Source: Ignavibacteriales bacterium
GTDB lineage: Bacteria > Bacteroidota > Ignavibacteria > Ignavibacteriales > Melioribacteraceae
Direction of reading: 5' to 3'
Assembly (NCBI GenBank): GCA_016177735.1
Contig: JACOUS010000018.1
Location: 124,001-188,000, forward strand
DNA: 64,000 nt
Shown: positions 1 to 64,000 of the stretch, in pieces
Position numbering within the stretch: the first letter of the stretch is position 1
How the letters are laid out: every line of letters starts with the position of its first letter
Notes under the pieces: generated by a model
The model's input: only the letters and a program-made list of their open reading frames with translations
The model's database searches: none
Told to the model about the DNA's origin: nothing
Made by a program: the position numbers and the translations under genes

Positions 1-135
1 GTGCTTTACATGTATCAGGAAGGATTCCGCTGGTGGAATATAGGTTACTCGACAGCAATTGCATTTGCTCTTTTCATTATCATTTTGATCGGCACGTTAA
101 TTCAATTTAGATTGCAGAAGGAGAGCGAAGCATGA
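1..135 (+). CDS. Sugar ABC transporter permease, C-terminal end (partial)
   Basis: This is the last 44 codons of a gene that begins before the window. The visible protein has one hydrophobic segment (about residues 18-34) followed by a short basic tail, as at the end of a MalF/UgpA-type permease. Its TGA overlaps the ATG of the next permease (ATGA at 132-135), the usual MalF-MalG type coupling. The assignment rests mostly on this context, because too little sequence is left to show the permease signature loop. Confidence 0.7.
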   Translation: MLYMYQEGFRWWNIGYSTAIAFALFIIILIGTLIQFRLQKESEA

Positions 136-941
136 AAAAATTTCTGATAATCTCGCTTGCGGTAATTGTTGCTGTTATGACTTTCACCCCTTTTTTGTGG
201 ATGCTCTCCGCTTCGTTCATGAAAAGCGGTGCAGCAAATACGTATCCTCCCAAAATTTTTCCCGATGAATTTGATTTCTCGCATTACAAAACTTTGTTCA
301 CGCGTTTGAACCTAACACGTTATTTAATCAACAGTACAGTTATTTCGCTCGGTGTTACTGCCTTATCGCTTCTGTTCAATTCGATGGCTGGCTACGCATT
401 TGCAAAGTTCAGATTCAAAAAGAAAAAATCTTTTTTCAAATTTTTGTTAAGTGCAATGATAATTCCCGGACAAGTTACAATGCTTCCCGTCTTTTTAATT
501 TTGAAAAACATGGGATTGATAAATACATATTGGGCAATAATAGTTCCGGCAATGGCAAGCATCTTCGGAATATTTTTGATACGCCAGTATGCGTTTTCAA
601 TTCCCGATAGTTTGATCGAAGCCGCAAAGATGGACAGCGCAACCGAACTACAAATTTATTTCCGCATAATACTTCCATTGTGCAAACCGATTCTTGTTAC
701 TCTCGGGTTGTTTACTTTTATGGGAACGTGGAATGATTTTCTTTGGCCACTGATTGTTATGACCGATATGAACATGTACACGCTTCCGGTTGCACTTGCA
801 AACTTGATGAGCGAGCACGTTCAGGATACTGAATTGATGATGGCTGGATCGGTGATTACAATTCTTCCGGTGCTTGTTGTTTTCCTCGCTTTGCAGAAGT
901 ATTACATAAAAGGAATTATGATGGGGAGTGTGAAAGAGTAA
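132..941 (+). CDS. Carbohydrate ABC transporter permease (MalG/UgpE type)
   Basis: Inner-membrane permease of a sugar or glycerol-phosphate type ABC importer. The 269-aa length is normal for the family. A first membrane helix lies at residues 3-25, followed by a periplasmic loop and about five more helices. The EAA loop that docks with the ATPase starts near residue 163 (EAAKMDSATELQIYFRIILP). It overlaps the upstream permease by 4 bases and is followed by the ATPase gene. No substrate-binding protein lies in the window, so the substrate cannot be told. Confidence 0.93.
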   Translation: MKKFLIISLAVIVAVMTFTPFLWMLSASFMKSGAANTYPPKIFPDEFDFSHYKTLFTRLNLTRYLINSTVISLGVTALSLLFNSMAGYAFAKFRFKKKKSFFKFLLSAMIIPGQVTMLPVFLILKNMGLINTYWAIIVPAMASIFGIFLIRQYAFSIPDSLIEAAKMDSATELQIYFRIILPLCKPILVTLGLFTFMGTWNDFLWPLIVMTDMNMYTLPVALANLMSEHVQDTELMMAGSVITILPVLVVFLALQKYYIKGIMMGSVKE

Positions 942-954
942 TATTTGCAGCCCT

Positions 955-1047
955 GAACGAAGTGAAGGGTCTCAAAGAATTTGATTGTGAAATTCTCGAA
1001 CAGAGGTACTCAACCAATAAAAGTCGCATTAATTTGTCACTTCGTTC
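955..1047. repeat. Inverted repeat between permease and ATPase genes
   Basis: GAACGAAGTG at 955-964 is matched by its exact reverse complement CACTTCGTTC at 1038-1047. The 131-base gap between two co-transcribed ABC genes is longer than usual, and this repeat fills most of it. It could fold as a long hairpin in the operon mRNA. It looks like a dispersed intergenic repeat rather than a terminator, since there is no T-run. Confidence 0.5.
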
Positions 1048-1072
1048 TTCAGAATTAAAAATAGGAGAGACA

Positions 1073-2176
1073 ATGGCAGAAGTAAAACTGATCAACGTTG
1101 GAAAAATTTACGAGGGCAAAAACAGAGCCGTCAGCAATGTAAATATTGAAATAAAAGACAAAGAATTTGTTGTGCTCGTTGGTCCTTCCGGCTGCGGCAA
1201 ATCGACAACATTGAGGATGATTGCCGGTCTCGAAGAAATTTCTGAAGGAGAAATTTATATTGACGGCAAACTTGTGAACAACGTTCCTCCGAAAGACAGA
1301 GACATTGCAATGGTTTTTCAAAATTATGCTTTGTATCCTCACATGACTGTTTTTGAAAACATGGCGTTCGGATTAAAGCTCAGAAAATTTTCCAAAGAAG
1401 AAATAAAAGAACGCGTTAATTATGCCGCAAAAATTTTAGATATCGAAAATCTTCTCGATAGAAGACCGAAACAACTTTCCGGTGGTCAGAGACAGCGTGT
1501 TGCTGTCGGACGTGCAATTGTCCGCAAGCCAAAAGTTTTTTTGTTCGATGAACCGCTGAGCAATCTCGATGCAAAACTTCGTGTGCAGATGCGTTCGGAA
1601 CTTGCACGCCTTCATCAAAAACTTGAAACAACCGTCGTTTATGTTACGCACGATCAAACAGAAGCGATGACGATGGGAAGCAGAATTGTTGTAATGAAAG
1701 ACGGGCTCGTTCATCAGGTAGATGCGCCGTTGAATCTTTACAACAAACCGGTGAATAAATTTGTCGCCGGGTTTATCGGCAGCCCCGCAATGAATTTTAT
1801 TGACGGATTTATTATTCAACACGAAGGATTAATATTCACAAGCGAAAAAGAAGAGCTTTCATTTACACTTGAACCGGAACATGCAAAGAAGCTGAATCAG
1901 TTTATAAACAAGAAAGTTACTCTGGGAATTCGTCCCGAAGATTTTTTTGATGCAGATGAAAACGCCGATGCCTTGAATATAAATCTCGAAGTAGTCGAAC
2001 AAATGGGAAGCGAAGTTTATGTTTATTTTTTCATTGACGGCGTGCAAATTAATGCTCGCTTAAAACCGGATCCGAAATACCGGCACTCTTCAAAAGTAAA
2101 ACTCCAATTCAATAAAAATAAGATTCATTTCTTTGATGCTTCAACCGGAAATGTTATTTTACAACCCAACTTGTAA
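1073..2176 (+). CDS. Sugar ABC transporter ATP-binding protein (UgpC/MsmX/MalK type)
   Basis: ATPase that powers the importer. From the ATG at 1073 the protein is 367 aa, normal for UgpC/MsmX. Walker A is GPSGCGKS (37-44), the Q-loop lies in MVFQNYALYPH, the signature is LSGGQ (135-139), Walker B is VFLFDE (155-160) and the switch His lies in YVTHDQTEAM. A C-terminal TOBE/MalK-like regulatory domain follows from about residue 235. The frame is open further upstream to 962, but that part is repeat sequence; AGGAGA at 1063-1068 marks ATG 1073 as the start. Confidence 0.95.
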   Translation: MAEVKLINVGKIYEGKNRAVSNVNIEIKDKEFVVLVGPSGCGKSTTLRMIAGLEEISEGEIYIDGKLVNNVPPKDRDIAMVFQNYALYPHMTVFENMAFGLKLRKFSKEEIKERVNYAAKILDIENLLDRRPKQLSGGQRQRVAVGRAIVRKPKVFLFDEPLSNLDAKLRVQMRSELARLHQKLETTVVYVTHDQTEAMTMGSRIVVMKDGLVHQVDAPLNLYNKPVNKFVAGFIGSPAMNFIDGFIIQHEGLIFTSEKEELSFTLEPEHAKKLNQFINKKVTLGIRPEDFFDADENADALNINLEVVEQMGSEVYVYFFIDGVQINARLKPDPKYRHSSKVKLQFNKNKIHFFDASTGNVILQPNL

Positions 2177-2192
2177 AAATCTTTGAATACAA

Positions 2193-2225
2193 AGCCGCTA
2201 ACAACACAAATTGTTTTTTGCGGCT
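2193..2225 (+). terminator. Possible terminator of the ABC operon
   Basis: AGCCGC (2193-2198) pairs with GCGGCT (2220-2225), and AACAA/TTGTT pair inside the loop. It lies 17 bases after the ATPase stop. There is no strong T-run after the stem, so efficiency is uncertain. Confidence 0.4.
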
Positions 2226-2388
2226 CTCATAAATACAACTCATCACAATCCCTTCATACAAAATGCGAAGGGATAACTTCTTCTACTTTTAAAATTTCTC
2301 TTTTAATATAATGAGAGAGAAATAAAAGATGAGAAAATTTTTTAGAAAAATAAATTTCTGTTTGATTCAGAAATCTTAATTTTAATTG

Positions 2389-2440
2389 CCCCGGCATTTC
2401 CCGTGTAAACGGGATCCCGCAAAGCTGTGATATGCCGGGG
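2389..2440. repeat. Cruciform intergenic repeat, copy 1
   Basis: Outer arms CCCCGGCAT (2389-2397) and ATGCCGGGG (2432-2440) enclose an inner hairpin TCCCGT-GTAA-ACGGGA (2399-2414). The core, with GTGTAAACGG and CCCGCAAAGC, reappears in reverse orientation at about 16088-16125, so this is a dispersed repeat family. Confidence 0.75.
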
Positions 2441-2514
2441 GATAAAGAACGAAGGGTCATTTGGCTTTGACTATAATTAATTACAATAGCGACTAAAGTG
2501 TGAGTAGTTTAAAA

Positions 2515-2646
2515 TTGCCACGATGTTTACATCGTGGAATAGAGTTGAAAGGAAAGGTGCGGTTTTAACCGCAATTGATAAACCCAATTCTGGCTAAAGC
2601 CGGCGACTAGTTTGTTTATCATTCCACGACCCAAAAGTCGTGGCAA
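2515..2646. repeat. Compound palindromic intergenic repeat
   Basis: Outer arms TTGCCACGA (2515-2523) and TCGTGGCAA (2638-2646) enclose three smaller hairpins: CCACGATG-TTTA-CATCGTGG, TGCGGTT-TT-AACCGCA and CCACGAC-CCAAAA-GTCGTGG. A related element lies at 16041-16140. The gene-free stretch 2177-2695 is otherwise AT-rich with no ORF, and the repeat runs right up to the symporter gene, so promoter signals must lie within or close to it. Confidence 0.75.
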
Positions 2647-2695
2647 CTTTGTAAAAGAAAGAATAAGTTTTTGTAAAAATAATTTTGAGGTAGAA

Positions 2696-4417
2696 GTGCA
2701 GTTAATCGATTATCTAATAATTCTCGTCTATTTTATTTTCAGCTTCGGCATCGCAATATTTTATTCGAAGCGAGCCAATAAAGACACAAACGAATTTTTC
2801 TTGAGCGGAAGAAATTTGCCGTGGTATCTCGCCGGTCTCTCGATGGTTGCAACAACATTTGCGGCAGATACTCCGCTTGCTGTAACCGAGCTTGTTGTTA
2901 AAAACGGAATTGCAGGTAATTGGATTTGGTGGAATTTTGTATTCGGCGGATTGTTAACGGTTTTTTTCTTTGCAAAACTTTGGCGCCGTGCCGGAATTAT
3001 GACCGAGGTTGAGTTTTCAGAAATCAGATACTCCGGCAAGCCGGCAAAATTTTTAAGAGGCTTCCGTGCTGTCTATCTCGGTTTATTCATGAATGTGATT
3101 ATTATGGGATGGGTGAACCGTGCAATGATTTCAATACTTGTCGGAATATTCGGACTCTCGGAACAAACGGCTTTTATTTATGTACTCGGAACAATGTTGA
3201 TTGTTGCTGTTTATTCCGCACTCTCCGGTTTGTGGGGAGTTGTAATTACCGATGCATTCCAATTTGTATTTGCAATTATCGGGTGTATTATACTTGCTGT
3301 AATTGTTGTGAACTCCGGGCAAGTCGGCGGTGTTGAAGGACTTCAGCAAAAATTACCAAAGTTTGTTTTTGATTTCTTCCCGACAATTTCATCGGATGTA
3401 ACTCAAACCGGGAATATGTTTGCATTGAGCATCCTCTCTTTCTTTGCATATATTGGAATTCAATGGTGGGCGTCGTGGTATCCGGGTGCGGAGCCGGGCG
3501 GCGGCGGCTATGTTGCGCAGAGAATGATGTCTGCAAAAAATGAAAAACATGCTCTGCTGGCAACATTCTTTTTTCAAGTTGCACATTATGCATTGCGCCC
3601 GTGGCCCTGGATAATTGTTGGTTTATCTGCAATGGTTATTTATCCCGATCTCACCGCAGAGAATGCACGCATGGGTTACATTTATGCGATCAGAGATTTT
3701 CTTCCAGCCGGATTGAAAGGACTTCTTGTTGCGGCTTTCTTCGCGGCATACATGAGTACAATTGCAACCCAGCTTAACTGGGGTACTTCTTATCTGCTCA
3801 ACGATTTTTATAGAAGGTTTATACGCAAAGACAGAAATGAAAAGCATTATGTTTTCATTTCAAAAATTGTAACAGTTGTACTGATGATTGTTTCCGTTAT
3901 TGTTACTTTGTTCATCAGCAGAATAAGCGGTGCATGGGAATTTATTTTGGAATGCGGTGCCGGACTTGGTTTGGTTCTTATTTTAAGATGGTTCTGGTGG
4001 AGAATAAATGCGTGGTCGGAAATTTCTGCTATAGCAGCACCTTTCATTGCACTGCCATTTGTTAAAATGTCCGGCATAGTTTTTCCGTTATCACTTTATT
4101 ATCTCGTTGGGTTCACTACGGTTGTTTGGACTGCCGTTACTTTTTTAACCAAGCCGACAGATCAAAAAGTTTTACTCGATTTTTATAAACGCGTTTATCC
4201 GGGCGGTGCACTGTGGAAAAAAATCTCGGATCAATTGCCGGAAGTTAAAAGCGACTCGAACTTTGGAAAGATGTTTTTAAGCTGGGCACTTGGTGTTGTG
4301 CTTGTATATTCTTCATTGTTTGGTATCGGCAGCATGATATTTGGTCTTTACCTCAACGCGCTTTTGTATTTTGTTGTTGCCGCGATTTGTTTGATTGTGA
4401 TATTGAAAAATCTTTAA
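2696..4417 (+). CDS. Sodium:solute symporter (SSS family)
   Basis: Inner-membrane sodium-coupled transporter of 573 aa with about 13 predicted helices. The N-terminus has the family pattern: a first helix, then FFLSGRNLPWYLAGLSM, then the AADTPLAVTE stretch of helix 2. The frame is open to 2612, but codons before 2696 are only the translated intergenic repeat. GTG at 2696 is chosen because GAGG lies at 2687-2690. Its place after a sugar ABC importer suggests an organic substrate such as a sugar, but specificity cannot be read from sequence. Confidence 0.88.
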   Translation: MQLIDYLIILVYFIFSFGIAIFYSKRANKDTNEFFLSGRNLPWYLAGLSMVATTFAADTPLAVTELVVKNGIAGNWIWWNFVFGGLLTVFFFAKLWRRAGIMTEVEFSEIRYSGKPAKFLRGFRAVYLGLFMNVIIMGWVNRAMISILVGIFGLSEQTAFIYVLGTMLIVAVYSALSGLWGVVITDAFQFVFAIIGCIILAVIVVNSGQVGGVEGLQQKLPKFVFDFFPTISSDVTQTGNMFALSILSFFAYIGIQWWASWYPGAEPGGGGYVAQRMMSAKNEKHALLATFFFQVAHYALRPWPWIIVGLSAMVIYPDLTAENARMGYIYAIRDFLPAGLKGLLVAAFFAAYMSTIATQLNWGTSYLLNDFYRRFIRKDRNEKHYVFISKIVTVVLMIVSVIVTLFISRISGAWEFILECGAGLGLVLILRWFWWRINAWSEISAIAAPFIALPFVKMSGIVFPLSLYYLVGFTTVVWTAVTFLTKPTDQKVLLDFYKRVYPGGALWKKISDQLPEVKSDSNFGKMFLSWALGVVLVYSSLFGIGSMIFGLYLNALLYFVVAAICLIVILKNL

Positions 4418-4441
4418 GATAATTTTTAGAGTTATTGTAAC

Positions 4442-4527
4442 GAGGCTGTTTAAAAATCCGCGAAAATCTGCCCGATCAGATTTTATCCGCGTTCCATTTT
4501 AAAAAGATTTACTTTTGAAACAGCCTC
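4442..4527. repeat. Long hairpin element between symporter and msrA
   Basis: Arms GAGGCTGTTT (about 4442-4451) and AAACAGCCTC (about 4518-4527) are exact reverse complements. Inside, AAAATCTG and CAGATTTT form a second perfect stem. The right arm abuts the msrA stop codon, so it may end transcription of both convergent genes, or be a small non-coding mobile repeat. Confidence 0.6.
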
Positions 4528-5177
4528 TACTTTTTCAGCTTATCTTTAAATACCTTTTCAAATTTCTCAAGCTTTGGAGTGATTACAAAACTACAGTACG
4601 GTGCGGAAGAATTATCGTTGTAATAATTCTGATGATAATTTTCTGCCTTATAAAATTTTTTGAACTGGCTGATTTCCGTAACAATTGCCGTATCCCAAAT
4701 TTTAGCCGCATCAAGTTCATGTTTATACTTTTCTGCCAATTCCTTTTGTTCGTTGTTGTGATAGAAAATTGCCGATCTGTATTGTGTTCCTACATCAGCG
4801 CCCTGACGGTTTAATGTTGTTGGGTTGTGTGTCTTCCAGAATATTTCGAGTAACTCTGCGTAAGAAATTATTTTTGGATCGTAAGTTATCTGTGTTACTT
4901 CTGCGTGCCCGGTAATGCCAGTGCACACTGCTTCGTAAGTTGGATTTGGAACGGTTCCGCCCGAATAACCCGATTCAACTTTTAACACGCCTTTAACTCT
5001 TTGGAAGACGGCTTCGGTGCACCAAAAACATCCGGTGCCCAGTGTTGTCAATTCCGTATTTGTTGTGTCAGCCATTTCTGTCCCTTCAATTTGTGCTTTT
5101 GTTTTTGTTCCGGCATTACATGCAATTTGGACAAAAAGTATTGATAACAATAAAACAAATTTTATGAAATTTTTCAT
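4527..5177 (-). CDS. msrA: Peptide methionine-S-sulfoxide reductase, lipoprotein form
   Basis: Reduces methionine-S-sulfoxide in damaged proteins. The active-site motif GCFWC gives catalytic Cys50, and the downstream GYSGG and the [12 protein letters not shown] region are typical of MsrA. A signal peptide with lipobox IQ-I-A-C (Cys20) suggests that it is tethered in the periplasm rather than cytosolic, which would suit repair of exported proteins. The 216-aa length fits a normal MsrA domain plus signal and linker. Single gene, convergent with the symporter. Confidence 0.95.
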
Positions 5178-5317
5178 GCAGTAATTTCCTAAATTCTGAA
5201 AAAAATAATGTAAAAAATAAAATTACTTTTAAAGGATATTTTGTTAGATTGAAATTTAAATAACGGCCACATTTTGTTCTGAGACGACTATAATTACCAA
5301 TCCTTACAGAGGGCGCA

Positions 5318-6673
5318 ATGAGGAAAGTAATTATTCTAATTGTTGTACTGAACAGTTCGATCATCCATTCTCAATTACTTGAAGAAAATTTTGATTACAC
5401 AGCCGGAACACTTACTGTACAAACTTCAAATTGGACAGAGAATCCAACCGGCTCTCTCGATATTCAAATCATTTCAGGAAATTTAACTTACAGCGGGTAT
5501 CCGTCAATTGATGTTGGTAACAAAATTGCGTTAGATGGCGGTGCAACCGGAAGATCGGGCGTAGTCCGTTCTTTTACTACACAATCGGCAAGCGGAGTTA
5601 CAGTTTATTTTTCGTTTTTATTAAAGGTTACCAGCGTTACTGACATGGATATAAGTACTTCCAATGGAGGTATTTTTGCCAATTTTCAAGATGCTGCTTT
5701 ATCACAGAGTAGAGCCGCAGTTTATGTGAGACAAGGGGGCAGTTCAACAAAATTTAGTATTGGATTAGGCAAATCAAGTTCTGCAAGTTTAACATGGTAT
5801 TCTACAGAGCTTGATGTCAACACAACATATCTAATCGTCACAGCATATAATTTTATTTCAGGGACAGGTAACGATGCAGTTAAACTTTGGGTAAATCCTG
5901 ATTTATCAGGCGAAGAACCCGCATCAGATATTTCTATTACATCCGGCACTGATGCTGATGACATTGGACATGTTCAGTTTAGACAAGGACAGGTTACCGG
6001 CGATATGGATATTGACGGGGTGCGTGTTGCAACTTCGTGGTCGCAAGCACCATTGCCGGTCGAGTTAACTTCTTTTACTGCAAATGTAACCGGCGGCTGT
6101 GTTGAATTAAATTGGGAGACAGTAACAGAGATAAACAATTACGGATTTAGTGTAGAGCGTAGAGTGATAAACGAAGAGTGGAATCAAATTGGATTTGTGC
6201 ACGGATACGGCAATAGTAATTCACCAAAACATTATTCATTTGTTGAAGAAACACCTTTGCCCGGAAAACTTCAATATCGTCTAAAGCAAATAGATTTTGA
6301 CGGAGAGTACGAATATTCAGAAACAATAGATGTAATCATTAACGGCGATGCTCAATTTTCGCTCGATCAGAATTATCCGAATCCGTTTAATCCAACAACA
6401 ACAATTGATTATACAATCCCAAACGTAGAGACGACCGGACGGGTCGTCTTTACAACTTTGAAAATTTATAATATCCTCGGGCAAGAAATCTCAACACTTG
6501 TGAATGAATATAAATACCCCGGGAAATATTCTGCAGATTTTAATATGGCGCAGATTTCAAATCTGCACCACAGTTTACCAAGCGGAATATATTTTTACAC
6601 ATTACAGATAACTTCTCCGGCAAGCTCTGGAAATACTTTTATGCAAACAAAAAAAATGATTTTTGTGCGGTGA
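5318..6673 (+). CDS. Secreted protein with T9SS type A sorting domain
   Basis: A 451-aa exported protein of unknown activity. It has an N-terminal signal peptide, a beta-rich region (about 20-240) that starts with the LLEENFDY module common in T9SS cargo, a fibronectin-like module (about 245-335), and a T9SS domain from about 340 with NYPNPFNP and SGIYFYTLQ. The middle module is shared with the protein at 8129. Within the sorting domain two palindromic repeats are translated in frame (6425-6453 and 6550-6566), lengthening it compared with the copy at 8129. GAGGG lies just before the ATG. Confidence 0.85.
   Translation: MRKVIILIVVLNSSIIHSQLLEENFDYTAGTLTVQTSNWTENPTGSLDIQIISGNLTYSGYPSIDVGNKIALDGGATGRSGVVRSFTTQSASGVTVYFSFLLKVTSVTDMDISTSNGGIFANFQDAALSQSRAAVYVRQGGSSTKFSIGLGKSSSASLTWYSTELDVNTTYLIVTAYNFISGTGNDAVKLWVNPDLSGEEPASDISITSGTDADDIGHVQFRQGQVTGDMDIDGVRVATSWSQAPLPVELTSFTANVTGGCVELNWETVTEINNYGFSVERRVINEEWNQIGFVHGYGNSNSPKHYSFVEETPLPGKLQYRLKQIDFDGEYEYSETIDVIINGDAQFSLDQNYPNPFNPTTTIDYTIPNVETTGRVVFTTLKIYNILGQEISTLVNEYKYPGKYSADFNMAQISNLHHSLPSGIYFYTLQITSPASSGNTFMQTKKMIFVR
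6425..6453. repeat. In-frame palindrome in T9SS domain (family A)
   Basis: GTAGAGACGACC (6425-6436) pairs with GGTCGTCTTTAC (6442-6453) with one mismatch. It encodes the residues after IPNVET in the sorting domain. Related palindromes are at 9130-9157 (intergenic) and 12265-12292 (in the GH18 gene). Confidence 0.8.
6550..6566. repeat. In-frame palindrome in T9SS domain (family B)
   Basis: GCAGATTT and AAATCTGC flank a single C. The translated product is the segment before SLPSGIYFY. A decayed relative sits at the matching place in the GH18 gene at about 12391-12417. Confidence 0.65.
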
Positions 6674-6975
6674 GCTTCTATAAATTTTTATGTTGTGAAC
6701 GCCGCAAATAAAAAATTAGAGCGGTTCAAAAGAGAGTGTTGCATTAAATAACAAGAAATATTATATAAGAAATAAGATTTGTTATCCTTTCCTCTTTCTT
6801 CTACAGATACTACTTCCGAAAAAAATCAACTGAAGTGAGGGCAGTAATTTCAGTAAATGAAATTATGGTTTGCGCAGCAATTTATTGCACAAGCTTTATC
6901 AGTATTAGTTTTTCAGTTGGTTTAATTAAATAACAAAATTCAAAAAATGAGTTCATCAAAAAGAAGGAGAACTTT
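6674..6975. other. Gene-free AT-rich spacer
   Basis: About 300 bases between a T9SS cargo gene and the collar-protein pair. No ORF, clear hairpin or repeat was recognised; it probably carries the promoter for the downstream pair. Confidence 0.5.
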
Positions 6976-7530
6976 ATGGAAGGTTACATTGCAGAAATCA
7001 GAATGTTCGCCGGCAACTTTGAGCCGAGGAATTGGGCTTACTGCGCTGGACAGATACTTTCTATCTCGCAGAACACTGCGCTTTTTTCATTACTCGGTAC
7101 AACATACGGAGGTAACGGGCAAACCAATTTTGCATTACCGGATTTAAGGGGAAGGGTACCGGTCGGTACCGGGGCGGGTCCAGGTTTATCCGATATAAGT
7201 CTAGGAGAAAAGAGCGGCTCGCTAACAAATACTTTGACTGTTGCAAATCTTCCACCGCATGTTCATACTGCAATTGCATCTGTATATCCGTCTGCAAGTG
7301 CCGGAGGACGCGGAGTTACAGCCGTAAACACGCCGGTCAATAATTTTCCTATAGCAACAAATGACGGAAACAACATTTATGCAACATCATCGAATGCTCA
7401 AATGGGTCAAAGTACTGTTGCGGTGAATATAGGTGTTACTGGTTCAGGCGTGCCTTTAGATAATATTCAGCCTTATCTCGGTATGAATTACATTATTTGC
7501 TTGTACGGAATTTATCCATCGAGGAGTTAA
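6976..7530 (+). CDS. Tail-collar domain protein (microcystin-dependent protein family), copy 1
   Basis: A 184-aa protein of the phage-tail-collar type found widely in bacterial genomes outside prophages. The N-terminus reads EIRMFAGNFEPRNW, followed by the collar motif FALPDLRGRVPVG, a low-complexity Gly/Ala/Asn middle and the terminal PYLGMNYIIC. No signal peptide is visible. AGAAGGAGA precedes the ATG. The next gene is a paralogue of exactly the same length, 17 bases downstream. No other phage genes are near. Function unknown; possibly a self-assembling surface or tail-fibre-like protein. Confidence 0.85.
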   Translation: MEGYIAEIRMFAGNFEPRNWAYCAGQILSISQNTALFSLLGTTYGGNGQTNFALPDLRGRVPVGTGAGPGLSDISLGEKSGSLTNTLTVANLPPHVHTAIASVYPSASAGGRGVTAVNTPVNNFPIATNDGNNIYATSSNAQMGQSTVAVNIGVTGSGVPLDNIQPYLGMNYIICLYGIYPSRS

Positions 7531-7547
7531 AATAAGGAGATATTTAA

Positions 7548-8102
7548 ATGGAAGGAACAATGGCAGAAATCAGAATGTTTGCCGGCAATTTTGCACCGGC
7601 GTACTGGTCTTTTTGTGACGGTTCGCTTTTATCGATCAATGCTTATGATGCTCTCTTTGCTTTGCTTGGTACAATGTATGGCGGCGATGGACGCACAACT
7701 TTTGCATTGCCTGATTTAAGAGGAAGAGTACCGGTTGGCACCGGTACTGGTACAGGATTGCAAACTGTAGAACTTGGTGAACTAAGCGGTAACAACGCAA
7801 ACACGTTAACTATTAATAATCTTCCCCCGCATAATCATGTTGCTGCTGCAACAGTAAATCCAGCCGCGAGCACCGGAGGACGCGGAGTTAGTGCCGTGAA
7901 CACGCCGGTCAATAATTTCCCTATAGCAACAAATGACGGGAACAACATTTACGCAACATCATCAAATGCTCAAATGGGTCCAAGTAGTGTAGCTGTAAAT
8001 GTTGGAGTCACCGGCTCCGGCACTTCTGTAAATAATATGCAGCCGTATCTCGGTATGAATTACATTATTTGTATTGAAGGAACTTTTCCTTCGAGGAATT
8101 AA
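7548..8102 (+). CDS. Tail-collar domain protein, copy 2 (tandem paralogue)
   Basis: A 184-aa paralogue of the preceding gene with the same layout: EIRMFAGNFAPAYW at the start, FALPDLRGRVPVG in the collar, PYLGMNYIIC at the end. AAGGAGA precedes the ATG. The two genes differ at many codons at their 5' ends, but a roughly 100-base stretch (7872-7979 here, 7301-7408 in copy 1) is nearly identical in DNA, which suggests recent gene conversion. Probably co-transcribed with copy 1. Confidence 0.85.
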   Translation: MEGTMAEIRMFAGNFAPAYWSFCDGSLLSINAYDALFALLGTMYGGDGRTTFALPDLRGRVPVGTGTGTGLQTVELGELSGNNANTLTINNLPPHNHVAAATVNPAASTGGRGVSAVNTPVNNFPIATNDGNNIYATSSNAQMGPSSVAVNVGVTGSGTSVNNMQPYLGMNYIICIEGTFPSRN

Positions 8103-8128
8103 TGGTTCGAAAGATGTAGAGGTAAGTC

Positions 8129-9124
8129 ATGACAAGATATTTGCTTGTAATTTTTTTTATAGTTTCATCCGCAATCTCAGCACAGGTTACCATCGATTTT
8201 AACGGTAACTCCGAAGGTGCAATATCAAGCACAGCATATACTTCACAAGGTATATCAAATTTCTCTAATGGTTATTATTATAATAATCATCTTAGTGTAA
8301 ATACAGCCGGTACACCGATGATAATTACGTTTGAATATACTCAACCGTATGTAAAACTAACTCTGGTTGTTAGTAATAACGCTAATAATGAAGCTATGTC
8401 TGCTTGGACAGGTAGTAATGGAGACGGAACTCAAATTGGATCAACACAAACCTTTACTAGTACAACCGGAGAATATTCAATTACCGGCAGCGGGATAAAA
8501 AGCGCGAAGATTACTCATAGCGGCTCGACTTACAATGAGTATAATTTATTAAAATACGATTCTACTACCCCGGTTGAACTCGTTTTTTTTGCCGCATCTA
8601 CAGAAGATGGTTATGTAAAACTTGAGTGGGAAACTGCAACTGAAATAAACAATTTTGGATTCAGTGTACAGCGAAAGACCGATAATGAAGTGTGGGAAGA
8701 GATCGGATTTGTACACGGGCATGGTAACAGTAATTCGCCGAAGTATTATTTATTTGTTGATCAATCTCCGCCCGGCGGTGAAGTTTTTTACCGTATCAAA
8801 CAAATCGATTTTGATGGAGCCTTCAAATATTACGGTCCGGTTGATGTTGCAGTCAACATTGCACGGTTTACATTGAATCAAAATTTCCCGAATCCGTTCA
8901 ATCCGGTTACAACAATAAGTTATTGGCTGCCCGAAAAGACAAATGTAAAACTTGTCGTCTTTGATATTCTCGGAAGAGAAGTTGCGGAACTTGTTAACGG
9001 AGAACAAGCAAGCGGCGTTTACAACATTAAATTTGACGGCAGTAATCTTAACAGCGGTATTTATTTTTACAGACTTGATGCCGGAGAATTTACTGATGTG
9101 AAAAAATTGCTGCTTGTTAAATAA
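8129..9124 (+). CDS. Secreted protein with T9SS type A sorting domain
   Basis: A 331-aa exported protein. Signal peptide (1-18, ending ISAQ), a beta-rich domain to about residue 145, the fibronectin-like module starting PVELVFFAAS, and a T9SS domain with NQNFPNPFNP and SGIYFYRLD. The module pair closely resembles the C-terminal half of the protein at 5318, but its sorting domain lacks the palindrome-encoded insertions seen there, so it serves as the undisturbed reference. GAGG lies shortly before the ATG. Activity unknown. Confidence 0.85.
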   Translation: MTRYLLVIFFIVSSAISAQVTIDFNGNSEGAISSTAYTSQGISNFSNGYYYNNHLSVNTAGTPMIITFEYTQPYVKLTLVVSNNANNEAMSAWTGSNGDGTQIGSTQTFTSTTGEYSITGSGIKSAKITHSGSTYNEYNLLKYDSTTPVELVFFAASTEDGYVKLEWETATEINNFGFSVQRKTDNEVWEEIGFVHGHGNSNSPKYYLFVDQSPPGGEVFYRIKQIDFDGAFKYYGPVDVAVNIARFTLNQNFPNPFNPVTTISYWLPEKTNVKLVVFDILGREVAELVNGEQASGVYNIKFDGSNLNSGIYFYRLDAGEFTDVKKLLLVK

Positions 9125-9129
9125 TTCAT

Positions 9130-9157
9130 GTAGAGACGTCATATTTGGCGTCTCTAC
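9130..9157. repeat. Intergenic palindrome, family A
   Basis: GTAGAGACG (9130-9138) and CGTCTCTAC (9149-9157) are perfect arms. It lies between convergent genes and contains the stop codon of the minus-strand gene (TAG, 9154-9156). It may act as a transcription terminator for both, and it belongs to the family found in coding sequence at 6425 and 12265. Confidence 0.7.
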
Positions 9158-10086
9158 AACCAACCAAATCTGTCGCCGACATTAATATTGAATAAAGATT
9201 GAAATGCCGAGCCGGTATAACATCCTTCAGAAACGTAAATGATATCTACAGAAAGAACTTTGTTATCTACACAAGAAATTTTTAAGCAATTGTTTGTATC
9301 GATAACAGTTCCCGGCAGTGCGGAAAAAATATTTGCTTGTTGAAAAGAAGCTTGTAGAAATCTCACCGGAACATTTTTGTAATAAGTAACCGCGCCCTGA
9401 TATTTCGGGTTGCATGCCCTCACAAGATTCTGAATCGAAAGTGTGTCTTGTTTTTGCCAATCGATTATCAAATCCGTTTCCTTCGGTCTTCCGTAATACA
9501 AAGAAGAATTTTTTTCTTGTTCGATAAAAGGCAAAGTGTCGGAATCGCATTCATTAATTATTGCCAGAATTTTTATAACCGATTTCAACAAAGTAACTGC
9601 AAGTTTGTTTTCGAGAAAGCCGTATGTATCGTGATGATTAATCGGTTCTTTCTCGATATGAATAATTGGACCGCTGTCGAAATTTTTATCAATTTTGTGT
9701 GCTGTTATCCCGGTTTCGGTTACTCCGTTTTTGATTTGCCAAAACAAGGGATCGGGTCCGCGGTACTGCGGCAAAATACCGGGATGAAAATTTATGAAAC
9801 CGTATTTGGGAATCGAGAGAGCGGCTTCGGGAATTTTGTGCGGAAAAGAGAAAACAAAAATTACGTCAGCTTTAATTTGAGAGAGCCAGCCGTTAAGATT
9901 TTCAACAAGATTTTGTTTCTGCAAAATTTTTATCGGCAGATGAAAAGTATCTGCAATCATTTTGATGTTGTGATTATTCTGATTCACAACTTCAGGCACG
10001 GCAAAACCGGCTATGAGATTATTATTAAGAAGATAGTTAATTGAAGGCAGAGAAAAATGATGGTTGCTTATTATTCCTATTTTCAT
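9154..10086 (-). CDS. Formyltransferase-fold protein (methionyl-tRNA formyltransferase-like)
   Basis: A 310-aa protein with the N-terminal formyltransferase domain. The catalytic Asn and His are in INFHPGILPQYRG and the Asp in KIDKNFDSGPII, the arrangement used with 10-formyltetrahydrofolate. The C-terminal part (about 205-310) resembles the Fmt C-domain (AVTYYKNVPVRFLQA). The N-terminus is shorter and different from housekeeping Fmt, so this may be a paralogue that formylates a sugar amine or other small substrate. No sugar-nucleotide genes are nearby. The stop codon sits inside a palindromic repeat. Confidence 0.72.
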   Translation of the reverse strand: MKIGIISNHHFSLPSINYLLNNNLIAGFAVPEVVNQNNHNIKMIADTFHLPIKILQKQNLVENLNGWLSQIKADVIFVFSFPHKIPEAALSIPKYGFINFHPGILPQYRGPDPLFWQIKNGVTETGITAHKIDKNFDSGPIIHIEKEPINHHDTYGFLENKLAVTLLKSVIKILAIINECDSDTLPFIEQEKNSSLYYGRPKETDLIIDWQKQDTLSIQNLVRACNPKYQGAVTYYKNVPVRFLQASFQQANIFSALPGTVIDTNNCLKISCVDNKVLSVDIIYVSEGCYTGSAFQSLFNINVGDRFGWL

Positions 10087-10232
10087 TTTGTACGTTCCAA
10101 GTTATTGTAGAACGAAGCGTGCACGGCATTATTCGGAAAGGTACAAGCTTAGTCCAAATTTACTCACCTTAATTTTTGTCGAAGTTTTGCCCGTCCAACT
10201 AAAGCCGGGCAAGCTTTTACTTACGGAAAAAA

Positions 10233-10721
10233 TTAATCTCTCAGCCACTTAATCATTTTCGGAAACGGCTCGACACCAAGAGAAGGAGCGCGTTGATGAT
10301 CTGCCGCCATGCCGAGCCATTGAAGCATAGGCAGACCGATGTAATATCCATTCTGAAATCCATGAATTAATTGCTGCGCCTGACCTTTGTAGCCCCATTG
10401 ATGAAAAACGATATCGGGCGGAATATTTAAATGCACAAGTGCAGCATAAGACCACGCGATTGACATCATTTCTTCTGCCGGATCGTTTCCACAATTGATA
10501 TGAATAGTTTTTCTTTCATCGGATGGTTTTACCGCAATATGCCCGGCTTCGTGAAGCAGATCGCCCGGATAGAATAATCTTGATTCGTCAACAAGCAGTC
10601 TGCCGTTATCTATTTTAATTCCCGGCAGAACAGTTTCGTCATCAAAATTACTTGCAGCTACTTCAATTCCTATTTCATTTAAGAAGTTTGAGATGGCTGC
10701 TGTTATTGGATTTTGAAACAT
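10233..10721 (-). CDS. Hypothetical protein with HEAGH motif
   Basis: Not assigned to a family. The protein is 162 aa, has no signal peptide and contains LLHEAGHIAV near residue 58, a zincin-like HExxH pattern. Without a recognisable third ligand, activity is uncertain. Later it has hydrophobic stretches around MSIAWSYAALVHL. The frame opens with TTG at 10733, but GGAGGG sits four bases before ATG 10721, so the latter is the likely start. It stands alone, between the formyltransferase-like gene and a gene-free stretch. Confidence 0.6.
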   Translation of the reverse strand: MFQNPITAAISNFLNEIGIEVAASNFDDETVLPGIKIDNGRLLVDESRLFYPGDLLHEAGHIAVKPSDERKTIHINCGNDPAEEMMSIAWSYAALVHLNIPPDIVFHQWGYKGQAQQLIHGFQNGYYIGLPMLQWLGMAADHQRAPSLGVEPFPKMIKWLRD

Positions 10722-10870
10722 TGTGCCCTCCAATATTTTTTTACGATGTGATTTGCCCTCGATGAAACTGCAAATGTAATTTATACAAATTTGCGTAACA
10801 TTACATGCAAAATTTTTTTTGTTGACTTATCAACTTGGTGAAGATATTTTTTGAGTGAGCCGAAAGGTGA

Positions 10871-10910
10871 TTGAATGCAGAATTATGAATGCTGAATGCA
10901 GAACTGAGAG
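10871..10910. repeat. GAATGCAGAA-type short repeat
   Basis: GAATGCAGAATTATGAATGC followed by TGAATGCAGAAC. It matches the short tandem unit found around and inside the hem cluster at 37106-37160, 37606-37640 and 38250-38283. Confidence 0.6.
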
Positions 10911-11007
10911 ATTGATCTTTATATAAATCAACGATGTCGCTAATAAAAAATTTTTGCATGATATTTTTTGATTGTTATAACTTGTTATCCGAACATGGAA
11001 TATTAAT

Positions 11008-12498
11008 ATGAAGAATGCACTCTTGATATTTTTTCTTGCTGTAACAATTTCAGCACAGTCGGTTCATCAGGATCAAAACAATTTTTATGAACAGAATAAA
11101 AATGAATTGAAAATTTCCGGCGGAGAAAAAAACGTCACCTATCCCGGCAAAGCAAACGAAGTAAAACTTTCCAAAATCGTTTTGGGTTTTTTGCCGTGGT
11201 GGAATTATGCAGAGAATAATTATAACATCAAGCCGCAGCTTATTAACCGCATTGCAGTTTTTTCATTCGAAGCAGACAGTCTTGGAAATTTAACCTCCCC
11301 GCCTTTGTGGCCCTGGAATGATATTTTATATTATGAAATAAATGCATCACCTTTGGATGTGGGAGTAATTATGACCGTAACAAGTTTTAACGGCGAACAT
11401 ATTAACGGGTACTTAAGAAATAATGAGATCAAACAAAATTTGATCAAAAACATAAAAGAAAATTTGGGTGTGATGAGCGGCGTGAACATCGACTTCGAAT
11501 ATTTGAAAGACGAAGACAAAGGAGATGCAATCGTTAACTTTATGAAAGAGCTTTCGGATTCCGTAAAGAAAGATAATGCGAGTGCAGAGATTTCTTTTTC
11601 ATCGTGGGCTGTTGGATATGGTTTGTGGAATTTCAAAAGTTTGGCAGAAGTATGCGATTACCTTTTTGTAATGAGTTATAATTTCTACGGAAGCTGGAGT
11701 TCTACTACCGGTCCTTCCGCACCTTTAACCGGAAATTATTTTAGTGTTACAAAAACATTTAACGAAGAGTACAAAAATGTTCCTCCAGAAAAATTGTTGA
11801 TGGGTGTTCTTTACGATGGCAATCATTGGAAAACAAATTCATCACAACCATACGCATCGGTCAAACCGTATGATGCCAATTCTACCGATAACGATTGGCT
11901 TGGCTTTGTCAGTTACGATTCGGCTGATTCATTGGCTGAAAAGTATAACAAATCTTGGGATAATCTTTCGCAGACGCCGTTCATCACTTGGCAAGATTCA
12001 ACATGGCATCAAATCTGGTATGACGATTCACTAAGCTTGGCAATGAAATATGATCTTGCATTGCAGAAAAATCTTAAAGGAATAGGAATCTGGGCAATTG
12101 GAGATGACGGCAGCAGAGATGAACTCTGGAATTTAATCGAGAAAAAATTCGGCGCGGTTTCTTCTGTGAATAATATCTCGCCATTACCTTCGGATTTTAT
12201 ACTCTATCAAAATTATCCGAATCCGTTCAACCCAACTACAACAATTGAATATGTGATCCCCAGCGTAGAGACGGGATATATCCCGTCTCTACATCATGTT
12301 ACGTTAAAAATTTACGACATACTCGGCAGAGAAATAGCAACGCTTGTAAATGAACATCTATCGCCGGGAAAATATTCTGTACAATTTAATGTAGGGCAGA
12401 TTTCCAATATGCGCTACAGCTTGCCAAGCGGAATATATTTTTACAAACTGCAATCCGGGCAATACTCAGCTGTTCACAAAATGATTTTGTTAAAGTAA
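11008..12498 (+). CDS. Secreted GH18-family hydrolase with T9SS sorting domain
   Basis: A 496-aa exported enzyme. Signal peptide 1-16, then a glycoside hydrolase family 18 barrel (about 48-380) of the SleL/YaaH kind: the motif SGVNIDFEYL carries the catalytic Asp and Glu, followed by FVMSYNFYG and a final WAIGDD strand. This subgroup usually cleaves N-acetylglucosamine-containing glycans such as peptidoglycan. The T9SS domain starts near residue 395 (NYPNPFNP) and ends SGIYFYKLQ. A perfect 28-base palindrome (12265-12292) and a decayed one (12391-12417) are translated inside the sorting domain. Confidence 0.85.
   Translation: MKNALLIFFLAVTISAQSVHQDQNNFYEQNKNELKISGGEKNVTYPGKANEVKLSKIVLGFLPWWNYAENNYNIKPQLINRIAVFSFEADSLGNLTSPPLWPWNDILYYEINASPLDVGVIMTVTSFNGEHINGYLRNNEIKQNLIKNIKENLGVMSGVNIDFEYLKDEDKGDAIVNFMKELSDSVKKDNASAEISFSSWAVGYGLWNFKSLAEVCDYLFVMSYNFYGSWSSTTGPSAPLTGNYFSVTKTFNEEYKNVPPEKLLMGVLYDGNHWKTNSSQPYASVKPYDANSTDNDWLGFVSYDSADSLAEKYNKSWDNLSQTPFITWQDSTWHQIWYDDSLSLAMKYDLALQKNLKGIGIWAIGDDGSRDELWNLIEKKFGAVSSVNNISPLPSDFILYQNYPNPFNPTTTIEYVIPSVETGYIPSLHHVTLKIYDILGREIATLVNEHLSPGKYSVQFNVGQISNMRYSLPSGIYFYKLQSGQYSAVHKMILLK
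12265..12292. repeat. Perfect 28-base palindrome inside the GH18 gene (family A)
   Basis: GTAGAGACGGGATA and TATCCCGTCTCTAC are exact reverse complements with no spacer. It encodes the residues around VETGYIPSL at the same site in the sorting domain as the element at 6425-6453. Confidence 0.9.
12391..12417. repeat. Decayed palindrome inside the GH18 gene (family B)
   Basis: Outer GTAG/CTAC and inner ATT/AAT pairs remain, with several mismatches. The position in the sorting domain matches that of the cleaner copy at 6550-6566. Confidence 0.5.
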
Positions 12499-12558
12499 TA
12501 GTCGAATCCCTTTTGTGGGTTCGACATCTAACCGTACACAACAAAAAGGAGAATACAG

Positions 12559-12759
12559 ATGCAAAAAAATGTCGGCTCGGTTGATAGAACAATTCGGTTT
12601 ATTCTTTCGGCGGTAATTTTTCTATTCGGAATAATTTATCAAAGCTGGTGGGGATTATTGGGACTTTTGCCGTTATTAACTGCGGCAACGCAAAGATGTC
12701 CGGCATTCATTACTTGCGGAATTTCTACGTGTAAAATAGAAGAGCCTTCCAAAAAATAA
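12559..12759 (+). CDS. Small inner-membrane protein, DUF2892/YgaP-like
   Basis: A 66-aa protein with the DUF2892 pattern: N-terminal MQKNVGSVDRTIR, two short hydrophobic helices (about 13-30 and 30-42), and a Cys-containing end with RCPAFITCGISTC. The family occurs alone or fused to rhodanese domains. AAAAAGGAG precedes the ATG. A strong terminator follows, so it is a single-gene unit. Role unknown. Confidence 0.85.
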   Translation: MQKNVGSVDRTIRFILSAVIFLFGIIYQSWWGLLGLLPLLTAATQRCPAFITCGISTCKIEEPSKK

Positions 12760-12764
12760 TTTTC

Positions 12765-12786
12765 AGGGGCGGAAGCCCCTTTTTTA
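12765..12786 (+). terminator. Rho-independent terminator
   Basis: AGGGGC-GGAA-GCCCCT followed by a run of T. It ends the DUF2892 gene. Confidence 0.9.
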
Positions 12787-12883
12787 TATCAAATAAAAAC
12801 TCCATCGTTTTATTTCCTAACGTCTTTAACCTTAGAAATGTCTTTTATATATTTAGGCGGGCTAAAACTGTTATAATAATAAT

Positions 12884-13300
12884 TTGACCGAACTAAAAAT
12901 AAATATACAAAGCGACTATGAAGATGTCGTCAAAGTAAATCTTGCCGTACGCGATTTTCTTCAGAAGAACGGAATTGAAGAGCATGTGCAAAATGCTTTC
13001 GATATCTGTTTAACTGAAGCACTTAATAACGTAATAAAACATGCATACAAAGAAGAGAAAAATAAAAATATCGATGTTATGCTGAGGCGGGATACGGAGA
13101 CAATAGAAGTAGAAATTATTGATGAAGGCGAGCCGAGAAAAAATTTAGAAATACCAAACCTCGATTTTGACCCCGAAGACATCAACAACCTTCCCGAAAA
13201 CGGAATGGGCTTATTCATTATGAAACAGCTTATGGATGAACTCAATTACCAAAGACGCGAAGGGAAAAATTTTTTCATTCTCAAAAAATGGATCTATTGA
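12884..13300 (+). CDS. RsbW-like serine kinase / anti-sigma factor ATPase
   Basis: A 138-aa stand-alone HATPase_c domain of the RsbW/SpoIIAB type. The N-box is EALNNVIKHAYKEE, the G1 region IIDEGEPRK, and the G2 region GMGLFIMKQLMDE. These proteins phosphorylate a small antagonist and bind a sigma factor or other target. The start is taken as TTG at 12884 because it gives a normal family N-terminus; no strong ribosome-binding site is visible. An RsbU-type phosphatase is encoded at 14849-15946, which could form a partner-switching pair, but no STAS antagonist is in the window. Confidence 0.82.
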   Translation: MTELKINIQSDYEDVVKVNLAVRDFLQKNGIEEHVQNAFDICLTEALNNVIKHAYKEEKNKNIDVMLRRDTETIEVEIIDEGEPRKNLEIPNLDFDPEDINNLPENGMGLFIMKQLMDELNYQRREGKNFFILKKWIY

Positions 13301-13340
13301 TTAGATTCGCACCTAACTATTTAACATCCACGGAATCGAA

Positions 13341-14867
13341 TTGAAAAAAGTAATACTCATTCTTTTTCTTGCCGTGTCTGCAATAATTGCGCAAGATTCT
13401 ACGAGAAGCCAGGTTTTCAGAGATAGCAAAATTTTTAAGCCGTCCATCTTCAAAGCAAAATATCCGTCCTACTCTTTGCTTGCCGGATACTTACTTGTTA
13501 AAGAAGCAAACCGCGGCGACCCGTTTGCCCAGCACGAACTTGGAATCAGATATTTAATCGGGCAAGGTTTTCCGGCGGATACGGTAAAGGCAGTCTATTG
13601 GATTAGAAGAGCTGTCGATCACGATCTTGCCTCGGCGAGATATAATTATGCAATTCTTCTTTATAACGGAATCGGTGTTCCGTGGAATCCGTTTGAAGCA
13701 TATTACAATTTTAAAAGTGCTGCACAAGCCGGATTGCCCGAAGCTCAATTTGTATATGGAATAACACTCACAGATAATTTTGCCGTTAACAGAAATTACG
13801 GTGAGGCATACAAGCAGATTTCAAAAGCTGCAAAAGCAAAATACAAACCGGCAGAAGAAGCACTCGTTCAATTTAAAAAGAGCGGATTCATTCCTCCGGT
13901 AGAAACCGATACTGATGACAATTCTGCAAGCATTGTTGATGAATCCCCGAAGCTGACAAACCCTGATTGGAATCTTGATTACTATGATTTTGAAAACAGC
14001 AAAGATGATGAATCCGAAAAAAAGATTGAACAGCTTCTCAACAACAAAGCAAAAGATTTAAAAAGAATATTCGGGTTGGCGGAGTTGGATGAAAAAATAA
14101 ATATTAATGACACAACCGGAACGGGTATTCTAAAATTTGCGGCAGAGAATGGAAGCCCCGAAGCACTTTTGATTATTGCTCAATGCTACGAGAAAGGATA
14201 TTTGTTTCAGAAAAATTTAATCACATCAGCCGTAAACTATTTAAATGCATACCGGCTCGGTTCGTACAAAGCCGGTCAGCGTTTGTTTAATTTATTGCAA
14301 GACGAACAATTCATAAATCTTCTTCAAGATAAAGCAAAGAAGAATGATACCGATGCAATGTACGCATGGGCTGGTATTGCCGCACTCGGATTCAACAATC
14401 GTATTACAAATCAGCAGGCACTCGACTTTTTGAAAAGCGCCGTTAACAAAAATCATATTTCTTCCATGATTGAACTCGGGCTCTGCTACAGTTCGGGAAC
14501 ATTGGTAGAAAAAAACCGCGAGAAGGCATTTCAATATTGGGAAATGGCAAAAAATCTCGGAAGCCGCGAAGCACAAATTAGAATTGCTTTCACAAAACTT
14601 GCCGATTCAACAAATCAAAATAGTTACGAAGAAAATATAAAAGTACTTGCTTCTGCCGCAGACGAAGGCTCTGTGTTGGCTCAAACATTTTTAGGTTACT
14701 GCTACGAAAAAGGTTTGGGTGTAACTGAAAATAAAGGTACAGCAGCACATTATTACCGGTACGCCGCTCAAAGAGGAAACCAAACTGCAAATGAATCAAT
14801 GAAAAGAATGTATGATGAAATTAGACCGCTCGAAGATGAATATCAAATTTATGAAGCCGAAGAGTGA
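13341..14867 (+). CDS. Exported Sel1-repeat protein
   Basis: A 508-aa protein with a signal peptide (1-17, ending IIAQ) and many Sel1-like TPR repeats, recognisable by the spaced pattern of A..G...A....G...Y..G.GV (for example LAQTFLGYCYEKGLGVTENK near the end). Repeats occur at about 50-175 and 255-490, split by an acidic linker. Such proteins are usually adaptors. The start is TTG at 13341, set by the clean signal peptide. It lies between an RsbW-like and an RsbU-like gene and overlaps the end of the latter by 19 bases. Confidence 0.8.
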   Translation: MKKVILILFLAVSAIIAQDSTRSQVFRDSKIFKPSIFKAKYPSYSLLAGYLLVKEANRGDPFAQHELGIRYLIGQGFPADTVKAVYWIRRAVDHDLASARYNYAILLYNGIGVPWNPFEAYYNFKSAAQAGLPEAQFVYGITLTDNFAVNRNYGEAYKQISKAAKAKYKPAEEALVQFKKSGFIPPVETDTDDNSASIVDESPKLTNPDWNLDYYDFENSKDDESEKKIEQLLNNKAKDLKRIFGLAELDEKININDTTGTGILKFAAENGSPEALLIIAQCYEKGYLFQKNLITSAVNYLNAYRLGSYKAGQRLFNLLQDEQFINLLQDKAKKNDTDAMYAWAGIAALGFNNRITNQQALDFLKSAVNKNHISSMIELGLCYSSGTLVEKNREKAFQYWEMAKNLGSREAQIRIAFTKLADSTNQNSYEENIKVLASAADEGSVLAQTFLGYCYEKGLGVTENKGTAAHYYRYAAQRGNQTANESMKRMYDEIRPLEDEYQIYEAEE

Positions 14868-15946
14868 GCGGATTTTAATACAACCATTGTGAGATCATCA
14901 TTTGGATAAGCGGTACCGCGGAATGCCGTGATTGAACGAAGCAATGACATTTTTATTTCTTCTGCAGATTTATCGTGATTGTTCTTAATTATTCTTTTCA
15001 CGTTTTCATCTCCGAACAGATCTCGTACAATATTCATTGTTTCAGTTACGCCGTCGGAGTACAAAAATAAAATATCATCGGCAGAAGGTTTCAGCGTAAT
15101 AACCTCAAGTGTTTTTTCGAACAGACCTTTATCGTTTAGACCGATTCCCATTCCGGCGGAATTGATAACGGAAAAATCTTTTGAATCATGTTTGTAATGA
15201 AATGCCGGAGGATGACCGGCACGTGCAATATTAACCGTTCCGTCTTTTTCGATTGCTGCAACTGTAACAGTCAGAAAAAATTCTCTTCTCAAATTTTTCG
15301 AAAAATATTTTTTGAGATTTATAATTATATCTTTTACATCGCTGTAAGAATCTATCAATTGATAAAAGATTGACTGCACACGAACCATGTAAAGAGCGGC
15401 TGCCATTCCTTTGCCGGAAATATCCCCGATAATTACAAATGTGCGGTCGGGTGTTTCAACAATATCAAAATAATCGCCGCCAACATCGCGCGCCGGTTCG
15501 TAAAATGTTGCAATTTCGTAATTATAAATTTTCGATTCGTGTTTCGGAATTAGATCAAATTGAATTTTTCTTGCAACGTCAAGTTCGCTTTTTGCAGAAA
15601 GTTTATCGGCAAGCTCGAATGCAAGCAGAAGATTAACAATTGCAAATCCGCTTAATAAATAGAACGACTGACCATTAATGAATCCGACAACGAAGAAAAG
15701 AAGGGAGATCAAATAAAAAATTCTCCGTGCCGGCGGCAGTTTCATAATAAAGGCATTGAACAAACTTCGTATGAAAATTAATCCGCGTGAAAATTTATTT
15801 TGATGCGGATTGGGTTTGGGAATCTCGGCTTTGAAGAATTCGTAAACTTCGCTGGCTTCGCGCTTAACTAATTTTTCAATCTCCTGATAGCTGAGGTCGC
15901 TTGTGTAAAGATCGAATATTCGTTTAATAGGATTACTGTCAGCCAC
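14849..15946 (-). CDS. PP2C-family phosphatase (RsbU/SpoIIE type), membrane-anchored
   Basis: A 365-aa protein with two hydrophobic segments (about 77-112), a short coiled linker and a SpoIIE-type PP2C domain (about 120-360). The linker start ARKIQFDLIP and the motif PARDVGGDYFDI are hallmarks of RsbU-like phosphatases, and IGDISGKGMAAALYM and SDGVTETMN carry further metal-binding acids. Likely role: dephosphorylating a STAS antagonist in a stress or signalling pathway, with the RsbW-like kinase at 12884 as a candidate opponent. Confidence 0.87.
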   Translation of the reverse strand: MADSNPIKRIFDLYTSDLSYQEIEKLVKREASEVYEFFKAEIPKPNPHQNKFSRGLIFIRSLFNAFIMKLPPARRIFYLISLLFFVVGFINGQSFYLLSGFAIVNLLLAFELADKLSAKSELDVARKIQFDLIPKHESKIYNYEIATFYEPARDVGGDYFDIVETPDRTFVIIGDISGKGMAAALYMVRVQSIFYQLIDSYSDVKDIIINLKKYFSKNLRREFFLTVTVAAIEKDGTVNIARAGHPPAFHYKHDSKDFSVINSAGMGIGLNDKGLFEKTLEVITLKPSADDILFLYSDGVTETMNIVRDLFGDENVKRIIKNNHDKSAEEIKMSLLRSITAFRGTAYPNDDLTMVVLKSAHSSAS

Positions 15947-16040
15947 TTTTTCGGTTTCTAATTTTTGGTGTAATTGTTAGACGAATATAACGTTTTTAAG
16001 TTTTTCGTTAATCACTAAAAAATTAATAAATGTAATTAAA

Positions 16041-16140
16041 CAATTGCGGCTAAAGCCGGAGTTTGTTCTTGTAAACTATTCTACGAGATATCACCGCTTT
16101 GCGGGATTCCGTTTACACGGAAAACATCGTGGCAATTTTG
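16041..16140. repeat. Compound palindromic intergenic repeat, copy 2
   Basis: It starts CAATTGCGGCTAAAGCCGG and ends CATCGTGGCAATTTTG. The middle (CACCGCTTTGCGGGAT, then CCGTTTACACGG) is the reverse complement of the core at 2399-2433 with few changes. Confidence 0.75.
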
Positions 16141-16180
16141 TGTGTATTTCTAAATCAACTGCCATGAGAAAATAATTGCC

Positions 16181-16245
16181 ACTATCCCGCTTATCAGCGG
16201 GCAAGCCCGACCTTCGGCGGGCAAGCTTTAGATAGCGGGCTATTT
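16181..16245. repeat. GC-rich hairpin cluster
   Basis: CCCGCT-TATC-AGCGGG at 16186-16201, then GCCCG/CGGGC, then a return arm GATAGCGGGCT. The region is far more GC-rich than its surroundings and folds on itself. Part of the same type of dispersed repeat as its neighbour. Confidence 0.6.
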
Positions 16246-16512
16246 ATAAACTCCCATCTTTGGGGCTTTAGTCCTAACTTGGGTAAACTTAATTAATAAG
16301 ATTTTTTATCCGATAGTGAGAAAAGTTTTATCACTTATTGGAATAAAGCATGTAATTATAAAAAGTCAAGTTAGAATTTTTTGCCGTTGAAATTGAAGAA
16401 GCTTTTATTGGAAATCAAAACTCAGTTTTATATTTTTGATTTGTAATAAGATTAAAAGACAGTAATTAGTGGTCTGATTCTTGACATTGTTAAGTAACAA
16501 ATCAAGGTAAGT

Positions 16513-17205
16513 ATGATCTGGAAAATTATTCTATTTGTTTTAATGAGCTTTGTAATAATTGCCGGCATAACATTTCCCATCGTTCAGCAGCCTTCTCATT
16601 GGTATGAATTCCCAAACATTCCCGGACTTGAAGAAAAAGCCAAAATAATTTTTTTTCATGTGCCTACTGCGTGGTTATCCGTACTCGCATTTTTGATGGC
16701 GATGATTTACGGAATCCGCTACTTGCGCAAAAAAGATTTGGATGACGATGCGAAATCTGCCGCAGCGTTACAGCTTGGAATGGTATTTTGTGTATTGGCT
16801 ACTGTAACCGGCTCGATTTGGGCAAAGTTTACGTGGGGCGCTTTCTGGCATTGGGATCCGCGCGAAACAAGCATCTTTATTCTTCTGCTGATTTACGGAT
16901 CTCTGTTTGCATTACGTTCTGCAATTGAAAATGAAGATAAGCGCGCACGCCTTTCTGCAGTTTATTCGATCATCGCATTTTTAACTGTTCCGTTTTTTAT
17001 TTTCATTATGCCGAGAATCATGACGGGTTTGCATCCCGGCTCTTCAAACGATGATACTTCCGGTCCGGTAGTAGATTTTAAAATGAACCGGAACATGCAG
17101 ATGGTTTTTTATTTATCGATGATTGCTTTCACAATTCTTTACTGGTGGATGTGGAAGATCAGATACAAACTGATAATAATCGGCGAAAATCTTTCTAAGA
17201 AATAA
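16513..17205 (+). CDS. ccmC: Haem exporter / cytochrome c maturation protein CcmC
   Basis: Inner-membrane protein of 230 aa with about six helices that handles haem on its way to CcmE. The tryptophan-rich periplasmic motif is WGAFWHWDPRETS (residues 108-120), and conserved histidines lie in FFHVPTAW (49) and TGLHPGSS. First gene of ccmC-ccmD-ccmE-ccmF. The ABC parts CcmA and CcmB, which normally act with it, are not in the window. Confidence 0.93.
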   Translation: MIWKIILFVLMSFVIIAGITFPIVQQPSHWYEFPNIPGLEEKAKIIFFHVPTAWLSVLAFLMAMIYGIRYLRKKDLDDDAKSAAALQLGMVFCVLATVTGSIWAKFTWGAFWHWDPRETSIFILLLIYGSLFALRSAIENEDKRARLSAVYSIIAFLTVPFFIFIMPRIMTGLHPGSSNDDTSGPVVDFKMNRNMQMVFYLSMIAFTILYWWMWKIRYKLIIIGENLSKK

Positions 17206-17217
17206 AACGAGGTAAAA

Positions 17218-17367
17218 TTGGAAAGCGGATTCTTTGGATTTTTGGAAAACAACTCAATCTATATTGTAATGTTTATTGTTCTTGTTGTTTGGGCTGGCAT
17301 TTTTATTTTTATATCCAATACGGATAAACGGCTCAAAGCAATTGAGAAAGAACTGAAGGAGAAATAA
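17218..17367 (+). CDS. CcmD-like small membrane protein
   Basis: A 49-aa protein with one membrane helix (about 13-32) and a charged C-terminal tail (KRLKAIEKELKEK), the usual form of CcmD, which holds CcmC and CcmE together. The start is TTG at 17218, with GAGG eight bases upstream, and the gene ends four bases before ccmE. Sequence is too short for assignment alone; position between ccmC and ccmE is the main support. Confidence 0.75.
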   Translation: MESGFFGFLENNSIYIVMFIVLVVWAGIFIFISNTDKRLKAIEKELKEK

Positions 17368-17371
17368 TAAA

Positions 17372-17761
17372 ATGAAAAATAAATATTTATTCGGCGGCGC
17401 CATCATCGTTGTTTTTTTTGGTGTAATGATCTATTTGTTCACACAGACCAATGTTCAGTACGAAAGCAGTTTTATGAAAGTGATGGAATCCGGTAAAACC
17501 GTAAAAGCAACCGGCAGCTGGATCAAAGAAAAAAATTATGAGATCGATAAAGAGAAGAACATCTTCTCGTTCTACATGAAAGACGAACAAGGTAACGTAA
17601 TGAAAGTGACGTACCACGGCACAATGCCGAATAATTTTGAATCATCCACAAGTGTTGTGGTTACCGGTAAATATCAACAAGGAATATTTCATGCAACAGA
17701 TATTCTCACCAAATGTCCGTCCAAATATCAGGAACAGCCGGTTCAAAATGCAAACACTTAA
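17372..17761 (+). CDS. ccmE: Cytochrome c maturation haem chaperone CcmE, Cys variant
   Basis: Periplasmic haem chaperone anchored by an N-terminal helix (about 5-23), followed by the OB-fold beta domain. Standard CcmE binds haem through a His in an HxxxY motif near the end. Here the matching segment is ILTKCPSKY, giving Cys115 and Tyr119 (CxxxY). This Cys form is known from archaea and sulfate reducers with the reduced system called I*, which also lacks CcmH. The gene sits 4 bases after the ccmD-like ORF and 20 bases before ccmF; no ccmH or ccmG follows. Confidence 0.93.
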   Translation: MKNKYLFGGAIIVVFFGVMIYLFTQTNVQYESSFMKVMESGKTVKATGSWIKEKNYEIDKEKNIFSFYMKDEQGNVMKVTYHGTMPNNFESSTSVVVTGKYQQGIFHATDILTKCPSKYQEQPVQNANT

Positions 17762-17781
17762 TACCGGGATAGGAGTTTAAA

Positions 17782-20181
17782 ATGGTTGGAAATATTTTAT
17801 TAACTCTGGCATTATTTGCCGGAGTCTTTTCAGTATTGATGTACTACTTCACCTACAGAGGTTATCAAAATACTTTACAGCTTGCAAGAATCGGGTTTCA
17901 CGCTTCGGCAATATTTGTGCTCGCGGCAAGTGCACTGCTTCTGCACGCAATTCTTACACATCAATATCAATATAAGTATGTTTATAATTACAGCGGCAGT
18001 GATCTTCCGCTTGGTTTGCTGATGTCCACCTTTTATGCCGGGCAAGAAGGAAGTTTTATGCTGTGGACGCTCTTCACGGCAATCATCGGTTTAATTCTTC
18101 TCGATTACACATCCAAAAGAGATAACCTTGAAATCCGCGTGATGATGATATTCGGTTTGTCGCTATCGCTGCTTTTGATGATGGTGAACCCGCTGTTGAA
18201 ATCGCCGTTCAGTTATATTTGGTCGCAGCCGGATTTTATTGATTGGAAGCATATTAATTCGGCTTACTTATCGTTACCGGCTTTGCAGAATTTTACTTTC
18301 AGCGATCCGCAGTCGAACAAACAATTTATTCAAATGAGTAAAGAACTGTACGCGGTTCTTACGGCTAATAATATTTCTGTCAACGATTTTATAATTCAGG
18401 GAAAAGGATTAAATCCGCTGTTACAAAATTTTTGGATGCAGATTCATCCACCGATTTTGTTTATCGGGTTTGCGATGTCTGCTGTTCCGTTTGCATTTGC
18501 AATTTCCGCTTTGCTGAAAAACGATTATAAAGATTGGGTCAAACAATCTTTGCCGTGGGTGCTTGCCGGTACGATGGTTTTGGGAAGTGCAATCATGCTC
18601 GGTGGCTATTGGGCATACGGAGTTTTAGGATGGGGCGGATATTGGGGATGGGACCCGGTCGAAAATTCTTCGCTTGTTCCATGGCTTGTCGGCGTAGCAT
18701 CAATTCACACGCTGCTTGTGCAAAAGAAAGCTCAAGAAAAAGGAGGCAGCGGGCGCTTCGTTAAAACTAATTTGATTTTGTGCATTATGACTTACGTTCT
18801 CGTTCTTTACAGCACCTTTTTAACACGAAGCGGTATTCTGGGCGATGCTTCAGTGCATTCGTTTGTTGATCCCGGCATGACGGTCTATCTATTTTTGATT
18901 TTGTTCCTAGGCTTGTTTACCGTTATCGGTATCGGCATGATTATTTACCGCTGGAAATATTTAACAGAACATTACTCGTTTGAAGAGAATGTGCTTTCAC
19001 GCGAACTTGCACTGTTCACCGGCTCAGTTGCATTGCTCGCTTCTGCAATAATTGTTTTGGTTGGAACAAGCGCACCGATTTTCGGGCAGACTGTTGAATT
19101 GAAATTTTACAACGAATTGAATCTCCCGATTGCAATTGTTATCGGATTAGTGAACGGCTTGAGTTTACTTTTGAAATGGAAATATTCCGGGAAGGAACAA
19201 TTGTGGAAGCAGTCGCAATTCTCTTTGATTGCCTCTTTTGTTTTGACTGTATTAGTTGTTGTGTTTGGCGGCGTTCATGATTTGATGCTTATCGTTCTTA
19301 CTTTTTCATCTGCCTTTTCACTTTTCGTAAACGGTGAGATTGCTTATAAAATTTTTAAAGGAAAGAAAAGTTATCTCGGCGCATACGTTGCCCACATTGG
19401 CATTGCATTGTTTCTAATCGGCGTGGTTGCTACTGCCGGTCATTCGGATCAAAAACAAATCGATCTTGTGAAAGGTGAAAAAATAAACGTGTTCGGTTAC
19501 GATCTCACTTTTTCAGGTTACACGCCGATAGAAAACGGAAAGAAATATGCTTTCAATGTTGTTATTGCAAAAGACGGTTCTGTTCGCAAAGCTTCTCCGG
19601 TTATGTACGTTGCGGAATTCAACAACAGTCTAATGCGCGAGCCGGATATTCTTGTTGGTCTCACAAAAGATTTTTACGTTACTCCGGTCGGTTATTCAGA
19701 TGGAACTGAAGAGCAATCCGCCGGCGGTGCGGTTTCTTTATCGAAAGGGGAAACGTATAATTACAACGGTGCGGAAATAGTTTTCAAAGAATTTAATTTC
19801 CCGAAAGATGCGATGTCTTCGATGATGGGCGGCGGCGATTTTCAAATCGGTGCTAAATTATCCGTAGCATTTAACGGGAAAACTTTTGATGTTGAACCGG
19901 CAATAAAAAGTTCCGGCGGTAAACAAGAATTTATTCCGGCAAAAATTGAAGATGCTGATTTGAAAATTGATCTCGCTAATTTAGATGCCGGCGGCAAAGT
20001 TAATTTGAACATTACGACACTCGACGGCAAAACAGAACATGCTGCAGCAACTCCAAAAGAAATCTTAACCGTTGAAGCAAGCATCAAACCGTTTATAAGT
20101 TTGGTTTGGATTGGTGTTATCTTAATGGCTGCCGGATTTCTCGTTGCCGCTTTCAGAAGATCGAAAGAATCGCTCGCTTAA
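17782..20181 (+). CDS. ccmF: Cytochrome c haem lyase subunit CcmF
   Basis: Large inner-membrane protein of 799 aa that joins haem from CcmE to CXXCH motifs of apocytochromes. It has many helices and the tryptophan-rich motif GGYWGWDPVENSSLVPW at roughly residues 285-305, with conserved histidines in MQIHPPILF. A periplasmic C-terminal domain (about 560-775) precedes the last helix. Longer than the usual 650 aa because of this domain. It ends the ccm operon, with a terminator about 20 bases after its stop. Confidence 0.95.
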   Translation: MVGNILLTLALFAGVFSVLMYYFTYRGYQNTLQLARIGFHASAIFVLAASALLLHAILTHQYQYKYVYNYSGSDLPLGLLMSTFYAGQEGSFMLWTLFTAIIGLILLDYTSKRDNLEIRVMMIFGLSLSLLLMMVNPLLKSPFSYIWSQPDFIDWKHINSAYLSLPALQNFTFSDPQSNKQFIQMSKELYAVLTANNISVNDFIIQGKGLNPLLQNFWMQIHPPILFIGFAMSAVPFAFAISALLKNDYKDWVKQSLPWVLAGTMVLGSAIMLGGYWAYGVLGWGGYWGWDPVENSSLVPWLVGVASIHTLLVQKKAQEKGGSGRFVKTNLILCIMTYVLVLYSTFLTRSGILGDASVHSFVDPGMTVYLFLILFLGLFTVIGIGMIIYRWKYLTEHYSFEENVLSRELALFTGSVALLASAIIVLVGTSAPIFGQTVELKFYNELNLPIAIVIGLVNGLSLLLKWKYSGKEQLWKQSQFSLIASFVLTVLVVVFGGVHDLMLIVLTFSSAFSLFVNGEIAYKIFKGKKSYLGAYVAHIGIALFLIGVVATAGHSDQKQIDLVKGEKINVFGYDLTFSGYTPIENGKKYAFNVVIAKDGSVRKASPVMYVAEFNNSLMREPDILVGLTKDFYVTPVGYSDGTEEQSAGGAVSLSKGETYNYNGAEIVFKEFNFPKDAMSSMMGGGDFQIGAKLSVAFNGKTFDVEPAIKSSGGKQEFIPAKIEDADLKIDLANLDAGGKVNLNITTLDGKTEHAAATPKEILTVEASIKPFISLVWIGVILMAAGFLVAAFRRSKESLA

Positions 20182-20201
20182 AATAATTTTCGTTATGATT
20201 G

Positions 20202-20238
20202 AAACCCGGTCCATTAATTTGTGCCGGGTTTTTTTATT
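20202..20238 (+). terminator. Terminator of the ccm operon
   Basis: AACCCGG (about 20203-20209) pairs with CCGGGTT (20224-20230) and is followed by TTTTTTATT. Confidence 0.85.
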
Positions 20239-20392
20239 GTGCAATAATCGATATTAATTGTGTAGCAGAGACGCACTGTGTGTGTCTCCATGATTAATCT
20301 TAAAATGGAGAACGCAAAGAAGGCGCAAAGATTCGCAGAGAAAAAATAATATTTCCAGTTACGCAACAAACTCTCAATTGTGTCTCTACTTG

Positions 20393-20668
20393 TTACTTTG
20401 TTGCTAATACCAATGCTGATGTCGGACACTCATCAACACAGTCATTGCATCCGTTACATAATGCCGGTATTTCAAGAAACGGAAAAGACATTTTAGGTGA
20501 TGGCTTTTGTTCCTCAACGTAACCATTATCTAAAACCGAACATGAAATTATTTTTCCTTCAATGCCTTTTATTGAAATGCAGCGCATCGAAATAGCTTTC
20601 GGATTGCAGACATCCATACAAATTCCGCACGAGATACATTGCTTGGGATTAAGTTGTAAACTAAACAT
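20393..20668 (-). CDS. Two-cluster ferredoxin
   Basis: A 91-aa iron-sulfur protein with two [4Fe-4S] motifs: CISCGICMDVCNP near residue 11 and CNGCNDCVDECPT near residue 70. A 40-residue insert between them holds two extra Cys. It starts directly after the stop codon of the membrane protein gene at 20669 (TAA then ATG, no spacing), so the two are translated together and likely form a membrane-associated redox unit. Partner enzymes are not evident. Confidence 0.88.
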   Translation of the reverse strand: MFSLQLNPKQCISCGICMDVCNPKAISMRCISIKGIEGKIISCSVLDNGYVEEQKPSPKMSFPFLEIPALCNGCNDCVDECPTSALVLATK

Positions 20669-21277
20669 TTATTTTTCCGCCTGAAGCGCTTTTGTAAATG
20701 TTCTGAAAATTTTTACAACAGCCGCAGAAGCAATGATCAGTAAAAGAGGAAATGTTATATAAAAAGTTATTGTACTCAATTCGGGGTTAACATTGGAACG
20801 CAGAGATTTCAATGTCTGCCAGATGATTGTTTTCGAAGCGGCATATTCATCGCCCGGTGCCTCCATTATTAGAACGTAGCCGATTGTATTGAAAAATGCC
20901 GCGGCGGTAACCCAAAAAGTAGTTCTGACGTAGTGTTTGTTCAAATCTTCTGCGTTGAAGAAAATTTTTGTTAAGAGAGCCGCCGCAAGTGCTACGGTAC
21001 CAAATGGAACAAACGGTAATCCGATTTTTATATCAGCCATCAAATCTAAATTGAGCGTAAAAAATCCTATTAGAAAAGAAAGCAGAAGCGAACCTTCGCG
21101 GAGAAGAATGTAAACTATCCACCATAAATCTGCGGCTACTCTTAACGGCAAGCGGCTTAAAATTCTTTCGAAGTACGGGCGACCGATGTAAAGAAAGAAT
21201 GCGAAGATTGAAAAAATAATTCCGATATCTGCAAGTGTTTGCGCGCTCCATATTTCCAGTGATTTATGTAAAGGCAT
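20669..21277 (-). CDS. Multi-helix membrane protein of unknown function
   Basis: A 202-aa protein with about five membrane helices (near 15-35, 50-72, 85-105, 118-138 and 170-192). No family recognised. Histidines and charged residues are few (H4, H115), so it is not an obvious haem b protein. It is directly coupled to the ferredoxin gene and lies between the ccm operon and a two-component system, which suggests a role in electron transfer as a membrane anchor. Confidence 0.65.
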   Translation of the reverse strand: MPLHKSLEIWSAQTLADIGIIFSIFAFFLYIGRPYFERILSRLPLRVAADLWWIVYILLREGSLLLSFLIGFFTLNLDLMADIKIGLPFVPFGTVALAAALLTKIFFNAEDLNKHYVRTTFWVTAAAFFNTIGYVLIMEAPGDEYAASKTIIWQTLKSLRSNVNPELSTITFYITFPLLLIIASAAVVKIFRTFTKALQAEK

Positions 21278-21406
21278 TTTGAAACTCCGTAAAATTTGTT
21301 CTACATGATTAGAGATATTGTTTATGAACGACTTAAAAGTTACGCGGCAAATATATTTATGGAAGGCGGCTCTTCACAGTTAACAATTATGGAAAGTTTT
21401 TCATTT

Positions 21407-22816
21407 TTATGATATTGTAACACCGGGAAATGTTAAAGTGAAAACTGTGCCTTTCGGGGAATTGTTTCTTACCTGAATTGTTCCGTTCATAGTTGTAACA
21501 ACTGCTTTAACGAGATTCAAACCAAGTCCGTATCCCGTTATACCGAGTTTTTCGGCTTTATCGCTTCTGTAGAATCGTTCAAATATTTTTTCTTTCTCGT
21601 TATCATCAATGCCAACCCCAAAATCTTCGATGCTGATATTAACAATATTACCGGTTTGGTGAGCTGTTATTGTAACACAATCATTGCCGGAATATTTCAG
21701 AGCGTTATCAACCAAATTTTGCAGAACCAAAAGAAAATATTCTGCACTGCCTCTCAAATACAAATCTTCGTCAATACTTAATTCTATTTTATAATTCTTA
21801 TAAGCATTGTCAATCAATTGCACTGCTAACTTTGAAAAATTGAAAATCGTTTTTTGTTCGGTGCACAATTCCGAGTTCTTCGCAATCAAGAGCATTGTTC
21901 TTATTATCTGTATCATTCGCTCTGTTTGTTCTTTCAATACTTTTAACGACTCTCTGTATTCTTCCGTATCATGAATGCCTTTGAGCAAATACTCAATCTC
22001 GGTATTGATAGCAGTAAGCGGCGTCATTAATTGATGAGAAGCATTGTCGCTAAATTCGGTTATCTGCCTGACTTGAATTTCCAATCTTTCGAAAAGATCG
22101 TTCAATGTATTTTTTAATCTACCTAGTTCATCTTCGGGATCGGCGGCAAAACTAAGGCGTGCACTAAGATTTGCTGTAGAAATATTTCGTGCGAGTGTAA
22201 TTATCTTATTTATTGGTGCAAATGTTTTTCCTGAAATTAGAAAGCTTATGAATAGGATAAAAAGTACTACAAGCGGAAATGTGAATAGGTTTATAAAAAG
22301 AATATTTTCTATTAATTCGTTAAAAGCAGTTTTAAAAGTTGTCAGCTGAATATATCCAGCCGGCTCGCCGTGTTCATCTAAAAGTTTTTCGTATCCGGTT
22401 CTTAAATTTACATCGTGCGATTTATTGTCTTCGAAATAATAGACTTCACTGAAGTACGGAAAAATTTTTTCAATATTGCCGAACACCGCAACATTCTTGC
22501 TTTGTAAAAATAGAGTTCCTTCGTTTGAATAAATCTGCAGAAGAAAAGAATCATCAGTCACTTCGATTAAATCGGTTTCCTCGAATTCGTTTGCACGGAT
22601 TATCGAAAAAGAATTATTCTCGTATTTAACCGAAGCCGCAATGTGTTCAATCTCGTGCCGGATTCTGGTGTCGATGTTTTCATTTAAATAATACTTGAGG
22701 ATGTTTATCGAAAAGATAATTGAAACAATGTAAAGTATGAGCATTACCGATGCGATCAACAGACTATTCTTAATAACACTTTTTGAGATGGTAATATTTC
22801 TAAATCTAATCGCCAA
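21407..22816 (-). CDS. Sensor histidine kinase (OmpR-partner type)
   Basis: Membrane sensor kinase of 469 aa. Helices at about 17-40 and 172-196 bracket a 130-residue periplasmic sensor domain; HAMP about 197-250; HisKA with phospho-His261 in ASHQLMTPL; ATPase domain with N-box NLVDNALKYS and G-boxes EDFGVGID and GYGLGLNLV. It overlaps the response regulator gene by 11 bases. The periplasmic domain has no CXXCH. It probably controls the divergent cytochrome genes that follow the regulator (see the motif at 23538). Confidence 0.93.
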   Translation of the reverse strand: MAIRFRNITISKSVIKNSLLIASVMLILYIVSIIFSINILKYYLNENIDTRIRHEIEHIAASVKYENNSFSIIRANEFEETDLIEVTDDSFLLQIYSNEGTLFLQSKNVAVFGNIEKIFPYFSEVYYFEDNKSHDVNLRTGYEKLLDEHGEPAGYIQLTTFKTAFNELIENILFINLFTFPLVVLFILFISFLISGKTFAPINKIITLARNISTANLSARLSFAADPEDELGRLKNTLNDLFERLEIQVRQITEFSDNASHQLMTPLTAINTEIEYLLKGIHDTEEYRESLKVLKEQTERMIQIIRTMLLIAKNSELCTEQKTIFNFSKLAVQLIDNAYKNYKIELSIDEDLYLRGSAEYFLLVLQNLVDNALKYSGNDCVTITAHQTGNIVNISIEDFGVGIDDNEKEKIFERFYRSDKAEKLGITGYGLGLNLVKAVVTTMNGTIQVRNNSPKGTVFTLTFPGVTIS

Positions 22817-23474
22817 AAAAGATATACCCTTCGCCGTAAATGGTTTTAATAAATTTTTGTTCTATCGCCTCTTCTAATTTCTTGCGGAGATTTTTAACCG
22901 CGGCTTCAACAATATTTGTTTGAGGAGTGAAAGGCAAGTCCCAAACTTTTTCGCAGATTGATTCTTTGCTGATAATCGTTCCTTTGTTATCAAGAAAAAA
23001 TTTCAGCAAGTCGAATTCTTTATCGGTTAATTTAATCTGAGCTTTGGGCGTTGTTATTATACGTGTAATCAAGTTCAGTGTATTATCGCCAAACGTAATT
23101 GTACTTACCGATGATTTATACCTTCGTGCGACGGCATTAATTCTTGCCATTACTTCGTCAAACGAAAATGGTTTTGTAATATAATCATCCGCACCGGCAT
23201 CCAATGCTTCAACTTTATTGGAGATATCAGTTAACGCCGTCAGAAGTATTATCGGGATTTCCGAACCGGTACTGCGGATCTTTCTGCATACTTCGAGTCC
23301 GCTAAGTTTCGGCATTCTCCAATCAAGAAGCAAAACATCGAATTGTATTTTTTCCATCACGTTCAGCGTCTCCTCTCCGTCTTTTGCAATCAGTGCATGA
23401 TGACCGGCTTGCAAAAAATTTTTTTTGAGGGATTCGGCAATTCTTATTTCGTCTTCGGCAATTAATATTTCCAT
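22806..23474 (-). CDS. Response regulator, OmpR/PhoB family
   Basis: A 222-aa DNA-binding regulator. Receiver domain 1-118 with acidic pair E7/D8, phospho-acceptor Asp51 (LLLDWRMP) and Lys in ITKPFSF. Winged-helix domain about 125-220 ending in TIYGEGYIF, typical for the family. Cotranscribed with the kinase. Its gene is divergent from the cytochrome gene at 23690, and a palindromic motif lies between them. Confidence 0.95.
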   Translation of the reverse strand: MEILIAEDEIRIAESLKKNFLQAGHHALIAKDGEETLNVMEKIQFDVLLLDWRMPKLSGLEVCRKIRSTGSEIPIILLTALTDISNKVEALDAGADDYITKPFSFDEVMARINAVARRYKSSVSTITFGDNTLNLITRIITTPKAQIKLTDKEFDLLKFFLDNKGTIISKESICEKVWDLPFTPQTNIVEAAVKNLRKKLEEAIEQKFIKTIYGEGYIFFGD

Positions 23475-23537
23475 GATGTCTCATTTCTATGTGCAGAAAA
23501 AATAGCTTTTTGAATCATAATAAACACCCCTCAAAAA

Positions 23538-23553
23538 ATGAAAAAATTTTCAT
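23538..23553. promoter_or_regulatory. Palindromic candidate operator, copy 1
   Basis: ATGAAAA-AA-TTTTCAT, two perfect 7-base arms. It lies 64 bases before the response regulator start and 137 bases before the cytochrome gene at 23690. The same core is found upstream of the multihaem cytochrome at 25672. Candidate binding site of the neighbouring OmpR-type regulator. Confidence 0.45.
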
Positions 23554-23689
23554 CATTCTTAACTTCTGTCTTTCTTTATCTTGATATAAGTTAATCACAC
23601 AAAATAATCTTGTTTTGTGAAAGATTAAGATAAACAGTATTTTATTCTTGTTTTAATTAACACTGTAATAACAAACAAAAGGCGAAATC

Positions 23690-24994
23690 ATGAATCTCTC
23701 TAAAATTTCTTTCATAGCAATGGCATTATTAGTAGTTGTTTCTTTTGTTATGCCAAGCAATATCAACGCAACAAGTCAATGGGCAAGAAAAACCGGCTTG
23801 TCATGTAATTCATGCCATACAGTATTCCCAAGATTAAATTCCTTTGGCGAGGAATACTTAAAGAATGGTTATCAATTAATGACCACATATAAAAAAGATT
23901 ACAAAGAAGCTTATCCAATTGAAGCCGGCGGAGTCTTATTGGATGAAGTTTCCAATATTTTCGGATTCAGATTAAACATGACTCCAATTGCGCTGGAAAC
24001 AAAATCTTTCCAGGAAGATTTCGGCAAAGAAAAAACAACAAAGCTTACACTTGGCAGTGCAGTTTGGCTGCAAGCTTTCGTAGCCGGTTCAATTTATAAA
24101 GACATTTCCTTCTTCTCTGAATTAGAATATGCAAAGAGCTCGTTCAAGTTCAACTGGTTCTACTTCAACTTCACAAATCTTTTGAACACACAGTTATTGA
24201 ATTTTCAGGTTGGTAACATTTCTCCGTTGGAATTTGCTTCATACCCGAACAGACTACCCCAGCTTCCAAATTTAAAAGGAGAAATTTTCCTTCTTAAATC
24301 TTCTGCCGGAAAAGGCGAAACGTCAATGGATATGTCGAGTGCAAGACCTGGCGTTCAATACTACGGCACACAAGATTGGGCAACTGTTTATCTCGGAGTA
24401 TCTCCCGGAACGAGTGCGGCAAGTGTAAATCAATTCTTAAATTATTGGGGCGGTCTTGTTCTAAAACTTCCTGAAAATGTTCTCCAAGGATTTGATGGAA
24501 GCACTGCAACAATTCATTACTACAACGGAACAGATACAAAATATACCGGTGCTGAAAAAGACGCTACAGGAAAAGAATTGCCGGCAGATCAGCAAAAAGC
24601 ACAGATTGAAAATTCATTCACAAGAATCTCTCCGCAAATCAACATTCGCTACAAAGATATGATAGATGTTCAAGCTGCTTATGTTGCCGGAAGTGATGAT
24701 AATTACGGACTTTCAACAACAGCAAAAGAGTTTAAATACAGCGGTTTTGCTTTGGAAGCCGGTTATATGCCCAGTGAAATCTGGCATCTCGCCGTTCATT
24801 ACGATAAATATACATCCGAGGATGAAGTAAACGGTATACCGGTTCTCAATTATCAAAGAGTTGTACCGTCTGCAACATATGTCGTTAATCAGAATATTAG
24901 ATTCACAGTTTATTATGAAAAAGATATAACCCCGGATAAAAACGAAGACTTGAAAGTTGACAAAACATACTTGAATATTCGTGTAATGTTCTAA
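23690..24994 (+). CDS. Exported monohaem cytochrome fused to a predicted beta-barrel
   Basis: A 434-aa exported protein. Signal peptide about 1-27, then one haem c site, CNSCH at about residue 39, in the context ARKTGLSCNSCHTVFPRLNSFGEEY. The rest has alternating aromatic and polar strands and ends in an aromatic residue (IRVMF), as outer-membrane barrels do. Function is not established; it could be an outer-membrane cytochrome porin. AAAGGCGA precedes the ATG. First gene of a cytochrome group, followed 35 bases later by a small cytochrome c. Confidence 0.7.
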   Translation: MNLSKISFIAMALLVVVSFVMPSNINATSQWARKTGLSCNSCHTVFPRLNSFGEEYLKNGYQLMTTYKKDYKEAYPIEAGGVLLDEVSNIFGFRLNMTPIALETKSFQEDFGKEKTTKLTLGSAVWLQAFVAGSIYKDISFFSELEYAKSSFKFNWFYFNFTNLLNTQLLNFQVGNISPLEFASYPNRLPQLPNLKGEIFLLKSSAGKGETSMDMSSARPGVQYYGTQDWATVYLGVSPGTSAASVNQFLNYWGGLVLKLPENVLQGFDGSTATIHYYNGTDTKYTGAEKDATGKELPADQQKAQIENSFTRISPQINIRYKDMIDVQAAYVAGSDDNYGLSTTAKEFKYSGFALEAGYMPSEIWHLAVHYDKYTSEDEVNGIPVLNYQRVVPSATYVVNQNIRFTVYYEKDITPDKNEDLKVDKTYLNIRVMF

Positions 24995-25029
24995 AAATTA
25001 TTTAACCAATTATTTATGATGAGTAAAAA

Positions 25030-25416
25030 ATGAAGAGATATATTTTAACAACAAGCTTCCTTCTGGCATTCTTCGCATTTGTATTTTCGACAATCAATGC
25101 ACAGCAAGCCGAAGAACCGAAAGGAAAAATTCTTTTCAAAGAAAGTAAGTGCGTTTCTTGCCATGCAATTGAATCGCAAGGCTTTGTCAAGAAAGGAAAA
25201 TCCACTGCACCCGATCTTTCCGATGTTGGTTCAAAGCATTCAGATATTGAATGGTTAAAAAAATATTTGACCAAGCAAGAAACAATGAACGATTTAAAAC
25301 ACGCGGTTAGTTTTAAGGGCGGTGAAGAAGAACTTCAAACACTTGGCGAATGGCTTACTACTTTGAAAAAAGAATCTGCCGCAAATGATTCTACACAAAA
25401 AGATTCTACAAAATAA
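25030..25416 (+). CDS. Small monohaem c-type cytochrome
   Basis: A 128-aa periplasmic class I cytochrome c. Signal peptide 1-24 (ending INAQ), haem motif CVSCH at about residue 41 in LFKESKCVSCHAI, and a likely axial Met in the QETMNDLKHAV stretch. It has a Lys/Ser/Asp tail. Cotranscribed with the upstream barrel cytochrome and ended by a strong terminator. Likely an electron shuttle. Confidence 0.9.
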   Translation: MKRYILTTSFLLAFFAFVFSTINAQQAEEPKGKILFKESKCVSCHAIESQGFVKKGKSTAPDLSDVGSKHSDIEWLKKYLTKQETMNDLKHAVSFKGGEEELQTLGEWLTTLKKESAANDSTQKDSTK

Positions 25417-25441
25417 CCCCTCTTAGAAAATCCTAATGCAG

Positions 25442-25474
25442 AATCCCCGTTAAGAAATTGGCGGGGATTTTTTT
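25442..25474 (+). terminator. Rho-independent terminator
   Basis: AATCCCCG pairs with CGGGGATT and is followed by seven T. It ends the 23690-25416 transcript. Confidence 0.9.
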
Positions 25475-25503
25475 ATTGACCTGAAACCAACAATTCATAC
25501 ACG

Positions 25504-25517
25504 TGAAAATTTTTTCA
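25504..25517. promoter_or_regulatory. Palindromic candidate operator, copy 2
   Basis: TGAAAA-TT-TTTTCA, the reverse-complement form of the motif at 23538. It lies 154 bases before the start of the multihaem cytochrome at 25672 and is the only obvious symmetric site in that spacer. Confidence 0.45.
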
Positions 25518-25671
25518 TGATTGTTTATTTGTTAATCCAAAGCATGAAGAATAAGTTTTAACAGATAAAAATAGATATTAATGTCTTAAAAAAAGATTAC
25601 GACTCTTTATTACAATTAAGTAAGGAATATAATATAGGCTATAGATTTCTCATGAATAAAGGGAGGTACAA

Positions 25672-27210
25672 ATGAAGCAGATTTACAGACTGTTTTTAGT
25701 TTTATCAATTTCATTAATTTTTAACGCGGTAGTTTTTAGCCAGGTAACGAATAACCAATGTTTTCAATGCCATTCGAATGTGAGTCTTAAGAAAGATGTG
25801 ACTGTATCAGGCGGAACCGAAACAATTCCGCTCTACGTTGATTCAACACTCTTCAAAACAAACTTGCACAAGAATCTAAAGTGTGTTGACTGCCACACCG
25901 ATATTACAACTACAAATTTGTACACACACGCATCGGGCGGCACAAATGGTCTTCAAAAATATTACGGTTCATGGGCAAGGTTTTCAAAAAGTGATACGAC
26001 ACTTAACGCCGATAATTCTCCGCGCACAAGAAATTATTATACTGCCGCGTCAAAGTCATGTGCTAATTCCACTTGCCATAATTCTCACAGTGGATTTGAA
26101 AACTCGAATCACTCGATGATTACGAGATTAAAATCAGCGCGTGTTCATAAAATTAACGGTGAGGATGTCGGCGAGAATTACGACAAGGGTTGCAGCAGAT
26201 GCCACACAACATGCGGAACATGTCACTTCAAAACAAATTTGGTTCAGAAATATCAAGGCAACTTGCTCGATATTTGGGGTAACCTTCATGCAGAAGGAGA
26301 AGGGAATTATCCAAATGCCGGCGCAATGAGTGAGTGGGCAATGGATTGGACGACAAATGTTGCATCTCACGAGTTCATTACGGGCGAGCAATTAAAATCC
26401 AGTAACGATGTCTGCAGATCTTGTCATGTTGGTTATTACAGACCGCCGGTGCTCGGTTTTATTACGGATAAAGAACCGTACACAAAAGCGAAAGCGACAA
26501 ATATTAAACGCCACCCTCAGTATTATGAACAATCGCAAAGTTCAGCTCACGGAAATTTATATTGTGGAAATTGCCATTCGAATGTTCATTCATATCCGGG
26601 CAGAGAATACGATTGGCAAGCAGAAGGCGATGTAAAATGTCAATCGTGCCATGTTTTAACAAATCATTACGCGCAGCATACTACTGTTGATTGTATATCA
26701 TGCCATGCAACCGGATTTGGAAGATCTCAAGGTTTGGGTGATGACGTGCACGATGTTTTCAGAGCGCTGTCAAACAACAGAGTAAGACCGCTTGCAGTAA
26801 AATATAATGAAGGCTTGAGCTGGTATCCGCATAATATTGAAAAACCGAACACTGCAACTTTGTGCGCAGCAAAATGTCATTATTCGGGAAACTTGCTCGG
26901 TGCAACGGTGATAACCGACGTTCTAATTGCCGATGTTATTCCTTCTAAATATTCGTTGGAACAAAATTTCCCGAATCCGTTTAACCCGAATACGAATATT
27001 ACATTCGCACTTCCGAAAGAATCGCATGTTAAACTGGATATTTATTCAATTACAGGCGAACTTGTTAAAACATTGGTTAACGATAATCTGAAACCGGGCA
27101 AACACACGTTAACACTGCAAATGCCTAAAAACACATCAAGCGGCATTTATTTTTACAGATTAACAGCCAATCAATATTCGGAAACACGGAAGATGATTTT
27201 GTTGAAATAA
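25672..27210 (+). CDS. Multihaem cytochrome c with T9SS sorting domain
   Basis: A 512-aa exported cytochrome. Signal peptide 1-24. It has eight CXXCH sites, one CX4CH (CANSTCH) and one CX3CH (CAAKCH), so 8-10 haems. The last 90 residues form a T9SS type A domain (NFPNPFNPNTN and SGIYFYRLT). T9SS moves folded periplasmic proteins across the outer membrane, so the haem-loaded protein would end on the cell surface or outside, a natural last carrier in extracellular electron transfer. A strong GGGAGG site precedes the ATG. Monocistronic, with a terminator after it. Confidence 0.9.
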   Translation: MKQIYRLFLVLSISLIFNAVVFSQVTNNQCFQCHSNVSLKKDVTVSGGTETIPLYVDSTLFKTNLHKNLKCVDCHTDITTTNLYTHASGGTNGLQKYYGSWARFSKSDTTLNADNSPRTRNYYTAASKSCANSTCHNSHSGFENSNHSMITRLKSARVHKINGEDVGENYDKGCSRCHTTCGTCHFKTNLVQKYQGNLLDIWGNLHAEGEGNYPNAGAMSEWAMDWTTNVASHEFITGEQLKSSNDVCRSCHVGYYRPPVLGFITDKEPYTKAKATNIKRHPQYYEQSQSSAHGNLYCGNCHSNVHSYPGREYDWQAEGDVKCQSCHVLTNHYAQHTTVDCISCHATGFGRSQGLGDDVHDVFRALSNNRVRPLAVKYNEGLSWYPHNIEKPNTATLCAAKCHYSGNLLGATVITDVLIADVIPSKYSLEQNFPNPFNPNTNITFALPKESHVKLDIYSITGELVKTLVNDNLKPGKHTLTLQMPKNTSSGIYFYRLTANQYSETRKMILLK

Positions 27211-27235
27211 TTTTCTCGCATATAGTTCCTCCTTC

Positions 27236-27266
27236 AACCCCGGTCCGCATAGCCGGGGTTTTTTAT
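27236..27266 (+). terminator. Rho-independent terminator
   Basis: AACCCCGG and CCGGGGTT flank a nine-base loop, followed by TTTTATT. It ends the T9SS cytochrome gene. Confidence 0.9.
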
Positions 27267-27335
27267 TAATCGAGACTTAATTTCGTTTTTTGTGAACAAT
27301 GATTATATATTGAACTCAAAAAAGAATTGAGCATT

Positions 27336-28124
27336 ATGGAATACATATTAATTTCAGCCGTAGCATTAATTGTTTCCGGGTTAACATTCTTTTCCGGATT
27401 TGGACTCGGTACTTTGCTGATGCCGTTTTTTGCAATTTTCTTCCCGGTCGAAGTTGCCGTGGCGGCAACTGCAATTGTTCATCTTGCAAATAATATTTTT
27501 AAGGTGATACTCGTCGGCAGAGATGCGGATAAAAACATTGCAATTAAATTCGCGGTGCCGGCGGCTTTCGGTGCTTTAATCGGTGCGTGGCTGCTCGGAT
27601 TTTTTTCCGAACTTCAACCGATTGTAAGTTACCAGCTATCAAATAAAAGTTTTTCAGTTATGCCTGTCAAAGTAATCATCGCAATTTTGATGATCATTTT
27701 CGCACTTGTCGAATTACTTCCAGCACTGAGTAAATATTCTTTTAAGAAAGAACAGATTCCATTCGGCGGATTTATTTCCGGTTTCTTTGGCGGACTATCA
27801 GGTCATCAAGGTGCTTTGCGTACTGCATTCTTGTTGAGATCGGGTCTCGAAAAAAAATCTTTTATTGGAACGATGGTTGTATCTGCTGTTGCGGTTGATG
27901 TTGTACGTTTGGTTGTTTACGGTTCCACATTTTTAATTAAGGATATAACGGTATTTCAGCAAAGCGGAATGCAAACGTTATTGCTTGCCGGAACTCTTTC
28001 TGCATTTGTCGGTTCTTATGCCGGCAAATATTTGTTCGAAAAAGTTACTTTCAAATCGATTCAAGTTATTGTTGCAGTAATGCTGTTGACAATGGGAATG
28101 GCTCTTGGTTTTGGAGTTGTATAA
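27336..28124 (+). CDS. TauE/SafE-family permease
   Basis: Inner-membrane protein of about 262 aa with seven or eight helices, of the sulfite exporter TauE/SafE family. Motifs include FSGFGLGTLLMPFFA in the first half and the related SGFFGGLSGHQGALRTAF in the second half, the internal repeat of this family. The ATG at 27336 is preferred over the TTG at 27327, though neither has a strong ribosome-binding site. Substrate unknown (sulfite or organosulfonates in known members). Confidence 0.85.
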   Translation: MEYILISAVALIVSGLTFFSGFGLGTLLMPFFAIFFPVEVAVAATAIVHLANNIFKVILVGRDADKNIAIKFAVPAAFGALIGAWLLGFFSELQPIVSYQLSNKSFSVMPVKVIIAILMIIFALVELLPALSKYSFKKEQIPFGGFISGFFGGLSGHQGALRTAFLLRSGLEKKSFIGTMVVSAVAVDVVRLVVYGSTFLIKDITVFQQSGMQTLLLAGTLSAFVGSYAGKYLFEKVTFKSIQVIVAVMLLTMGMALGFGVV

Positions 28125-28138
28125 CCGGCTAAAAATTT

Positions 28139-28163
28139 TGTTCATATATCTGAACAATTTTTC
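28139..28163 (+). terminator. Possible terminator after the TauE/SafE gene
   Basis: TTGTTCA-TATATC-TGAACAA followed by five T. Short AT-rich stem, so moderate support. Confidence 0.45.
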
Positions 28164-28252
28164 ATAGCTGTGCATCTAAATTTGCGGCTAAAACAAGTTT
28201 TGTTGTGGCATCCAACTTGATTGCTAATCCCGTTCAACAATAAGAGATCAAA

Positions 28253-28891
28253 ATGAAAAAAATTCTATACGTTATCGTTTTATTACCTTCATTGGCATTT
28301 GCGCAAATGGATGTGGGTGCTGTAAAGCTCGGGTATTTTGATCCTTCGGCAACGGAGGGAGGATTTATAATCGGCTACGAAGGCGGCTGGTTTGTTGATG
28401 ATAATTTTTCTTTCGGGTGGAGCGCCGACTGGTTTCATAAAAAATATACCGACCGTCAATTAGTAAAAGAGTATAACGATTTTTACGGACCGATTTACAG
28501 CGAACTTAATGAACTTCGTGCCAAAACAAATCTGCACTCAATTCCATTAATGTTCACCATAAATGCGAATGTACCAATTTCACCGCGTGCAAGAGCTTTT
28601 TTTACCGGCGGTGCCGGTTTGGAAGTTCTGCTTATCTTTTATCGCAATTATGAAAAACCTGAAGACGATGAATTTCAAGGTGCGTTCGATTTTAGCTGGC
28701 GGCTTGGCGGAGGTATTTTGTATGAACTCGGTGAACGCTCGAATGTTTTCGTTGAACTTGCTTACCATTCATCGAGACCGAGCTGGGAATATGAAGTGAA
28801 AGATAAAATTACAAACCGCACAAAAATTTTGGAAAGAAGTTTTGATATGAGCGGCATGATGATGAGAGTAGGTTTTAGATTTTTTCTCTAA
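28253..28891 (+). CDS. Small outer-membrane beta-barrel protein
   Basis: A 212-aa exported protein: signal peptide 1-17 (ending AFAQ), then alternating strands with a Gly-rich pattern and a C-terminal strand MMRVGFRFFL ending in an aromatic-rich stretch, as needed for barrel insertion. Resembles opacity/OmpW-like eight-stranded proteins in size. Function not assigned. Its end overlaps the convergent radical SAM gene by four bases. Confidence 0.65.
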   Translation: MKKILYVIVLLPSLAFAQMDVGAVKLGYFDPSATEGGFIIGYEGGWFVDDNFSFGWSADWFHKKYTDRQLVKEYNDFYGPIYSELNELRAKTNLHSIPLMFTINANVPISPRARAFFTGGAGLEVLLIFYRNYEKPEDDEFQGAFDFSWRLGGGILYELGERSNVFVELAYHSSRPSWEYEVKDKITNRTKILERSFDMSGMMMRVGFRFFL

Positions 28892-29874
28892 TTGTTAAAA
28901 GGATTTTCGCGGCTCTGTTCGAAATATGGTTTGTAATTTTCGGAACTTTCCATTTCTTGAAGCCATCCGTTTTCAAGTTTGTATTTGTGTAAAAGTTCAA
29001 CCGTCCTTTCATATTCGAGAGGACGGAGTGTTCTGTTCAACAAAATTTCTTTGTATGCTTTGTTTGCCGGATAGTATTGAGACATTAACGAGATGTGAAC
29101 GTTGGCGCTCAATTCTTCAGCAATAAATTTGAAAACTTTTTCCGATTCAGCCAAACCGTTCGGCAGAACGAGATGACGTATTATTAAGCCCCGAACGATT
29201 ACATCCCCTTCATAAATTAATTCATTGCCGACTTGCCTGAACATTTCTTTTATCGCCGCTTTAGTTTTTTCGAAATAATTTTCTGCGTGCGAATATTTCA
29301 TCGCGTACTCGTCATTTCCGTATTTGAAATCCGGCAGATAAATATCGATTACTCCGTCGTAAAGTTTCAGCATTTCAACAGAGTCATAACCGTTAGTATT
29401 GTAAATTATAGGAAGCGAGAGACCTTTTTCTGCCGCAAGAAAAATTGATTTTAATATTGTTGCCGAAAAATGTGTCGGCGAAACAAGTCCGATGTTGTGG
29501 CAATTTCTGTTTTGCAGCTCAAGCATAATATCGGCAAGTCTTTCGTGCGATGATTCGTGAGTGTGTTCAACTTTCCAATTCTGGCTTATCTCATAATTTT
29601 GACAGAAGATACATTTCAAATTGCAGTTCCCGAAAAAAATATTCCCGGCACCGCGCGTTCCCGAAAGAACCGGCTCTTCGCCAAAGTGCGGTGTGAATGA
29701 GGAAACGATCGGAAGATATCCGCTCGCACATTTTCCGTACTCATTTTTTGTTCGATCAACTTTGCAATCATGCGGACAGCTCGTGCAAGATTCGAGAACC
29801 TTCAATGCATCAAGTGCTCGTTCTTTTAGTTCACCGCTTTGCAAAAGTTTTATGTACGAAGGTTGAAATCTCAT
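28888..29874 (-). CDS. Radical SAM protein, PflA-like
   Basis: A 328-aa enzyme with the radical SAM motif CNLKCIFC (about residues 86-93) in the context GNIFFGNCNLKCIFCQNYE, preceded by a Cys-rich segment CTSCPHDCKVDR that may bind another cluster or metal. This layout belongs to the pyruvate formate-lyase-activating-like group of uncharacterised proteins in bacteria and archaea. No glycyl radical enzyme gene is near. The substrate is unknown. Confidence 0.87.
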   Translation of the reverse strand: MRFQPSYIKLLQSGELKERALDALKVLESCTSCPHDCKVDRTKNEYGKCASGYLPIVSSFTPHFGEEPVLSGTRGAGNIFFGNCNLKCIFCQNYEISQNWKVEHTHESSHERLADIMLELQNRNCHNIGLVSPTHFSATILKSIFLAAEKGLSLPIIYNTNGYDSVEMLKLYDGVIDIYLPDFKYGNDEYAMKYSHAENYFEKTKAAIKEMFRQVGNELIYEGDVIVRGLIIRHLVLPNGLAESEKVFKFIAEELSANVHISLMSQYYPANKAYKEILLNRTLRPLEYERTVELLHKYKLENGWLQEMESSENYKPYFEQSRENPFNN

Positions 29875-29930
29875 CGTTCTCTTTCTTATTCAAAAAAATT
29901 TCTACGCAAATATAATCAGTGTTATCGTAT

Positions 29931-30221
29931 CTGTCCCAAACTTTCCAAGTTTGTTCTAGTAAATAGAAACTTCTGAAAAAATAAATTAATCTATTGCAGC
30001 CGCAGTCTTTAGACTGCGGAACATTTTTTGGAAATGCAATCTAATTCGCCGCGGCGAATTACGACTACCACTTCGTAATTAAATTTTCAAAAAGTCTTTG
30101 GTCAATAGTATATAATGCCGCAACAAGAAATATTTTCAGATACTATTTGGAATGTAGCATAAAGTATTTTGGAAAAGAACGTTTTATAAATTTTTTTTCA
30201 TATCAAAAAAGTTTGGGACAG
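29931..30221. repeat. MITE-like segment with 14-base terminal inverted repeats
   Basis: CTGTCCCAAACTTT at 29931-29944 is exactly the reverse complement of AAAGTTTGGGACAG at 30208-30221. The 291-base segment has no credible ORF. It contains hairpin CCGCAGTC-TTTA-GACTGCGG (30000-30019) and an 18-base perfect palindrome (30043-30060). No clear target duplication was seen. It takes up most of the gene-free stretch 29875-30401. Confidence 0.5.
30043..30060. repeat. Perfect 18-base palindrome
   Basis: AATTCGCCG followed by CGGCGAATT, no spacer. Lies within the MITE-like segment. Confidence 0.8.
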
Positions 30222-30401
30222 CATCAAGCTTTATGAAAAATATTGCAGATGTGATACTGCTCAAGAAAAACCGGCATAAAATCTGGATTAATTGTGAGAG
30301 GTATCAAAAGCAGAAGAGTGCTGCCTTGACGATTAAGTATAATGAACAATATATTTCCGGCGAACCCAAAAACAAATTGTATGAAAGGAGGAAGAAGAAA
30401 G

Positions 30402-31736
30402 ATGAAATCGATAAAAAAATCTTTCAACTTCTTAATTCTTTTTGTTGCAGCGATAGTTACACTTAGTTTGTTGGGTTGCGAAGATTCGTCCCCGGTAGAG
30501 CCGGGAGCTTCAAACGCAACAAAAATTGAGGGCCGCGTTGTAGGGAACGGAGGTTTTTCAAAATTAGCAAAAACCGATTTTGAAAACGGTCTCGAGGGCG
30601 CAACTGTTACTGTGGCAAAAGTAGAGGCAAACGGAAGTTTAACCGTTGTCTCAAAAGGAAGCGTGCAGACAGATGCACAAGGAAAATTTGTGATTGATGT
30701 AGAATCACAAAGTACCAATCATCTTGTTGTAATTGCGGCGAAGGGCACTTCGCAATGGAAGGCGGTGGTAACAACTACGGCAAGAAGTTCGTCAACCGCA
30801 TATTGTGCGCCGGTAAATGATGAAACAACTGCCGAAGCTGATATTTATGCACAAGTTGTTTCGCGCAGTAAAGCTGACGTAGTTGCCTATTCCGATATAC
30901 AATCGTGTATCAATGCCGATGTTGCGGCACGGATTAAAGGAAACGCATCGCTTACTTCGCAAGTAACAACATCCGTCATTGCATATGCCGAAGCAAAAGC
31001 GAAAGCACAAGCTCATTCTTATTTCGGACTTTCTGCAATGCAGATTAACGCAATCAAGAATGCCGAGTTGAAAGCTCAGGGAGAACTGGAATCAGCTCTC
31101 TACTTTGCTAATGATAACCAAGCAAACATTGATGCGGCATTTGGAGCATACACTGAAGCGACAGTTGACGCTTATGTGAACAACAGCAGCAGTGCGGAAA
31201 CTTGTGCGAAAGTTATTGATATCGGCATTCAAACTTTGGTTAATGTCTCTGCAAATTTGAGTTCCGAACTTAAACTCGCTTTGATAAAAAGCATCTCTAT
31301 TAAACGAGCTCAAACATGTTCGGATGCGGTTGGGGATGAATTTGAATCATCCGGCGGTTCGCAATCCAATATGACAGTATTGGTAAGTGCGGAAATAAAT
31401 CTGCTCGTTTCAATAAATGCCGCTTCGAGTTATTCTCAAATTACGGACGCTTTTGCGCAGTTCAATTCTGTTGTTGTAGAGCAGTTTAAGTTAATTTTGT
31501 CTGCGCATGCAAATGCAATCACAACAGTAAATACAAGTATAAATTCTTCCGGCGGACCAAAAACAATTTTGAGTGCTGCCGTTTCAACTACTGCAAATGC
31601 AGATGTAGTTCTGAATGCGTATGTAACTTTCTACAATTCGGTCTCAACGATGGTAGAAAGTTCTCTGTCTGCGGCATCATCTGCGCAAATAGAAAGTACC
31701 TCGGAAGTACTAATCCTATCGAACTCAACATTCTAA
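30402..31736 (+). CDS. Lipoprotein with Ala/Ser-rich helical domain
   Basis: A 444-aa lipoprotein of unknown role. Lipobox LSLLGC gives Cys26 as the lipid site. A carboxypeptidase-regulatory-like beta domain (about 40-115, starting KIEGRVVGNGG) is followed by a long Ala/Ser/Asn-rich, helix-prone region to the end. The frame is open to 30342, but AGGAGG upstream and the signal peptide mark ATG 30402 as the start. Followed by a terminator; single gene. Confidence 0.75.
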   Translation: MKSIKKSFNFLILFVAAIVTLSLLGCEDSSPVEPGASNATKIEGRVVGNGGFSKLAKTDFENGLEGATVTVAKVEANGSLTVVSKGSVQTDAQGKFVIDVESQSTNHLVVIAAKGTSQWKAVVTTTARSSSTAYCAPVNDETTAEADIYAQVVSRSKADVVAYSDIQSCINADVAARIKGNASLTSQVTTSVIAYAEAKAKAQAHSYFGLSAMQINAIKNAELKAQGELESALYFANDNQANIDAAFGAYTEATVDAYVNNSSSAETCAKVIDIGIQTLVNVSANLSSELKLALIKSISIKRAQTCSDAVGDEFESSGGSQSNMTVLVSAEINLLVSINAASSYSQITDAFAQFNSVVVEQFKLILSAHANAITTVNTSINSSGGPKTILSAAVSTTANADVVLNAYVTFYNSVSTMVESSLSAASSAQIESTSEVLILSNSTF

Positions 31737-31743
31737 AAAATAA

Positions 31744-31769
31744 AAGCCGGTTTTAACACCGGCTTCTTT
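31744..31769 (+). terminator. Rho-independent terminator
   Basis: AAGCCGGT (31744-31751) pairs with ACCGGCTT (31758-31765), followed by CTTT. It ends the lipoprotein gene. Confidence 0.75.
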
Positions 31770-31953
31770 GTTCTGCTCGTCTTTTCAATCGCGTTAAGAA
31801 TTTGTTAAATCATAAGTGATGGCATTTTAAAACTAAAGATTTGTGCTATTTTTTCGATAATCTTTTAAGAGATAACGTTTGCATATATTGACGGCGAAAC
31901 AGAATTGCATTTTCTAATAAATCCTATTCTATAAAAAATCATGAGGGTGTTTA

Positions 31954-32361
31954 ATGGCTCTACTTACATGGAACAATACCTATTCGGTCAACATCAACAG
32001 CATCGATAACCAGCACAAAAGACTTGTTGATTTGATGAACAATTTGCACGATGCGATGAAACAAGGAAAAGGGAAAGATGTTCTTGGAGAGATTCTAAAT
32101 GATCTGGCAAATTATACAGTCTATCATTTTAATCATGAAGAAAAATTATTTGCATCGCATGGTTACCCGGAAGGAAATCTGCACAAGGCAGAACACGATA
32201 AATTAATCAAACAAGTTGATGAATTGAAAAATAAGTATAATAGCGGTAGTGTTACTGTTACGTTAGATGTGTTGAATTTTTTGAAGAACTGGCTGACCGA
32301 TCACATTGTTGGGTCCGATAAAAAGTATTCTTCGTTCTTGAATGAAAGAGGAGTGAATTAA
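31954..32361 (+). CDS. Bacteriohaemerythrin
   Basis: A 135-aa di-iron oxygen-binding protein. The ligand set is complete: His in DNQHKRL, HFNHEEKLFASHGYP (with the bridging Glu), HKAEHDKL, and the final WLTDHIVGSDKKY with His and Asp. No signal peptide or membrane segment, so cytoplasmic. Possible role in oxygen sensing, storage or delivery in a largely anaerobic cell. It is convergent with hemL and followed by a shared hairpin. Confidence 0.95.
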   Translation: MALLTWNNTYSVNINSIDNQHKRLVDLMNNLHDAMKQGKGKDVLGEILNDLANYTVYHFNHEEKLFASHGYPEGNLHKAEHDKLIKQVDELKNKYNSGSVTVTLDVLNFLKNWLTDHIVGSDKKYSSFLNERGVN

Positions 32362-32373
32362 CTGCAAACGAAA

Positions 32374-32398
32374 CGGCACTCAAAAAACTTGGGTGCCG
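32374..32398 (-). terminator. Hairpin between haemerythrin and hemL
   Basis: CGGCAC (32374-32379) and GTGCCG (32393-32398) flank an A-rich loop. Read on the minus strand it is followed by TTTCGTTT, so it is the likely hemL terminator, and it may also stop the haemerythrin transcript. Confidence 0.6.
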
Positions 32399-32408
32399 CT
32401 TACTCAAT

Positions 32409-33698
32409 TTATAAGACAGCTTTCAGCGCTTCGTAATTTGCAGAAATAGTTTTATCCAAATCTTCTTTTGTGTGAACTGTGGAAACGAACAGCGCTTCAA
32501 ATTGTGCCGGCGGAAAATAGATTCCGCGGTTCAACATTTCATGAAAATATTTTCCGTAAAGTTTTGTATCGGATTTAACCGCAGAATTATAATCCGTTAC
32601 TGTTTCTTCTGCGAAGAATAAGGTCATCATTGAACCAACACGGTTAAGCTGGAATTTTTTACCCAAAGATTTTATTCCATCCTTAAATCCATTTTCGAGG
32701 TAAACAGAATTTTCTTCGAGCGTTTGATAAACTTCCGGGTGATTTTTGATGTAAGCGAGTGCGGCAAAGCCGGCATTCATTGCAAGCGGATTCCCGCTCA
32801 AAGTTCCAGCTTGATAAACCGGTCCGCTCGGTGAAACCATTTCCATAATTTCTTTTTTGCCGCCGTATGCACCGACCGGCAAACCGCCGCCGATAATTTT
32901 TCCGAATGTCGAAAGATCGGGTTTTACGCCGTACAATTCTTGTGCGCCGCCTTTCGATAATCTGAAGCCGGTCATTACTTCATCAAAAATCAGAACAATT
33001 TTTTCTTCGCTGCAGACATTTCTTAATTCTGTTAAAAAATTATTTTGAGGTGCAACAGTACCCATGTTGCCGACTACCGGTTCGATTATTACTGCAGCAA
33101 TCTCATTTTTATTTTGTTCGATAATTTTTTTTACCGATTCGATGTTGTTGAAATCGGCAACAAGTGTATCTGCAGCGTTTCCTTTTGTAACGCCCGGCGA
33201 AGTTGGAACACCGAATGTGAGTGCACCGCTTCCGGCTTTGATCAAAAAGAAATCGCCGTGACCGTGATAACATCCCTCGAACTTGATAATTTTTTCTTTG
33301 CCTGTGTAACCGCGAGCGGCACGAATTGCACTCATCGTTGCTTCTGTTCCGCTGTTAACCATGCGCACCATTTCGATAGAAGGAACGAGTTCGGTTATCA
33401 GTTGTGCCATCTTAACTTCAATTTCTGTAGGTGCACCAAAGCTTGTGCCGTTATCAATTGCATGTTTGAGTGCATCGATTATAAATGAAGGATTGTGCCC
33501 GAACAAATGCGGTCCCCAGCTTCCGATGTAATCGATATATTCATTGCCGTCAACATCATACATTTTTGATCCGTTTCCTCTTGCCATAAAAACCGGGTTG
33601 CCGCCAACGGATTTAAAAGCACGCACCGGCGAGTTAACTCCACCCGGTATAAATTTTTTTGCTTGCTCGAAAAGCTGTTCACTCTTTTTGATGTTCAT
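32409..33698 (-). CDS. hemL: Glutamate-1-semialdehyde 2,1-aminomutase
   Basis: PLP enzyme that makes 5-aminolevulinate from glutamate-1-semialdehyde in the C5 haem pathway. The 429-aa length is standard. PLP Lys267 lies in [17 protein letters not shown]; the N-terminal [13 protein letters not shown] and [10 protein letters not shown] are characteristic. It stands apart from the other hem genes, separated by two plus-strand genes and an MFS gene, but on the same strand and in the same neighbourhood. Confidence 0.98.
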
Positions 33699-33827
33699 TA
33701 TTTCTCCAATACTTTTCTATTTTTCGTATGTATTTTCAAAGTTGTACAAACAAAAATAGTTATAAATGATTTTATCCCAAATTTTGGCTTGTAAGATTTA
33801 TCGGTTATAGAATAAACAGAGGTTGAA

Positions 33828-34157
33828 ATGGAAATTAATGAAGTCCCTTTCACTGTAATTGATTGGAGTAAAGTAGAAGCGGAAGAACATCCCGGCGAAA
33901 GAGGGAAAGCAGTCTGGAAAGTTTTTAAGGAAGGGAATATCCGTGTACGGATGGTTGAATATTCGCCCGGTTACATTGCAGACCATTGGTGCAAAAAAGG
34001 TCACGTAATTCTTGTGCTGGAAGGAGAGATGACTACAGAACTTGACGACGGAAGAAAATTTATAACTTCAAAAGGAAGTTCGTATCAAGTTGCGGATGAC
34101 GATGGCGCGCACCGGACATTTACTGAAACCGGCGTTAAACTTTTTATTGTTGATTGA
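33828..34157 (+). CDS. Cupin-fold protein (DHCW-type)
   Basis: A 109-aa single-domain protein with a small beta-barrel of cupin type: YIADHWCKKGHVILVLEGE provides the possible metal ligands His and Glu, then DDDGAHRTFTETG the second motif. No signal peptide. It is coupled to the following thioesterase gene by close spacing. Possible binding or modification of a small molecule; no substrate can be inferred. Confidence 0.75.
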   Translation: MEINEVPFTVIDWSKVEAEEHPGERGKAVWKVFKEGNIRVRMVEYSPGYIADHWCKKGHVILVLEGEMTTELDDGRKFITSKGSSYQVADDDGAHRTFTETGVKLFIVD

Positions 34158-34177
34158 TGCTATTAAACGGAGATAAA

Positions 34178-34684
34178 ATGATTCATCACATTGTCGGCAA
34201 ACAGCATAACTCGAAAATGTGTTTCGTGTGCGGGCTGAAAAACAAGTTTGGTATTCACGCGCATTTTTATGTTACGGAAAATCAGGAATTGATTGCGTTG
34301 TTCACACCTTCGGAAGAACATCAAAGTTATCCGGGAAGACTGCACGGCGGAATTGCCTCTGCAATTCTTGATGAAACGATTGGACGTGCAATTCTTAATA
34401 AGTACGAAGAAGAAGTTTGGGGCGTTACGATTGATCTCAATGTTAAATTCAAAAAGTCGATTCCGCTCAACGAAGAATTAAAAGTGGTCGGAAGAATTAC
34501 TAGTGAGAACAGCAGAATGTTTGAAGGAACCGGCGAAATTATTTTGCAGAATGGAGATGTTGCCGTTACAGCATCCGGCAAATATTTGAAAGTACCGCTC
34601 GAAAAGATTACGGACTTTGACAAAGAAGAAAACGAGTGGCGAATTGTTGAACTGAAAACCGATCCGAAGAAAATTGAGACATAA
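34178..34684 (+). CDS. PaaI-like hotdog thioesterase
   Basis: A 168-aa hotdog-fold protein. The motif GRLHGGIASAILDETIGRA is the PaaI-type active-site helix start with the Asp/Glu. N-terminal SKMCFVCGLKN is typical of a subgroup with a Cys pair. The frame is open from TTG 34154, overlapping the cupin stop, but GGAG at 34169 points to ATG 34178. Likely hydrolyses an acyl-CoA. Confidence 0.85.
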   Translation: MIHHIVGKQHNSKMCFVCGLKNKFGIHAHFYVTENQELIALFTPSEEHQSYPGRLHGGIASAILDETIGRAILNKYEEEVWGVTIDLNVKFKKSIPLNEELKVVGRITSENSRMFEGTGEIILQNGDVAVTASGKYLKVPLEKITDFDKEENEWRIVELKTDPKKIET

Positions 34685-34689
34685 AATTA

Positions 34690-36000
34690 TCAAGCAAGCG
34701 AAGAAAGTTTCGGCGAATAAATTTTTATAAGCATGTAAAACAAGAATAGAATAGCGGCGTTCACTATCACTGCGGTAGGTATCCCGAAGTGTTCTGCAAT
34801 CATTCCGATCCAAAGCGAGCCGAGCGGATAAAGTGCAAAGAAAGTAAATGTATAAAAGCTGATTACTCTTCCCCTAAATTTTTCTTCTACGATTGTTTGT
34901 ATCAATCCGTTGGAAAGATTGTATTGAGTGATAATCATTCCGCCGATCAACACGAGCAAAAAGAGTGAAATAAAAAGTGACCGGTTAAAAGAAAAAAGAA
35001 AAAGTAGAACCGGCAAAGATGCAACACTGTATCCGAGATATTTTCCGCGAACTATGTAACGATTAATTGTTGCAATGATTAGTGCAAATAGTACAGCACC
35101 GGCGCCGCGTGCAGACTGCAGAAATCCATTTGTTGTTGAATCACCGTGAAGAATTTTTACCGCCCATGCCGGAAACAATGTAACGAGTCCCATTCCAAAA
35201 AAACTTAGCATCGAAGTAATTAGCAGAACCGAAAAAATAGCTTTCTCCGTTCTCAAATATTCGAATGCTTCTTTAACGTCCGTCAAAACAGAATTGCCGT
35301 TGTGATTCAATTCCACCGGTTTCAATTTCATCTGAAATAAATTTATGAGCACGGCAAGGAAGGAAATTGCATTTAAAGTAAAACACCAGCCCGGACCAAA
35401 TATTGCATAAATAATTCCGCCGAGTGCCGGTCCAACTGCTGTAGCAGTGTTAAACATTGTTGAGTTGAGTGCAATTCCGTTTACGAGATCTTCTTTATCG
35501 ACAAGCTCGTTCACAAATGCGTGACGTGCCGGTGCATCGAATGCATTTGCAATTCCAGAAAAGAAAGCGAGTATAATTATATGCCACGGCTGAATGACAT
35601 TTGTGAATGTTAAGAGAGCAAGTATAACGGCAATCGTCATCATTCCGATTTGAGTGTAAACAATAATTTTTCTGCGCGGGTAGCGGTCTGCTGCAACACC
35701 GGCGTAAAAAGTAAAAAGCCATGCCGGTATTCCGCTTGCAAATCCAACATATCCTAAAAATGCCGGCGAGTGTGTCAACTCGAAAACAAAATAGGCAAGT
35801 GCGGTCGATTGCATCCACGATCCGAAAAGTGAAATCATTTGTCCCCAAAACCACAAACGATAATTGGGATATTTTAGCGCAGCAAAAGTATTCCTGATAC
35901 TAAATTTTGTTTTTAGCTTCGGGAAAAATCTTTTAACGCTTCCATCTTCAGGTGGAATTACTATCGGGGAAACATCAACATCGGAATTATTACTTTGCAT
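34690..36000 (-). CDS. MFS transporter (EntS/MFS_3 type)
   Basis: Inner-membrane exporter of 436 aa with about 12 helices. Motif A-like loop GVAADRYPRRK follows helix 2, and the family pattern NAFDAPARHAFVNELV follows helix 4. MFS_3 proteins often export siderophores or other metabolites. It lies downstream of hemB on the same strand, 110 bases away with a repeat in between, so a role in porphyrin or haem export is possible but not shown. Confidence 0.88.
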   Translation of the reverse strand: MQSNNSDVDVSPIVIPPEDGSVKRFFPKLKTKFSIRNTFAALKYPNYRLWFWGQMISLFGSWMQSTALAYFVFELTHSPAFLGYVGFASGIPAWLFTFYAGVAADRYPRRKIIVYTQIGMMTIAVILALLTFTNVIQPWHIIILAFFSGIANAFDAPARHAFVNELVDKEDLVNGIALNSTMFNTATAVGPALGGIIYAIFGPGWCFTLNAISFLAVLINLFQMKLKPVELNHNGNSVLTDVKEAFEYLRTEKAIFSVLLITSMLSFFGMGLVTLFPAWAVKILHGDSTTNGFLQSARGAGAVLFALIIATINRYIVRGKYLGYSVASLPVLLFLFSFNRSLFISLFLLVLIGGMIITQYNLSNGLIQTIVEEKFRGRVISFYTFTFFALYPLGSLWIGMIAEHFGIPTAVIVNAAILFLFYMLIKIYSPKLSSLA

Positions 36001-36022
36001 AAAAAACTTCTACCAATAATAT

Positions 36023-36093
36023 TGCTCACGCTCTTGATCTTAATCATGATCTCAAAAGGAGAAGAACAAGAATAAGATCAAGAACATGAGTAT
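36023..36093. repeat. Imperfect palindromic repeat (CATGATCTTG family), copy 1
   Basis: GCTCACGCTCTTGATCTT faces AAGATCAAGAACATGAG across an A-rich middle. The same words occur at 54741-54823. Located between hemB and the MFS gene. Confidence 0.55.
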
Positions 36094-36110
36094 GAAAACA
36101 TTTCTTGTTG

Positions 36111-37159
<1,049 letters not shown>

Positions 37160-37160
<1 letters not shown>

Positions 37161-37582
37161 TATAATTTTACGTTCGGTGTTTGTATTGAATTTCCTTTTG
37201 CTGTTTTGATACTGCTTACTAATAATCTTTCTATTTCATCGCAATCTTTAAACATACTTTCGAATTCATTTTCATTTATTATTTCTGCCGCATGAAATAC
37301 TTTTAACCAGAAATCTGTTTCTCTTGATTCTTTTAATGAAATATCTAATTTGTTTACAAAATCTTTTTTCGAATGAGCACTTTGAGCTTCGGAAACATTG
37401 GCTCCAATTGAAGTCCCTGATCTCAACAATTGTTCATAAATTGAACGTAAATCTTTGTCTTTCTTTAATAAGTATTTATAAAATTTGACAATTCTAACGG
37501 CAAAGCTGAAAGATTTTTCACGAAGAGTATTTCCATATTTTGCTTTGGATTCCGCAACTGTGAATGTTTTCCTTTTATACAT
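37160..37582 (-). CDS. S23-type four-helix bundle protein
   Basis: A 140-aa all-helical protein of the family first seen inside 23S rRNA intervening sequences (four helix bundle protein). The signature stretch GTSIGANVSEAQSAHSKKDF and LDISLKESRETDFWLKV is clear. The molecular role is unknown. Here it is not in an rRNA gene but inside the hem cluster between hemG and hemB, flanked on both sides by GAATGCAGAA repeats, which suggests that it arrived as part of a mobile cassette. Confidence 0.88.
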
Positions 37583-37605
37583 AGCTGCTCCAATTTATTT
37601 ATGAA

Positions 37606-37640
37606 AAATTCTGCGTTCGTCATTCTGCACTCTGCACTCG
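37606..37640. repeat. GAATGCAGAA repeat overlapping the hemG 3' end
   Basis: On the minus strand the units GTGCAGAGTGCAGAATG encode the last residues of hemG (RVQSAE and stop) and continue into the spacer. Confidence 0.7.
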
Positions 37641-38993
37641 TTTTAGAATTGTTTCAGAATTCTTGATGCAATCTCCAACAGAAATTCCGCCGCGGAAATT
37701 GCCACCGATGAAAATTCCCGGATTCTCTTTCTCAAATTTATTAAAATAATTTTCGTGTTCTATGTAACCGATATTGTATTGCGGAATCGCTTTCTGCCAC
37801 ATTCTATCTTTCACAAAAACCGGATCACCGTTTACTTTTGTAATCTCTTTGAATTCATGTAGAACTTTATCGATAAGTTTTTCTTTCTCCATTTCAAAAA
37901 GATGTGATGAGCGCGCACCGCCAACAAATAAAGTGAACGCAGCTTTATCATCATCGCAGCGATTTGGAAATATTGTTGAACTCCAAATTGCACCGAGGAA
38001 TGTTTTCTGTTCTTTTGACGGAATCAAATAACCAAAGCCGTCAAGAGGACGTGCGATTTGATCTTTTCTAAATCCGAGATACAAAACCATAACCGGTGGA
38101 TAAAAAATATCATTTGCATGATTCACAAATTCTTTATCCAAAGAAGAAAATATTTTTGAAGCAGTATGAGCCGGAACAGTTGATAAAACATAATCGGAAA
38201 TTATTTCTTTTATCACTCCATTCTGCTCATAACGAATATTCCAATTTTTCATTCTGCATTCTACATTCTGCACTCTGCATTCGTAAACAACGCGTTCTTT
38301 CAATTTTTCAGCAATTGCCTTCGGAAAACTTTGCATGCCATTTATGAAGGAAAACATTTTTGCACTTTGCTTGGATTGCTCTGCTCTCTGTTTTCTTTCC
38401 CTCGCACCTTTTATCATTCCTTTTACAAGTCCGCCGTAAACTTCTTCCAAACGATAAAGTTTTGGGAATGCAGATTTCACACTGAGTTTGTTCGGATCGC
38501 CGGCAAACACGCCGCTAACAAAAGGATCAATCGCATAATCCAAAAATTCTTGTCCCAATCTTCTGCGTACAAACTGCGCCATGCTTTGATAGTAACCGTC
38601 ATTTGATTTACCGATAAACGGTTCTGCCATCACACGTAGCTTTGCTTTTGTAGAAAATAATTTTGTTTTGATAAACGCCGGCGGAGTAGTCGGCAGAGGA
38701 TAAAGTTCATTGTTTCGTAATATGTAACGTTTGTTAGCCGATTCATTTGCATAAATCATTTCTTCGGATAAACCAATTTCATCAGCAAGCTCGCGTATCA
38801 GGGGCGTTGTTTCGAGTCCGCTGTTCGGACCCAAATCAATTAAGAAACCGTTTTCGCGAATCGTTTCCATTGCGCCGCCGGCTTCGCTTTTCGTTTCAAG
38901 GATTGTTATATCGAATCCTTCTTTGTGAAGCCAGTATGCTGTTGCAAGTCCGGAAATTCCGGCACCGAGTATTGTGATTTTCTTTTTGTTCAT
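37620..38993 (-). CDS. hemG: Protoporphyrinogen oxidase, HemY/HemG flavoprotein type
   Basis: FAD enzyme that oxidises (copro- or) protoporphyrinogen IX. The FAD site is ITILGAGISGLATAYWL at the N-terminus with LGPNSGLET after it; the C-terminal FAD motif is GGNFRGGISVGDCI. This 457-aa form normally uses oxygen, while the nearby HemN works without oxygen. Two segments come from GAATGCAGAA repeats: about residues 238-248 (CRVQNVECRM) and the last six residues. It overlaps hemH by 4 bases. Confidence 0.93.
   Translation of the reverse strand: MNKKKITILGAGISGLATAYWLHKEGFDITILETKSEAGGAMETIRENGFLIDLGPNSGLETTPLIRELADEIGLSEEMIYANESANKRYILRNNELYPLPTTPPAFIKTKLFSTKAKLRVMAEPFIGKSNDGYYQSMAQFVRRRLGQEFLDYAIDPFVSGVFAGDPNKLSVKSAFPKLYRLEEVYGGLVKGMIKGARERKQRAEQSKQSAKMFSFINGMQSFPKAIAEKLKERVVYECRVQNVECRMKNWNIRYEQNGVIKEIISDYVLSTVPAHTASKIFSSLDKEFVNHANDIFYPPVMVLYLGFRKDQIARPLDGFGYLIPSKEQKTFLGAIWSSTIFPNRCDDDKAAFTLFVGGARSSHLFEMEKEKLIDKVLHEFKEITKVNGDPVFVKDRMWQKAIPQYNIGYIEHENYFNKFEKENPGIFIGGNFRGGISVGDCIKNSETILKRVQSAE
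38250..38283. repeat. In-frame GAATGCAGAA tandem repeat inside hemG
   Basis: On the minus strand GAATGCAGAGTGCAGAATG and more units keep the hemG frame open, encoding CRVQNVECRM. Same family as 37106-37160 and 37606-37640. Confidence 0.75.
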
Positions 38994-39943
38994 AATTTTT
39001 GTTCAACAAGATTTTTCAAAGCTTCCACAAATAGTTTTGAATCGTTCAACCCGGTCATCACAACATAATTTTCTATTCCTACTTTTTCCGCAACGTGTCT
39101 GTATTCGATATTTAATTCAAACAAAGTTTCTACATGATCTGAAACAAAACTGATCGGGATAATCAACAAATTTTTTTTGTCTTGTGAAGATAGTTCTTCA
39201 ATTTTTTTAGCGGTTGCCGGTTCAAGCCATTTCATAGGTCCAACTTTGCTTTGAAAGCACAAATGATATTCATGCGAATTTTTTCGTGTGTTCATCACAG
39301 CTTCCATCGTCTCTTTTATTTGATGACTATAGGGGTCGCCTTTTTTTACCAAACTAACCGGCGTGCCGTGTGCGCTGAAAACAAGCTGTACATCTTTTCT
39401 AACATTTTCGGGAAATCTCAAAAGTGATTCGTCTATTCGTTCGTTAATTGCCGCAACATATTTCTCATTTGTTTGATAACTGTTTACATAAACTAATTTT
39501 GATTTATCATCAGTGCAATGTCTTTTCCATTCGTTAAATGAAGAGCCGGTTGTTGTGATTGAATAGTGCGGGTAAAGAGGCAGCAGAATAATCTTATCAT
39601 ACTTTCCGTTTTGAACTTTAGCCACAATTTCTTTTGTAAGCGGTTTCCAATAACGCATCGCAGTGTGAACATCAATATCACGATTGTCTTTTCTCAATGA
39701 TTCTTCAAGCATCGAGCGTTGTAGCTCTGTCCACTCGTTCAATGGTGATTTGCCGCCGATAAGTTTGTACTCTTCCACAATTTTTGGTGCGCGTCTGCTT
39801 GAAATAATTTTTGCAAAAAGTTTTTGACCGAACGGAAGCTTAAAAATATCGGGGTCGCAAAAAAGATTATATAAAAACGGTTCAACCGATTCGAGTGAAT
39901 CAGGTCCGCCGAGATTAAAAAGTACTACTGCAGTTTTATGCAA
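38990..39943 (-). CDS. hemH: Ferrochelatase
   Basis: Inserts iron into protoporphyrin IX (or coproporphyrin III). The 317-aa protein starts VVLFNLGGPDSLE and carries the metal-inserting His192 in VFSAHGTPVSL. The later PMKWLEP and SFVSDHVETLFELN are also conserved. No [2Fe-2S] Cys cluster is seen at the C-terminus. First gene of the hemH-hemG-S23-hemB group; the MNT-HEPN pair lies upstream on the other strand. Confidence 0.96.
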   Translation of the reverse strand: MHKTAVVLFNLGGPDSLESVEPFLYNLFCDPDIFKLPFGQKLFAKIISSRRAPKIVEEYKLIGGKSPLNEWTELQRSMLEESLRKDNRDIDVHTAMRYWKPLTKEIVAKVQNGKYDKIILLPLYPHYSITTTGSSFNEWKRHCTDDKSKLVYVNSYQTNEKYVAAINERIDESLLRFPENVRKDVQLVFSAHGTPVSLVKKGDPYSHQIKETMEAVMNTRKNSHEYHLCFQSKVGPMKWLEPATAKKIEELSSQDKKNLLIIPISFVSDHVETLFELNIEYRHVAEKVGIENYVVMTGLNDSKLFVEALKNLVEQKL

Positions 39944-40090
39944 AATCGATTCCTTTCGTAGTGATTCATTAAAATGCGCAACACAAATTTATGAAATTTC
40001 GTATACTAAAAACTTGTTGGTAAAAAGTATTCCGGCAGAGAAAAATTGATACAAGTACAATTTTTACTTATGTTTTAACGGAAATAATTG

Positions 40091-40438
40091 ATGACAATGA
40101 AATCTCTACTAAAAATATTTTCGAAAATACAGAAGGAAGCTCTTGAAAGATTGCGCGGTAAATTATTTTCTGATTTCCCCGTTAAAAAAATAATTATTTA
40201 TGGTTCAGCTGTAAGAAATGAGTTGTCGCCTGAATCCGATATCGATTTATTAATAATTACGAAATTCCCAATAGATAGGGAAGAACGGCATAGAATTACT
40301 GATATAGTTTTTGAAATTAATTTGGAATTTGCTACCAACTACAGCACACTTGTGGTTGATGAAAATGCTTGGGAGAATGGCTTGTATTCTGTATTGCCGC
40401 TGAAGGAAGAAGTGCTGAATGAAGGCATTGTACTATGA
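40091..40438 (+). CDS. MNT-type nucleotidyltransferase (antitoxin of MNT-HEPN pair)
   Basis: A 115-aa minimal nucleotidyltransferase. The catalytic pattern is YGSAVRNELSPESDIDLLII, with Gly-Ser and the Asp-x-Asp pair. Such proteins neutralise HEPN toxins, in known cases by adding AMP to the toxin. Its stop overlaps the HEPN start (ATGA). Two further in-frame starts exist close by (TTG 40088, ATG 40097). The pair interrupts the hem cluster on the opposite strand. Confidence 0.85.
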   Translation: MTMKSLLKIFSKIQKEALERLRGKLFSDFPVKKIIIYGSAVRNELSPESDIDLLIITKFPIDREERHRITDIVFEINLEFATNYSTLVVDENAWENGLYSVLPLKEEVLNEGIVL

Positions 40439-40842
40439 CGCAAGAATCTCATCGCGTTGAAGTAGTTAGATACTGGTGGAAAAAAGGGAAAGAAAGTTTG
40501 GAATCTGCCAAACGTGAAAGGGACGCTGGTTTTTATTCTTTCGCTTCAAACAGAATATATTATGCAGCATTTTATGCTGTGAGCGCCTTGCTATTGGATA
40601 GAGAGTTTACATTTAAAAAACATTCAGGAGTTCGAAACGCTTTTCATCAAAAATTTATTAAACACGGACTGATTGATAAAGAATGGGGAAAGTTTTATGA
40701 CCGGTTGTTTGAAGATAGGCAAGAAGGAGACTATTTGGCATTGACTGAGTTTGAAAGGGAATACATTGACAAGCAAATTGATAAATGTAGCGAATTTCTC
40801 GAATTAATTATGCCGCACTTTGTTCATCTTATCCGTGAGTGA
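40435..40842 (+). CDS. HEPN-domain protein (toxin of MNT-HEPN pair)
   Basis: A 135-aa helical HEPN protein of the PF05168 kind, recognised by ASNRIYYAAFYAVSALLL, then KKHSGVRNAFHQKF, and the final DRQEGDYL. HEPN toxins are RNases; whether this one is active cannot be told, as the RX4-6H motif is not clear (RNAFH is the nearest). Translation is coupled to the upstream MNT gene. Confidence 0.83.
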   Translation: MTQESHRVEVVRYWWKKGKESLESAKRERDAGFYSFASNRIYYAAFYAVSALLLDREFTFKKHSGVRNAFHQKFIKHGLIDKEWGKFYDRLFEDRQEGDYLALTEFEREYIDKQIDKCSEFLELIMPHFVHLIRE

Positions 40843-40913
40843 TACGGAGTATCAAAACCTTCAAAGTTGTAAAGCTCAGATGCAATTTTACTTAATGAAC
40901 ATTCTTTCTAAAA

Positions 40914-42290
40914 TCAAACTGTTCTCGAATATTTTGCTCTATCAACTTTCTGTTCGATGTACCAATCAAAGTTCATCGCAATATTTCTGATTAGCAGACG
41001 CCCCATTTGTGTAACAACGAGCTTTCTATTTTTCAATTCAACCAAACCGTCGGCAAGAAAATCATCCATTCCTTCCAATCCTTTCGAAAAATATTTTTCG
41101 AATTCGATGCTGAATTTTTTTTCAACCGTTTCGAAGTCGAGTTCGAAATCACACATTATTTTTGTGATTACATGGCGGCGCAAAACATCATCGTCTGTTA
41201 AATAAATGCCGCGTTCAACGGGGAATGATTCATTGTTCAGCGATGTGAAGTATTCGTTTTCTTTCTTAACATTTTGTGAATAACATCTTCCAATTTGACT
41301 TATGCTCGTAATTCCCATTCCGTAAAGATCGGCGCCGGCATGTGTGCTGTATCCTTGAAAATTTCTGTAAAGTTTTTTCTCGCGCAATGCAACGGCAAGT
41401 TCGTCGTCAGGTTTTGCAAAATGATCCATTCCAATAAAAACATATCCGGCACCCGTAAGTTTCTCGATTGTCATTTTGAGTATCTGCAATTTTTCTTCCG
41501 GTACCGGCAAATCTTCCGGCTTTATCAATGCCATATGTTTTTTCATCCACGGCACATGAGCGTAGTTGAAAACGGCAATTCGTTCGGGTGAAATATCTAT
41601 TATTGCATCAACGGTCTTTGTAAATGTTTCAACGGATTGAAACGGAAGTCCGTAAATCAAATCAAGATTGATGCTGTGGAATCCGAGTTCGCGTACCCAG
41701 TTAACAACTTGCCGTGTCATTTCTTCGGGTTGAATTCTGTTAACGGCTTTCTGAACTTTATCGTTAAAATCCTGAACTCCCATGCTAATGCGGTTGAAGC
41801 CGCCGTTACGTAATGCTTCCAAATGTTCTTTTGTTAATCCGCGCGGATCGATTTCGCATCCTTCTTCTGCGCCGGCTTTGAATTCAAAACTTTGATTGAT
41901 GTACGAGATCAAATCAGTAATCTCATCGGGATCGAGATGCGTTGGTGTTCCGCCGCCCCAGTGTAACTGTGCTGCTTTGCGGTCGGTGGTTAAATAAGTG
42001 CGCAGTAAATCAATTTCATTTTTGAGATGCTTGACGTATTCCTTTACTCTACCTCTGTTGCGAGTGATGATCATGTTGCAGCCGCAGAAGTAACAAAGTG
42101 TATCGCAGAAGGGAAGATGGAAGTATAACGAAAGATCGGGCGGTGCCGTTTCGTTGTTCGTGCGGATTATCTCATCGAGATATTTCTCCGATGTGAACGA
42201 TTCATTGAACTGCGGTGCAGTCGGGTAACTTGTGTACCGCGGTCCAGGTTTATCATATTTTTTGATCACGTCTAAATTTATTTCAAACAT
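40914..42290 (-). CDS. hemN: Oxygen-independent coproporphyrinogen III oxidase
   Basis: Radical SAM enzyme that turns coproporphyrinogen III into protoporphyrinogen IX without oxygen. Length 458 aa is that of true HemN rather than the shorter HemW. The cluster motif is CDTLCYFCGC (Cys62, 66, 69, 71) in YFHLPFCDTLCYFCGCN, after the N-terminal YTSYPTAPQF. This and hemG/Y differ in oxygen need, which suggests a flexible pathway. Confidence 0.96.
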   Translation of the reverse strand: MFEINLDVIKKYDKPGPRYTSYPTAPQFNESFTSEKYLDEIIRTNNETAPPDLSLYFHLPFCDTLCYFCGCNMIITRNRGRVKEYVKHLKNEIDLLRTYLTTDRKAAQLHWGGGTPTHLDPDEITDLISYINQSFEFKAGAEEGCEIDPRGLTKEHLEALRNGGFNRISMGVQDFNDKVQKAVNRIQPEEMTRQVVNWVRELGFHSINLDLIYGLPFQSVETFTKTVDAIIDISPERIAVFNYAHVPWMKKHMALIKPEDLPVPEEKLQILKMTIEKLTGAGYVFIGMDHFAKPDDELAVALREKKLYRNFQGYSTHAGADLYGMGITSISQIGRCYSQNVKKENEYFTSLNNESFPVERGIYLTDDDVLRRHVITKIMCDFELDFETVEKKFSIEFEKYFSKGLEGMDDFLADGLVELKNRKLVVTQMGRLLIRNIAMNFDWYIEQKVDRAKYSRTV

Positions 42291-42306
42291 AATATCCTCA
42301 CTCTTC

Positions 42307-42452
42307 TTTCACCGCAGAGACACGGAGAGAGCCGCTCTGCGTCTCAGTGATTAATTTTCTAAATATCCATTTAACATTCTTCTAAAATCTTCAATCAATC
42401 TTTTTGCATATTAATGAACAAGATTAATTCACTCCGCGTCTTTGCGGTGAAA
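42307..42452. repeat. Inverted repeat pair between hemN and hemE
   Basis: TTTCACCGCAGAGACACGG at 42307 and the inverted CCGCGTCTTTGCGGTGAAA ending at 42452 are near-exact arms. The right arm is inside hemE and encodes its last residues (FHRKDAE). A further partial copy is GCCGCTCTGCGTCTC between them. Confidence 0.7.
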
Positions 42453-43508
42453 TCTTTTACTTTCTTCTTTTACAGTTTCTACTAAAAACTTTGCATTCTC
42501 CGGATCAACATCCGGCAATATCCCGTGACCGAGATTGAAAATGTGTCCGCTGCCATTACCGAATGATTGCAGAACTTTAACAGCTTCCGATTTTATTTTT
42601 TCTTTACCGGCATACAAAACAGTCGGATCGAGATTCCCTTGCAACGCAATTTTGCCATTGATCTGTTCTTTCACTTTTCCGAGTTCCATTGTCCAGTCCA
42701 AACCGATCACGTCAGCACCGCAGCCGGCAAGTTTTTCCAATTTGTAATGGACACCTTTTGCAAAAACAATCACCGGTTCATCGTTGCGTCTTATTTGAGA
42801 AATCACTTGCTCAATATAACGAAGAGAGAACTCTTCGAAATCACCCGGCGAAAGAATTCCGCCCCACGTATCAAAAATTTGTACGGCGTCTGCACCGGCT
42901 TCAATTTTTGCAGAAAGATAATCAGCGACAGACTTTGCAATTTTATTCAAAAGTTTGTGTGCGGCTTCCGGCTGATTGTAAATGAATTTTTTTATCTCGG
43001 AAAAATTTTTCGATCCGCCGCCTTCAACCATGTAAGTCATAAGCGTCCACGGCGAACCGGCAAACCCGATTAAAGGCACGCGGCTGTTCAATTCTTTTTT
43101 GGTCAGCGAAACGGCATCGAGAACATATTTAAGATCCTTTGACGGGTCAACATCTTTCAATTTGTTAACATCGTTTTCAGAACGAATCGGAGCAAATAAT
43201 TTCGGACCCTTGCTTTCTATCATTTCGAGTTTCATTCCCATCGCTTCGGGAATAACGAGTATATCCGAAAAAATAATCGCCGCATCAACGCCGATAATAT
43301 CAACCGGCTGAATAGTAACTTCTGCCGCGAGTTCGGGAGTTTTACACATTGTTAAGAAATCATATTTATCACGCACTGCGCGGTATTGCGGCAAATATCT
43401 ACCGGCTTGGCGCATTATCCAGATCGGCGTGCGTTCAACTTGTCCGCGTTTACATGCTCTTAAGAATAAATCATTTTGAAGTTGAGACAAGAATCCTCCG
43501 TTATGCAA
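42429..43508 (-). CDS. hemE: Uroporphyrinogen decarboxylase
   Basis: Removes four carboxyl groups from uroporphyrinogen III. The 359-aa protein starts with the substrate-binding motif IWIMRQAGRYLPQYR and has GFAGSPWTLMTYMVEG further on. The final residues are encoded by an intergenic-type repeat (42429-42452). It overlaps hemD by 8 bases. Confidence 0.97.
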   Translation of the reverse strand: MHNGGFLSQLQNDLFLRACKRGQVERTPIWIMRQAGRYLPQYRAVRDKYDFLTMCKTPELAAEVTIQPVDIIGVDAAIIFSDILVIPEAMGMKLEMIESKGPKLFAPIRSENDVNKLKDVDPSKDLKYVLDAVSLTKKELNSRVPLIGFAGSPWTLMTYMVEGGGSKNFSEIKKFIYNQPEAAHKLLNKIAKSVADYLSAKIEAGADAVQIFDTWGGILSPGDFEEFSLRYIEQVISQIRRNDEPVIVFAKGVHYKLEKLAGCGADVIGLDWTMELGKVKEQINGKIALQGNLDPTVLYAGKEKIKSEAVKVLQSFGNGSGHIFNLGHGILPDVDPENAKFLVETVKEESKRFHRKDAE

Positions 43509-44286
43509 TATTAGCTGTTACTTGAAAATATTTTATAATTGCTTCACCAACACCATGCAAAGAAAAAGTATCCGGCACAACATGAACAACAAGTCCGGCT
43601 TCTCTTATTGCGCTTTCAGTCGTAGTGCCGATTGCACAAATCAAACTTTTTTCAAAATATGTCAAAGCATTTTTGGTGTTCATTAATGCGAGAAAATTTG
43701 AAAATGAAGACGGACTTGTAAAAACAAAAATGTCCGGCTTATTCGTTGTTATCGTTTCATATTCAGTTTGCAAATCATGGATGTCATTTTGAACAACGTT
43801 GTAAATTTTAAGAGTAGAGACTAAAGCACCTTGTCCGGATAATCCGGCACTAAGTTCATCTCGTGAAAGTGAAGAGCACGGTATCAAAATTTTCTTGCCG
43901 GCGATATTTAGTTCCGAAAATTTTTTTAGCAGACCTTTGGCACTGTATTCATCGGGAATCAAGTGAACGTAGATGCCGAGCTTACCGCATTTTTCGGCGG
44001 TACTTTTTCCAACAACGGCAATTTTTGTTTTTGAAAAGTCCGGCTTGTATAATTTTTCGGCTTGTGCAAAAATCTCTGCCGCATTTGCAGACGTAAAAAC
44101 TAGGTAATCAAAATCGTACGCTTTAGAGAAAATTTCTTTCACTTCGTCAGTACCGATTGAAGGAATAATTTTTATAGTAGGAAAGTAAATTATTTCCGCT
44201 CCTTCATTAACGAGGCGAAGCAGAGAAAGCTCGGATTCCTTCTTCGTTTTGGTAACTAATATTTTTTTATTGATAAGTAAGTTCAT
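43501..44286 (-). CDS. hemD: Uroporphyrinogen-III synthase
   Basis: Closes and inverts ring D of hydroxymethylbilane. The 261-aa protein has the loose family pattern: VFTSANAAEIF (about 65-75), AVVGKSTAEKCGKLG, LIPCSSLSRDEL, and VFTSPSSFSNFL. The family is poorly conserved, and its position between hemC and hemE gives strong support. Confidence 0.92.
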   Translation of the reverse strand: MNLLINKKILVTKTKKESELSLLRLVNEGAEIIYFPTIKIIPSIGTDEVKEIFSKAYDFDYLVFTSANAAEIFAQAEKLYKPDFSKTKIAVVGKSTAEKCGKLGIYVHLIPDEYSAKGLLKKFSELNIAGKKILIPCSSLSRDELSAGLSGQGALVSTLKIYNVVQNDIHDLQTEYETITTNKPDIFVFTSPSSFSNFLALMNTKNALTYFEKSLICAIGTTTESAIREAGLVVHVVPDTFSLHGVGEAIIKYFQVTANIA

Positions 44287-44325
44287 TTCAAATAAAAATT
44301 TTATTAATTGTCTCTCGCAGAGTAA

Positions 44326-45249
44326 TTAAGAAAGACTGTCAAGTATTTCAGCGGCGCCGGCTTTCAATAAATCTTTTGCGAGTTTTACTCCCAGCTTTTC
44401 CGGATTTGATTTTGCGCCTCGCATTTTTTTTCTAAATATAATCAAACCATCGAGCGAACCAACAATAGCATCGAGATACAAACCGTTCGGCTTGACTTGT
44501 GCGTACGCACCAATTGGAACGTGGCAGCCGCCCTCAAGCGTTTTGAGCAGAGAACGTTCTGCGCGCACAGCAGTGTACGTTGCTTCATCATGAATTGATT
44601 TTAATATCTCAGCCGCAAATTTATTTTCTTTTCTTATTTCGATTCCGAGCGCGCCCTGACCAACTGCCGGTAATATTTCATCAATGCCGATAATGGAAGA
44701 AATATATTTGTTTAATTTCAAACGCTCAACACCGGCACGTGCAAGTATTATTGCATCCCATTTTGATCCGAGAAATTTTTTAATTCTTGTCGGAACGTTG
44801 CCGCGTAACTCTTCGGTTTTTATATCCGGTCTTTGATGTAGTAACTGTGAGCTTCTTCTTAACGAACCGGTAGCCACGACAGCACCTTCCCGCAAAGTTT
44901 TTACTGTTGTTCCTTTTTTACGTGCTATCAAAACATCTTCAACCGGATGGCGCTTTGTAACGGCTCCGATCATCAATCCTTCCGGCAGAACTGTCTGCAA
45001 ATCTTTTAAACTGTGAACGGCAATATCAATTGTTCCTTTCAGTAATTCGTTCTCCAATTCTTTTGTGAATAAACCTTTATCGCCGATCTTTGAAAGAGCA
45101 GTATCGAGAATTTTATCACCTTTTGTGTTGATAATTTTTATTTCTACGGAAAGATTTTTATTCCTTCTTTCCAATTCTTTCTTTACAAAGTTGGACTGCC
45201 AAAGCGCAAGATCACTTCCGCGCGAGCCGATTATCAATTTCTGTTTCAA
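44326..45249 (-). CDS. hemC: Hydroxymethylbilane synthase
   Basis: Polymerises four porphobilinogen units. The 307-aa length is standard. The dipyrromethane cofactor attaches to Cys242 in LEGGCHVPIGAYA. GSRGSDLALWQSN near the start and ATGSLRRSSQLL mid-protein are conserved. It overlaps the end of hemA by 4 bases. Confidence 0.98.
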   Translation of the reverse strand: MKQKLIIGSRGSDLALWQSNFVKKELERRNKNLSVEIKIINTKGDKILDTALSKIGDKGLFTKELENELLKGTIDIAVHSLKDLQTVLPEGLMIGAVTKRHPVEDVLIARKKGTTVKTLREGAVVATGSLRRSSQLLHQRPDIKTEELRGNVPTRIKKFLGSKWDAIILARAGVERLKLNKYISSIIGIDEILPAVGQGALGIEIRKENKFAAEILKSIHDEATYTAVRAERSLLKTLEGGCHVPIGAYAQVKPNGLYLDAIVGSLDGLIIFRKKMRGAKSNPEKLGVKLAKDLLKAGAAEILDSLS

Positions 45250-46550
45250 TGATTATCCTTGCTCTCTTTTTGAGAATTATTGTTTGTTCTGTTTTTATCC
45301 AAAGCAAAAAGTTCTTTTAATAAAATTGTGTTGGATGTCAGTTTCTGTAAGTTGGCACCGGATTCTGCAACCTCGCGCAATTTGACTGTCGGATTATGCA
45401 GAATACGTCCGATCATCCGCCGTGTCATGTCTTCAATTTTTGCATAATCATCATCGCTGATTTTGTTTCTTATTTTTTCCAATTCATCACTGCGGATCTC
45501 ATCAAAAAATTCGCGCAAAGATTTTATAGTCGGCACAACTTCAAGCGCGTTGTACCATCCGAAAAAGCTAACCATCTCTTCCATTATTATTTTTTCCACA
45601 ATAGGAATTTCATTCCGCCGCTTCAACAAATTTTGGTCAACAATTATTTTCAAAGAATCCATATCGTGATAAAAGACATTATCAATTTTTTTTACTTCGG
45701 GCTCAACATCGCGCGGAACAGCAATATCCATTATAACAACGGGACTCCCTTTTCTTTTTTTAACTGCCGGAATGATGTCTTCCTTCGTGAGAATAAAATT
45801 ATCCGAACTTGTTGCGCTGATAATTATATCGAAATTATGAAGATGTTCTTTCAAAAATTGGAACGGAATAATTTCCCCGTGAATTTTTTCGGCAAGTTTT
45901 TCTGCACGCTCGATTGTTCTGTTGCTGATTGTAATTTTTTCAACGCCTTTATCGTGCAAATGAACTGCGGCAAGTTCTGCGGTTTCGCCGGCGCCGATTA
46001 TAAGTGCGGATTTTTTATCGAGGTTCGCAAATATTTTTTCAACTACTTGCACAGCCGCGTAACTTACGGTAACAGCGCCTTCGCCAATTCCGGTTTCGCT
46101 TATTGATCTTTTGCCGACTTTCACTGCCGAATCGAACAGTCTGCTCAAAATTGTGCCGGTAAAATTTAAGTCTTCCGATATTTCGTACGCTTCTTTTACT
46201 TGTCCTAAAATCTGGCTGTCGCCTATAATCAAAGAATCAATCCCGGCGGAAACGGAGAACAAATGTTTTACCGCTCCGCAAGAAAAATATTTCACAAAAT
46301 TTTCCGGTTTAATCTCTTTCACCGGTTTGAATTCGAGAAGAGAACTAACGAGCGAGTTTGAATTGAAGTTGTCATTTTTCGGCAGACCGAAAATTTCCGT
46401 ACGGTTGCATGTAGAAATAACAACACCTTCGGAAAGTTCGTTTTTGAGCACCGGGATAAAATCTACAATCTCGTTTCTGCTTAAATGAAGAGCCTCGCGT
46501 AATTCAATAGGTGCGGTTTTATGATTTATTGTAATACTTAAAAAATTCAT
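45246..46550 (-). CDS. hemA: Glutamyl-tRNA reductase
   Basis: First step of C5 haem synthesis. The 434-aa protein has catalytic Cys48 in VISTCNRTEIF, the NADPH fold around ALIIGAGETAELAAVHL, and the C-terminal dimerisation helices. It is five bases downstream of the HemX-like gene, the arrangement seen for hemA and hemX in Gram-positives and others. Confidence 0.98.
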   Translation of the reverse strand: MNFLSITINHKTAPIELREALHLSRNEIVDFIPVLKNELSEGVVISTCNRTEIFGLPKNDNFNSNSLVSSLLEFKPVKEIKPENFVKYFSCGAVKHLFSVSAGIDSLIIGDSQILGQVKEAYEISEDLNFTGTILSRLFDSAVKVGKRSISETGIGEGAVTVSYAAVQVVEKIFANLDKKSALIIGAGETAELAAVHLHDKGVEKITISNRTIERAEKLAEKIHGEIIPFQFLKEHLHNFDIIISATSSDNFILTKEDIIPAVKKRKGSPVVIMDIAVPRDVEPEVKKIDNVFYHDMDSLKIIVDQNLLKRRNEIPIVEKIIMEEMVSFFGWYNALEVVPTIKSLREFFDEIRSDELEKIRNKISDDDYAKIEDMTRRMIGRILHNPTVKLREVAESGANLQKLTSNTILLKELFALDKNRTNNNSQKESKDNH

Positions 46551-46555
46551 CTCGA

Positions 46556-47380
46556 TTAATAAAAAGAATGAAATGTATTAGCGAGCGTGCTCGTAAAAAT
46601 TAAAGAGAGTATCGCAAATACAAATCCGCTGAGAGAAAAAATTATTACTTTCTTGCCGTACCAGTTTGCAAAAAGTTTGCTGACAATTCCGGTGCCGTAA
46701 ACAAACCAAACAATTGCTGTCCCGATTATTTTGGGGTCAGTGTAACTAAAATTCGGGAAGGCAGACGGCAGCCAGATCACTCCAATTGTAATTGCAACAC
46801 TTAATAAAGCAAAGCCGATAACAAGCGAATAGAAACTTAGCTTCTCAAGAATTTCCAAACTTGGCAAGCGGTTGAATATTAATCCGAATTTACTCGCTTT
46901 AAGATTTTTATAAAGAATCAAAAACAACACTCCATACACAGCAGAGATTGTAATTCCCGAATAGCCGAGCAGAGCACTGATAACATGCAAACCAAGCAGA
47001 CGGTTTCTCAGAACATCGGGCACAGCATAATCATGTTCGATGAAAAATGTTGAGACCGTTTGAAATACTACCGAAAAGAAAATTATGAAAAGACCGGTTC
47101 CGCGTATATCGGTTAACAATTCCAAGATGAAGTAAGAAAAGCAAATGGAAAATGCCAGCAGAGAAAATATTTCGAACTTGTTTGTAATCGGTGTATGATC
47201 GTACTCCATTGTTCTCAAGAGCAGATAAAAAATGTGAACAAAAAGAGTAATGAACAGAAAAATTCTTTTGGAATTGGTCAACAAATTTTTCTCTGCAAAA
47301 AAATCGTAAGCATAAACTACGAACGTGAAGAGATATAAAACGGGCAGTACGATATTTAAAAATTCTATTGTAGCGAGCAT
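46556..47380 (-). CDS. HemX/CcsA-like membrane protein
   Basis: A 274-aa protein with about eight helices, of the cytochrome c assembly (CcsA) fold. Unlike CcmC and CcmF, the tryptophan-rich haem motif is absent; the matching place reads NFSYTDPKIIG, keeping only DPK. That fits HemX-type proteins, which regulate HemA levels or assist haem handling, better than a haem lyase. It starts the hemA-hemC-hemD-hemE operon. Confidence 0.85.
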   Translation of the reverse strand: MLATIEFLNIVLPVLYLFTFVVYAYDFFAEKNLLTNSKRIFLFITLFVHIFYLLLRTMEYDHTPITNKFEIFSLLAFSICFSYFILELLTDIRGTGLFIIFFSVVFQTVSTFFIEHDYAVPDVLRNRLLGLHVISALLGYSGITISAVYGVLFLILYKNLKASKFGLIFNRLPSLEILEKLSFYSLVIGFALLSVAITIGVIWLPSAFPNFSYTDPKIIGTAIVWFVYGTGIVSKLFANWYGKKVIIFSLSGFVFAILSLIFTSTLANTFHSFY

Positions 47381-47604
47381 TGTAACTTCTTTTAACGTGG
47401 ATTAATCTTGCTAATATTATGCCATGATGTAAAAATCACACGCCAAAATTAGCAAATAAAACACAGAAAAACGTATTGTTTTGAGGGTAAAAAGCCGGAT
47501 GCAGGCCATTCATAAATGGAATAGTCAGAAATTTTATAGCTGTTTTTCATCTTTGAAAGATAGACTATCTTCTTTTCTTGGAAATGAGACCGTATAAAAA
47601 TAAA

Positions 47605-47625
47605 GAAGCCGCTCGAGGCGGCTTC
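47605..47625 (-). terminator. Terminator of the porin-cytochrome operon
   Basis: GAAGCCGC-TCGAG-GCGGCTTC; on the minus strand it is followed by TTTATTTTTA. It lies 26 bases after the stop of the cytochrome at 47651. Confidence 0.9.
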
Positions 47626-47650
47626 TTCAAAAATAAAATAGTGAAACGGA

Positions 47651-48664
47651 TCAGTTGTTGAATACGTTTATCTTGCCGTCCATGTGTTTTGTTTTGTCGA
47701 TGATTTCACCTTTGTTGTTTATAACACCGACATGGCAAGTTGCACACGAGCGCAGTTCTGAAGCCACATGACCCGTCGGCGGTAATCCGTGACAAGTTCC
47801 GCAAGCGGCTTGTGTATCATCAACTTTATTCCAAACCGGCTGGAAATTATTGCCCGTGATTTCATCTGCAGTGTATGCAAATGAGTAAGAAGAATTTGCT
47901 TTGCTGAATTTGAAACTGCCGTGGCAGTATGTGTTACTGCATTTGTTGTCGCCCGGATTATAAGTCGGCACGTCTATGCCCGAAGAACTGAAACTTCCGA
48001 AAATAATTTCTGCTTTCGGAGAGTTATCAATGTGTCCGGCTGAACTAAATTTTGCCGGCACAACATGGCATTCTTCGCAAGAAACATTTTGTGCAATTGA
48101 TGCCGCAGACAAATGTTTAACGTGCGCTCCAACTCCGGCGTCGGTTGTACTTGTTGAATCATTCAAAGCTTGCGGAGGTGCAATTGATGTTGCGGCTGCA
48201 AAATCTCCATGACATGTATTGCAAGCTTCCGGTCCGCCGGATTTACTATGACAAGTGTAGCAAGTTGGGCTTGTAATTCCGCCGGCATAATTTGCACCAT
48301 GGCATTGTGAACATTGATCAAGCTTCCAATTTGCTGCCGCGATAAATTTTCCGTGGAAGTGTTCCGACCCTTTAATTAACATTCCGTCCACGTGCACGTT
48401 AATTGCCGGGTGACAGTTGTTATTGTTACAGTTAACTTTTGCCGTACCGCCGGAAAAATCCGATGCATGGCATCGTTTGCAGTCATCCATGTTATCGTTA
48501 ACAAGCTGTCTGCCGTGGAAATCCGAAGAACTTTTTACAAGCACATCTTTTCCGTGCACGCCGATAGTAACCGGCGGCGCTATTTCATTCTGAATATCAC
48601 TGCATGAGGTAACTGCAATTCCAACAGCTAATAAAATTGTGAGATAAATTTTTGTGTATTTCAT
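47651..48664 (-). CDS. Multihaem cytochrome c lipoprotein (outer-surface candidate)
   Basis: A 337-aa lipoprotein with lipobox AVTSC (Cys21) and nine haem sites: seven CXXCH and two CX4CH (CNNNNCH, CSNTYCH). The CX4CH pattern with nearby GCHG-like spacing recalls the metal-reducer outer-surface cytochromes (Geobacter-type). It is the last gene of a porin-cytochrome operon, 24 bases after the 14-haem gene, so it may be the outward-facing subunit of the conduit. Confidence 0.9.
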   Translation of the reverse strand: MKYTKIYLTILLAVGIAVTSCSDIQNEIAPPVTIGVHGKDVLVKSSSDFHGRQLVNDNMDDCKRCHASDFSGGTAKVNCNNNNCHPAINVHVDGMLIKGSEHFHGKFIAAANWKLDQCSQCHGANYAGGITSPTCYTCHSKSGGPEACNTCHGDFAAATSIAPPQALNDSTSTTDAGVGAHVKHLSAASIAQNVSCEECHVVPAKFSSAGHIDNSPKAEIIFGSFSSSGIDVPTYNPGDNKCSNTYCHGSFKFSKANSSYSFAYTADEITGNNFQPVWNKVDDTQAACGTCHGLPPTGHVASELRSCATCHVGVINNKGEIIDKTKHMDGKINVFNN

Positions 48665-48688
48665 AATCTACCCAAGAGATTGAATTAA

Positions 48689-49894
48689 CTAATTATGACA
48701 ATATCCGCAGAATCCAACTCCTCTGATTCCGTTTGGTCTGGCGTTGGCATCTGTATGACATGAATAGCAGATTGAATTTTCATCTGAATGCCAGTCGCCG
48801 CCTTCATCATCACGCAAGAAATTTCTTTCGTGAGTTTTCGGATTGGTGCCTTTAACGCCGTCGTTATCAACGTGGCAAAGAATGCAATTAGCATCAGCGC
48901 CTTGAACATCATGGCACGATGCACATTGTTCGATATCGCGTTTTGCCAATATTGCATGTTGACCTCCGCCGCTGCCGACTCCGATTGTTGCAAAGTTTGC
49001 AGATTTGTGTGATGAAGGAACAAAACCTTCCAATGCAAAATCTCCACCTTCGGAATCATGGCACTCTGCGCAGAATGTTTCTGTTTGATGGCATGTTTGA
49101 CACTCGCTCGATTTTCCTTTTGCATCAATTCCGTGCGAGTAGCGGTAATTCATGTCGTGCACGCGTGCAATGTTTTGTTGTTTTGTATTGTCCGTAAAAT
49201 TGTGCGGCGAGTAAGGTGTAATGAAATCACGGTCGGCATTTGTTTCAGTCAGCATTGTTGTTGCAGTGTGACATGTTTCGCAGAAGGTGTTATCATGGCA
49301 CATCTCGCATTCTGCTTTCGGTGATTCAGCATGAAACTTATGTGACTTCACAAAATTTACTTGCTGATGATCTAACGGAATTAAATTCGCAGTAGAAATG
49401 TGGCATGTTTCGCAGTTGTTTGCCGCAACTGTTGATCCGTTATGACATGTGTAGCAATTGCTCATCGGAGGATTTACAGAAGCGGATTCAAATGAATATG
49501 CAACTTCGTCAAGTCCCTTATGGCAAGATTCACATTGCATGTTCTGATCGGTAACGTGCATCTTGTGATTGAAAAGCAGTTCCGATTCTTTTTGAATGAG
49601 CGGTTCGTTCACATTTTCATAATGACAGAAATTACAGTTCTCTGTGTCTTCAACATCATGACAAGCTGCACACACCGCTTTTTCGGGAAGCAGACGATCT
49701 TTCAGCGAAGTACTCGCTGCGGTTTTATCATGGCAAGTTGCACAGTCCGTAACTTCTTTGTGAACTGAATGTGAAAATTTGATAATGTCTTTGTTTGTTT
49801 TGCCCAGTGATACGTTATTTGAATCTATCGCAGCAATAGTTATGAAAACAATTATTGCAAGCGATAATACGGCGTATAAAAATTTCATTTTCAT
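48689..49894 (-). CDS. 14-haem cytochrome c (conduit subunit candidate)
   Basis: A 401-aa exported protein with 14 CXXCH motifs and many additional His for axial ligation. The N-terminal hydrophobic segment (about 4-22) is an uncleaved or standard signal. It begins six bases after the porin stop codon, so it is tightly coupled, and is the likely haem wire inserted in the porin barrel, like MtrA or the Geobacter OmaB group, though longer and with more haems than those. Confidence 0.92.
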   Translation of the reverse strand: MKMKFLYAVLSLAIIVFITIAAIDSNNVSLGKTNKDIIKFSHSVHKEVTDCATCHDKTAASTSLKDRLLPEKAVCAACHDVEDTENCNFCHYENVNEPLIQKESELLFNHKMHVTDQNMQCESCHKGLDEVAYSFESASVNPPMSNCYTCHNGSTVAANNCETCHISTANLIPLDHQQVNFVKSHKFHAESPKAECEMCHDNTFCETCHTATTMLTETNADRDFITPYSPHNFTDNTKQQNIARVHDMNYRYSHGIDAKGKSSECQTCHQTETFCAECHDSEGGDFALEGFVPSSHKSANFATIGVGSGGGQHAILAKRDIEQCASCHDVQGADANCILCHVDNDGVKGTNPKTHERNFLRDDEGGDWHSDENSICYSCHTDANARPNGIRGVGFCGYCHN

Positions 49895-49900
49895 ATAGTT

Positions 49901-51166
49901 TTAAAAGTTTGTATTGAATAAGTAATTTACTTTGAAGAGAACTCTGAAATCATTTTCGTAAATCTTGTTGTTGAAGTATTGTCCTTGAACATCAAACGAA
50001 AAAGTTCTCCACGGGCGTAGATTGCATCCGGCAGAGAGAGAAGTAATATTGTTTGCTCTGTCGCCTGCAGATAATTTGTAATTGGTAACAGATAAACCGA
50101 GAGACGGAGTTACAAATCCGTCTGCAAAAGATTTTGCAGTATAAAGCGAAATGGATTCAAGTTCGCCTGCGTAGCCGAAATTTTTTCTATAGCTCAAACT
50201 TCCGTAATTAGTATTTGCGCCGAGTGTAATTCGTGTCGAGTGATCGTCTTCGTAACTAACGTATCCAACTTTTCCGGTAAGCGTGTAAAGATCGCTCACG
50301 CGCAAATCGAAGCCGCCTTCAATTTCTTCAGTACTTCCGTAATTGAAGACAGAGAAGATTGAATTGTACCTGATCTTCGGCTCTCTGAAATTATAATAAC
50401 CGGTAATGCCGATCTCTTTTGTTACATCAAACCGGCTGTCAATTTCGAACTTTGATGTTTCGGAGTAATTCAAATCGTATTCGTAGCGTGTGCTTATATC
50501 AATATTTTCATGATTGTAAAAAACTTCTCCGGTTAGATATTTGTACTGATTGGATTTCTGCTGAATTAATCTCGTGATCGGATCGCTGTCGTCATCAAGT
50601 CTGTATGCGCTGTAATCGTATGTTCTAAAATTTTTATCGATGTAGCTGACTGCAAAACGAAAATCTTTTAATGCCGTCGTTTCGATCTTACCGCCAAGTA
50701 CGTAATCATTTGCAAGGTTATCGGTCATTTCAAGTTTCTGATATGCCGGAACATTTCCACCATAATACCCCGCAACTGCAAAATCGGAATATTTTATTTT
50801 CAGACTGACACCGTCGAACAAACCACCGGCAACCGGAGTGAAGAGAGGCTGCCTTCCGAGTTTTAATGTAGCGGCATTAAAAATATCTCTCGCTTCAAAA
50901 TATAAATTATAAAACCTGAGCCGAGCATCGTTATCCAATGTTTTGCCGATGTTTGATTCAAGGTTTGTACGAGTGCGGAGAGAAAATTTATTGTAATTGA
51001 AATTTAGGTTGAGTGCTTGAAATGATCGTATAAATGTTTCCGAACTTGCGGTAGAATTATATCTTTCGAAAGTATAGAAAGAAGAAGAAAATCTGCCGTT
51101 AAGATTTTGTGCAGATACCATCATCGGCAGAAACAAAATTAAATTTAGGAAAATCAGCTTTTTCAT
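49901..51166 (-). CDS. Outer-membrane porin of porin-cytochrome conduit
   Basis: A 421-aa predicted beta-barrel. Signal peptide 1-19 (ending MVSAQ), then long amphipathic strands with regular turns and a C-terminal aromatic residue (VNYLFNTNF). It has no CXXCH. Its place between a 4-haem and a 14-haem cytochrome gene, with gaps of 14 and 6 bases, matches porin-cytochrome complexes (MtrB-like or OmbB-like by position, not by visible sequence identity). Confidence 0.82.
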   Translation of the reverse strand: MKKLIFLNLILFLPMMVSAQNLNGRFSSSFYTFERYNSTASSETFIRSFQALNLNFNYNKFSLRTRTNLESNIGKTLDNDARLRFYNLYFEARDIFNAATLKLGRQPLFTPVAGGLFDGVSLKIKYSDFAVAGYYGGNVPAYQKLEMTDNLANDYVLGGKIETTALKDFRFAVSYIDKNFRTYDYSAYRLDDDSDPITRLIQQKSNQYKYLTGEVFYNHENIDISTRYEYDLNYSETSKFEIDSRFDVTKEIGITGYYNFREPKIRYNSIFSVFNYGSTEEIEGGFDLRVSDLYTLTGKVGYVSYEDDHSTRITLGANTNYGSLSYRKNFGYAGELESISLYTAKSFADGFVTPSLGLSVTNYKLSAGDRANNITSLSAGCNLRPWRTFSFDVQGQYFNNKIYENDFRVLFKVNYLFNTNF

Positions 51167-51180
51167 TTTAAGCCTGTCTC

Positions 51181-51744
51181 TTATTTTGCCGCTGGAACTT
51201 TATGAGCAATCTTTGCCCACATTTCATCAAACTTGAATTCTTTGTAAGTCGGGCTTTGTTCATTATGGCAGCTTTTGCAGCCCTTTTCAATTTCTGTGTT
51301 GTCTTTCCAAATTATTAAACCGTTCTTTACTGATTCTTCACGGCTCTTCATTACTTTCAACGTTTTGTATGCAGAACCGGCGCCGTGACAAGTTTCGCAT
51401 TGAACGCCCTCTTCGATTTTGAATTTCGGACCGATCAATTTTTTATCTGCAACATCATGACCGGCTGCATGGCATTTCAAACATTCCGGCGACTCAACTG
51501 CCTTTGTAGCGAGTCCTTTCTCTTTGGCAATTTTATCTGCTTCTTCAGTCATCAAAGCTTTGTAAGCGTTTGCGTGTTTGCTTTCTTGCCATATCTTTAA
51601 CTGCTGTCCTTGTTTTTCTGTTTTATGGCACGTACCGCAAACTTGTGTACCTTCGTACCCGTTTGATTGTGCGGCAGTGTTAACCGGAAGAACTAAATAA
51701 ACGGCTACAAAAAAAGTCAGGATAAATCCGCTTCTTTTCAACAT
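51181..51744 (-). CDS. Tetrahaem cytochrome c (cytochrome c554-like)
   Basis: A 187-aa exported cytochrome with signal peptide (1-25) and four haem sites: CGTCH, CLKCH, CETCH and CKSCH. The spacing, with CLKCHAAGH and a CETCHGAGS, is like the cytochrome c554/c-prime family. ATG 51744 is chosen because AGGAG lies upstream; the frame opens 8 codons earlier. It could carry electrons across the periplasm to the conduit. Confidence 0.9.
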   Translation of the reverse strand: MLKRSGFILTFFVAVYLVLPVNTAAQSNGYEGTQVCGTCHKTEKQGQQLKIWQESKHANAYKALMTEEADKIAKEKGLATKAVESPECLKCHAAGHDVADKKLIGPKFKIEEGVQCETCHGAGSAYKTLKVMKSREESVKNGLIIWKDNTEIEKGCKSCHNEQSPTYKEFKFDEMWAKIAHKVPAAK

Positions 51745-51899
51745 GGTTTTTCTCCTATAAATGGGCAAAAAATTATTCCGTGTTAAGAACTTTATTAATC
51801 TTTTTTAAAATATGGACATATGTATTAAAAGGCAATTATGTCCTTTTATTTAGATTTTGTATTCCTAAATACATTTAATGAAGTAGGTCAATTAAAATA

Positions 51900-51975
51900 A
51901 TGAGAGCGTTTCCTCGCACTGCAAAAGTAAGTGAGGAAAGGTCATCACAAGTAGCTATTGGATGACCTTGTAAAT
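51900..51975 (-). repeat. Inverted repeats after the cytochrome c/b fusion gene
   Basis: AAGGTCATC and GATGACCTT face each other across a short loop, and next to them CCTCAC and GTGAGG repeat. There is no strong T-run. It could be a weak terminator or attenuator between the 813-aa gene and the conduit operon. Confidence 0.4.
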
Positions 51976-51980
51976 GCAAT

Positions 51981-54422
51981 TTATTTTTTTTGATTCTCTG
52001 TGCCGTTCTCTTCGGTTACCGGGTTTAATTTTTTATCGAGCCAGCTTCTTAATTCAAGATCGTTATTCAATTCGGAATCTATTATCAAATCCGGATCCAG
52101 TCCGTTTTTCTCCAGCGTTGAAGTAAAGAGGAGAGTAGAATTGCTGAGTTTTTTTAATGTACGCTTTTCAGCTTTGAATTCTTTCCATTCGAGAACAACT
52201 TTGCGGAAATGTTTTTCGTGATGATGGCGATAATTTTTTAAGGTCATTTTGCCGTCAATCCATGTTAAACTCATGGGATATTCGTGCGGATGGAAAATTA
52301 CAAAGAACCAGTGCCAAACAAGTATTGCAAGTGTTGCAAGTATTGCTTCGTAGAAGTGAATTAATTCGCTGACTTTAATTAACCAAACCGGTGCCCAATC
52401 GCCAACAACAGTCGGGAACCAAAGAATAAATCCGGTTACTCCCATAACAATAGTTCCCCAAATCAATGCCCAGTATTCGGCTTTTTCGGTGTAATCATAT
52501 TTATCAAATTTCGGTTTTGTCTCTTTCAGTTTCAGATAGTAGAGAATGTTATCTCGCGCTTCAATTAAATCGCTGAACTTCGGAAGCATATTGAATAGAA
52601 CGTCTCTTCCGCGCGCAGTGAAAATCAAATAAAAAATGTGATAAGCACCGGACACAATCATAACAACTGCGGCTGTGCGGTGAATATTTTGGCGGACAGT
52701 TTCGGTCATTCCAAAAAATTGAAGCAGTTCTGACCACCAGCTATCGTGGAATTTTAATGCAAAGCCGGTAATTGCAAGTGTTAAGAATGAAACCAAAAGG
52801 ATGAGATGCTGCACAACTTCATTTTTTGTGAAGCGCGGAATGGCAATTTCTCTTTGCTGATGTTTTCTCTTTTTCTTGATCTCGTAAACAAAAATTAGAA
52901 CGTTGTGAAGAATCATTCCGCCGATTACCGAAATGATCAACCAGAAATAAATTGTTGTGACGATATCTTCAATCTTTGCGGCAAGTTTATTCTGTGTTAC
53001 GTGTGAATAGCTTTGTGCAAAAACCGGTGCAGCTTCCGGATGGCATTTCTTGCAAGTTTCCGTAACGTTTGCCGGATTAATTGAAGAAGCCGGATGTTCT
53101 TGCGGTAAAATTTTGTGAACACTGTGACAGTCAACGCACATAGCCGCATCTTTATCGCCGCGCATTACTGCAAGTCCGTGATAGCTGTCCTGATATAATT
53201 TTGCCTGCTCGCTGTTCTTGCCGAATCTTTCCGAGATGCGCGGATTTTCATGGCATGCGATGCAAGTCTTTTCCTGAATCTTTTTAATTTCTTCGCGTTT
53301 GTTTCCGTTGCTGATTGTATGAATGCTGTGTTCGCTATGGCAGTCGTTACAAACCGGTGCTTCTCTAAATCCTTTCTTAGCACGAATCCAATGAATCGAT
53401 TGTTCGTAATCTTCCACAATTTCTTTGTGGCAAGTGCCGCAAGTCTGCGGAACGTTGTACGCAGAAATTGTAGAGCCGGGCTGAACTTTATTTTTTATGT
53501 TATGAGTTCCATGGCAAGTAGAACAATTCGGTGCATCGGTTCTTCCTTTGCTTACAAGCACGCCGTGAATTGATTTCGAATATGTCTTTCCCGGTTCGGG
53601 CATTGCGAGATTAAATTTCTTTGCAAGCTTCGGATTGTCATGGCATTTGCCGCATGTTTCTGCAATATTTTTCGGATGAACTTTACTCGATTCGCTTTTA
53701 ACATGTTTGATATCGTGCGAACCGTGACAGTTCCAGCACATCGCAGCTTCATCAATTCCTTCGCTTAGAGAAATTCCGTGAATACTTTCCCGGTGTTCTT
53801 TCGCAATTTCATTATGGCATAAATAGCAGTCTGCTTTTTGTGTTGCACCGACATTTTTAGGATGGTTCGTAAGATTGTTCGATATATAATTATGGCAGTC
53901 TGCGCATTCCAAATTTTTATGTACGGAAGAGGGAAGAGTTAATTTTGTATCAACATTTTTATGACAGCTTAAACATTTATTTTTGCTTGTAACAACCGAG
54001 TGATACGGATTGGCAAGTGTCTTTGATGTATGGCACTTTGAACAATACTCTTTTACTTTTTGTGAATTTGTAACCGGAGGTTTTTTTATTTCATGATTTC
54101 CATGGCACGAAATACAACTTGGCGGGTTTTTCACTTTTAATCTGTGATGAACATCCGACTGCACTGCAGAAGTTTTATCATCATGACAAGTTCCGCAGTC
54201 AACTTTTTTTACGCCTTTCTCCATATGCTCTTCATCGGTAACATCATCATGGCAGCCCTGGCAGTCGATTGCGTCTTTGTGAACCGATTTATCTATTGAT
54301 ATTTCATGACAGTCCGAGCAGTTAAAATCCTGAGCGTAACTTTTATTATTTGTTCCGATGATTAAAATTATTGCTGTGAAAGCTAAAATTTTAAGAGCTG
54401 CATAAGGATTTTTCAATATCAC
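51981..54422 (-). CDS. Inner-membrane multihaem cytochrome c / cytochrome b fusion (CbcL-like)
   Basis: An 813-aa protein. An N-terminal signal anchor (8-25) leads into a periplasmic region to about residue 465 with 16 CXXCH sites. Then come about five to six helices (about 485-720) of the cytochrome b561/NiFe-hydrogenase b type with conserved His (for example HLILLV, HRTAAV, HFYEA, WHWFFVIFHPHEYP). This layout matches CbcL of Geobacter, a menaquinol-oxidising cytochrome. The start is GTG at 54422, preceded by CGGAG. It has more haems than CbcL. Confidence 0.9.
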   Translation of the reverse strand: MILKNPYAALKILAFTAIILIIGTNNKSYAQDFNCSDCHEISIDKSVHKDAIDCQGCHDDVTDEEHMEKGVKKVDCGTCHDDKTSAVQSDVHHRLKVKNPPSCISCHGNHEIKKPPVTNSQKVKEYCSKCHTSKTLANPYHSVVTSKNKCLSCHKNVDTKLTLPSSVHKNLECADCHNYISNNLTNHPKNVGATQKADCYLCHNEIAKEHRESIHGISLSEGIDEAAMCWNCHGSHDIKHVKSESSKVHPKNIAETCGKCHDNPKLAKKFNLAMPEPGKTYSKSIHGVLVSKGRTDAPNCSTCHGTHNIKNKVQPGSTISAYNVPQTCGTCHKEIVEDYEQSIHWIRAKKGFREAPVCNDCHSEHSIHTISNGNKREEIKKIQEKTCIACHENPRISERFGKNSEQAKLYQDSYHGLAVMRGDKDAAMCVDCHSVHKILPQEHPASSINPANVTETCKKCHPEAAPVFAQSYSHVTQNKLAAKIEDIVTTIYFWLIISVIGGMILHNVLIFVYEIKKKRKHQQREIAIPRFTKNEVVQHLILLVSFLTLAITGFALKFHDSWWSELLQFFGMTETVRQNIHRTAAVVMIVSGAYHIFYLIFTARGRDVLFNMLPKFSDLIEARDNILYYLKLKETKPKFDKYDYTEKAEYWALIWGTIVMGVTGFILWFPTVVGDWAPVWLIKVSELIHFYEAILATLAILVWHWFFVIFHPHEYPMSLTWIDGKMTLKNYRHHHEKHFRKVVLEWKEFKAEKRTLKKLSNSTLLFTSTLEKNGLDPDLIIDSELNNDLELRSWLDKKLNPVTEENGTENQKK

Positions 54423-54740
54423 TATTTACTCCGATGATAGTTGATTTAGAAAACATTAAGATTGTTGTGCAGTGCAAAAATCATGCTTAAAAATTTCGTC
54501 TCGCATTTAATGATAAACTGAATATTTGGCAAATTTAATGTGGGTCTGCAAAGTTCTGTTCAGATTATTATTGTATATGAGAATTCGGTTTCAAGATCTA
54601 ATAAGATAATGGACTTAAATATCCTTTCACAAAATATTTAGTTATCGATACTTTGTCAATGAGATAAAATAGAATGAGAAGAATTTTATTTCCAGAGAAG
54701 AGGTCTTAAAAGTGTGAAAGAAAATTAAACTGCAAACGGC
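54423..54740. other. Gene-free spacer upstream of the cytochrome c/b fusion
   Basis: AT-rich, no ORF. It should hold the promoter of the conduit operon on the minus strand. No clear regulatory motif or riboswitch (in particular no GEMM-type motif) was recognised. Confidence 0.5.
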
Positions 54741-54823
54741 TTATTCTTACACTCGCACGTGCTCATGATCTTGCGCTGATCTTTGAAGATCAAGCTTAAG
54801 AACATGAGCATGAGCAAGAATAA
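54741..54823. repeat. Imperfect 83-base palindrome (CATGATCTTG family), copy 2
   Basis: Outer arms TTATTCTT and AAGAATAA; inner arms GCTCATGATCTTG and CAAGCTTAAGAACATGAGC; centre GATCTTTGAAGATC. Related to 36023-36093. It sits directly after the second response regulator and probably ends the redox-sensor operon. Confidence 0.7.
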
Positions 54824-54844
54824 TAGGTCTTGAAATACAATATA

Positions 54845-55993
54845 TTATTTTTTGAAAAACTCGCCGGTGATAGAATACCAATCTTTTTCTTTAAGATTTT
54901 CTAATTGACCCCAGTTTAGTTCAAAACTACCGTCTGTTTCTATTTTCATTACTTCTTTGATTCTCTTTAAATAGCAGTCAATCTCTTCCTGATAAAAATT
55001 CATTGCGTTCTTTCCGATTTTGAGCTGCTGTAATTCGGTTTCGATTTTATCAGCATCAATTATGCAAATCCAGTTTTTTTCGTACGGGGTGAATTCAAGC
55101 AGTTCGATGTTATCCATCAATTCATGATTAATCGATTTTACTTGTCCGCTTACCGGCGAAAGAAATTGTACCGACTTGTTCCCTTGTTTGATTCCGAAAA
55201 TAGGCTGACCGGCAGTTATATTCATTCCGAGGTTTGGAAAATCTATGCCGTCAATTTTGCCGATCAATTTTTTTGCAAAATCATCGAGACCGATTTTAAC
55301 AGCTCCGTCTTGCGAAATTCCAGCCCAGCAATGTCCTTCGGAAATAAAAACTCCGCCGGGAATAGTGAATTCGCCAGAACCAAGTTTTTCTGTTTCGGAA
55401 ATGTGTGCAATGTGTACCCTCGGCTTCAATTGTTTTTGAATTCTGTCTTGCCGTTTGATGAGCGATCTTTTTGTGAACTCGAGAAGCTCGTCTTCTGTAA
55501 ACGGTTTTTGAACGTAATCCATCGCACCGAACTTCATGCATTCAACGGCAGTTTCAACTGTTGCGTAACCGGTGATAATTATTACATCAATATCGGGACG
55601 AAGATTTTTTACAACTTTGGTTACCTCAACACCGTCCATCTCCGGCATTTTTAAATCGGTGAATACAAAATCGTAATGATTGGTTTTTATAAGATTAACT
55701 GCTTCTGCGCCGGCACTCACCGTATCAACAGAGTAACCGTCGAGCACAAGAATTTTTCTGAAGCTATCGAGAATAACATCTTCATCATCAACACATAAAA
55801 TTTTTGCTTTTGCGTTTTGAACTTCCGCACGTTTCAGTGAAACAGCTTCTTTGCTGAAATCAACTTTAACAGCTTCCTCGAGAACAGCTTTTCTTTCTTT
55901 GCGGAGTTTGCTTTCGTTGATCTTTTTTATTGTAAATCTGATGATGACATCAGCAACAATAAATATTATAACTGCTAAAATAAAAAGTGCCAT
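54845..55993 (-). CDS. Membrane-anchored response regulator with H-protein-like output
   Basis: A 382-aa protein with an N-terminal membrane helix (2-20), charged linker, receiver domain (about 64-180; Asp113 in FTDLKMPEMDG, Lys163) and a C-terminal domain (about 210-330) like glycine cleavage H-protein: GHCWAGISQDG, VKIGLDDFA, and SPVSGQVKSIN. There is no clear lipoyl Lys at the expected site (QGNKSVQFLSP; nearest is Lys273). No DNA-binding domain. ATG 55993 is chosen for the AGGAG upstream. Confidence 0.88.
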   Translation of the reverse strand: MALFILAVIIFIVADVIIRFTIKKINESKLRKERKAVLEEAVKVDFSKEAVSLKRAEVQNAKAKILCVDDEDVILDSFRKILVLDGYSVDTVSAGAEAVNLIKTNHYDFVFTDLKMPEMDGVEVTKVVKNLRPDIDVIIITGYATVETAVECMKFGAMDYVQKPFTEDELLEFTKRSLIKRQDRIQKQLKPRVHIAHISETEKLGSGEFTIPGGVFISEGHCWAGISQDGAVKIGLDDFAKKLIGKIDGIDFPNLGMNITAGQPIFGIKQGNKSVQFLSPVSGQVKSINHELMDNIELLEFTPYEKNWICIIDADKIETELQQLKIGKNAMNFYQEEIDCYLKRIKEVMKIETDGSFELNWGQLENLKEKDWYSITGEFFKK

Positions 55994-56015
55994 ATTTATT
56001 TCTCCTAAGTTGTAT

Positions 56016-56810
56016 TTATCGGCATCCGTTTGAACTGCATGATGCAAGAAGTTTTATTTCATAATCATACTCGCCTGGTATAATTCTATAAAGCCAGCCG
56101 TTGAAGTAAGGATCTTTTTCCAACAGTGATATATCATTTAATAATTTTTCGTTTCTATCAATTATTCTTCCGCTGATTGCCGAATAGAGCTGATGAACCG
56201 ATTCGTCTTCGCAGATAATTTTTGCCGCTGTTAACGCCTGATTGATTGCTTCGTCCCGCTCCATCAATTCGATTGTTTTCATGTTCTCTATTGTTTTTAA
56301 AAACAAATCCGTTGCGCCGATTAAAACAGTGCCGTCATAATCCGTGTTGAGCCAGCATGAATAGCCCAAACAAAAATATCTTGGCGGGCACTGAACATAA
56401 AAAAGCGAACCGGTTTTTTCCGTATCGGCATCGACCAATTTTTTATACTTAACTCCGCGTTTCATTATGCTTGTCATTTCATCGAACGTGAAAGGCTTCG
56501 GAATAAAATCAATTGCACCGAGCTGTAAAGATTTTACGGCGTTTTCCATTGTTGAATAACCGGTCGTGATAACAATCGGTGTGTTGTTGCGGCGGCTTTG
56601 CATTTCACTTATAAATTGAAAACCGTCCATTTCGGGAAGCATTATATCGCAAATGATAAGCTGATAATTTTGCCCGGAAATTTTTTCAAGCGCAGTTTTT
56701 GCATCCATCGTGTAATCAACTTTGTAACCGGATATTTCCCCGATTTTGATCACCGAATCAACAACTACCTGTTCATCGTCAATTATTAATATTTCACACT
56801 GTTTATTCAT
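56016..56810 (-). CDS. Response regulator with H-protein-like output
   Basis: A 264-aa soluble protein. Receiver domain 5-122 (Asp55 in IICDIMLPEMDG, Lys105). From about 140 an H-protein-like domain: YDGTVLIGATDLFL, then ESVHQLYSAISGRI, and the end NGWLYRIIP. In true H-protein the motif is ESVKA with lipoyl Lys; here His206 follows ESV and no Lys is near. So it cannot be lipoylated in the usual way. It starts 2 bases after the kinase gene. Confidence 0.88.
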   Translation of the reverse strand: MNKQCEILIIDDEQVVVDSVIKIGEISGYKVDYTMDAKTALEKISGQNYQLIICDIMLPEMDGFQFISEMQSRRNNTPIVITTGYSTMENAVKSLQLGAIDFIPKPFTFDEMTSIMKRGVKYKKLVDADTEKTGSLFYVQCPPRYFCLGYSCWLNTDYDGTVLIGATDLFLKTIENMKTIELMERDEAINQALTAAKIICEDESVHQLYSAISGRIIDRNEKLLNDISLLEKDPYFNGWLYRIIPGEYDYEIKLLASCSSNGCR

Positions 56811-56812
56811 TT

Positions 56813-58696
56813 TTATGCGAGAGGTAATTTGATTGAAAAAGTTGTTCCATTGCCTATTTCACTTTGCACGTTAATAGTTCCGTTGTGGTTATCAATTATT
56901 CCCCACACAACAGAAAGACCCAGTCCGGTTCCGCGTTGTCCTTTTGTAGAAAAGAACGGCTCGAAAATTTTATTCAGGTTTTCCGGCGGTATGCCGCACC
57001 CGTTGTCTGCAATTTGAATCTCTACATATTTTTTTTCACCGCCGCCGTCAACAAATTCCCATTTTTGCCAGTTGTCTTTGAATGAAGCGCATCCTTCAAC
57101 AAATCCTTGATTCGGGATTTGTATTTTATAAACCGGTCCGCCGCACTCGGGGCATTTTGCATTTTTATCTATTAATGATAAATCACAAACGGGGCAGTTC
57201 AACATAACATTTGGATTTTTTTCGAAAGCGATTCCAAAAAAATGCCGGTGGTTTCCGTAAATAGGATCGAGATGAACAAAGCCTTGATTGCCGTTCGATT
57301 TTATTTTCAGCCTGATCGATGAATTTCCGCCGATCTTGTATTCGTTGTTAATCAAACTATGATTCTTCGGGCAGACGCATTTTTTTATGTGCTTTATTCC
57401 TTTCGGTGAAAGAGTGATCAGCGAAGTGCCGATTGTAATCACGCCGCCGTTTGTGCCCGATGCATCGATAGCATTTAAAATTAAATTCAGAAAAACTTGC
57501 TGTATCTGGTTTGCATCCGCAGTAATCTTCGGAAGGTTTGTATCGAATTTTTTTACAAGATTGATTTTGCCGAACTTCAATTGGTTGTTAACAACTGCAA
57601 TTGCGCGGTTAATAATTTCGTTAACATCAATCATAGTTTTTTTGGGGGTTGACTGCCGTGCAAAATCGAGAAGACCTTTCACAATTTCGCGGCTGCGCAT
57701 CGTTTCCCGTACAATCACGTTTAAATCTTCTTGAAGCTGCGGATTCTCTTTTGCTCTTTTCAATAAGTAACTGCTGTAAGTTAAAACTCCGGTTAACGGA
57801 TTATTAATTTCGTGGGCAACACCGGCGGCAAGTCTTCCGAGCGAAGCCATTTTATCCGATTGAACAAGCTGATGCTGTGTGTCTTCAAGTTTTTTGATCA
57901 TGTTGTTAAAAGATTCGCCGAGGTAACCGAGTTCATCTGTGCCGGGTTCTTTTATTAGATAATTCAAATTGCCGAGAGCAACTTCGTTGGTCGCTTTCAC
58001 AAGCTCGCGCACCGGTTTATCGACCCATCTTTTCACGAAGTAACCGATAATTATTCCGAACGCCGTTATAGAAATTATCGCAAAGAGTAATTCTTGAATT
58101 TGATTGTTGGTAATCTGCTTATCAACATCTGCGAGCGAAATACTAACATCGAGAACACCAAGCACGGCTGCATATTGCGGATGTGCGTGGCACTCGGCTT
58201 CCCAGCAAGATTTTTCGTTGTAGATCGGATTGATAATTCCCATCAACCGCGTTGAATCGGGATTGAGCCTGTAAATTCTTGTTCTGTCTTTTATCGGTAA
58301 TTTTTCGAGCGGCTTGTTTTCTGCATGGCACGCATAACAACTTTCCGCTTTTTTATCGAGCATGTTTCCTATTTCATCTTCTTTCGTCGAATAAATAATT
58401 TCGCCTTCTTTGTTGAGAACACGTACATCATAAATTGCCGGGTCTTTGCCGATTGTATTTATAATTTCATGAATGTGATCTCTTTGGTTCAACAACATGC
58501 CGTAACGTGTGCTGTTCTTCACCGTTTCGCTTAATTGATTTGCATGACGCTCAACTTCTGCAAGCATTACATCTCTTTGTGATTTTATATTGAAGTACGA
58601 ATAGACTCCGATAATAATAATTGCAGTGATGCTTACGGCAATTGTGAGCTTCAATCCGATCCGTCTATAAAATCCTATTTCGTTGAATCCTTTCAT
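56813..58696 (-). CDS. Haem-c-bearing sensor histidine kinase with zinc-ribbon insert
   Basis: A 627-aa membrane sensor kinase. Helices at 15-37 and 203-222 bound a periplasmic domain with two haem c sites, CYACH (120-124) and CWEAECH (164-170, CX4CH), so it likely carries haem and senses redox state. HAMP about 223-275; HisKA with His295 (VAHEINNP); N-box Asn408. Between the N-box and the G1-box (DNGCGIPP, about 565) lies an insert of roughly 140 residues with Cys440, 442, 501, 504, 515, 518 (CPVC and CPEC), a rubredoxin/zinc-ribbon pattern. The rest of the ATPase core is intact. Confidence 0.93.
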   Translation of the reverse strand: MKGFNEIGFYRRIGLKLTIAVSITAIIIIGVYSYFNIKSQRDVMLAEVERHANQLSETVKNSTRYGMLLNQRDHIHEIINTIGKDPAIYDVRVLNKEGEIIYSTKEDEIGNMLDKKAESCYACHAENKPLEKLPIKDRTRIYRLNPDSTRLMGIINPIYNEKSCWEAECHAHPQYAAVLGVLDVSISLADVDKQITNNQIQELLFAIISITAFGIIIGYFVKRWVDKPVRELVKATNEVALGNLNYLIKEPGTDELGYLGESFNNMIKKLEDTQHQLVQSDKMASLGRLAAGVAHEINNPLTGVLTYSSYLLKRAKENPQLQEDLNVIVRETMRSREIVKGLLDFARQSTPKKTMIDVNEIINRAIAVVNNQLKFGKINLVKKFDTNLPKITADANQIQQVFLNLILNAIDASGTNGGVITIGTSLITLSPKGIKHIKKCVCPKNHSLINNEYKIGGNSSIRLKIKSNGNQGFVHLDPIYGNHRHFFGIAFEKNPNVMLNCPVCDLSLIDKNAKCPECGGPVYKIQIPNQGFVEGCASFKDNWQKWEFVDGGGEKKYVEIQIADNGCGIPPENLNKIFEPFFSTKGQRGTGLGLSVVWGIIDNHNGTINVQSEIGNGTTFSIKLPLA

Positions 58697-58698
58697 TC

Positions 58699-59817
58699 CT
58701 ACTTTGCTCTCTTCCCGGGTAAATTATTCGGATAAGATTTATCGTCGTGACAATCTTCGCATACCGGTTTTGAATACGATAATTCTTTGTGACAGTTTTC
58801 GCAATCCAACTCGCTGTGTGTTTCATCGAGCACTAAACCGGTTGACTTGTGTTTGAAGTTTTCCAAAGTCCAAGTTCCGTGGCAAGTTTTGCATTCATTG
58901 TTCAATCCTTTGAATCCGGATTTGCTTGTATGACAGCGGGCGCAATCAAGCTTCGAATGGAATTTCGATAAATCAAATCCCGTAACAGATTTATGATTGA
59001 ATCCGCCGGCTTCCGAATTGGAATGACACGAAGAACAATTTGATTCCGTGTTGTGACAGCTTGAACATTTTTTGTGTTTTATTTTTTCCGATATTGTTTT
59101 TGTTGATGCTGTTTTATTTGTCGAGTGGCATTTTATACAGCTCTCGTTCGAATGACAGTCCGAACATTCCAAACTGAACAAATTAATATGCTCGTTATGA
59201 TAAAACGTAACGAGCTTGCCTTGTTTTGTTTTTGCCGCAAAAGAAATTTTATCAGGAGTTTTAATTTCTGGATGAATTCTTTTTTTATTGTTCGAAACAA
59301 CTGACGTTTGTGATTTTTCTTTTCCTTTCAATTCATGGCAGACAGTGCAATCTGTACTGCCGCTCCACGCACGATGACAATTCATACATTGCTGGTGGTA
59401 TGCGCCTTTCAAATCCGGCTTGCTGATATCCGTCCGCTTGCGGGATGACTCGTGGCAATCGGAACATCCGATTACATTTCCCGGAGGATTGTAGTGATGA
59501 CATGTTCTGCATCCGCCGGCAAGCCCAGACATCTCTGCATGTGCCAAATGTGAAAACTTTACCGGTGAGTAAATATCCGTTTCTCTAATTTTATTTATTA
59601 CAAAAATTTTTGGGGCATCCGTCACCGGCTGGTCAATTCTTATCATACTTTCGCGCGGACAAACTTTTATGCACGGGTTTTCTTTTGTAGGAATATCGCA
59701 CGAATGGCATGTTGAACAAGTTAAATTTTGCGTTGAATGATTGCCGCTGATTTTGTTCTGCCCGTTAATTACAAACGGAACAATGAGCATCCAAATAAAA
59801 ATTTTATAATTCATCAT
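58699..59817 (-). CDS. 13-haem cytochrome c
   Basis: A 372-aa exported cytochrome with a signal peptide (about 1-19) and 13 CXXCH sites. The N-terminal part CSTCHSCDIPTKENPC plus IKVCPRE combines a CXXCH with additional Cys, recalling an iron-sulfur or structural site. Two later blocks look like tetrahaem c3/c7 repeats. Its ATG overlaps the NrfD-like stop codon (ATGA), and it ends 2 bases before the kinase, so the genes are one unit. Probable electron acceptor of the HybA/NrfD complex. Confidence 0.93.
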   Translation of the reverse strand: MMNYKIFIWMLIVPFVINGQNKISGNHSTQNLTCSTCHSCDIPTKENPCIKVCPRESMIRIDQPVTDAPKIFVINKIRETDIYSPVKFSHLAHAEMSGLAGGCRTCHHYNPPGNVIGCSDCHESSRKRTDISKPDLKGAYHQQCMNCHRAWSGSTDCTVCHELKGKEKSQTSVVSNNKKRIHPEIKTPDKISFAAKTKQGKLVTFYHNEHINLFSLECSDCHSNESCIKCHSTNKTASTKTISEKIKHKKCSSCHNTESNCSSCHSNSEAGGFNHKSVTGFDLSKFHSKLDCARCHTSKSGFKGLNNECKTCHGTWTLENFKHKSTGLVLDETHSELDCENCHKELSYSKPVCEDCHDDKSYPNNLPGKRAK

Positions 59818-61055
59818 TTCGCACCCCGTATCGAAAATTTTGTTTTGTGAACTGCGGGAATCTGCGGTACGCTTACAATCGGGAAGATCATTACAAATGC
59901 TCTGAACAAAAGGACTTCAATTGCAATGAAACCGGCGGTAACAAAAATTTCTCCAACAGAAGGGAAGTACGGAGTGAATTGATACGGCGGTGTGTACGCT
60001 ACTATGAAATTGTTTAATCTATTCAAGAACACGCCGAAGATTACGAGGAACGAAGCAATTGATAAACCGAGCGGCGATCTTTGTATCTGCGGCGACATAA
60101 ATAATCTTAACGGAACAATAATTCCAAGTACAAGTTCGATAACAAACATCACACTTGCAGTGTTGAATTCGGTTAAGTAAACAAATGTCTGTCTGATTAC
60201 CATATCACCTATCTTGAAAGAAAGATAAATGAATAAAATCGGGGCAATCATTCTTCCGAGTCCGGCAAGAATTGGTGTTTCGGGTTTTAAATCGAACGAT
60301 CTTGATGTTAACACTGATTCAAAAATTACCATTGGCAAACCGACCGAAATTGCTGACAACAAAAACAACAGCGGAAGAATTGGTGTCTGCCACAACGGAT
60401 GCATTTTTGGTCCGGCAATTACCATCAACGTTCCCAAAGAAGATTGATGCAGACAAGAAAGAACAACTCCGGCGATAATGAAAATGAACATCGTTTTATC
60501 GAGCCCTCTATCGAGCGCTCTTAAAAATTTATCTACACTATTGTTGTATTTTTTTAACAAGCCGGGCAAGTTTACTCTTCCGATAAATCGTTCAGTTACA
60601 ATCGGCAAAAACTCGATGTAGAGAACGGTTAAATAGATCATAACGCATATGCCTACTTCAAACAGAACAGAAGTGCCGTTCCACATAATTAGCGGATGCC
60701 AGATGTAGTAGTAACGTCCGAGATCAATTGCAACGCTCATTGCAACAAATGTGTAGCCGAGCATCGCAGTTAATAACGCCGGTCGTGTGATTAGATGATA
60801 TTCTTCTTTGTGCATGATATGACCGAGCGCGGCGGTTGTAAAACCTCCGGCGGCAAGTGCAACACCGGCGGCTACATCGATGCCAATCCAAATTCCCCAC
60901 GGATATTGATTGCTTAAATTTGTTACCGTACCGATGCCGAAAATCAATCGCGCAAAAACGAAAATGATTCCAACGAGTGCAATCACCGATAAAAAAATTA
61001 CGGTAGGTGTAAAATATTTTCTCGGCATAGGAGTTGGTTTTATAAATTCACTCAT
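59814..61055 (-). CDS. NrfD/HybB-type quinone-interacting membrane protein
   Basis: A 413-aa integral membrane protein with about 10 helices, of the NrfD/HybB/PsrC family that exchanges electrons with menaquinone. NQYPWGIWIGIDVAAGVALAAG at the start is diagnostic. No haem. It overlaps the iron-sulfur gene by 8 bases and has a strong AAGGAGG site. With the HybA-like and 13-haem proteins it forms a candidate menaquinol:cytochrome c oxidoreductase. Confidence 0.94.
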   Translation of the reverse strand: MSEFIKPTPMPRKYFTPTVIFLSVIALVGIIFVFARLIFGIGTVTNLSNQYPWGIWIGIDVAAGVALAAGGFTTAALGHIMHKEEYHLITRPALLTAMLGYTFVAMSVAIDLGRYYYIWHPLIMWNGTSVLFEVGICVMIYLTVLYIEFLPIVTERFIGRVNLPGLLKKYNNSVDKFLRALDRGLDKTMFIFIIAGVVLSCLHQSSLGTLMVIAGPKMHPLWQTPILPLLFLLSAISVGLPMVIFESVLTSRSFDLKPETPILAGLGRMIAPILFIYLSFKIGDMVIRQTFVYLTEFNTASVMFVIELVLGIIVPLRLFMSPQIQRSPLGLSIASFLVIFGVFLNRLNNFIVAYTPPYQFTPYFPSVGEIFVTAGFIAIEVLLFRAFVMIFPIVSVPQIPAVHKTKFSIRGAK

Positions 61056-61962
61056 GATTTGCCTCCTTATGTTCGTCTTGTTTGCGGTTTTTGTTGAGCC
61101 ACATTACTCCGCCAAACAGAGCATAAAGAGCAATCGGTGGAACAAAGTATGCAAAGATTCCATGTTGAATTGCCTCGCTAACACCAGGCGCCGGGTTTGT
61201 TCCGAGTTTCGGAAATTGTAATTCATGAAAATCTCTTCCGGCTAAATAGAGCCAGCTCGTTCCGCCAACTTCATGTTCTCCGTAAACATTATTTACATAA
61301 CGATCTGGGTAGAGACTAATTTTTTGATGTGCGAGATCAATAAGCTCTTCTCTTCTTCCGTATGTTAAAACTTCCATTGGACAGATTTCAACACAAGCCG
61401 GAAGTTTTCCGTCTTTAGTTCTGTCGAAACAGAAATCGCATTTGCGTACTTCGGGCTGAATTGCTTTTCCGTACTCAAATGCCGGAACCTGAAAAGGACA
61501 CGCAACCATACAATAGCGGCATCCTATGCATCTGTCCCCGTTCCAAATTACGGAACCGTTTTTCTCTTTTGAAAACGCTCCAACAATGCACGCCGATACA
61601 CAAGCCGGTTTATCGCAGTGCATACATTGTACTTTTACATCTACCGGAAATTGATCGTCTCCTTTTGCAGCGTATTCGTTTACCACAGTCAATGTTTTGT
61701 CATCGGGTCTTCTCATGTTTTTGAAAACTGATCTGTCATTGTACGATTCAATTGATTGTGCAGATAGGTTGTGTGCGGTTTTGCATGCCCATTCGCATTT
61801 GCGGCAGCCGATGCAAACCGTTGTATCAACCAAAACACCCATCCGATTTTCATCAAGAATATTATTCGGTGCAGCTTTTGCCGGCTTGGAAGAAACACCC
61901 GTCAGCCCGGCACCAATTAATGCGCTCGTTTTTAGAAAATTACGGCGAGATTGATTTGCCAT
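61048..61962 (-). CDS. HybA-like periplasmic iron-sulfur protein
   Basis: A 304-aa protein with a Tat signal (SRRNFLKTSALIGAG) and four [4Fe-4S] sites: CIGCRKCEWAC, CMHCDKPACVSAC, CIGCRYCMVAC and the CDFC/CPMEV pair. A C-terminal helix (about 270-292, FVPPIALYALFGGVMWL) anchors it, as in HybA. It accepts or gives electrons to the NrfD-like protein. First gene of a six-gene operon running to 54845. Confidence 0.94.
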   Translation of the reverse strand: MANQSRRNFLKTSALIGAGLTGVSSKPAKAAPNNILDENRMGVLVDTTVCIGCRKCEWACKTAHNLSAQSIESYNDRSVFKNMRRPDDKTLTVVNEYAAKGDDQFPVDVKVQCMHCDKPACVSACIVGAFSKEKNGSVIWNGDRCIGCRYCMVACPFQVPAFEYGKAIQPEVRKCDFCFDRTKDGKLPACVEICPMEVLTYGRREELIDLAHQKISLYPDRYVNNVYGEHEVGGTSWLYLAGRDFHELQFPKLGTNPAPGVSEAIQHGIFAYFVPPIALYALFGGVMWLNKNRKQDEHKEANHE

Positions 61963-62160
61963 TTATAACCTCCGTTTGATAAGCCACGCAGAAAATGAAA
62001 TCCAAACAAGAAATTGGAGATTCATATCCATTTACAAATTGATACAAAGAATTGTGCCAATCAATCTGATATTATATTTCTTCAAAAAAGCGGCATTGTC
62101 TTTATTAAGGCAAGTTTTTTTGTTACTTTCGTACCCAAATTAGAGAAAAAAATATCAGTT

Positions 62161-64000
62161 ATGGGAAAGAAGAATACATTGGATTTGCCGATACTACGTC
62201 AGAAAATAAATAATATTGATGAAGATATTATCAAACTTCTACTCGATAGAAGAAACTTGAGCAAAAAAGTAATTATAGCCAAAGAGGAAAGTAAAAATCC
62301 GATCCGTGATCAAAAACGGGAAGAAGAGTTACTTGCCCGTGTAATTAAACTCGGCAGAAAATCCGGATTGGATTCCACATTTTTATCGAAAGTATTTTAC
62401 GAGATCATTGAAGACTCGGTGAGGCTTCAACAAAGTCACGTGCAGTCTTCACTTAATAAAGCCGCTAAAAAGAAGAGTGTTAAAGTTGCCATTCAAGGAA
62501 TTGAAGGCGCTTACAGTTTTCTTGCAGCCGAAAAATATTTTGTTCACTCGGGATACAAACTAAATTTTGTTTATAAAAAAAGATTTGACGAAGTGGTTGA
62601 TGCTGTTGAAAAAGGGGAAGCTGAGTACGCCGTTCTCCCGATTGAAAACACTACATCGGGAGGAATTAACGAAGTGTACGATCTTCTTTTGCACACGACA
62701 CTATCAATAGTGGGCGAGGAGAAATTTCAGGTTAAACACTGCCTCGTAACTTTGAAAGATATTCCAATCGAGAAGATCAAAAAAGTTTATGCGCATTATC
62801 AGGCGGCGGCACAGTGCAGTAAATTTTTGGAAACGATTCCCGATGTATCAGTTGAATATTTTGCAGATACTGCAATGTCCGTTCAAAAAATAAAAGAAGA
62901 AGGGAACCAATACTTTGCGGCAATTGCAAGCGAAGAAGCTGCCAAACTTTTCGGATTAAAAATCATAAAGAAAAATATTGCAAATCAGCCGGATAATTTC
63001 ACACGGTTTTTGGTTGCATCGCGCAAACCGGAAAAAGTTGATCCGCGCATTCCGTGCAAAACATCGATCATAATGGCTACATCGCACACACCCGGCTCGC
63101 TTGTGGAAGCGCTCAATGTTTTCAGAAAATTTAATGTGAACCTCACTAAACTTGAATCGCGCCCGATTGTTGGAAATCCGTGGGAAGAAATGTTCTATCT
63201 CGATTTAGAAGGAAATATTTTTGATGAAGTTGTGCAGAAAGTGATGGATGAATTAGGTCACTACACGCGATTCATGAAAATCCTCGGAAGTTATCCATCG
63301 CAAGAACTTTCGAAAACAAAATTGGAGATGCACAAAATTTTAGCCGGTGAAACGGAAAGTAAAAAAACAGCGGCATCCGAAGAGAGTACGAAAAAGAGTG
63401 CGGCTGTAAAAAAATCCAAGAGTTACAAACTTGCAAGCCGTGAATACAAAGCAGAAGATACAATCATAAAAGTTCGCGATGTGTTAATCGGAGGTGATAA
63501 TTTTGTTGTAATTGCCGGACCGTGTTCTGTTGAATCGAAAGAGATGATACTTGAGTGTGCGAAAGAAGCAAAAGAATACGGCGCACAAATTCTACGAGGC
63601 GGATGTTTCAAACCGCGTACTTCACCATACAGTTTTCAGGGATGGGGATTTGAAGCACTCGATAATTTAACCGAAGCCGGAAAAGTTTATCAAATTCCGG
63701 TTGTTACGGAAGTGATGGACACCGAACAAGTTGAGCCGGTTGCAAAAACGGCGGACATACTTCAAGTAGGTGCGCGTAACATGCAAAACTTTGCATTGCT
63801 GAAAGCTGTGGGTAAAACACACCGCCCGGTTCTTTTGAAGCGTGGATTGATGGCATCGATTGAAGAATTATTGAATGCTGCCGAGTATATTCTTTCGCAA
63901 GGAAACAGACAGGTAATTCTTTGCGAGCGCGGCATACGAACTTTTGAAACTGCTTCGAGAAATACACTCGATATCGGTGCAGTGCCTATCTTAAAAGAGC
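62161..64000 (+). CDS. Chorismate mutase-prephenate dehydratase-DAHP synthase fusion (partial)
   Basis: An open frame of at least 613 codons, cut by the window end. Residues 5-90 are an AroQ-type chorismate mutase ([20 protein letters not shown]). About 107-290 is prephenate dehydratase ([17 protein letters not shown]; catalytic TRF at 281-283). About 300-385 is an ACT domain with ESRP. A Lys/Ser/Ala linker (386-425) leads to a DAHP synthase domain from about 430 ([30 protein letters not shown]). So the first and last common steps to phenylalanine sit on one chain. Divergent from the HybA operon. Confidence 0.93.

Follow-up and report, generated by a model that had tools for sequence, protein, structure and literature searches.

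What can a two-component system deliver through an output domain that resembles the H-protein of glycine cleavage (GcvH)? The question is raised by two adjacent genes, RR1 and RR2, within a stretch of 64 000 nucleotides from an Ignavibacteriales genome (contig JACOUS010000018.1, positions 124 001 to 188 000; the whole stretch is referred to as the window). A preliminary description had proposed that they encode two response regulators, each ending in an H-protein-like domain without the lipoyl lysine, whose output would be protein contact, perhaps with the electron-transfer proteins of the same operon. Both open reading frames are present where that description placed them. They close an operon with the order (5' to 3') HybA, NrfD, multihaem cytochrome, haem-motif histidine kinase, RR1 and RR2:

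61048..61962, minus strand: HybA/HmcB-like 4Fe-4S subunit, 304 residues, first gene of the operon (NCBIfam)
59814..61055, minus strand: NrfD-type integral membrane subunit (HybB/HmcC-like), 413 residues (Pfam NrfD, 72 bits)
58699..59817, minus strand: multihaem cytochrome c, 372 residues, Cytochrom_CIII / Cytochrome_C7 (Pfam)
56813..58696, minus strand: histidine kinase, 627 residues, with HAMP, HisKA and HATPase_c (Pfam, sequence, comparison of an insertion)
56016..56810, minus strand: RR1, soluble response regulator, 264 residues (Pfam, 15-row alignments, AF2 model)
54845..55993, minus strand: RR2, membrane-anchored response regulator, 382 residues from ATG (Pfam, alignments, AF2 model)

The operon is tight: from HybA to RR2 adjacent genes overlap or lie 2–22 nt apart, and the end of the kinase gene adjoins RR1 at a distance of 2 nt. 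The gene after RR2, which encodes a fusion of a multihaem cytochrome c with b561, starts 422 nt beyond the operon. Promoter-like sites (27 versus 21.2, s.d. 4.9, in shuffled sequence) and terminator-like sites (7 versus 7.4) are roughly as frequent as in shuffled sequence. With NCBIfam the first subunit scores 326 bits as HmcB and 249 bits as HybA, and the NrfD-type subunit 352 bits as HybB-type and 273 bits as HmcC, all of these below the family cut-offs.

Receiver and output domains

RR1 and RR2 are ordinary response regulators in their receivers and unusual in their output. Pfam places Response_reg at residues 7–115 of RR1 (99 bits) and 83–190 of RR2 (107.5 bits), and the profile search with GCV_H (cut-off 22.2 bits) finds residues 153–253 of RR1 (51.3 bits) and 237–354 of RR2 (62.8 bits), where the RR2 residues follow the numbering of a 400-residue form. 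This listed form starts at a TTG (to 56047) and overlaps RR1; the ATG at 55993 (MALFILAV...) yields 382 residues and agrees with the start of most RR2 homologues. No further Pfam family reaches its cut-off in either protein, hence none that is DNA-binding or catalytic, and the best 25 of 107 and 25 of 108 NCBIfam matches all fall within the receiver part. The claim that neither regulator has a DNA-binding or enzyme domain is thereby upheld.

RR1 consists of the receiver (7–115) and the apo-H-protein domain (about 139–256). In RR2 an N-terminal helix (2–40) is followed by the receiver (about 62–178), the apo-H-protein domain (about 212–320) and a helical tail. Both receiver sites are complete, with acidic residues Asp11/Asp12, phospho-acceptor Asp55, Thr82/Thr83 and Lys105 in RR1, and Asp69/Asp70, phospho-acceptor Asp113, Thr141 and Lys163 in RR2. 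One membrane helix, at the N-terminus, is found in RR2 and none in RR1, so that one regulator is soluble and the other anchored, as had been described.

The AF2 model of RR1 has a pLDDT of 85 and a pTM of 0.84, and its residues 139–264 superpose on the pea H-protein (PDB entry 1htp) with Z = 19.5 and an r.m.s.d. of 1.9 Å over 123 aligned residues; apart from 1htp, its fold-search list consists of receiver proteins. The RR2 model is less certain (pLDDT 78, pTM 0.45), and its best 50 matches are all receivers or receiver-bearing proteins. Structure prediction thus confirms the H-protein fold for RR1, while the H-protein domain of RR2 is assigned from sequence. When canonical H-proteins are left out of a profile of the domain, a search of the PDB sequences with it still finds E. 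coli GcvH, at 1.9e-25. A chance likeness to the H-protein was considered and is ruled out by the Pfam scores, the superposition on 1htp and this profile match.

The lipoyl site and the cysteines of RR1

At the column of the lipoyl lysine RR1 has Glu203 and RR2 has Asn272, as the preliminary description had noted. Across a broader set, in which the two window proteins and the L154/L017 duplicate are counted, lysine occupies the column in one of 50 receiver-fused and four of 74 receiver-less GcvH-like domains. The former lipoyl hairpin of RR1 is also less conserved than the domain as a whole (mean identity 0.59 versus 0.70), which speaks against the docking model set out below. The canonical GcvH of the source genome is encoded on another contig (149 bits, lysine present), and no glycine-cleavage enzyme was found by Pfam among the ten window proteins scanned.

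It is extremely improbable that RR1 and RR2 are lipoylated after all, whether at Lys273 of RR2 or in some unusual way. The lysine of the window RR2 does lie one place past the canonical column, but position 273 is Lys in four, Arg in eight and Thr in two of the 14 aligned RR2 rows, and the window RR1 has no lysine at or beside the site. Lipoylation of RR2 at Lys273 was rejected on this lack of conservation. Since lysine is rare at the column and position 273 is variable, lipoylation at this site is not characteristic of the family, even if individual members, L204 for example, may retain it. The GcvH-like protein of L204 has a lysine at the lipoyl column within ESGKW and may be a lipoylated relative.

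A GcvH relative that works with an electron-transfer complex is known: according to the main text of PMC6067878, LbpA serves Hdr-like sulfur oxidation and keeps its lipoyl lysine in all 95 aligned proteins, and it carries two cysteines, near the N- and C-termini, that are absent from GcvH. The two extra cysteines of RR1 (Cys141 and Cys258), one or both of which some wider relatives lack, may correspond to those of LbpA; RR1 differs from LbpA, like RR2, in the absence of the lysine. The apo-H-protein domain is a homologue of GcvH that lacks both the chemistry that defines GcvH and the lysine that marks LbpA. The word 'regulator' does not occur in the main text of PMC6067878, and that of PMC5847659 contains none of the terms GcvH, lipoyl and glycine cleavage.

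The two cysteines could make the RR1 domain a thiol redox input, in which a switchable Cys141–Cys258 pair would modulate the receiver. Both residues are invariant across 15 RR1 rows, and the parallel with LbpA as presented in the main text of PMC6067878 also speaks for such a role. Among 39 RR1-type sequences, however, both cysteine motifs are missing in a protein of G290 (seen twice) and in the more distant relatives L110, L132 and L197, and the C-terminal cysteine alone is missing in L089 and in a protein of G014 (seen twice). RR2 has no equivalent pair, and Cys258 sits in the low-confidence tail of the RR1 model. We regard this explanation as very unlikely.

The NrfD-type neighbourhood and a proposed mechanism

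Upstream sequence of 7 kb or more is available before the RR2-type gene in 27 distinct loci; they were all retrieved through the regulators' own sequence and not through NrfD, and many are close kin. In 26 of them NrfD and HybA are encoded within 6 kb upstream of that gene. The figure of 27 is a hand recount of 29 rows, in which the RR1 of L011 had scored as a second RR2-type row and L197 had counted twice. In the 27th locus, L197, receiver–GcvH proteins stand beside HdrA-, HdrB- and HdrC-like genes, and one protein combines receiver, GcvH-like and HdrC-like parts. Many related cassettes have a multihaem cytochrome between NrfD and the kinase; a kinase is present in L252, and a kinase frame is readable upstream of RR2 in L242. 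The order is not fixed, as in L110 the RR2-type gene comes first and HybA, NrfD and kinase follow. The neighbourhood alone cannot separate a subunit from a regulator. At L007 (2173–3294) and L017 (1941–3098) a second RR2-type membrane regulator opens a variant cluster with a more distant HybA–NrfD pair.

The likely partner is constrained by topology. The receivers have to lie in the cytoplasm, and for RR2 the basic stretch that follows its helix suggests this location. The window HybA carries a Tat-type signal and a C-terminal hydrophobic stretch (read in the open reading frame; the Tat motif is also seen in relatives) and should be periplasmic. Direct contact between the GcvH-like domain and the window HybA is therefore unlikely, the two lying on opposite sides of the membrane in the predicted topology. 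The Tat-type signal is found in the window cassette and its close relatives and in none of five Acidobacteriota-group loci checked. Because HybA has or lacks this signal according to the group, NrfD would be the constant membrane partner, and the sole one available in both arrangements. Of the suggestion that the output is contact with the electron-transfer proteins of the operon, the part that concerns HybA is thus weakened; such a contact as a whole has its support only in the conserved neighbourhood, in the GcvH–HdrC and receiver–GcvH–HdrC fusions and in a genome in which the kinase is missing.

In this genome (G283, locus L121) the order is HybA–NrfD–cytochrome–RR2, and RR2 directly follows the cytochrome with no kinase or RR1 between them. 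The receiver of this RR2 reads FTGEK versus FTDLK elsewhere, so that the phospho-acceptor aspartate is lost. This is the only such loss among 39 RR1-type and 38 RR2-type sequences, a set from which identical proteins are dropped (L081 repeats L011) and in which some genomes occur twice; in further receivers inspected the phospho-acceptor is kept wherever this position is covered. Across the entire G283 genome a search with the window kinase returned kinase-core matches only (best 79 bits, 36%), while in the control genome G128 the same search gave a full-length match of 859 bits. The other match to the domain profile in G283 is a single one of canonical GcvH size. With no cassette kinase in the genome and RR2 in place, RR2 persists with the complex where the kinase is gone. 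Read most simply, this one genome, which sits on a long branch, suggests that RR2 also serves the NrfD complex independently of signalling, and that the receiver of RR2 degenerates after loss of the kinase.

The domains, the missing lysine, the complete receiver sites and the operon are observed, as are the breadth of the family and the weakly supported grouping of RR2 with the receiver-less apo-GcvH proteins described below. On these we build the following model. The lysine-less (apo) H-protein domain of RR1 and RR2 would be a protein-docking output module. The kinase, with its haem-like motifs, would read the redox state of the periplasm or of cytochromes and phosphorylate RR1, which is soluble, and RR2, which is anchored in the membrane, at their receivers. 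Once a regulator is phosphorylated, its apo-H-protein domain would dock differently on the NrfD-type complex, at the cytoplasmic face, and electron flow between the quinone pool and the multihaem cytochrome chain would be tuned post-translationally. The phosphotransfer, the contact with NrfD, and the effect on electron flow and its direction are all parts that we infer. Kinase-controlled docking on NrfD-type, and elsewhere Hdr-type, electron-transfer complexes has in our estimate a probability of roughly 0.48.

The domain might instead act outside the working enzyme, as a phosphorylation-gated, chaperone-like factor for assembly or stability of the HybA–NrfD–cytochrome complex. The position in the operon, the small size, the pairing of a soluble with an anchored form and the co-occurrence with Fe–S subunits, whether or not these have a Tat-type signal, would all suit such a factor. 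Covalent fusions to HdrC-like domains, and to FlpD and molybdopterin-binding domains, better fit a permanent component, and we judge an assembly factor to be distinctly unlikely.

Relatives, distribution and known systems

A search for related loci gave 75, of which 14 (L005–L018) have the same architecture. Relatives of the regulators span the Bacteroidota/Ignavibacteria, Calditrichota, Acidobacteriota, Desulfobacterota and Myxococcota groups, where the names of the groups follow the titles of the loci used as group centres. In the phylum of the window 18 of 296 genomes, its own included, match the RR2 domain profile above 200 bits. The same threshold is passed by 14 of 40 genomes in the group of the Calditrichaceae locus (one of them in a shorter open reading frame), and RR1 and RR2 occur together in 12 of the 12 loci returned there. 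In the Acidobacteriota group 11 of 149 genomes exceed 117 bits in an open reading frame of 370–590 residues, all 11 with a receiver, and the eight loci retrieved all read HybA–NrfD–kinase–RR2, without RR1 or a many-haem cytochrome. A GcvH-like match at E <= 1e-24 is present in 82 of 198 Desulfobacterota-group genomes, and among 20 regions retrieved receiver fusions appear in L189 and L197 only. Nine of 140 Myxococcota-group genomes match at E <= 1e-20, and only the locus of G306 among 11 shows receivers. Desulfobacterota (G481, L189) and the Myxococcales-titled G306 (L153) are single cases. None of 100 Nitrospirota-group genomes matches at E <= 1e-20, an empty result that is not proof of absence.

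A second type of operon combines membrane-anchored receiver-less GcvH-like proteins with HybA, NrfD, a haem-motif kinase, an NtrC-type regulator and an archaemetzincin-like M54 protein. This conserved arrangement is seen in L112, L113, L120, L122, L123 and their relatives. It often adds a second GcvH-like protein with a Cys-rich N-terminus (C-x-W...LCD...C-x-x-C; L111–L115, L118–L120 and L124–L127), in which four cysteines are invariant in 12 rows. The HybA of the second type has no Tat-type signal in the checked loci of the window's phylum; in the Desulfobacterota-group loci L187, L190, L200 and L202 it has one (L190 and L202 by eye).

A tree of 113 domains, which left out RR1-type domains, unites the 39 RR2-type rows in a single group with weak support (83/53). 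This group is nested in a 59-row set, of which the other 20 rows have no receiver. Two receiver rows of L197 fall elsewhere, and the starred branches need at least two changes of receiver label. With this weak support, RR2 appears to group with the receiver-less, lysine-less, membrane-anchored GcvH-like proteins of HybA–NrfD operons. A C-terminal tail that contains DGG is present in 58 of 74 receiver-less proteins (for example L112:7460–8203) and in none of 48 receiver-fused ones. A link between DGG and a nearby M54 gene was considered and is weak: of the 74 receiver-less proteins 42 combine the two, 16 have DGG without M54, ten have M54 without DGG and six have neither, counts that include related sequences, the L154/L017 duplicates and some loci ending at contig ends.

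Fusions of the GcvH-like domain to HdrC-like 4Fe-4S domains occur in L197 (6233–7585, with a receiver in addition) and L151 (5621–6712). A protein of 972 residues in L192 (6604–9522) comprises 4Fe-4S, FlpD, molybdopterin-binding and C-terminal GcvH-like domains.

The sensor part of the window kinase has two haem c-like motifs, CYACH and CWEAECH, ahead of HAMP, HisKA and HATPase. It would be periplasmic, and its motifs presumably carry haem. A Cys-rich stretch of about 110 residues, which contains two CxxC pairs and resembles a zinc ribbon, splits HATPase_c (57077–57379; about residues 440–540 of the kinase). This insertion is found in 23 of 50 haem-motif kinases listed, all 23 in RR1 + RR2 cassettes, those of L128 and L189 with their RR1 among them; the other 27, including the kinases beside the RR1-type proteins of L110 and L197, are without it, and the counts are biased, since a kinase had to have one or more haem-like motifs to be listed.

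These observations bear on the main rival to docking on NrfD, namely that the apo-H-protein domain serves the signalling pathway itself by docking on the kinase or another regulator as a scaffold or in feedback, with respiration affected via transcription. In the Desulfobacterota-group loci L152, L198, L201, L203 and L205 receiver-less GcvH-like proteins accompany a kinase, an NtrC-type regulator and M54, and no NrfD or HybA was recognised within about 15 kb. On account of these five loci, the apo-GcvH family may be tied to two-component signalling no less than to electron transfer. Confinement of the kinase insertion to RR1 + RR2 cassettes, as if the kinase and RR1 had co-adapted, points the same way, but the RR1-type proteins of L110 and L197 lie beside insertion-less kinases. 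No NtrC-type protein was found by Pfam among the window proteins scanned and no M54 match in the source genome, and RR1 and RR2 themselves have no DNA-binding part. Moreover, the RR2 of G283 stays beside NrfD without the cassette kinase and RR1, and the GcvH–HdrC fusions point to electron transfer. On balance a role within the signalling pathway seems fairly unlikely.

Docking on the electron-transfer complex could be put more generally. Lysine-less H-proteins would then be a general docking subunit of NrfD- and Hdr-type complexes, fused by bacteria to receivers on two or more occasions, and the resulting two-component systems would switch a respiratory complex directly and independently of transcription. 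We hold this wider form tentatively, as a possibility.

The relation to known proteins is mixed. RR1 and RR2 share with GcvH (PF01597; 1htp, E. coli 3a7a) the fold of the whole domain, as modelled for RR1, and clear profile homology; unlike GcvH they have no lipoyl lysine and are fused to receivers, RR2 has a membrane helix, and the canonical GcvH is encoded separately. RssB consists of a receiver and a degenerate phosphatase domain and acts as an adaptor. RR1 and RR2 likewise join a receiver to a domain stripped of its ancestral chemistry that would be used for contact, but their output domain is unrelated to that of RssB, RR2 is anchored in the membrane and both are tied to NrfD operons. The window HybA and NrfD score as relatives of HybA–HybB and HmcB–HmcC, below the cut-offs, and we take Cbc-type quinone–cytochrome oxidoreductases to be comparable to the window complex. 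We know of no HybA–HybB, HmcB–HmcC or Cbc-type complex described with a GcvH-like response regulator as partner. Among the titles and abstract openings listed from an open-access library, none described receiver–GcvH fusions or the GcvH-like proteins of NrfD operons.

If docking on the NrfD-type complex is correct, direct contact would let a phosphorelay steer respiratory or extracellular electron flow in several phyla, more rapidly than through transcription. A large GcvH-like family, liable to automated mislabelling as glycine cleavage H-protein, would at the same time gain a first function. A GCV_H match without the lysine beside NrfD or Hdr genes would then probably not indicate glycine cleavage, which may serve as a warning for annotation.

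Downstream of the operon, the genes at 47651–54422 on the same strand encode the cytochrome/b561 fusion, a cytochrome c554-type protein, a barrel-like protein (49901–51166, called by reading alone) and two multihaem cytochromes; together they resemble a conduit for extracellular electron transfer. An inverted-repeat-like element, GCTCATG ... CATGAGC, was spotted by eye at 54740–54830, in the gap that separates RR2 from the next gene.
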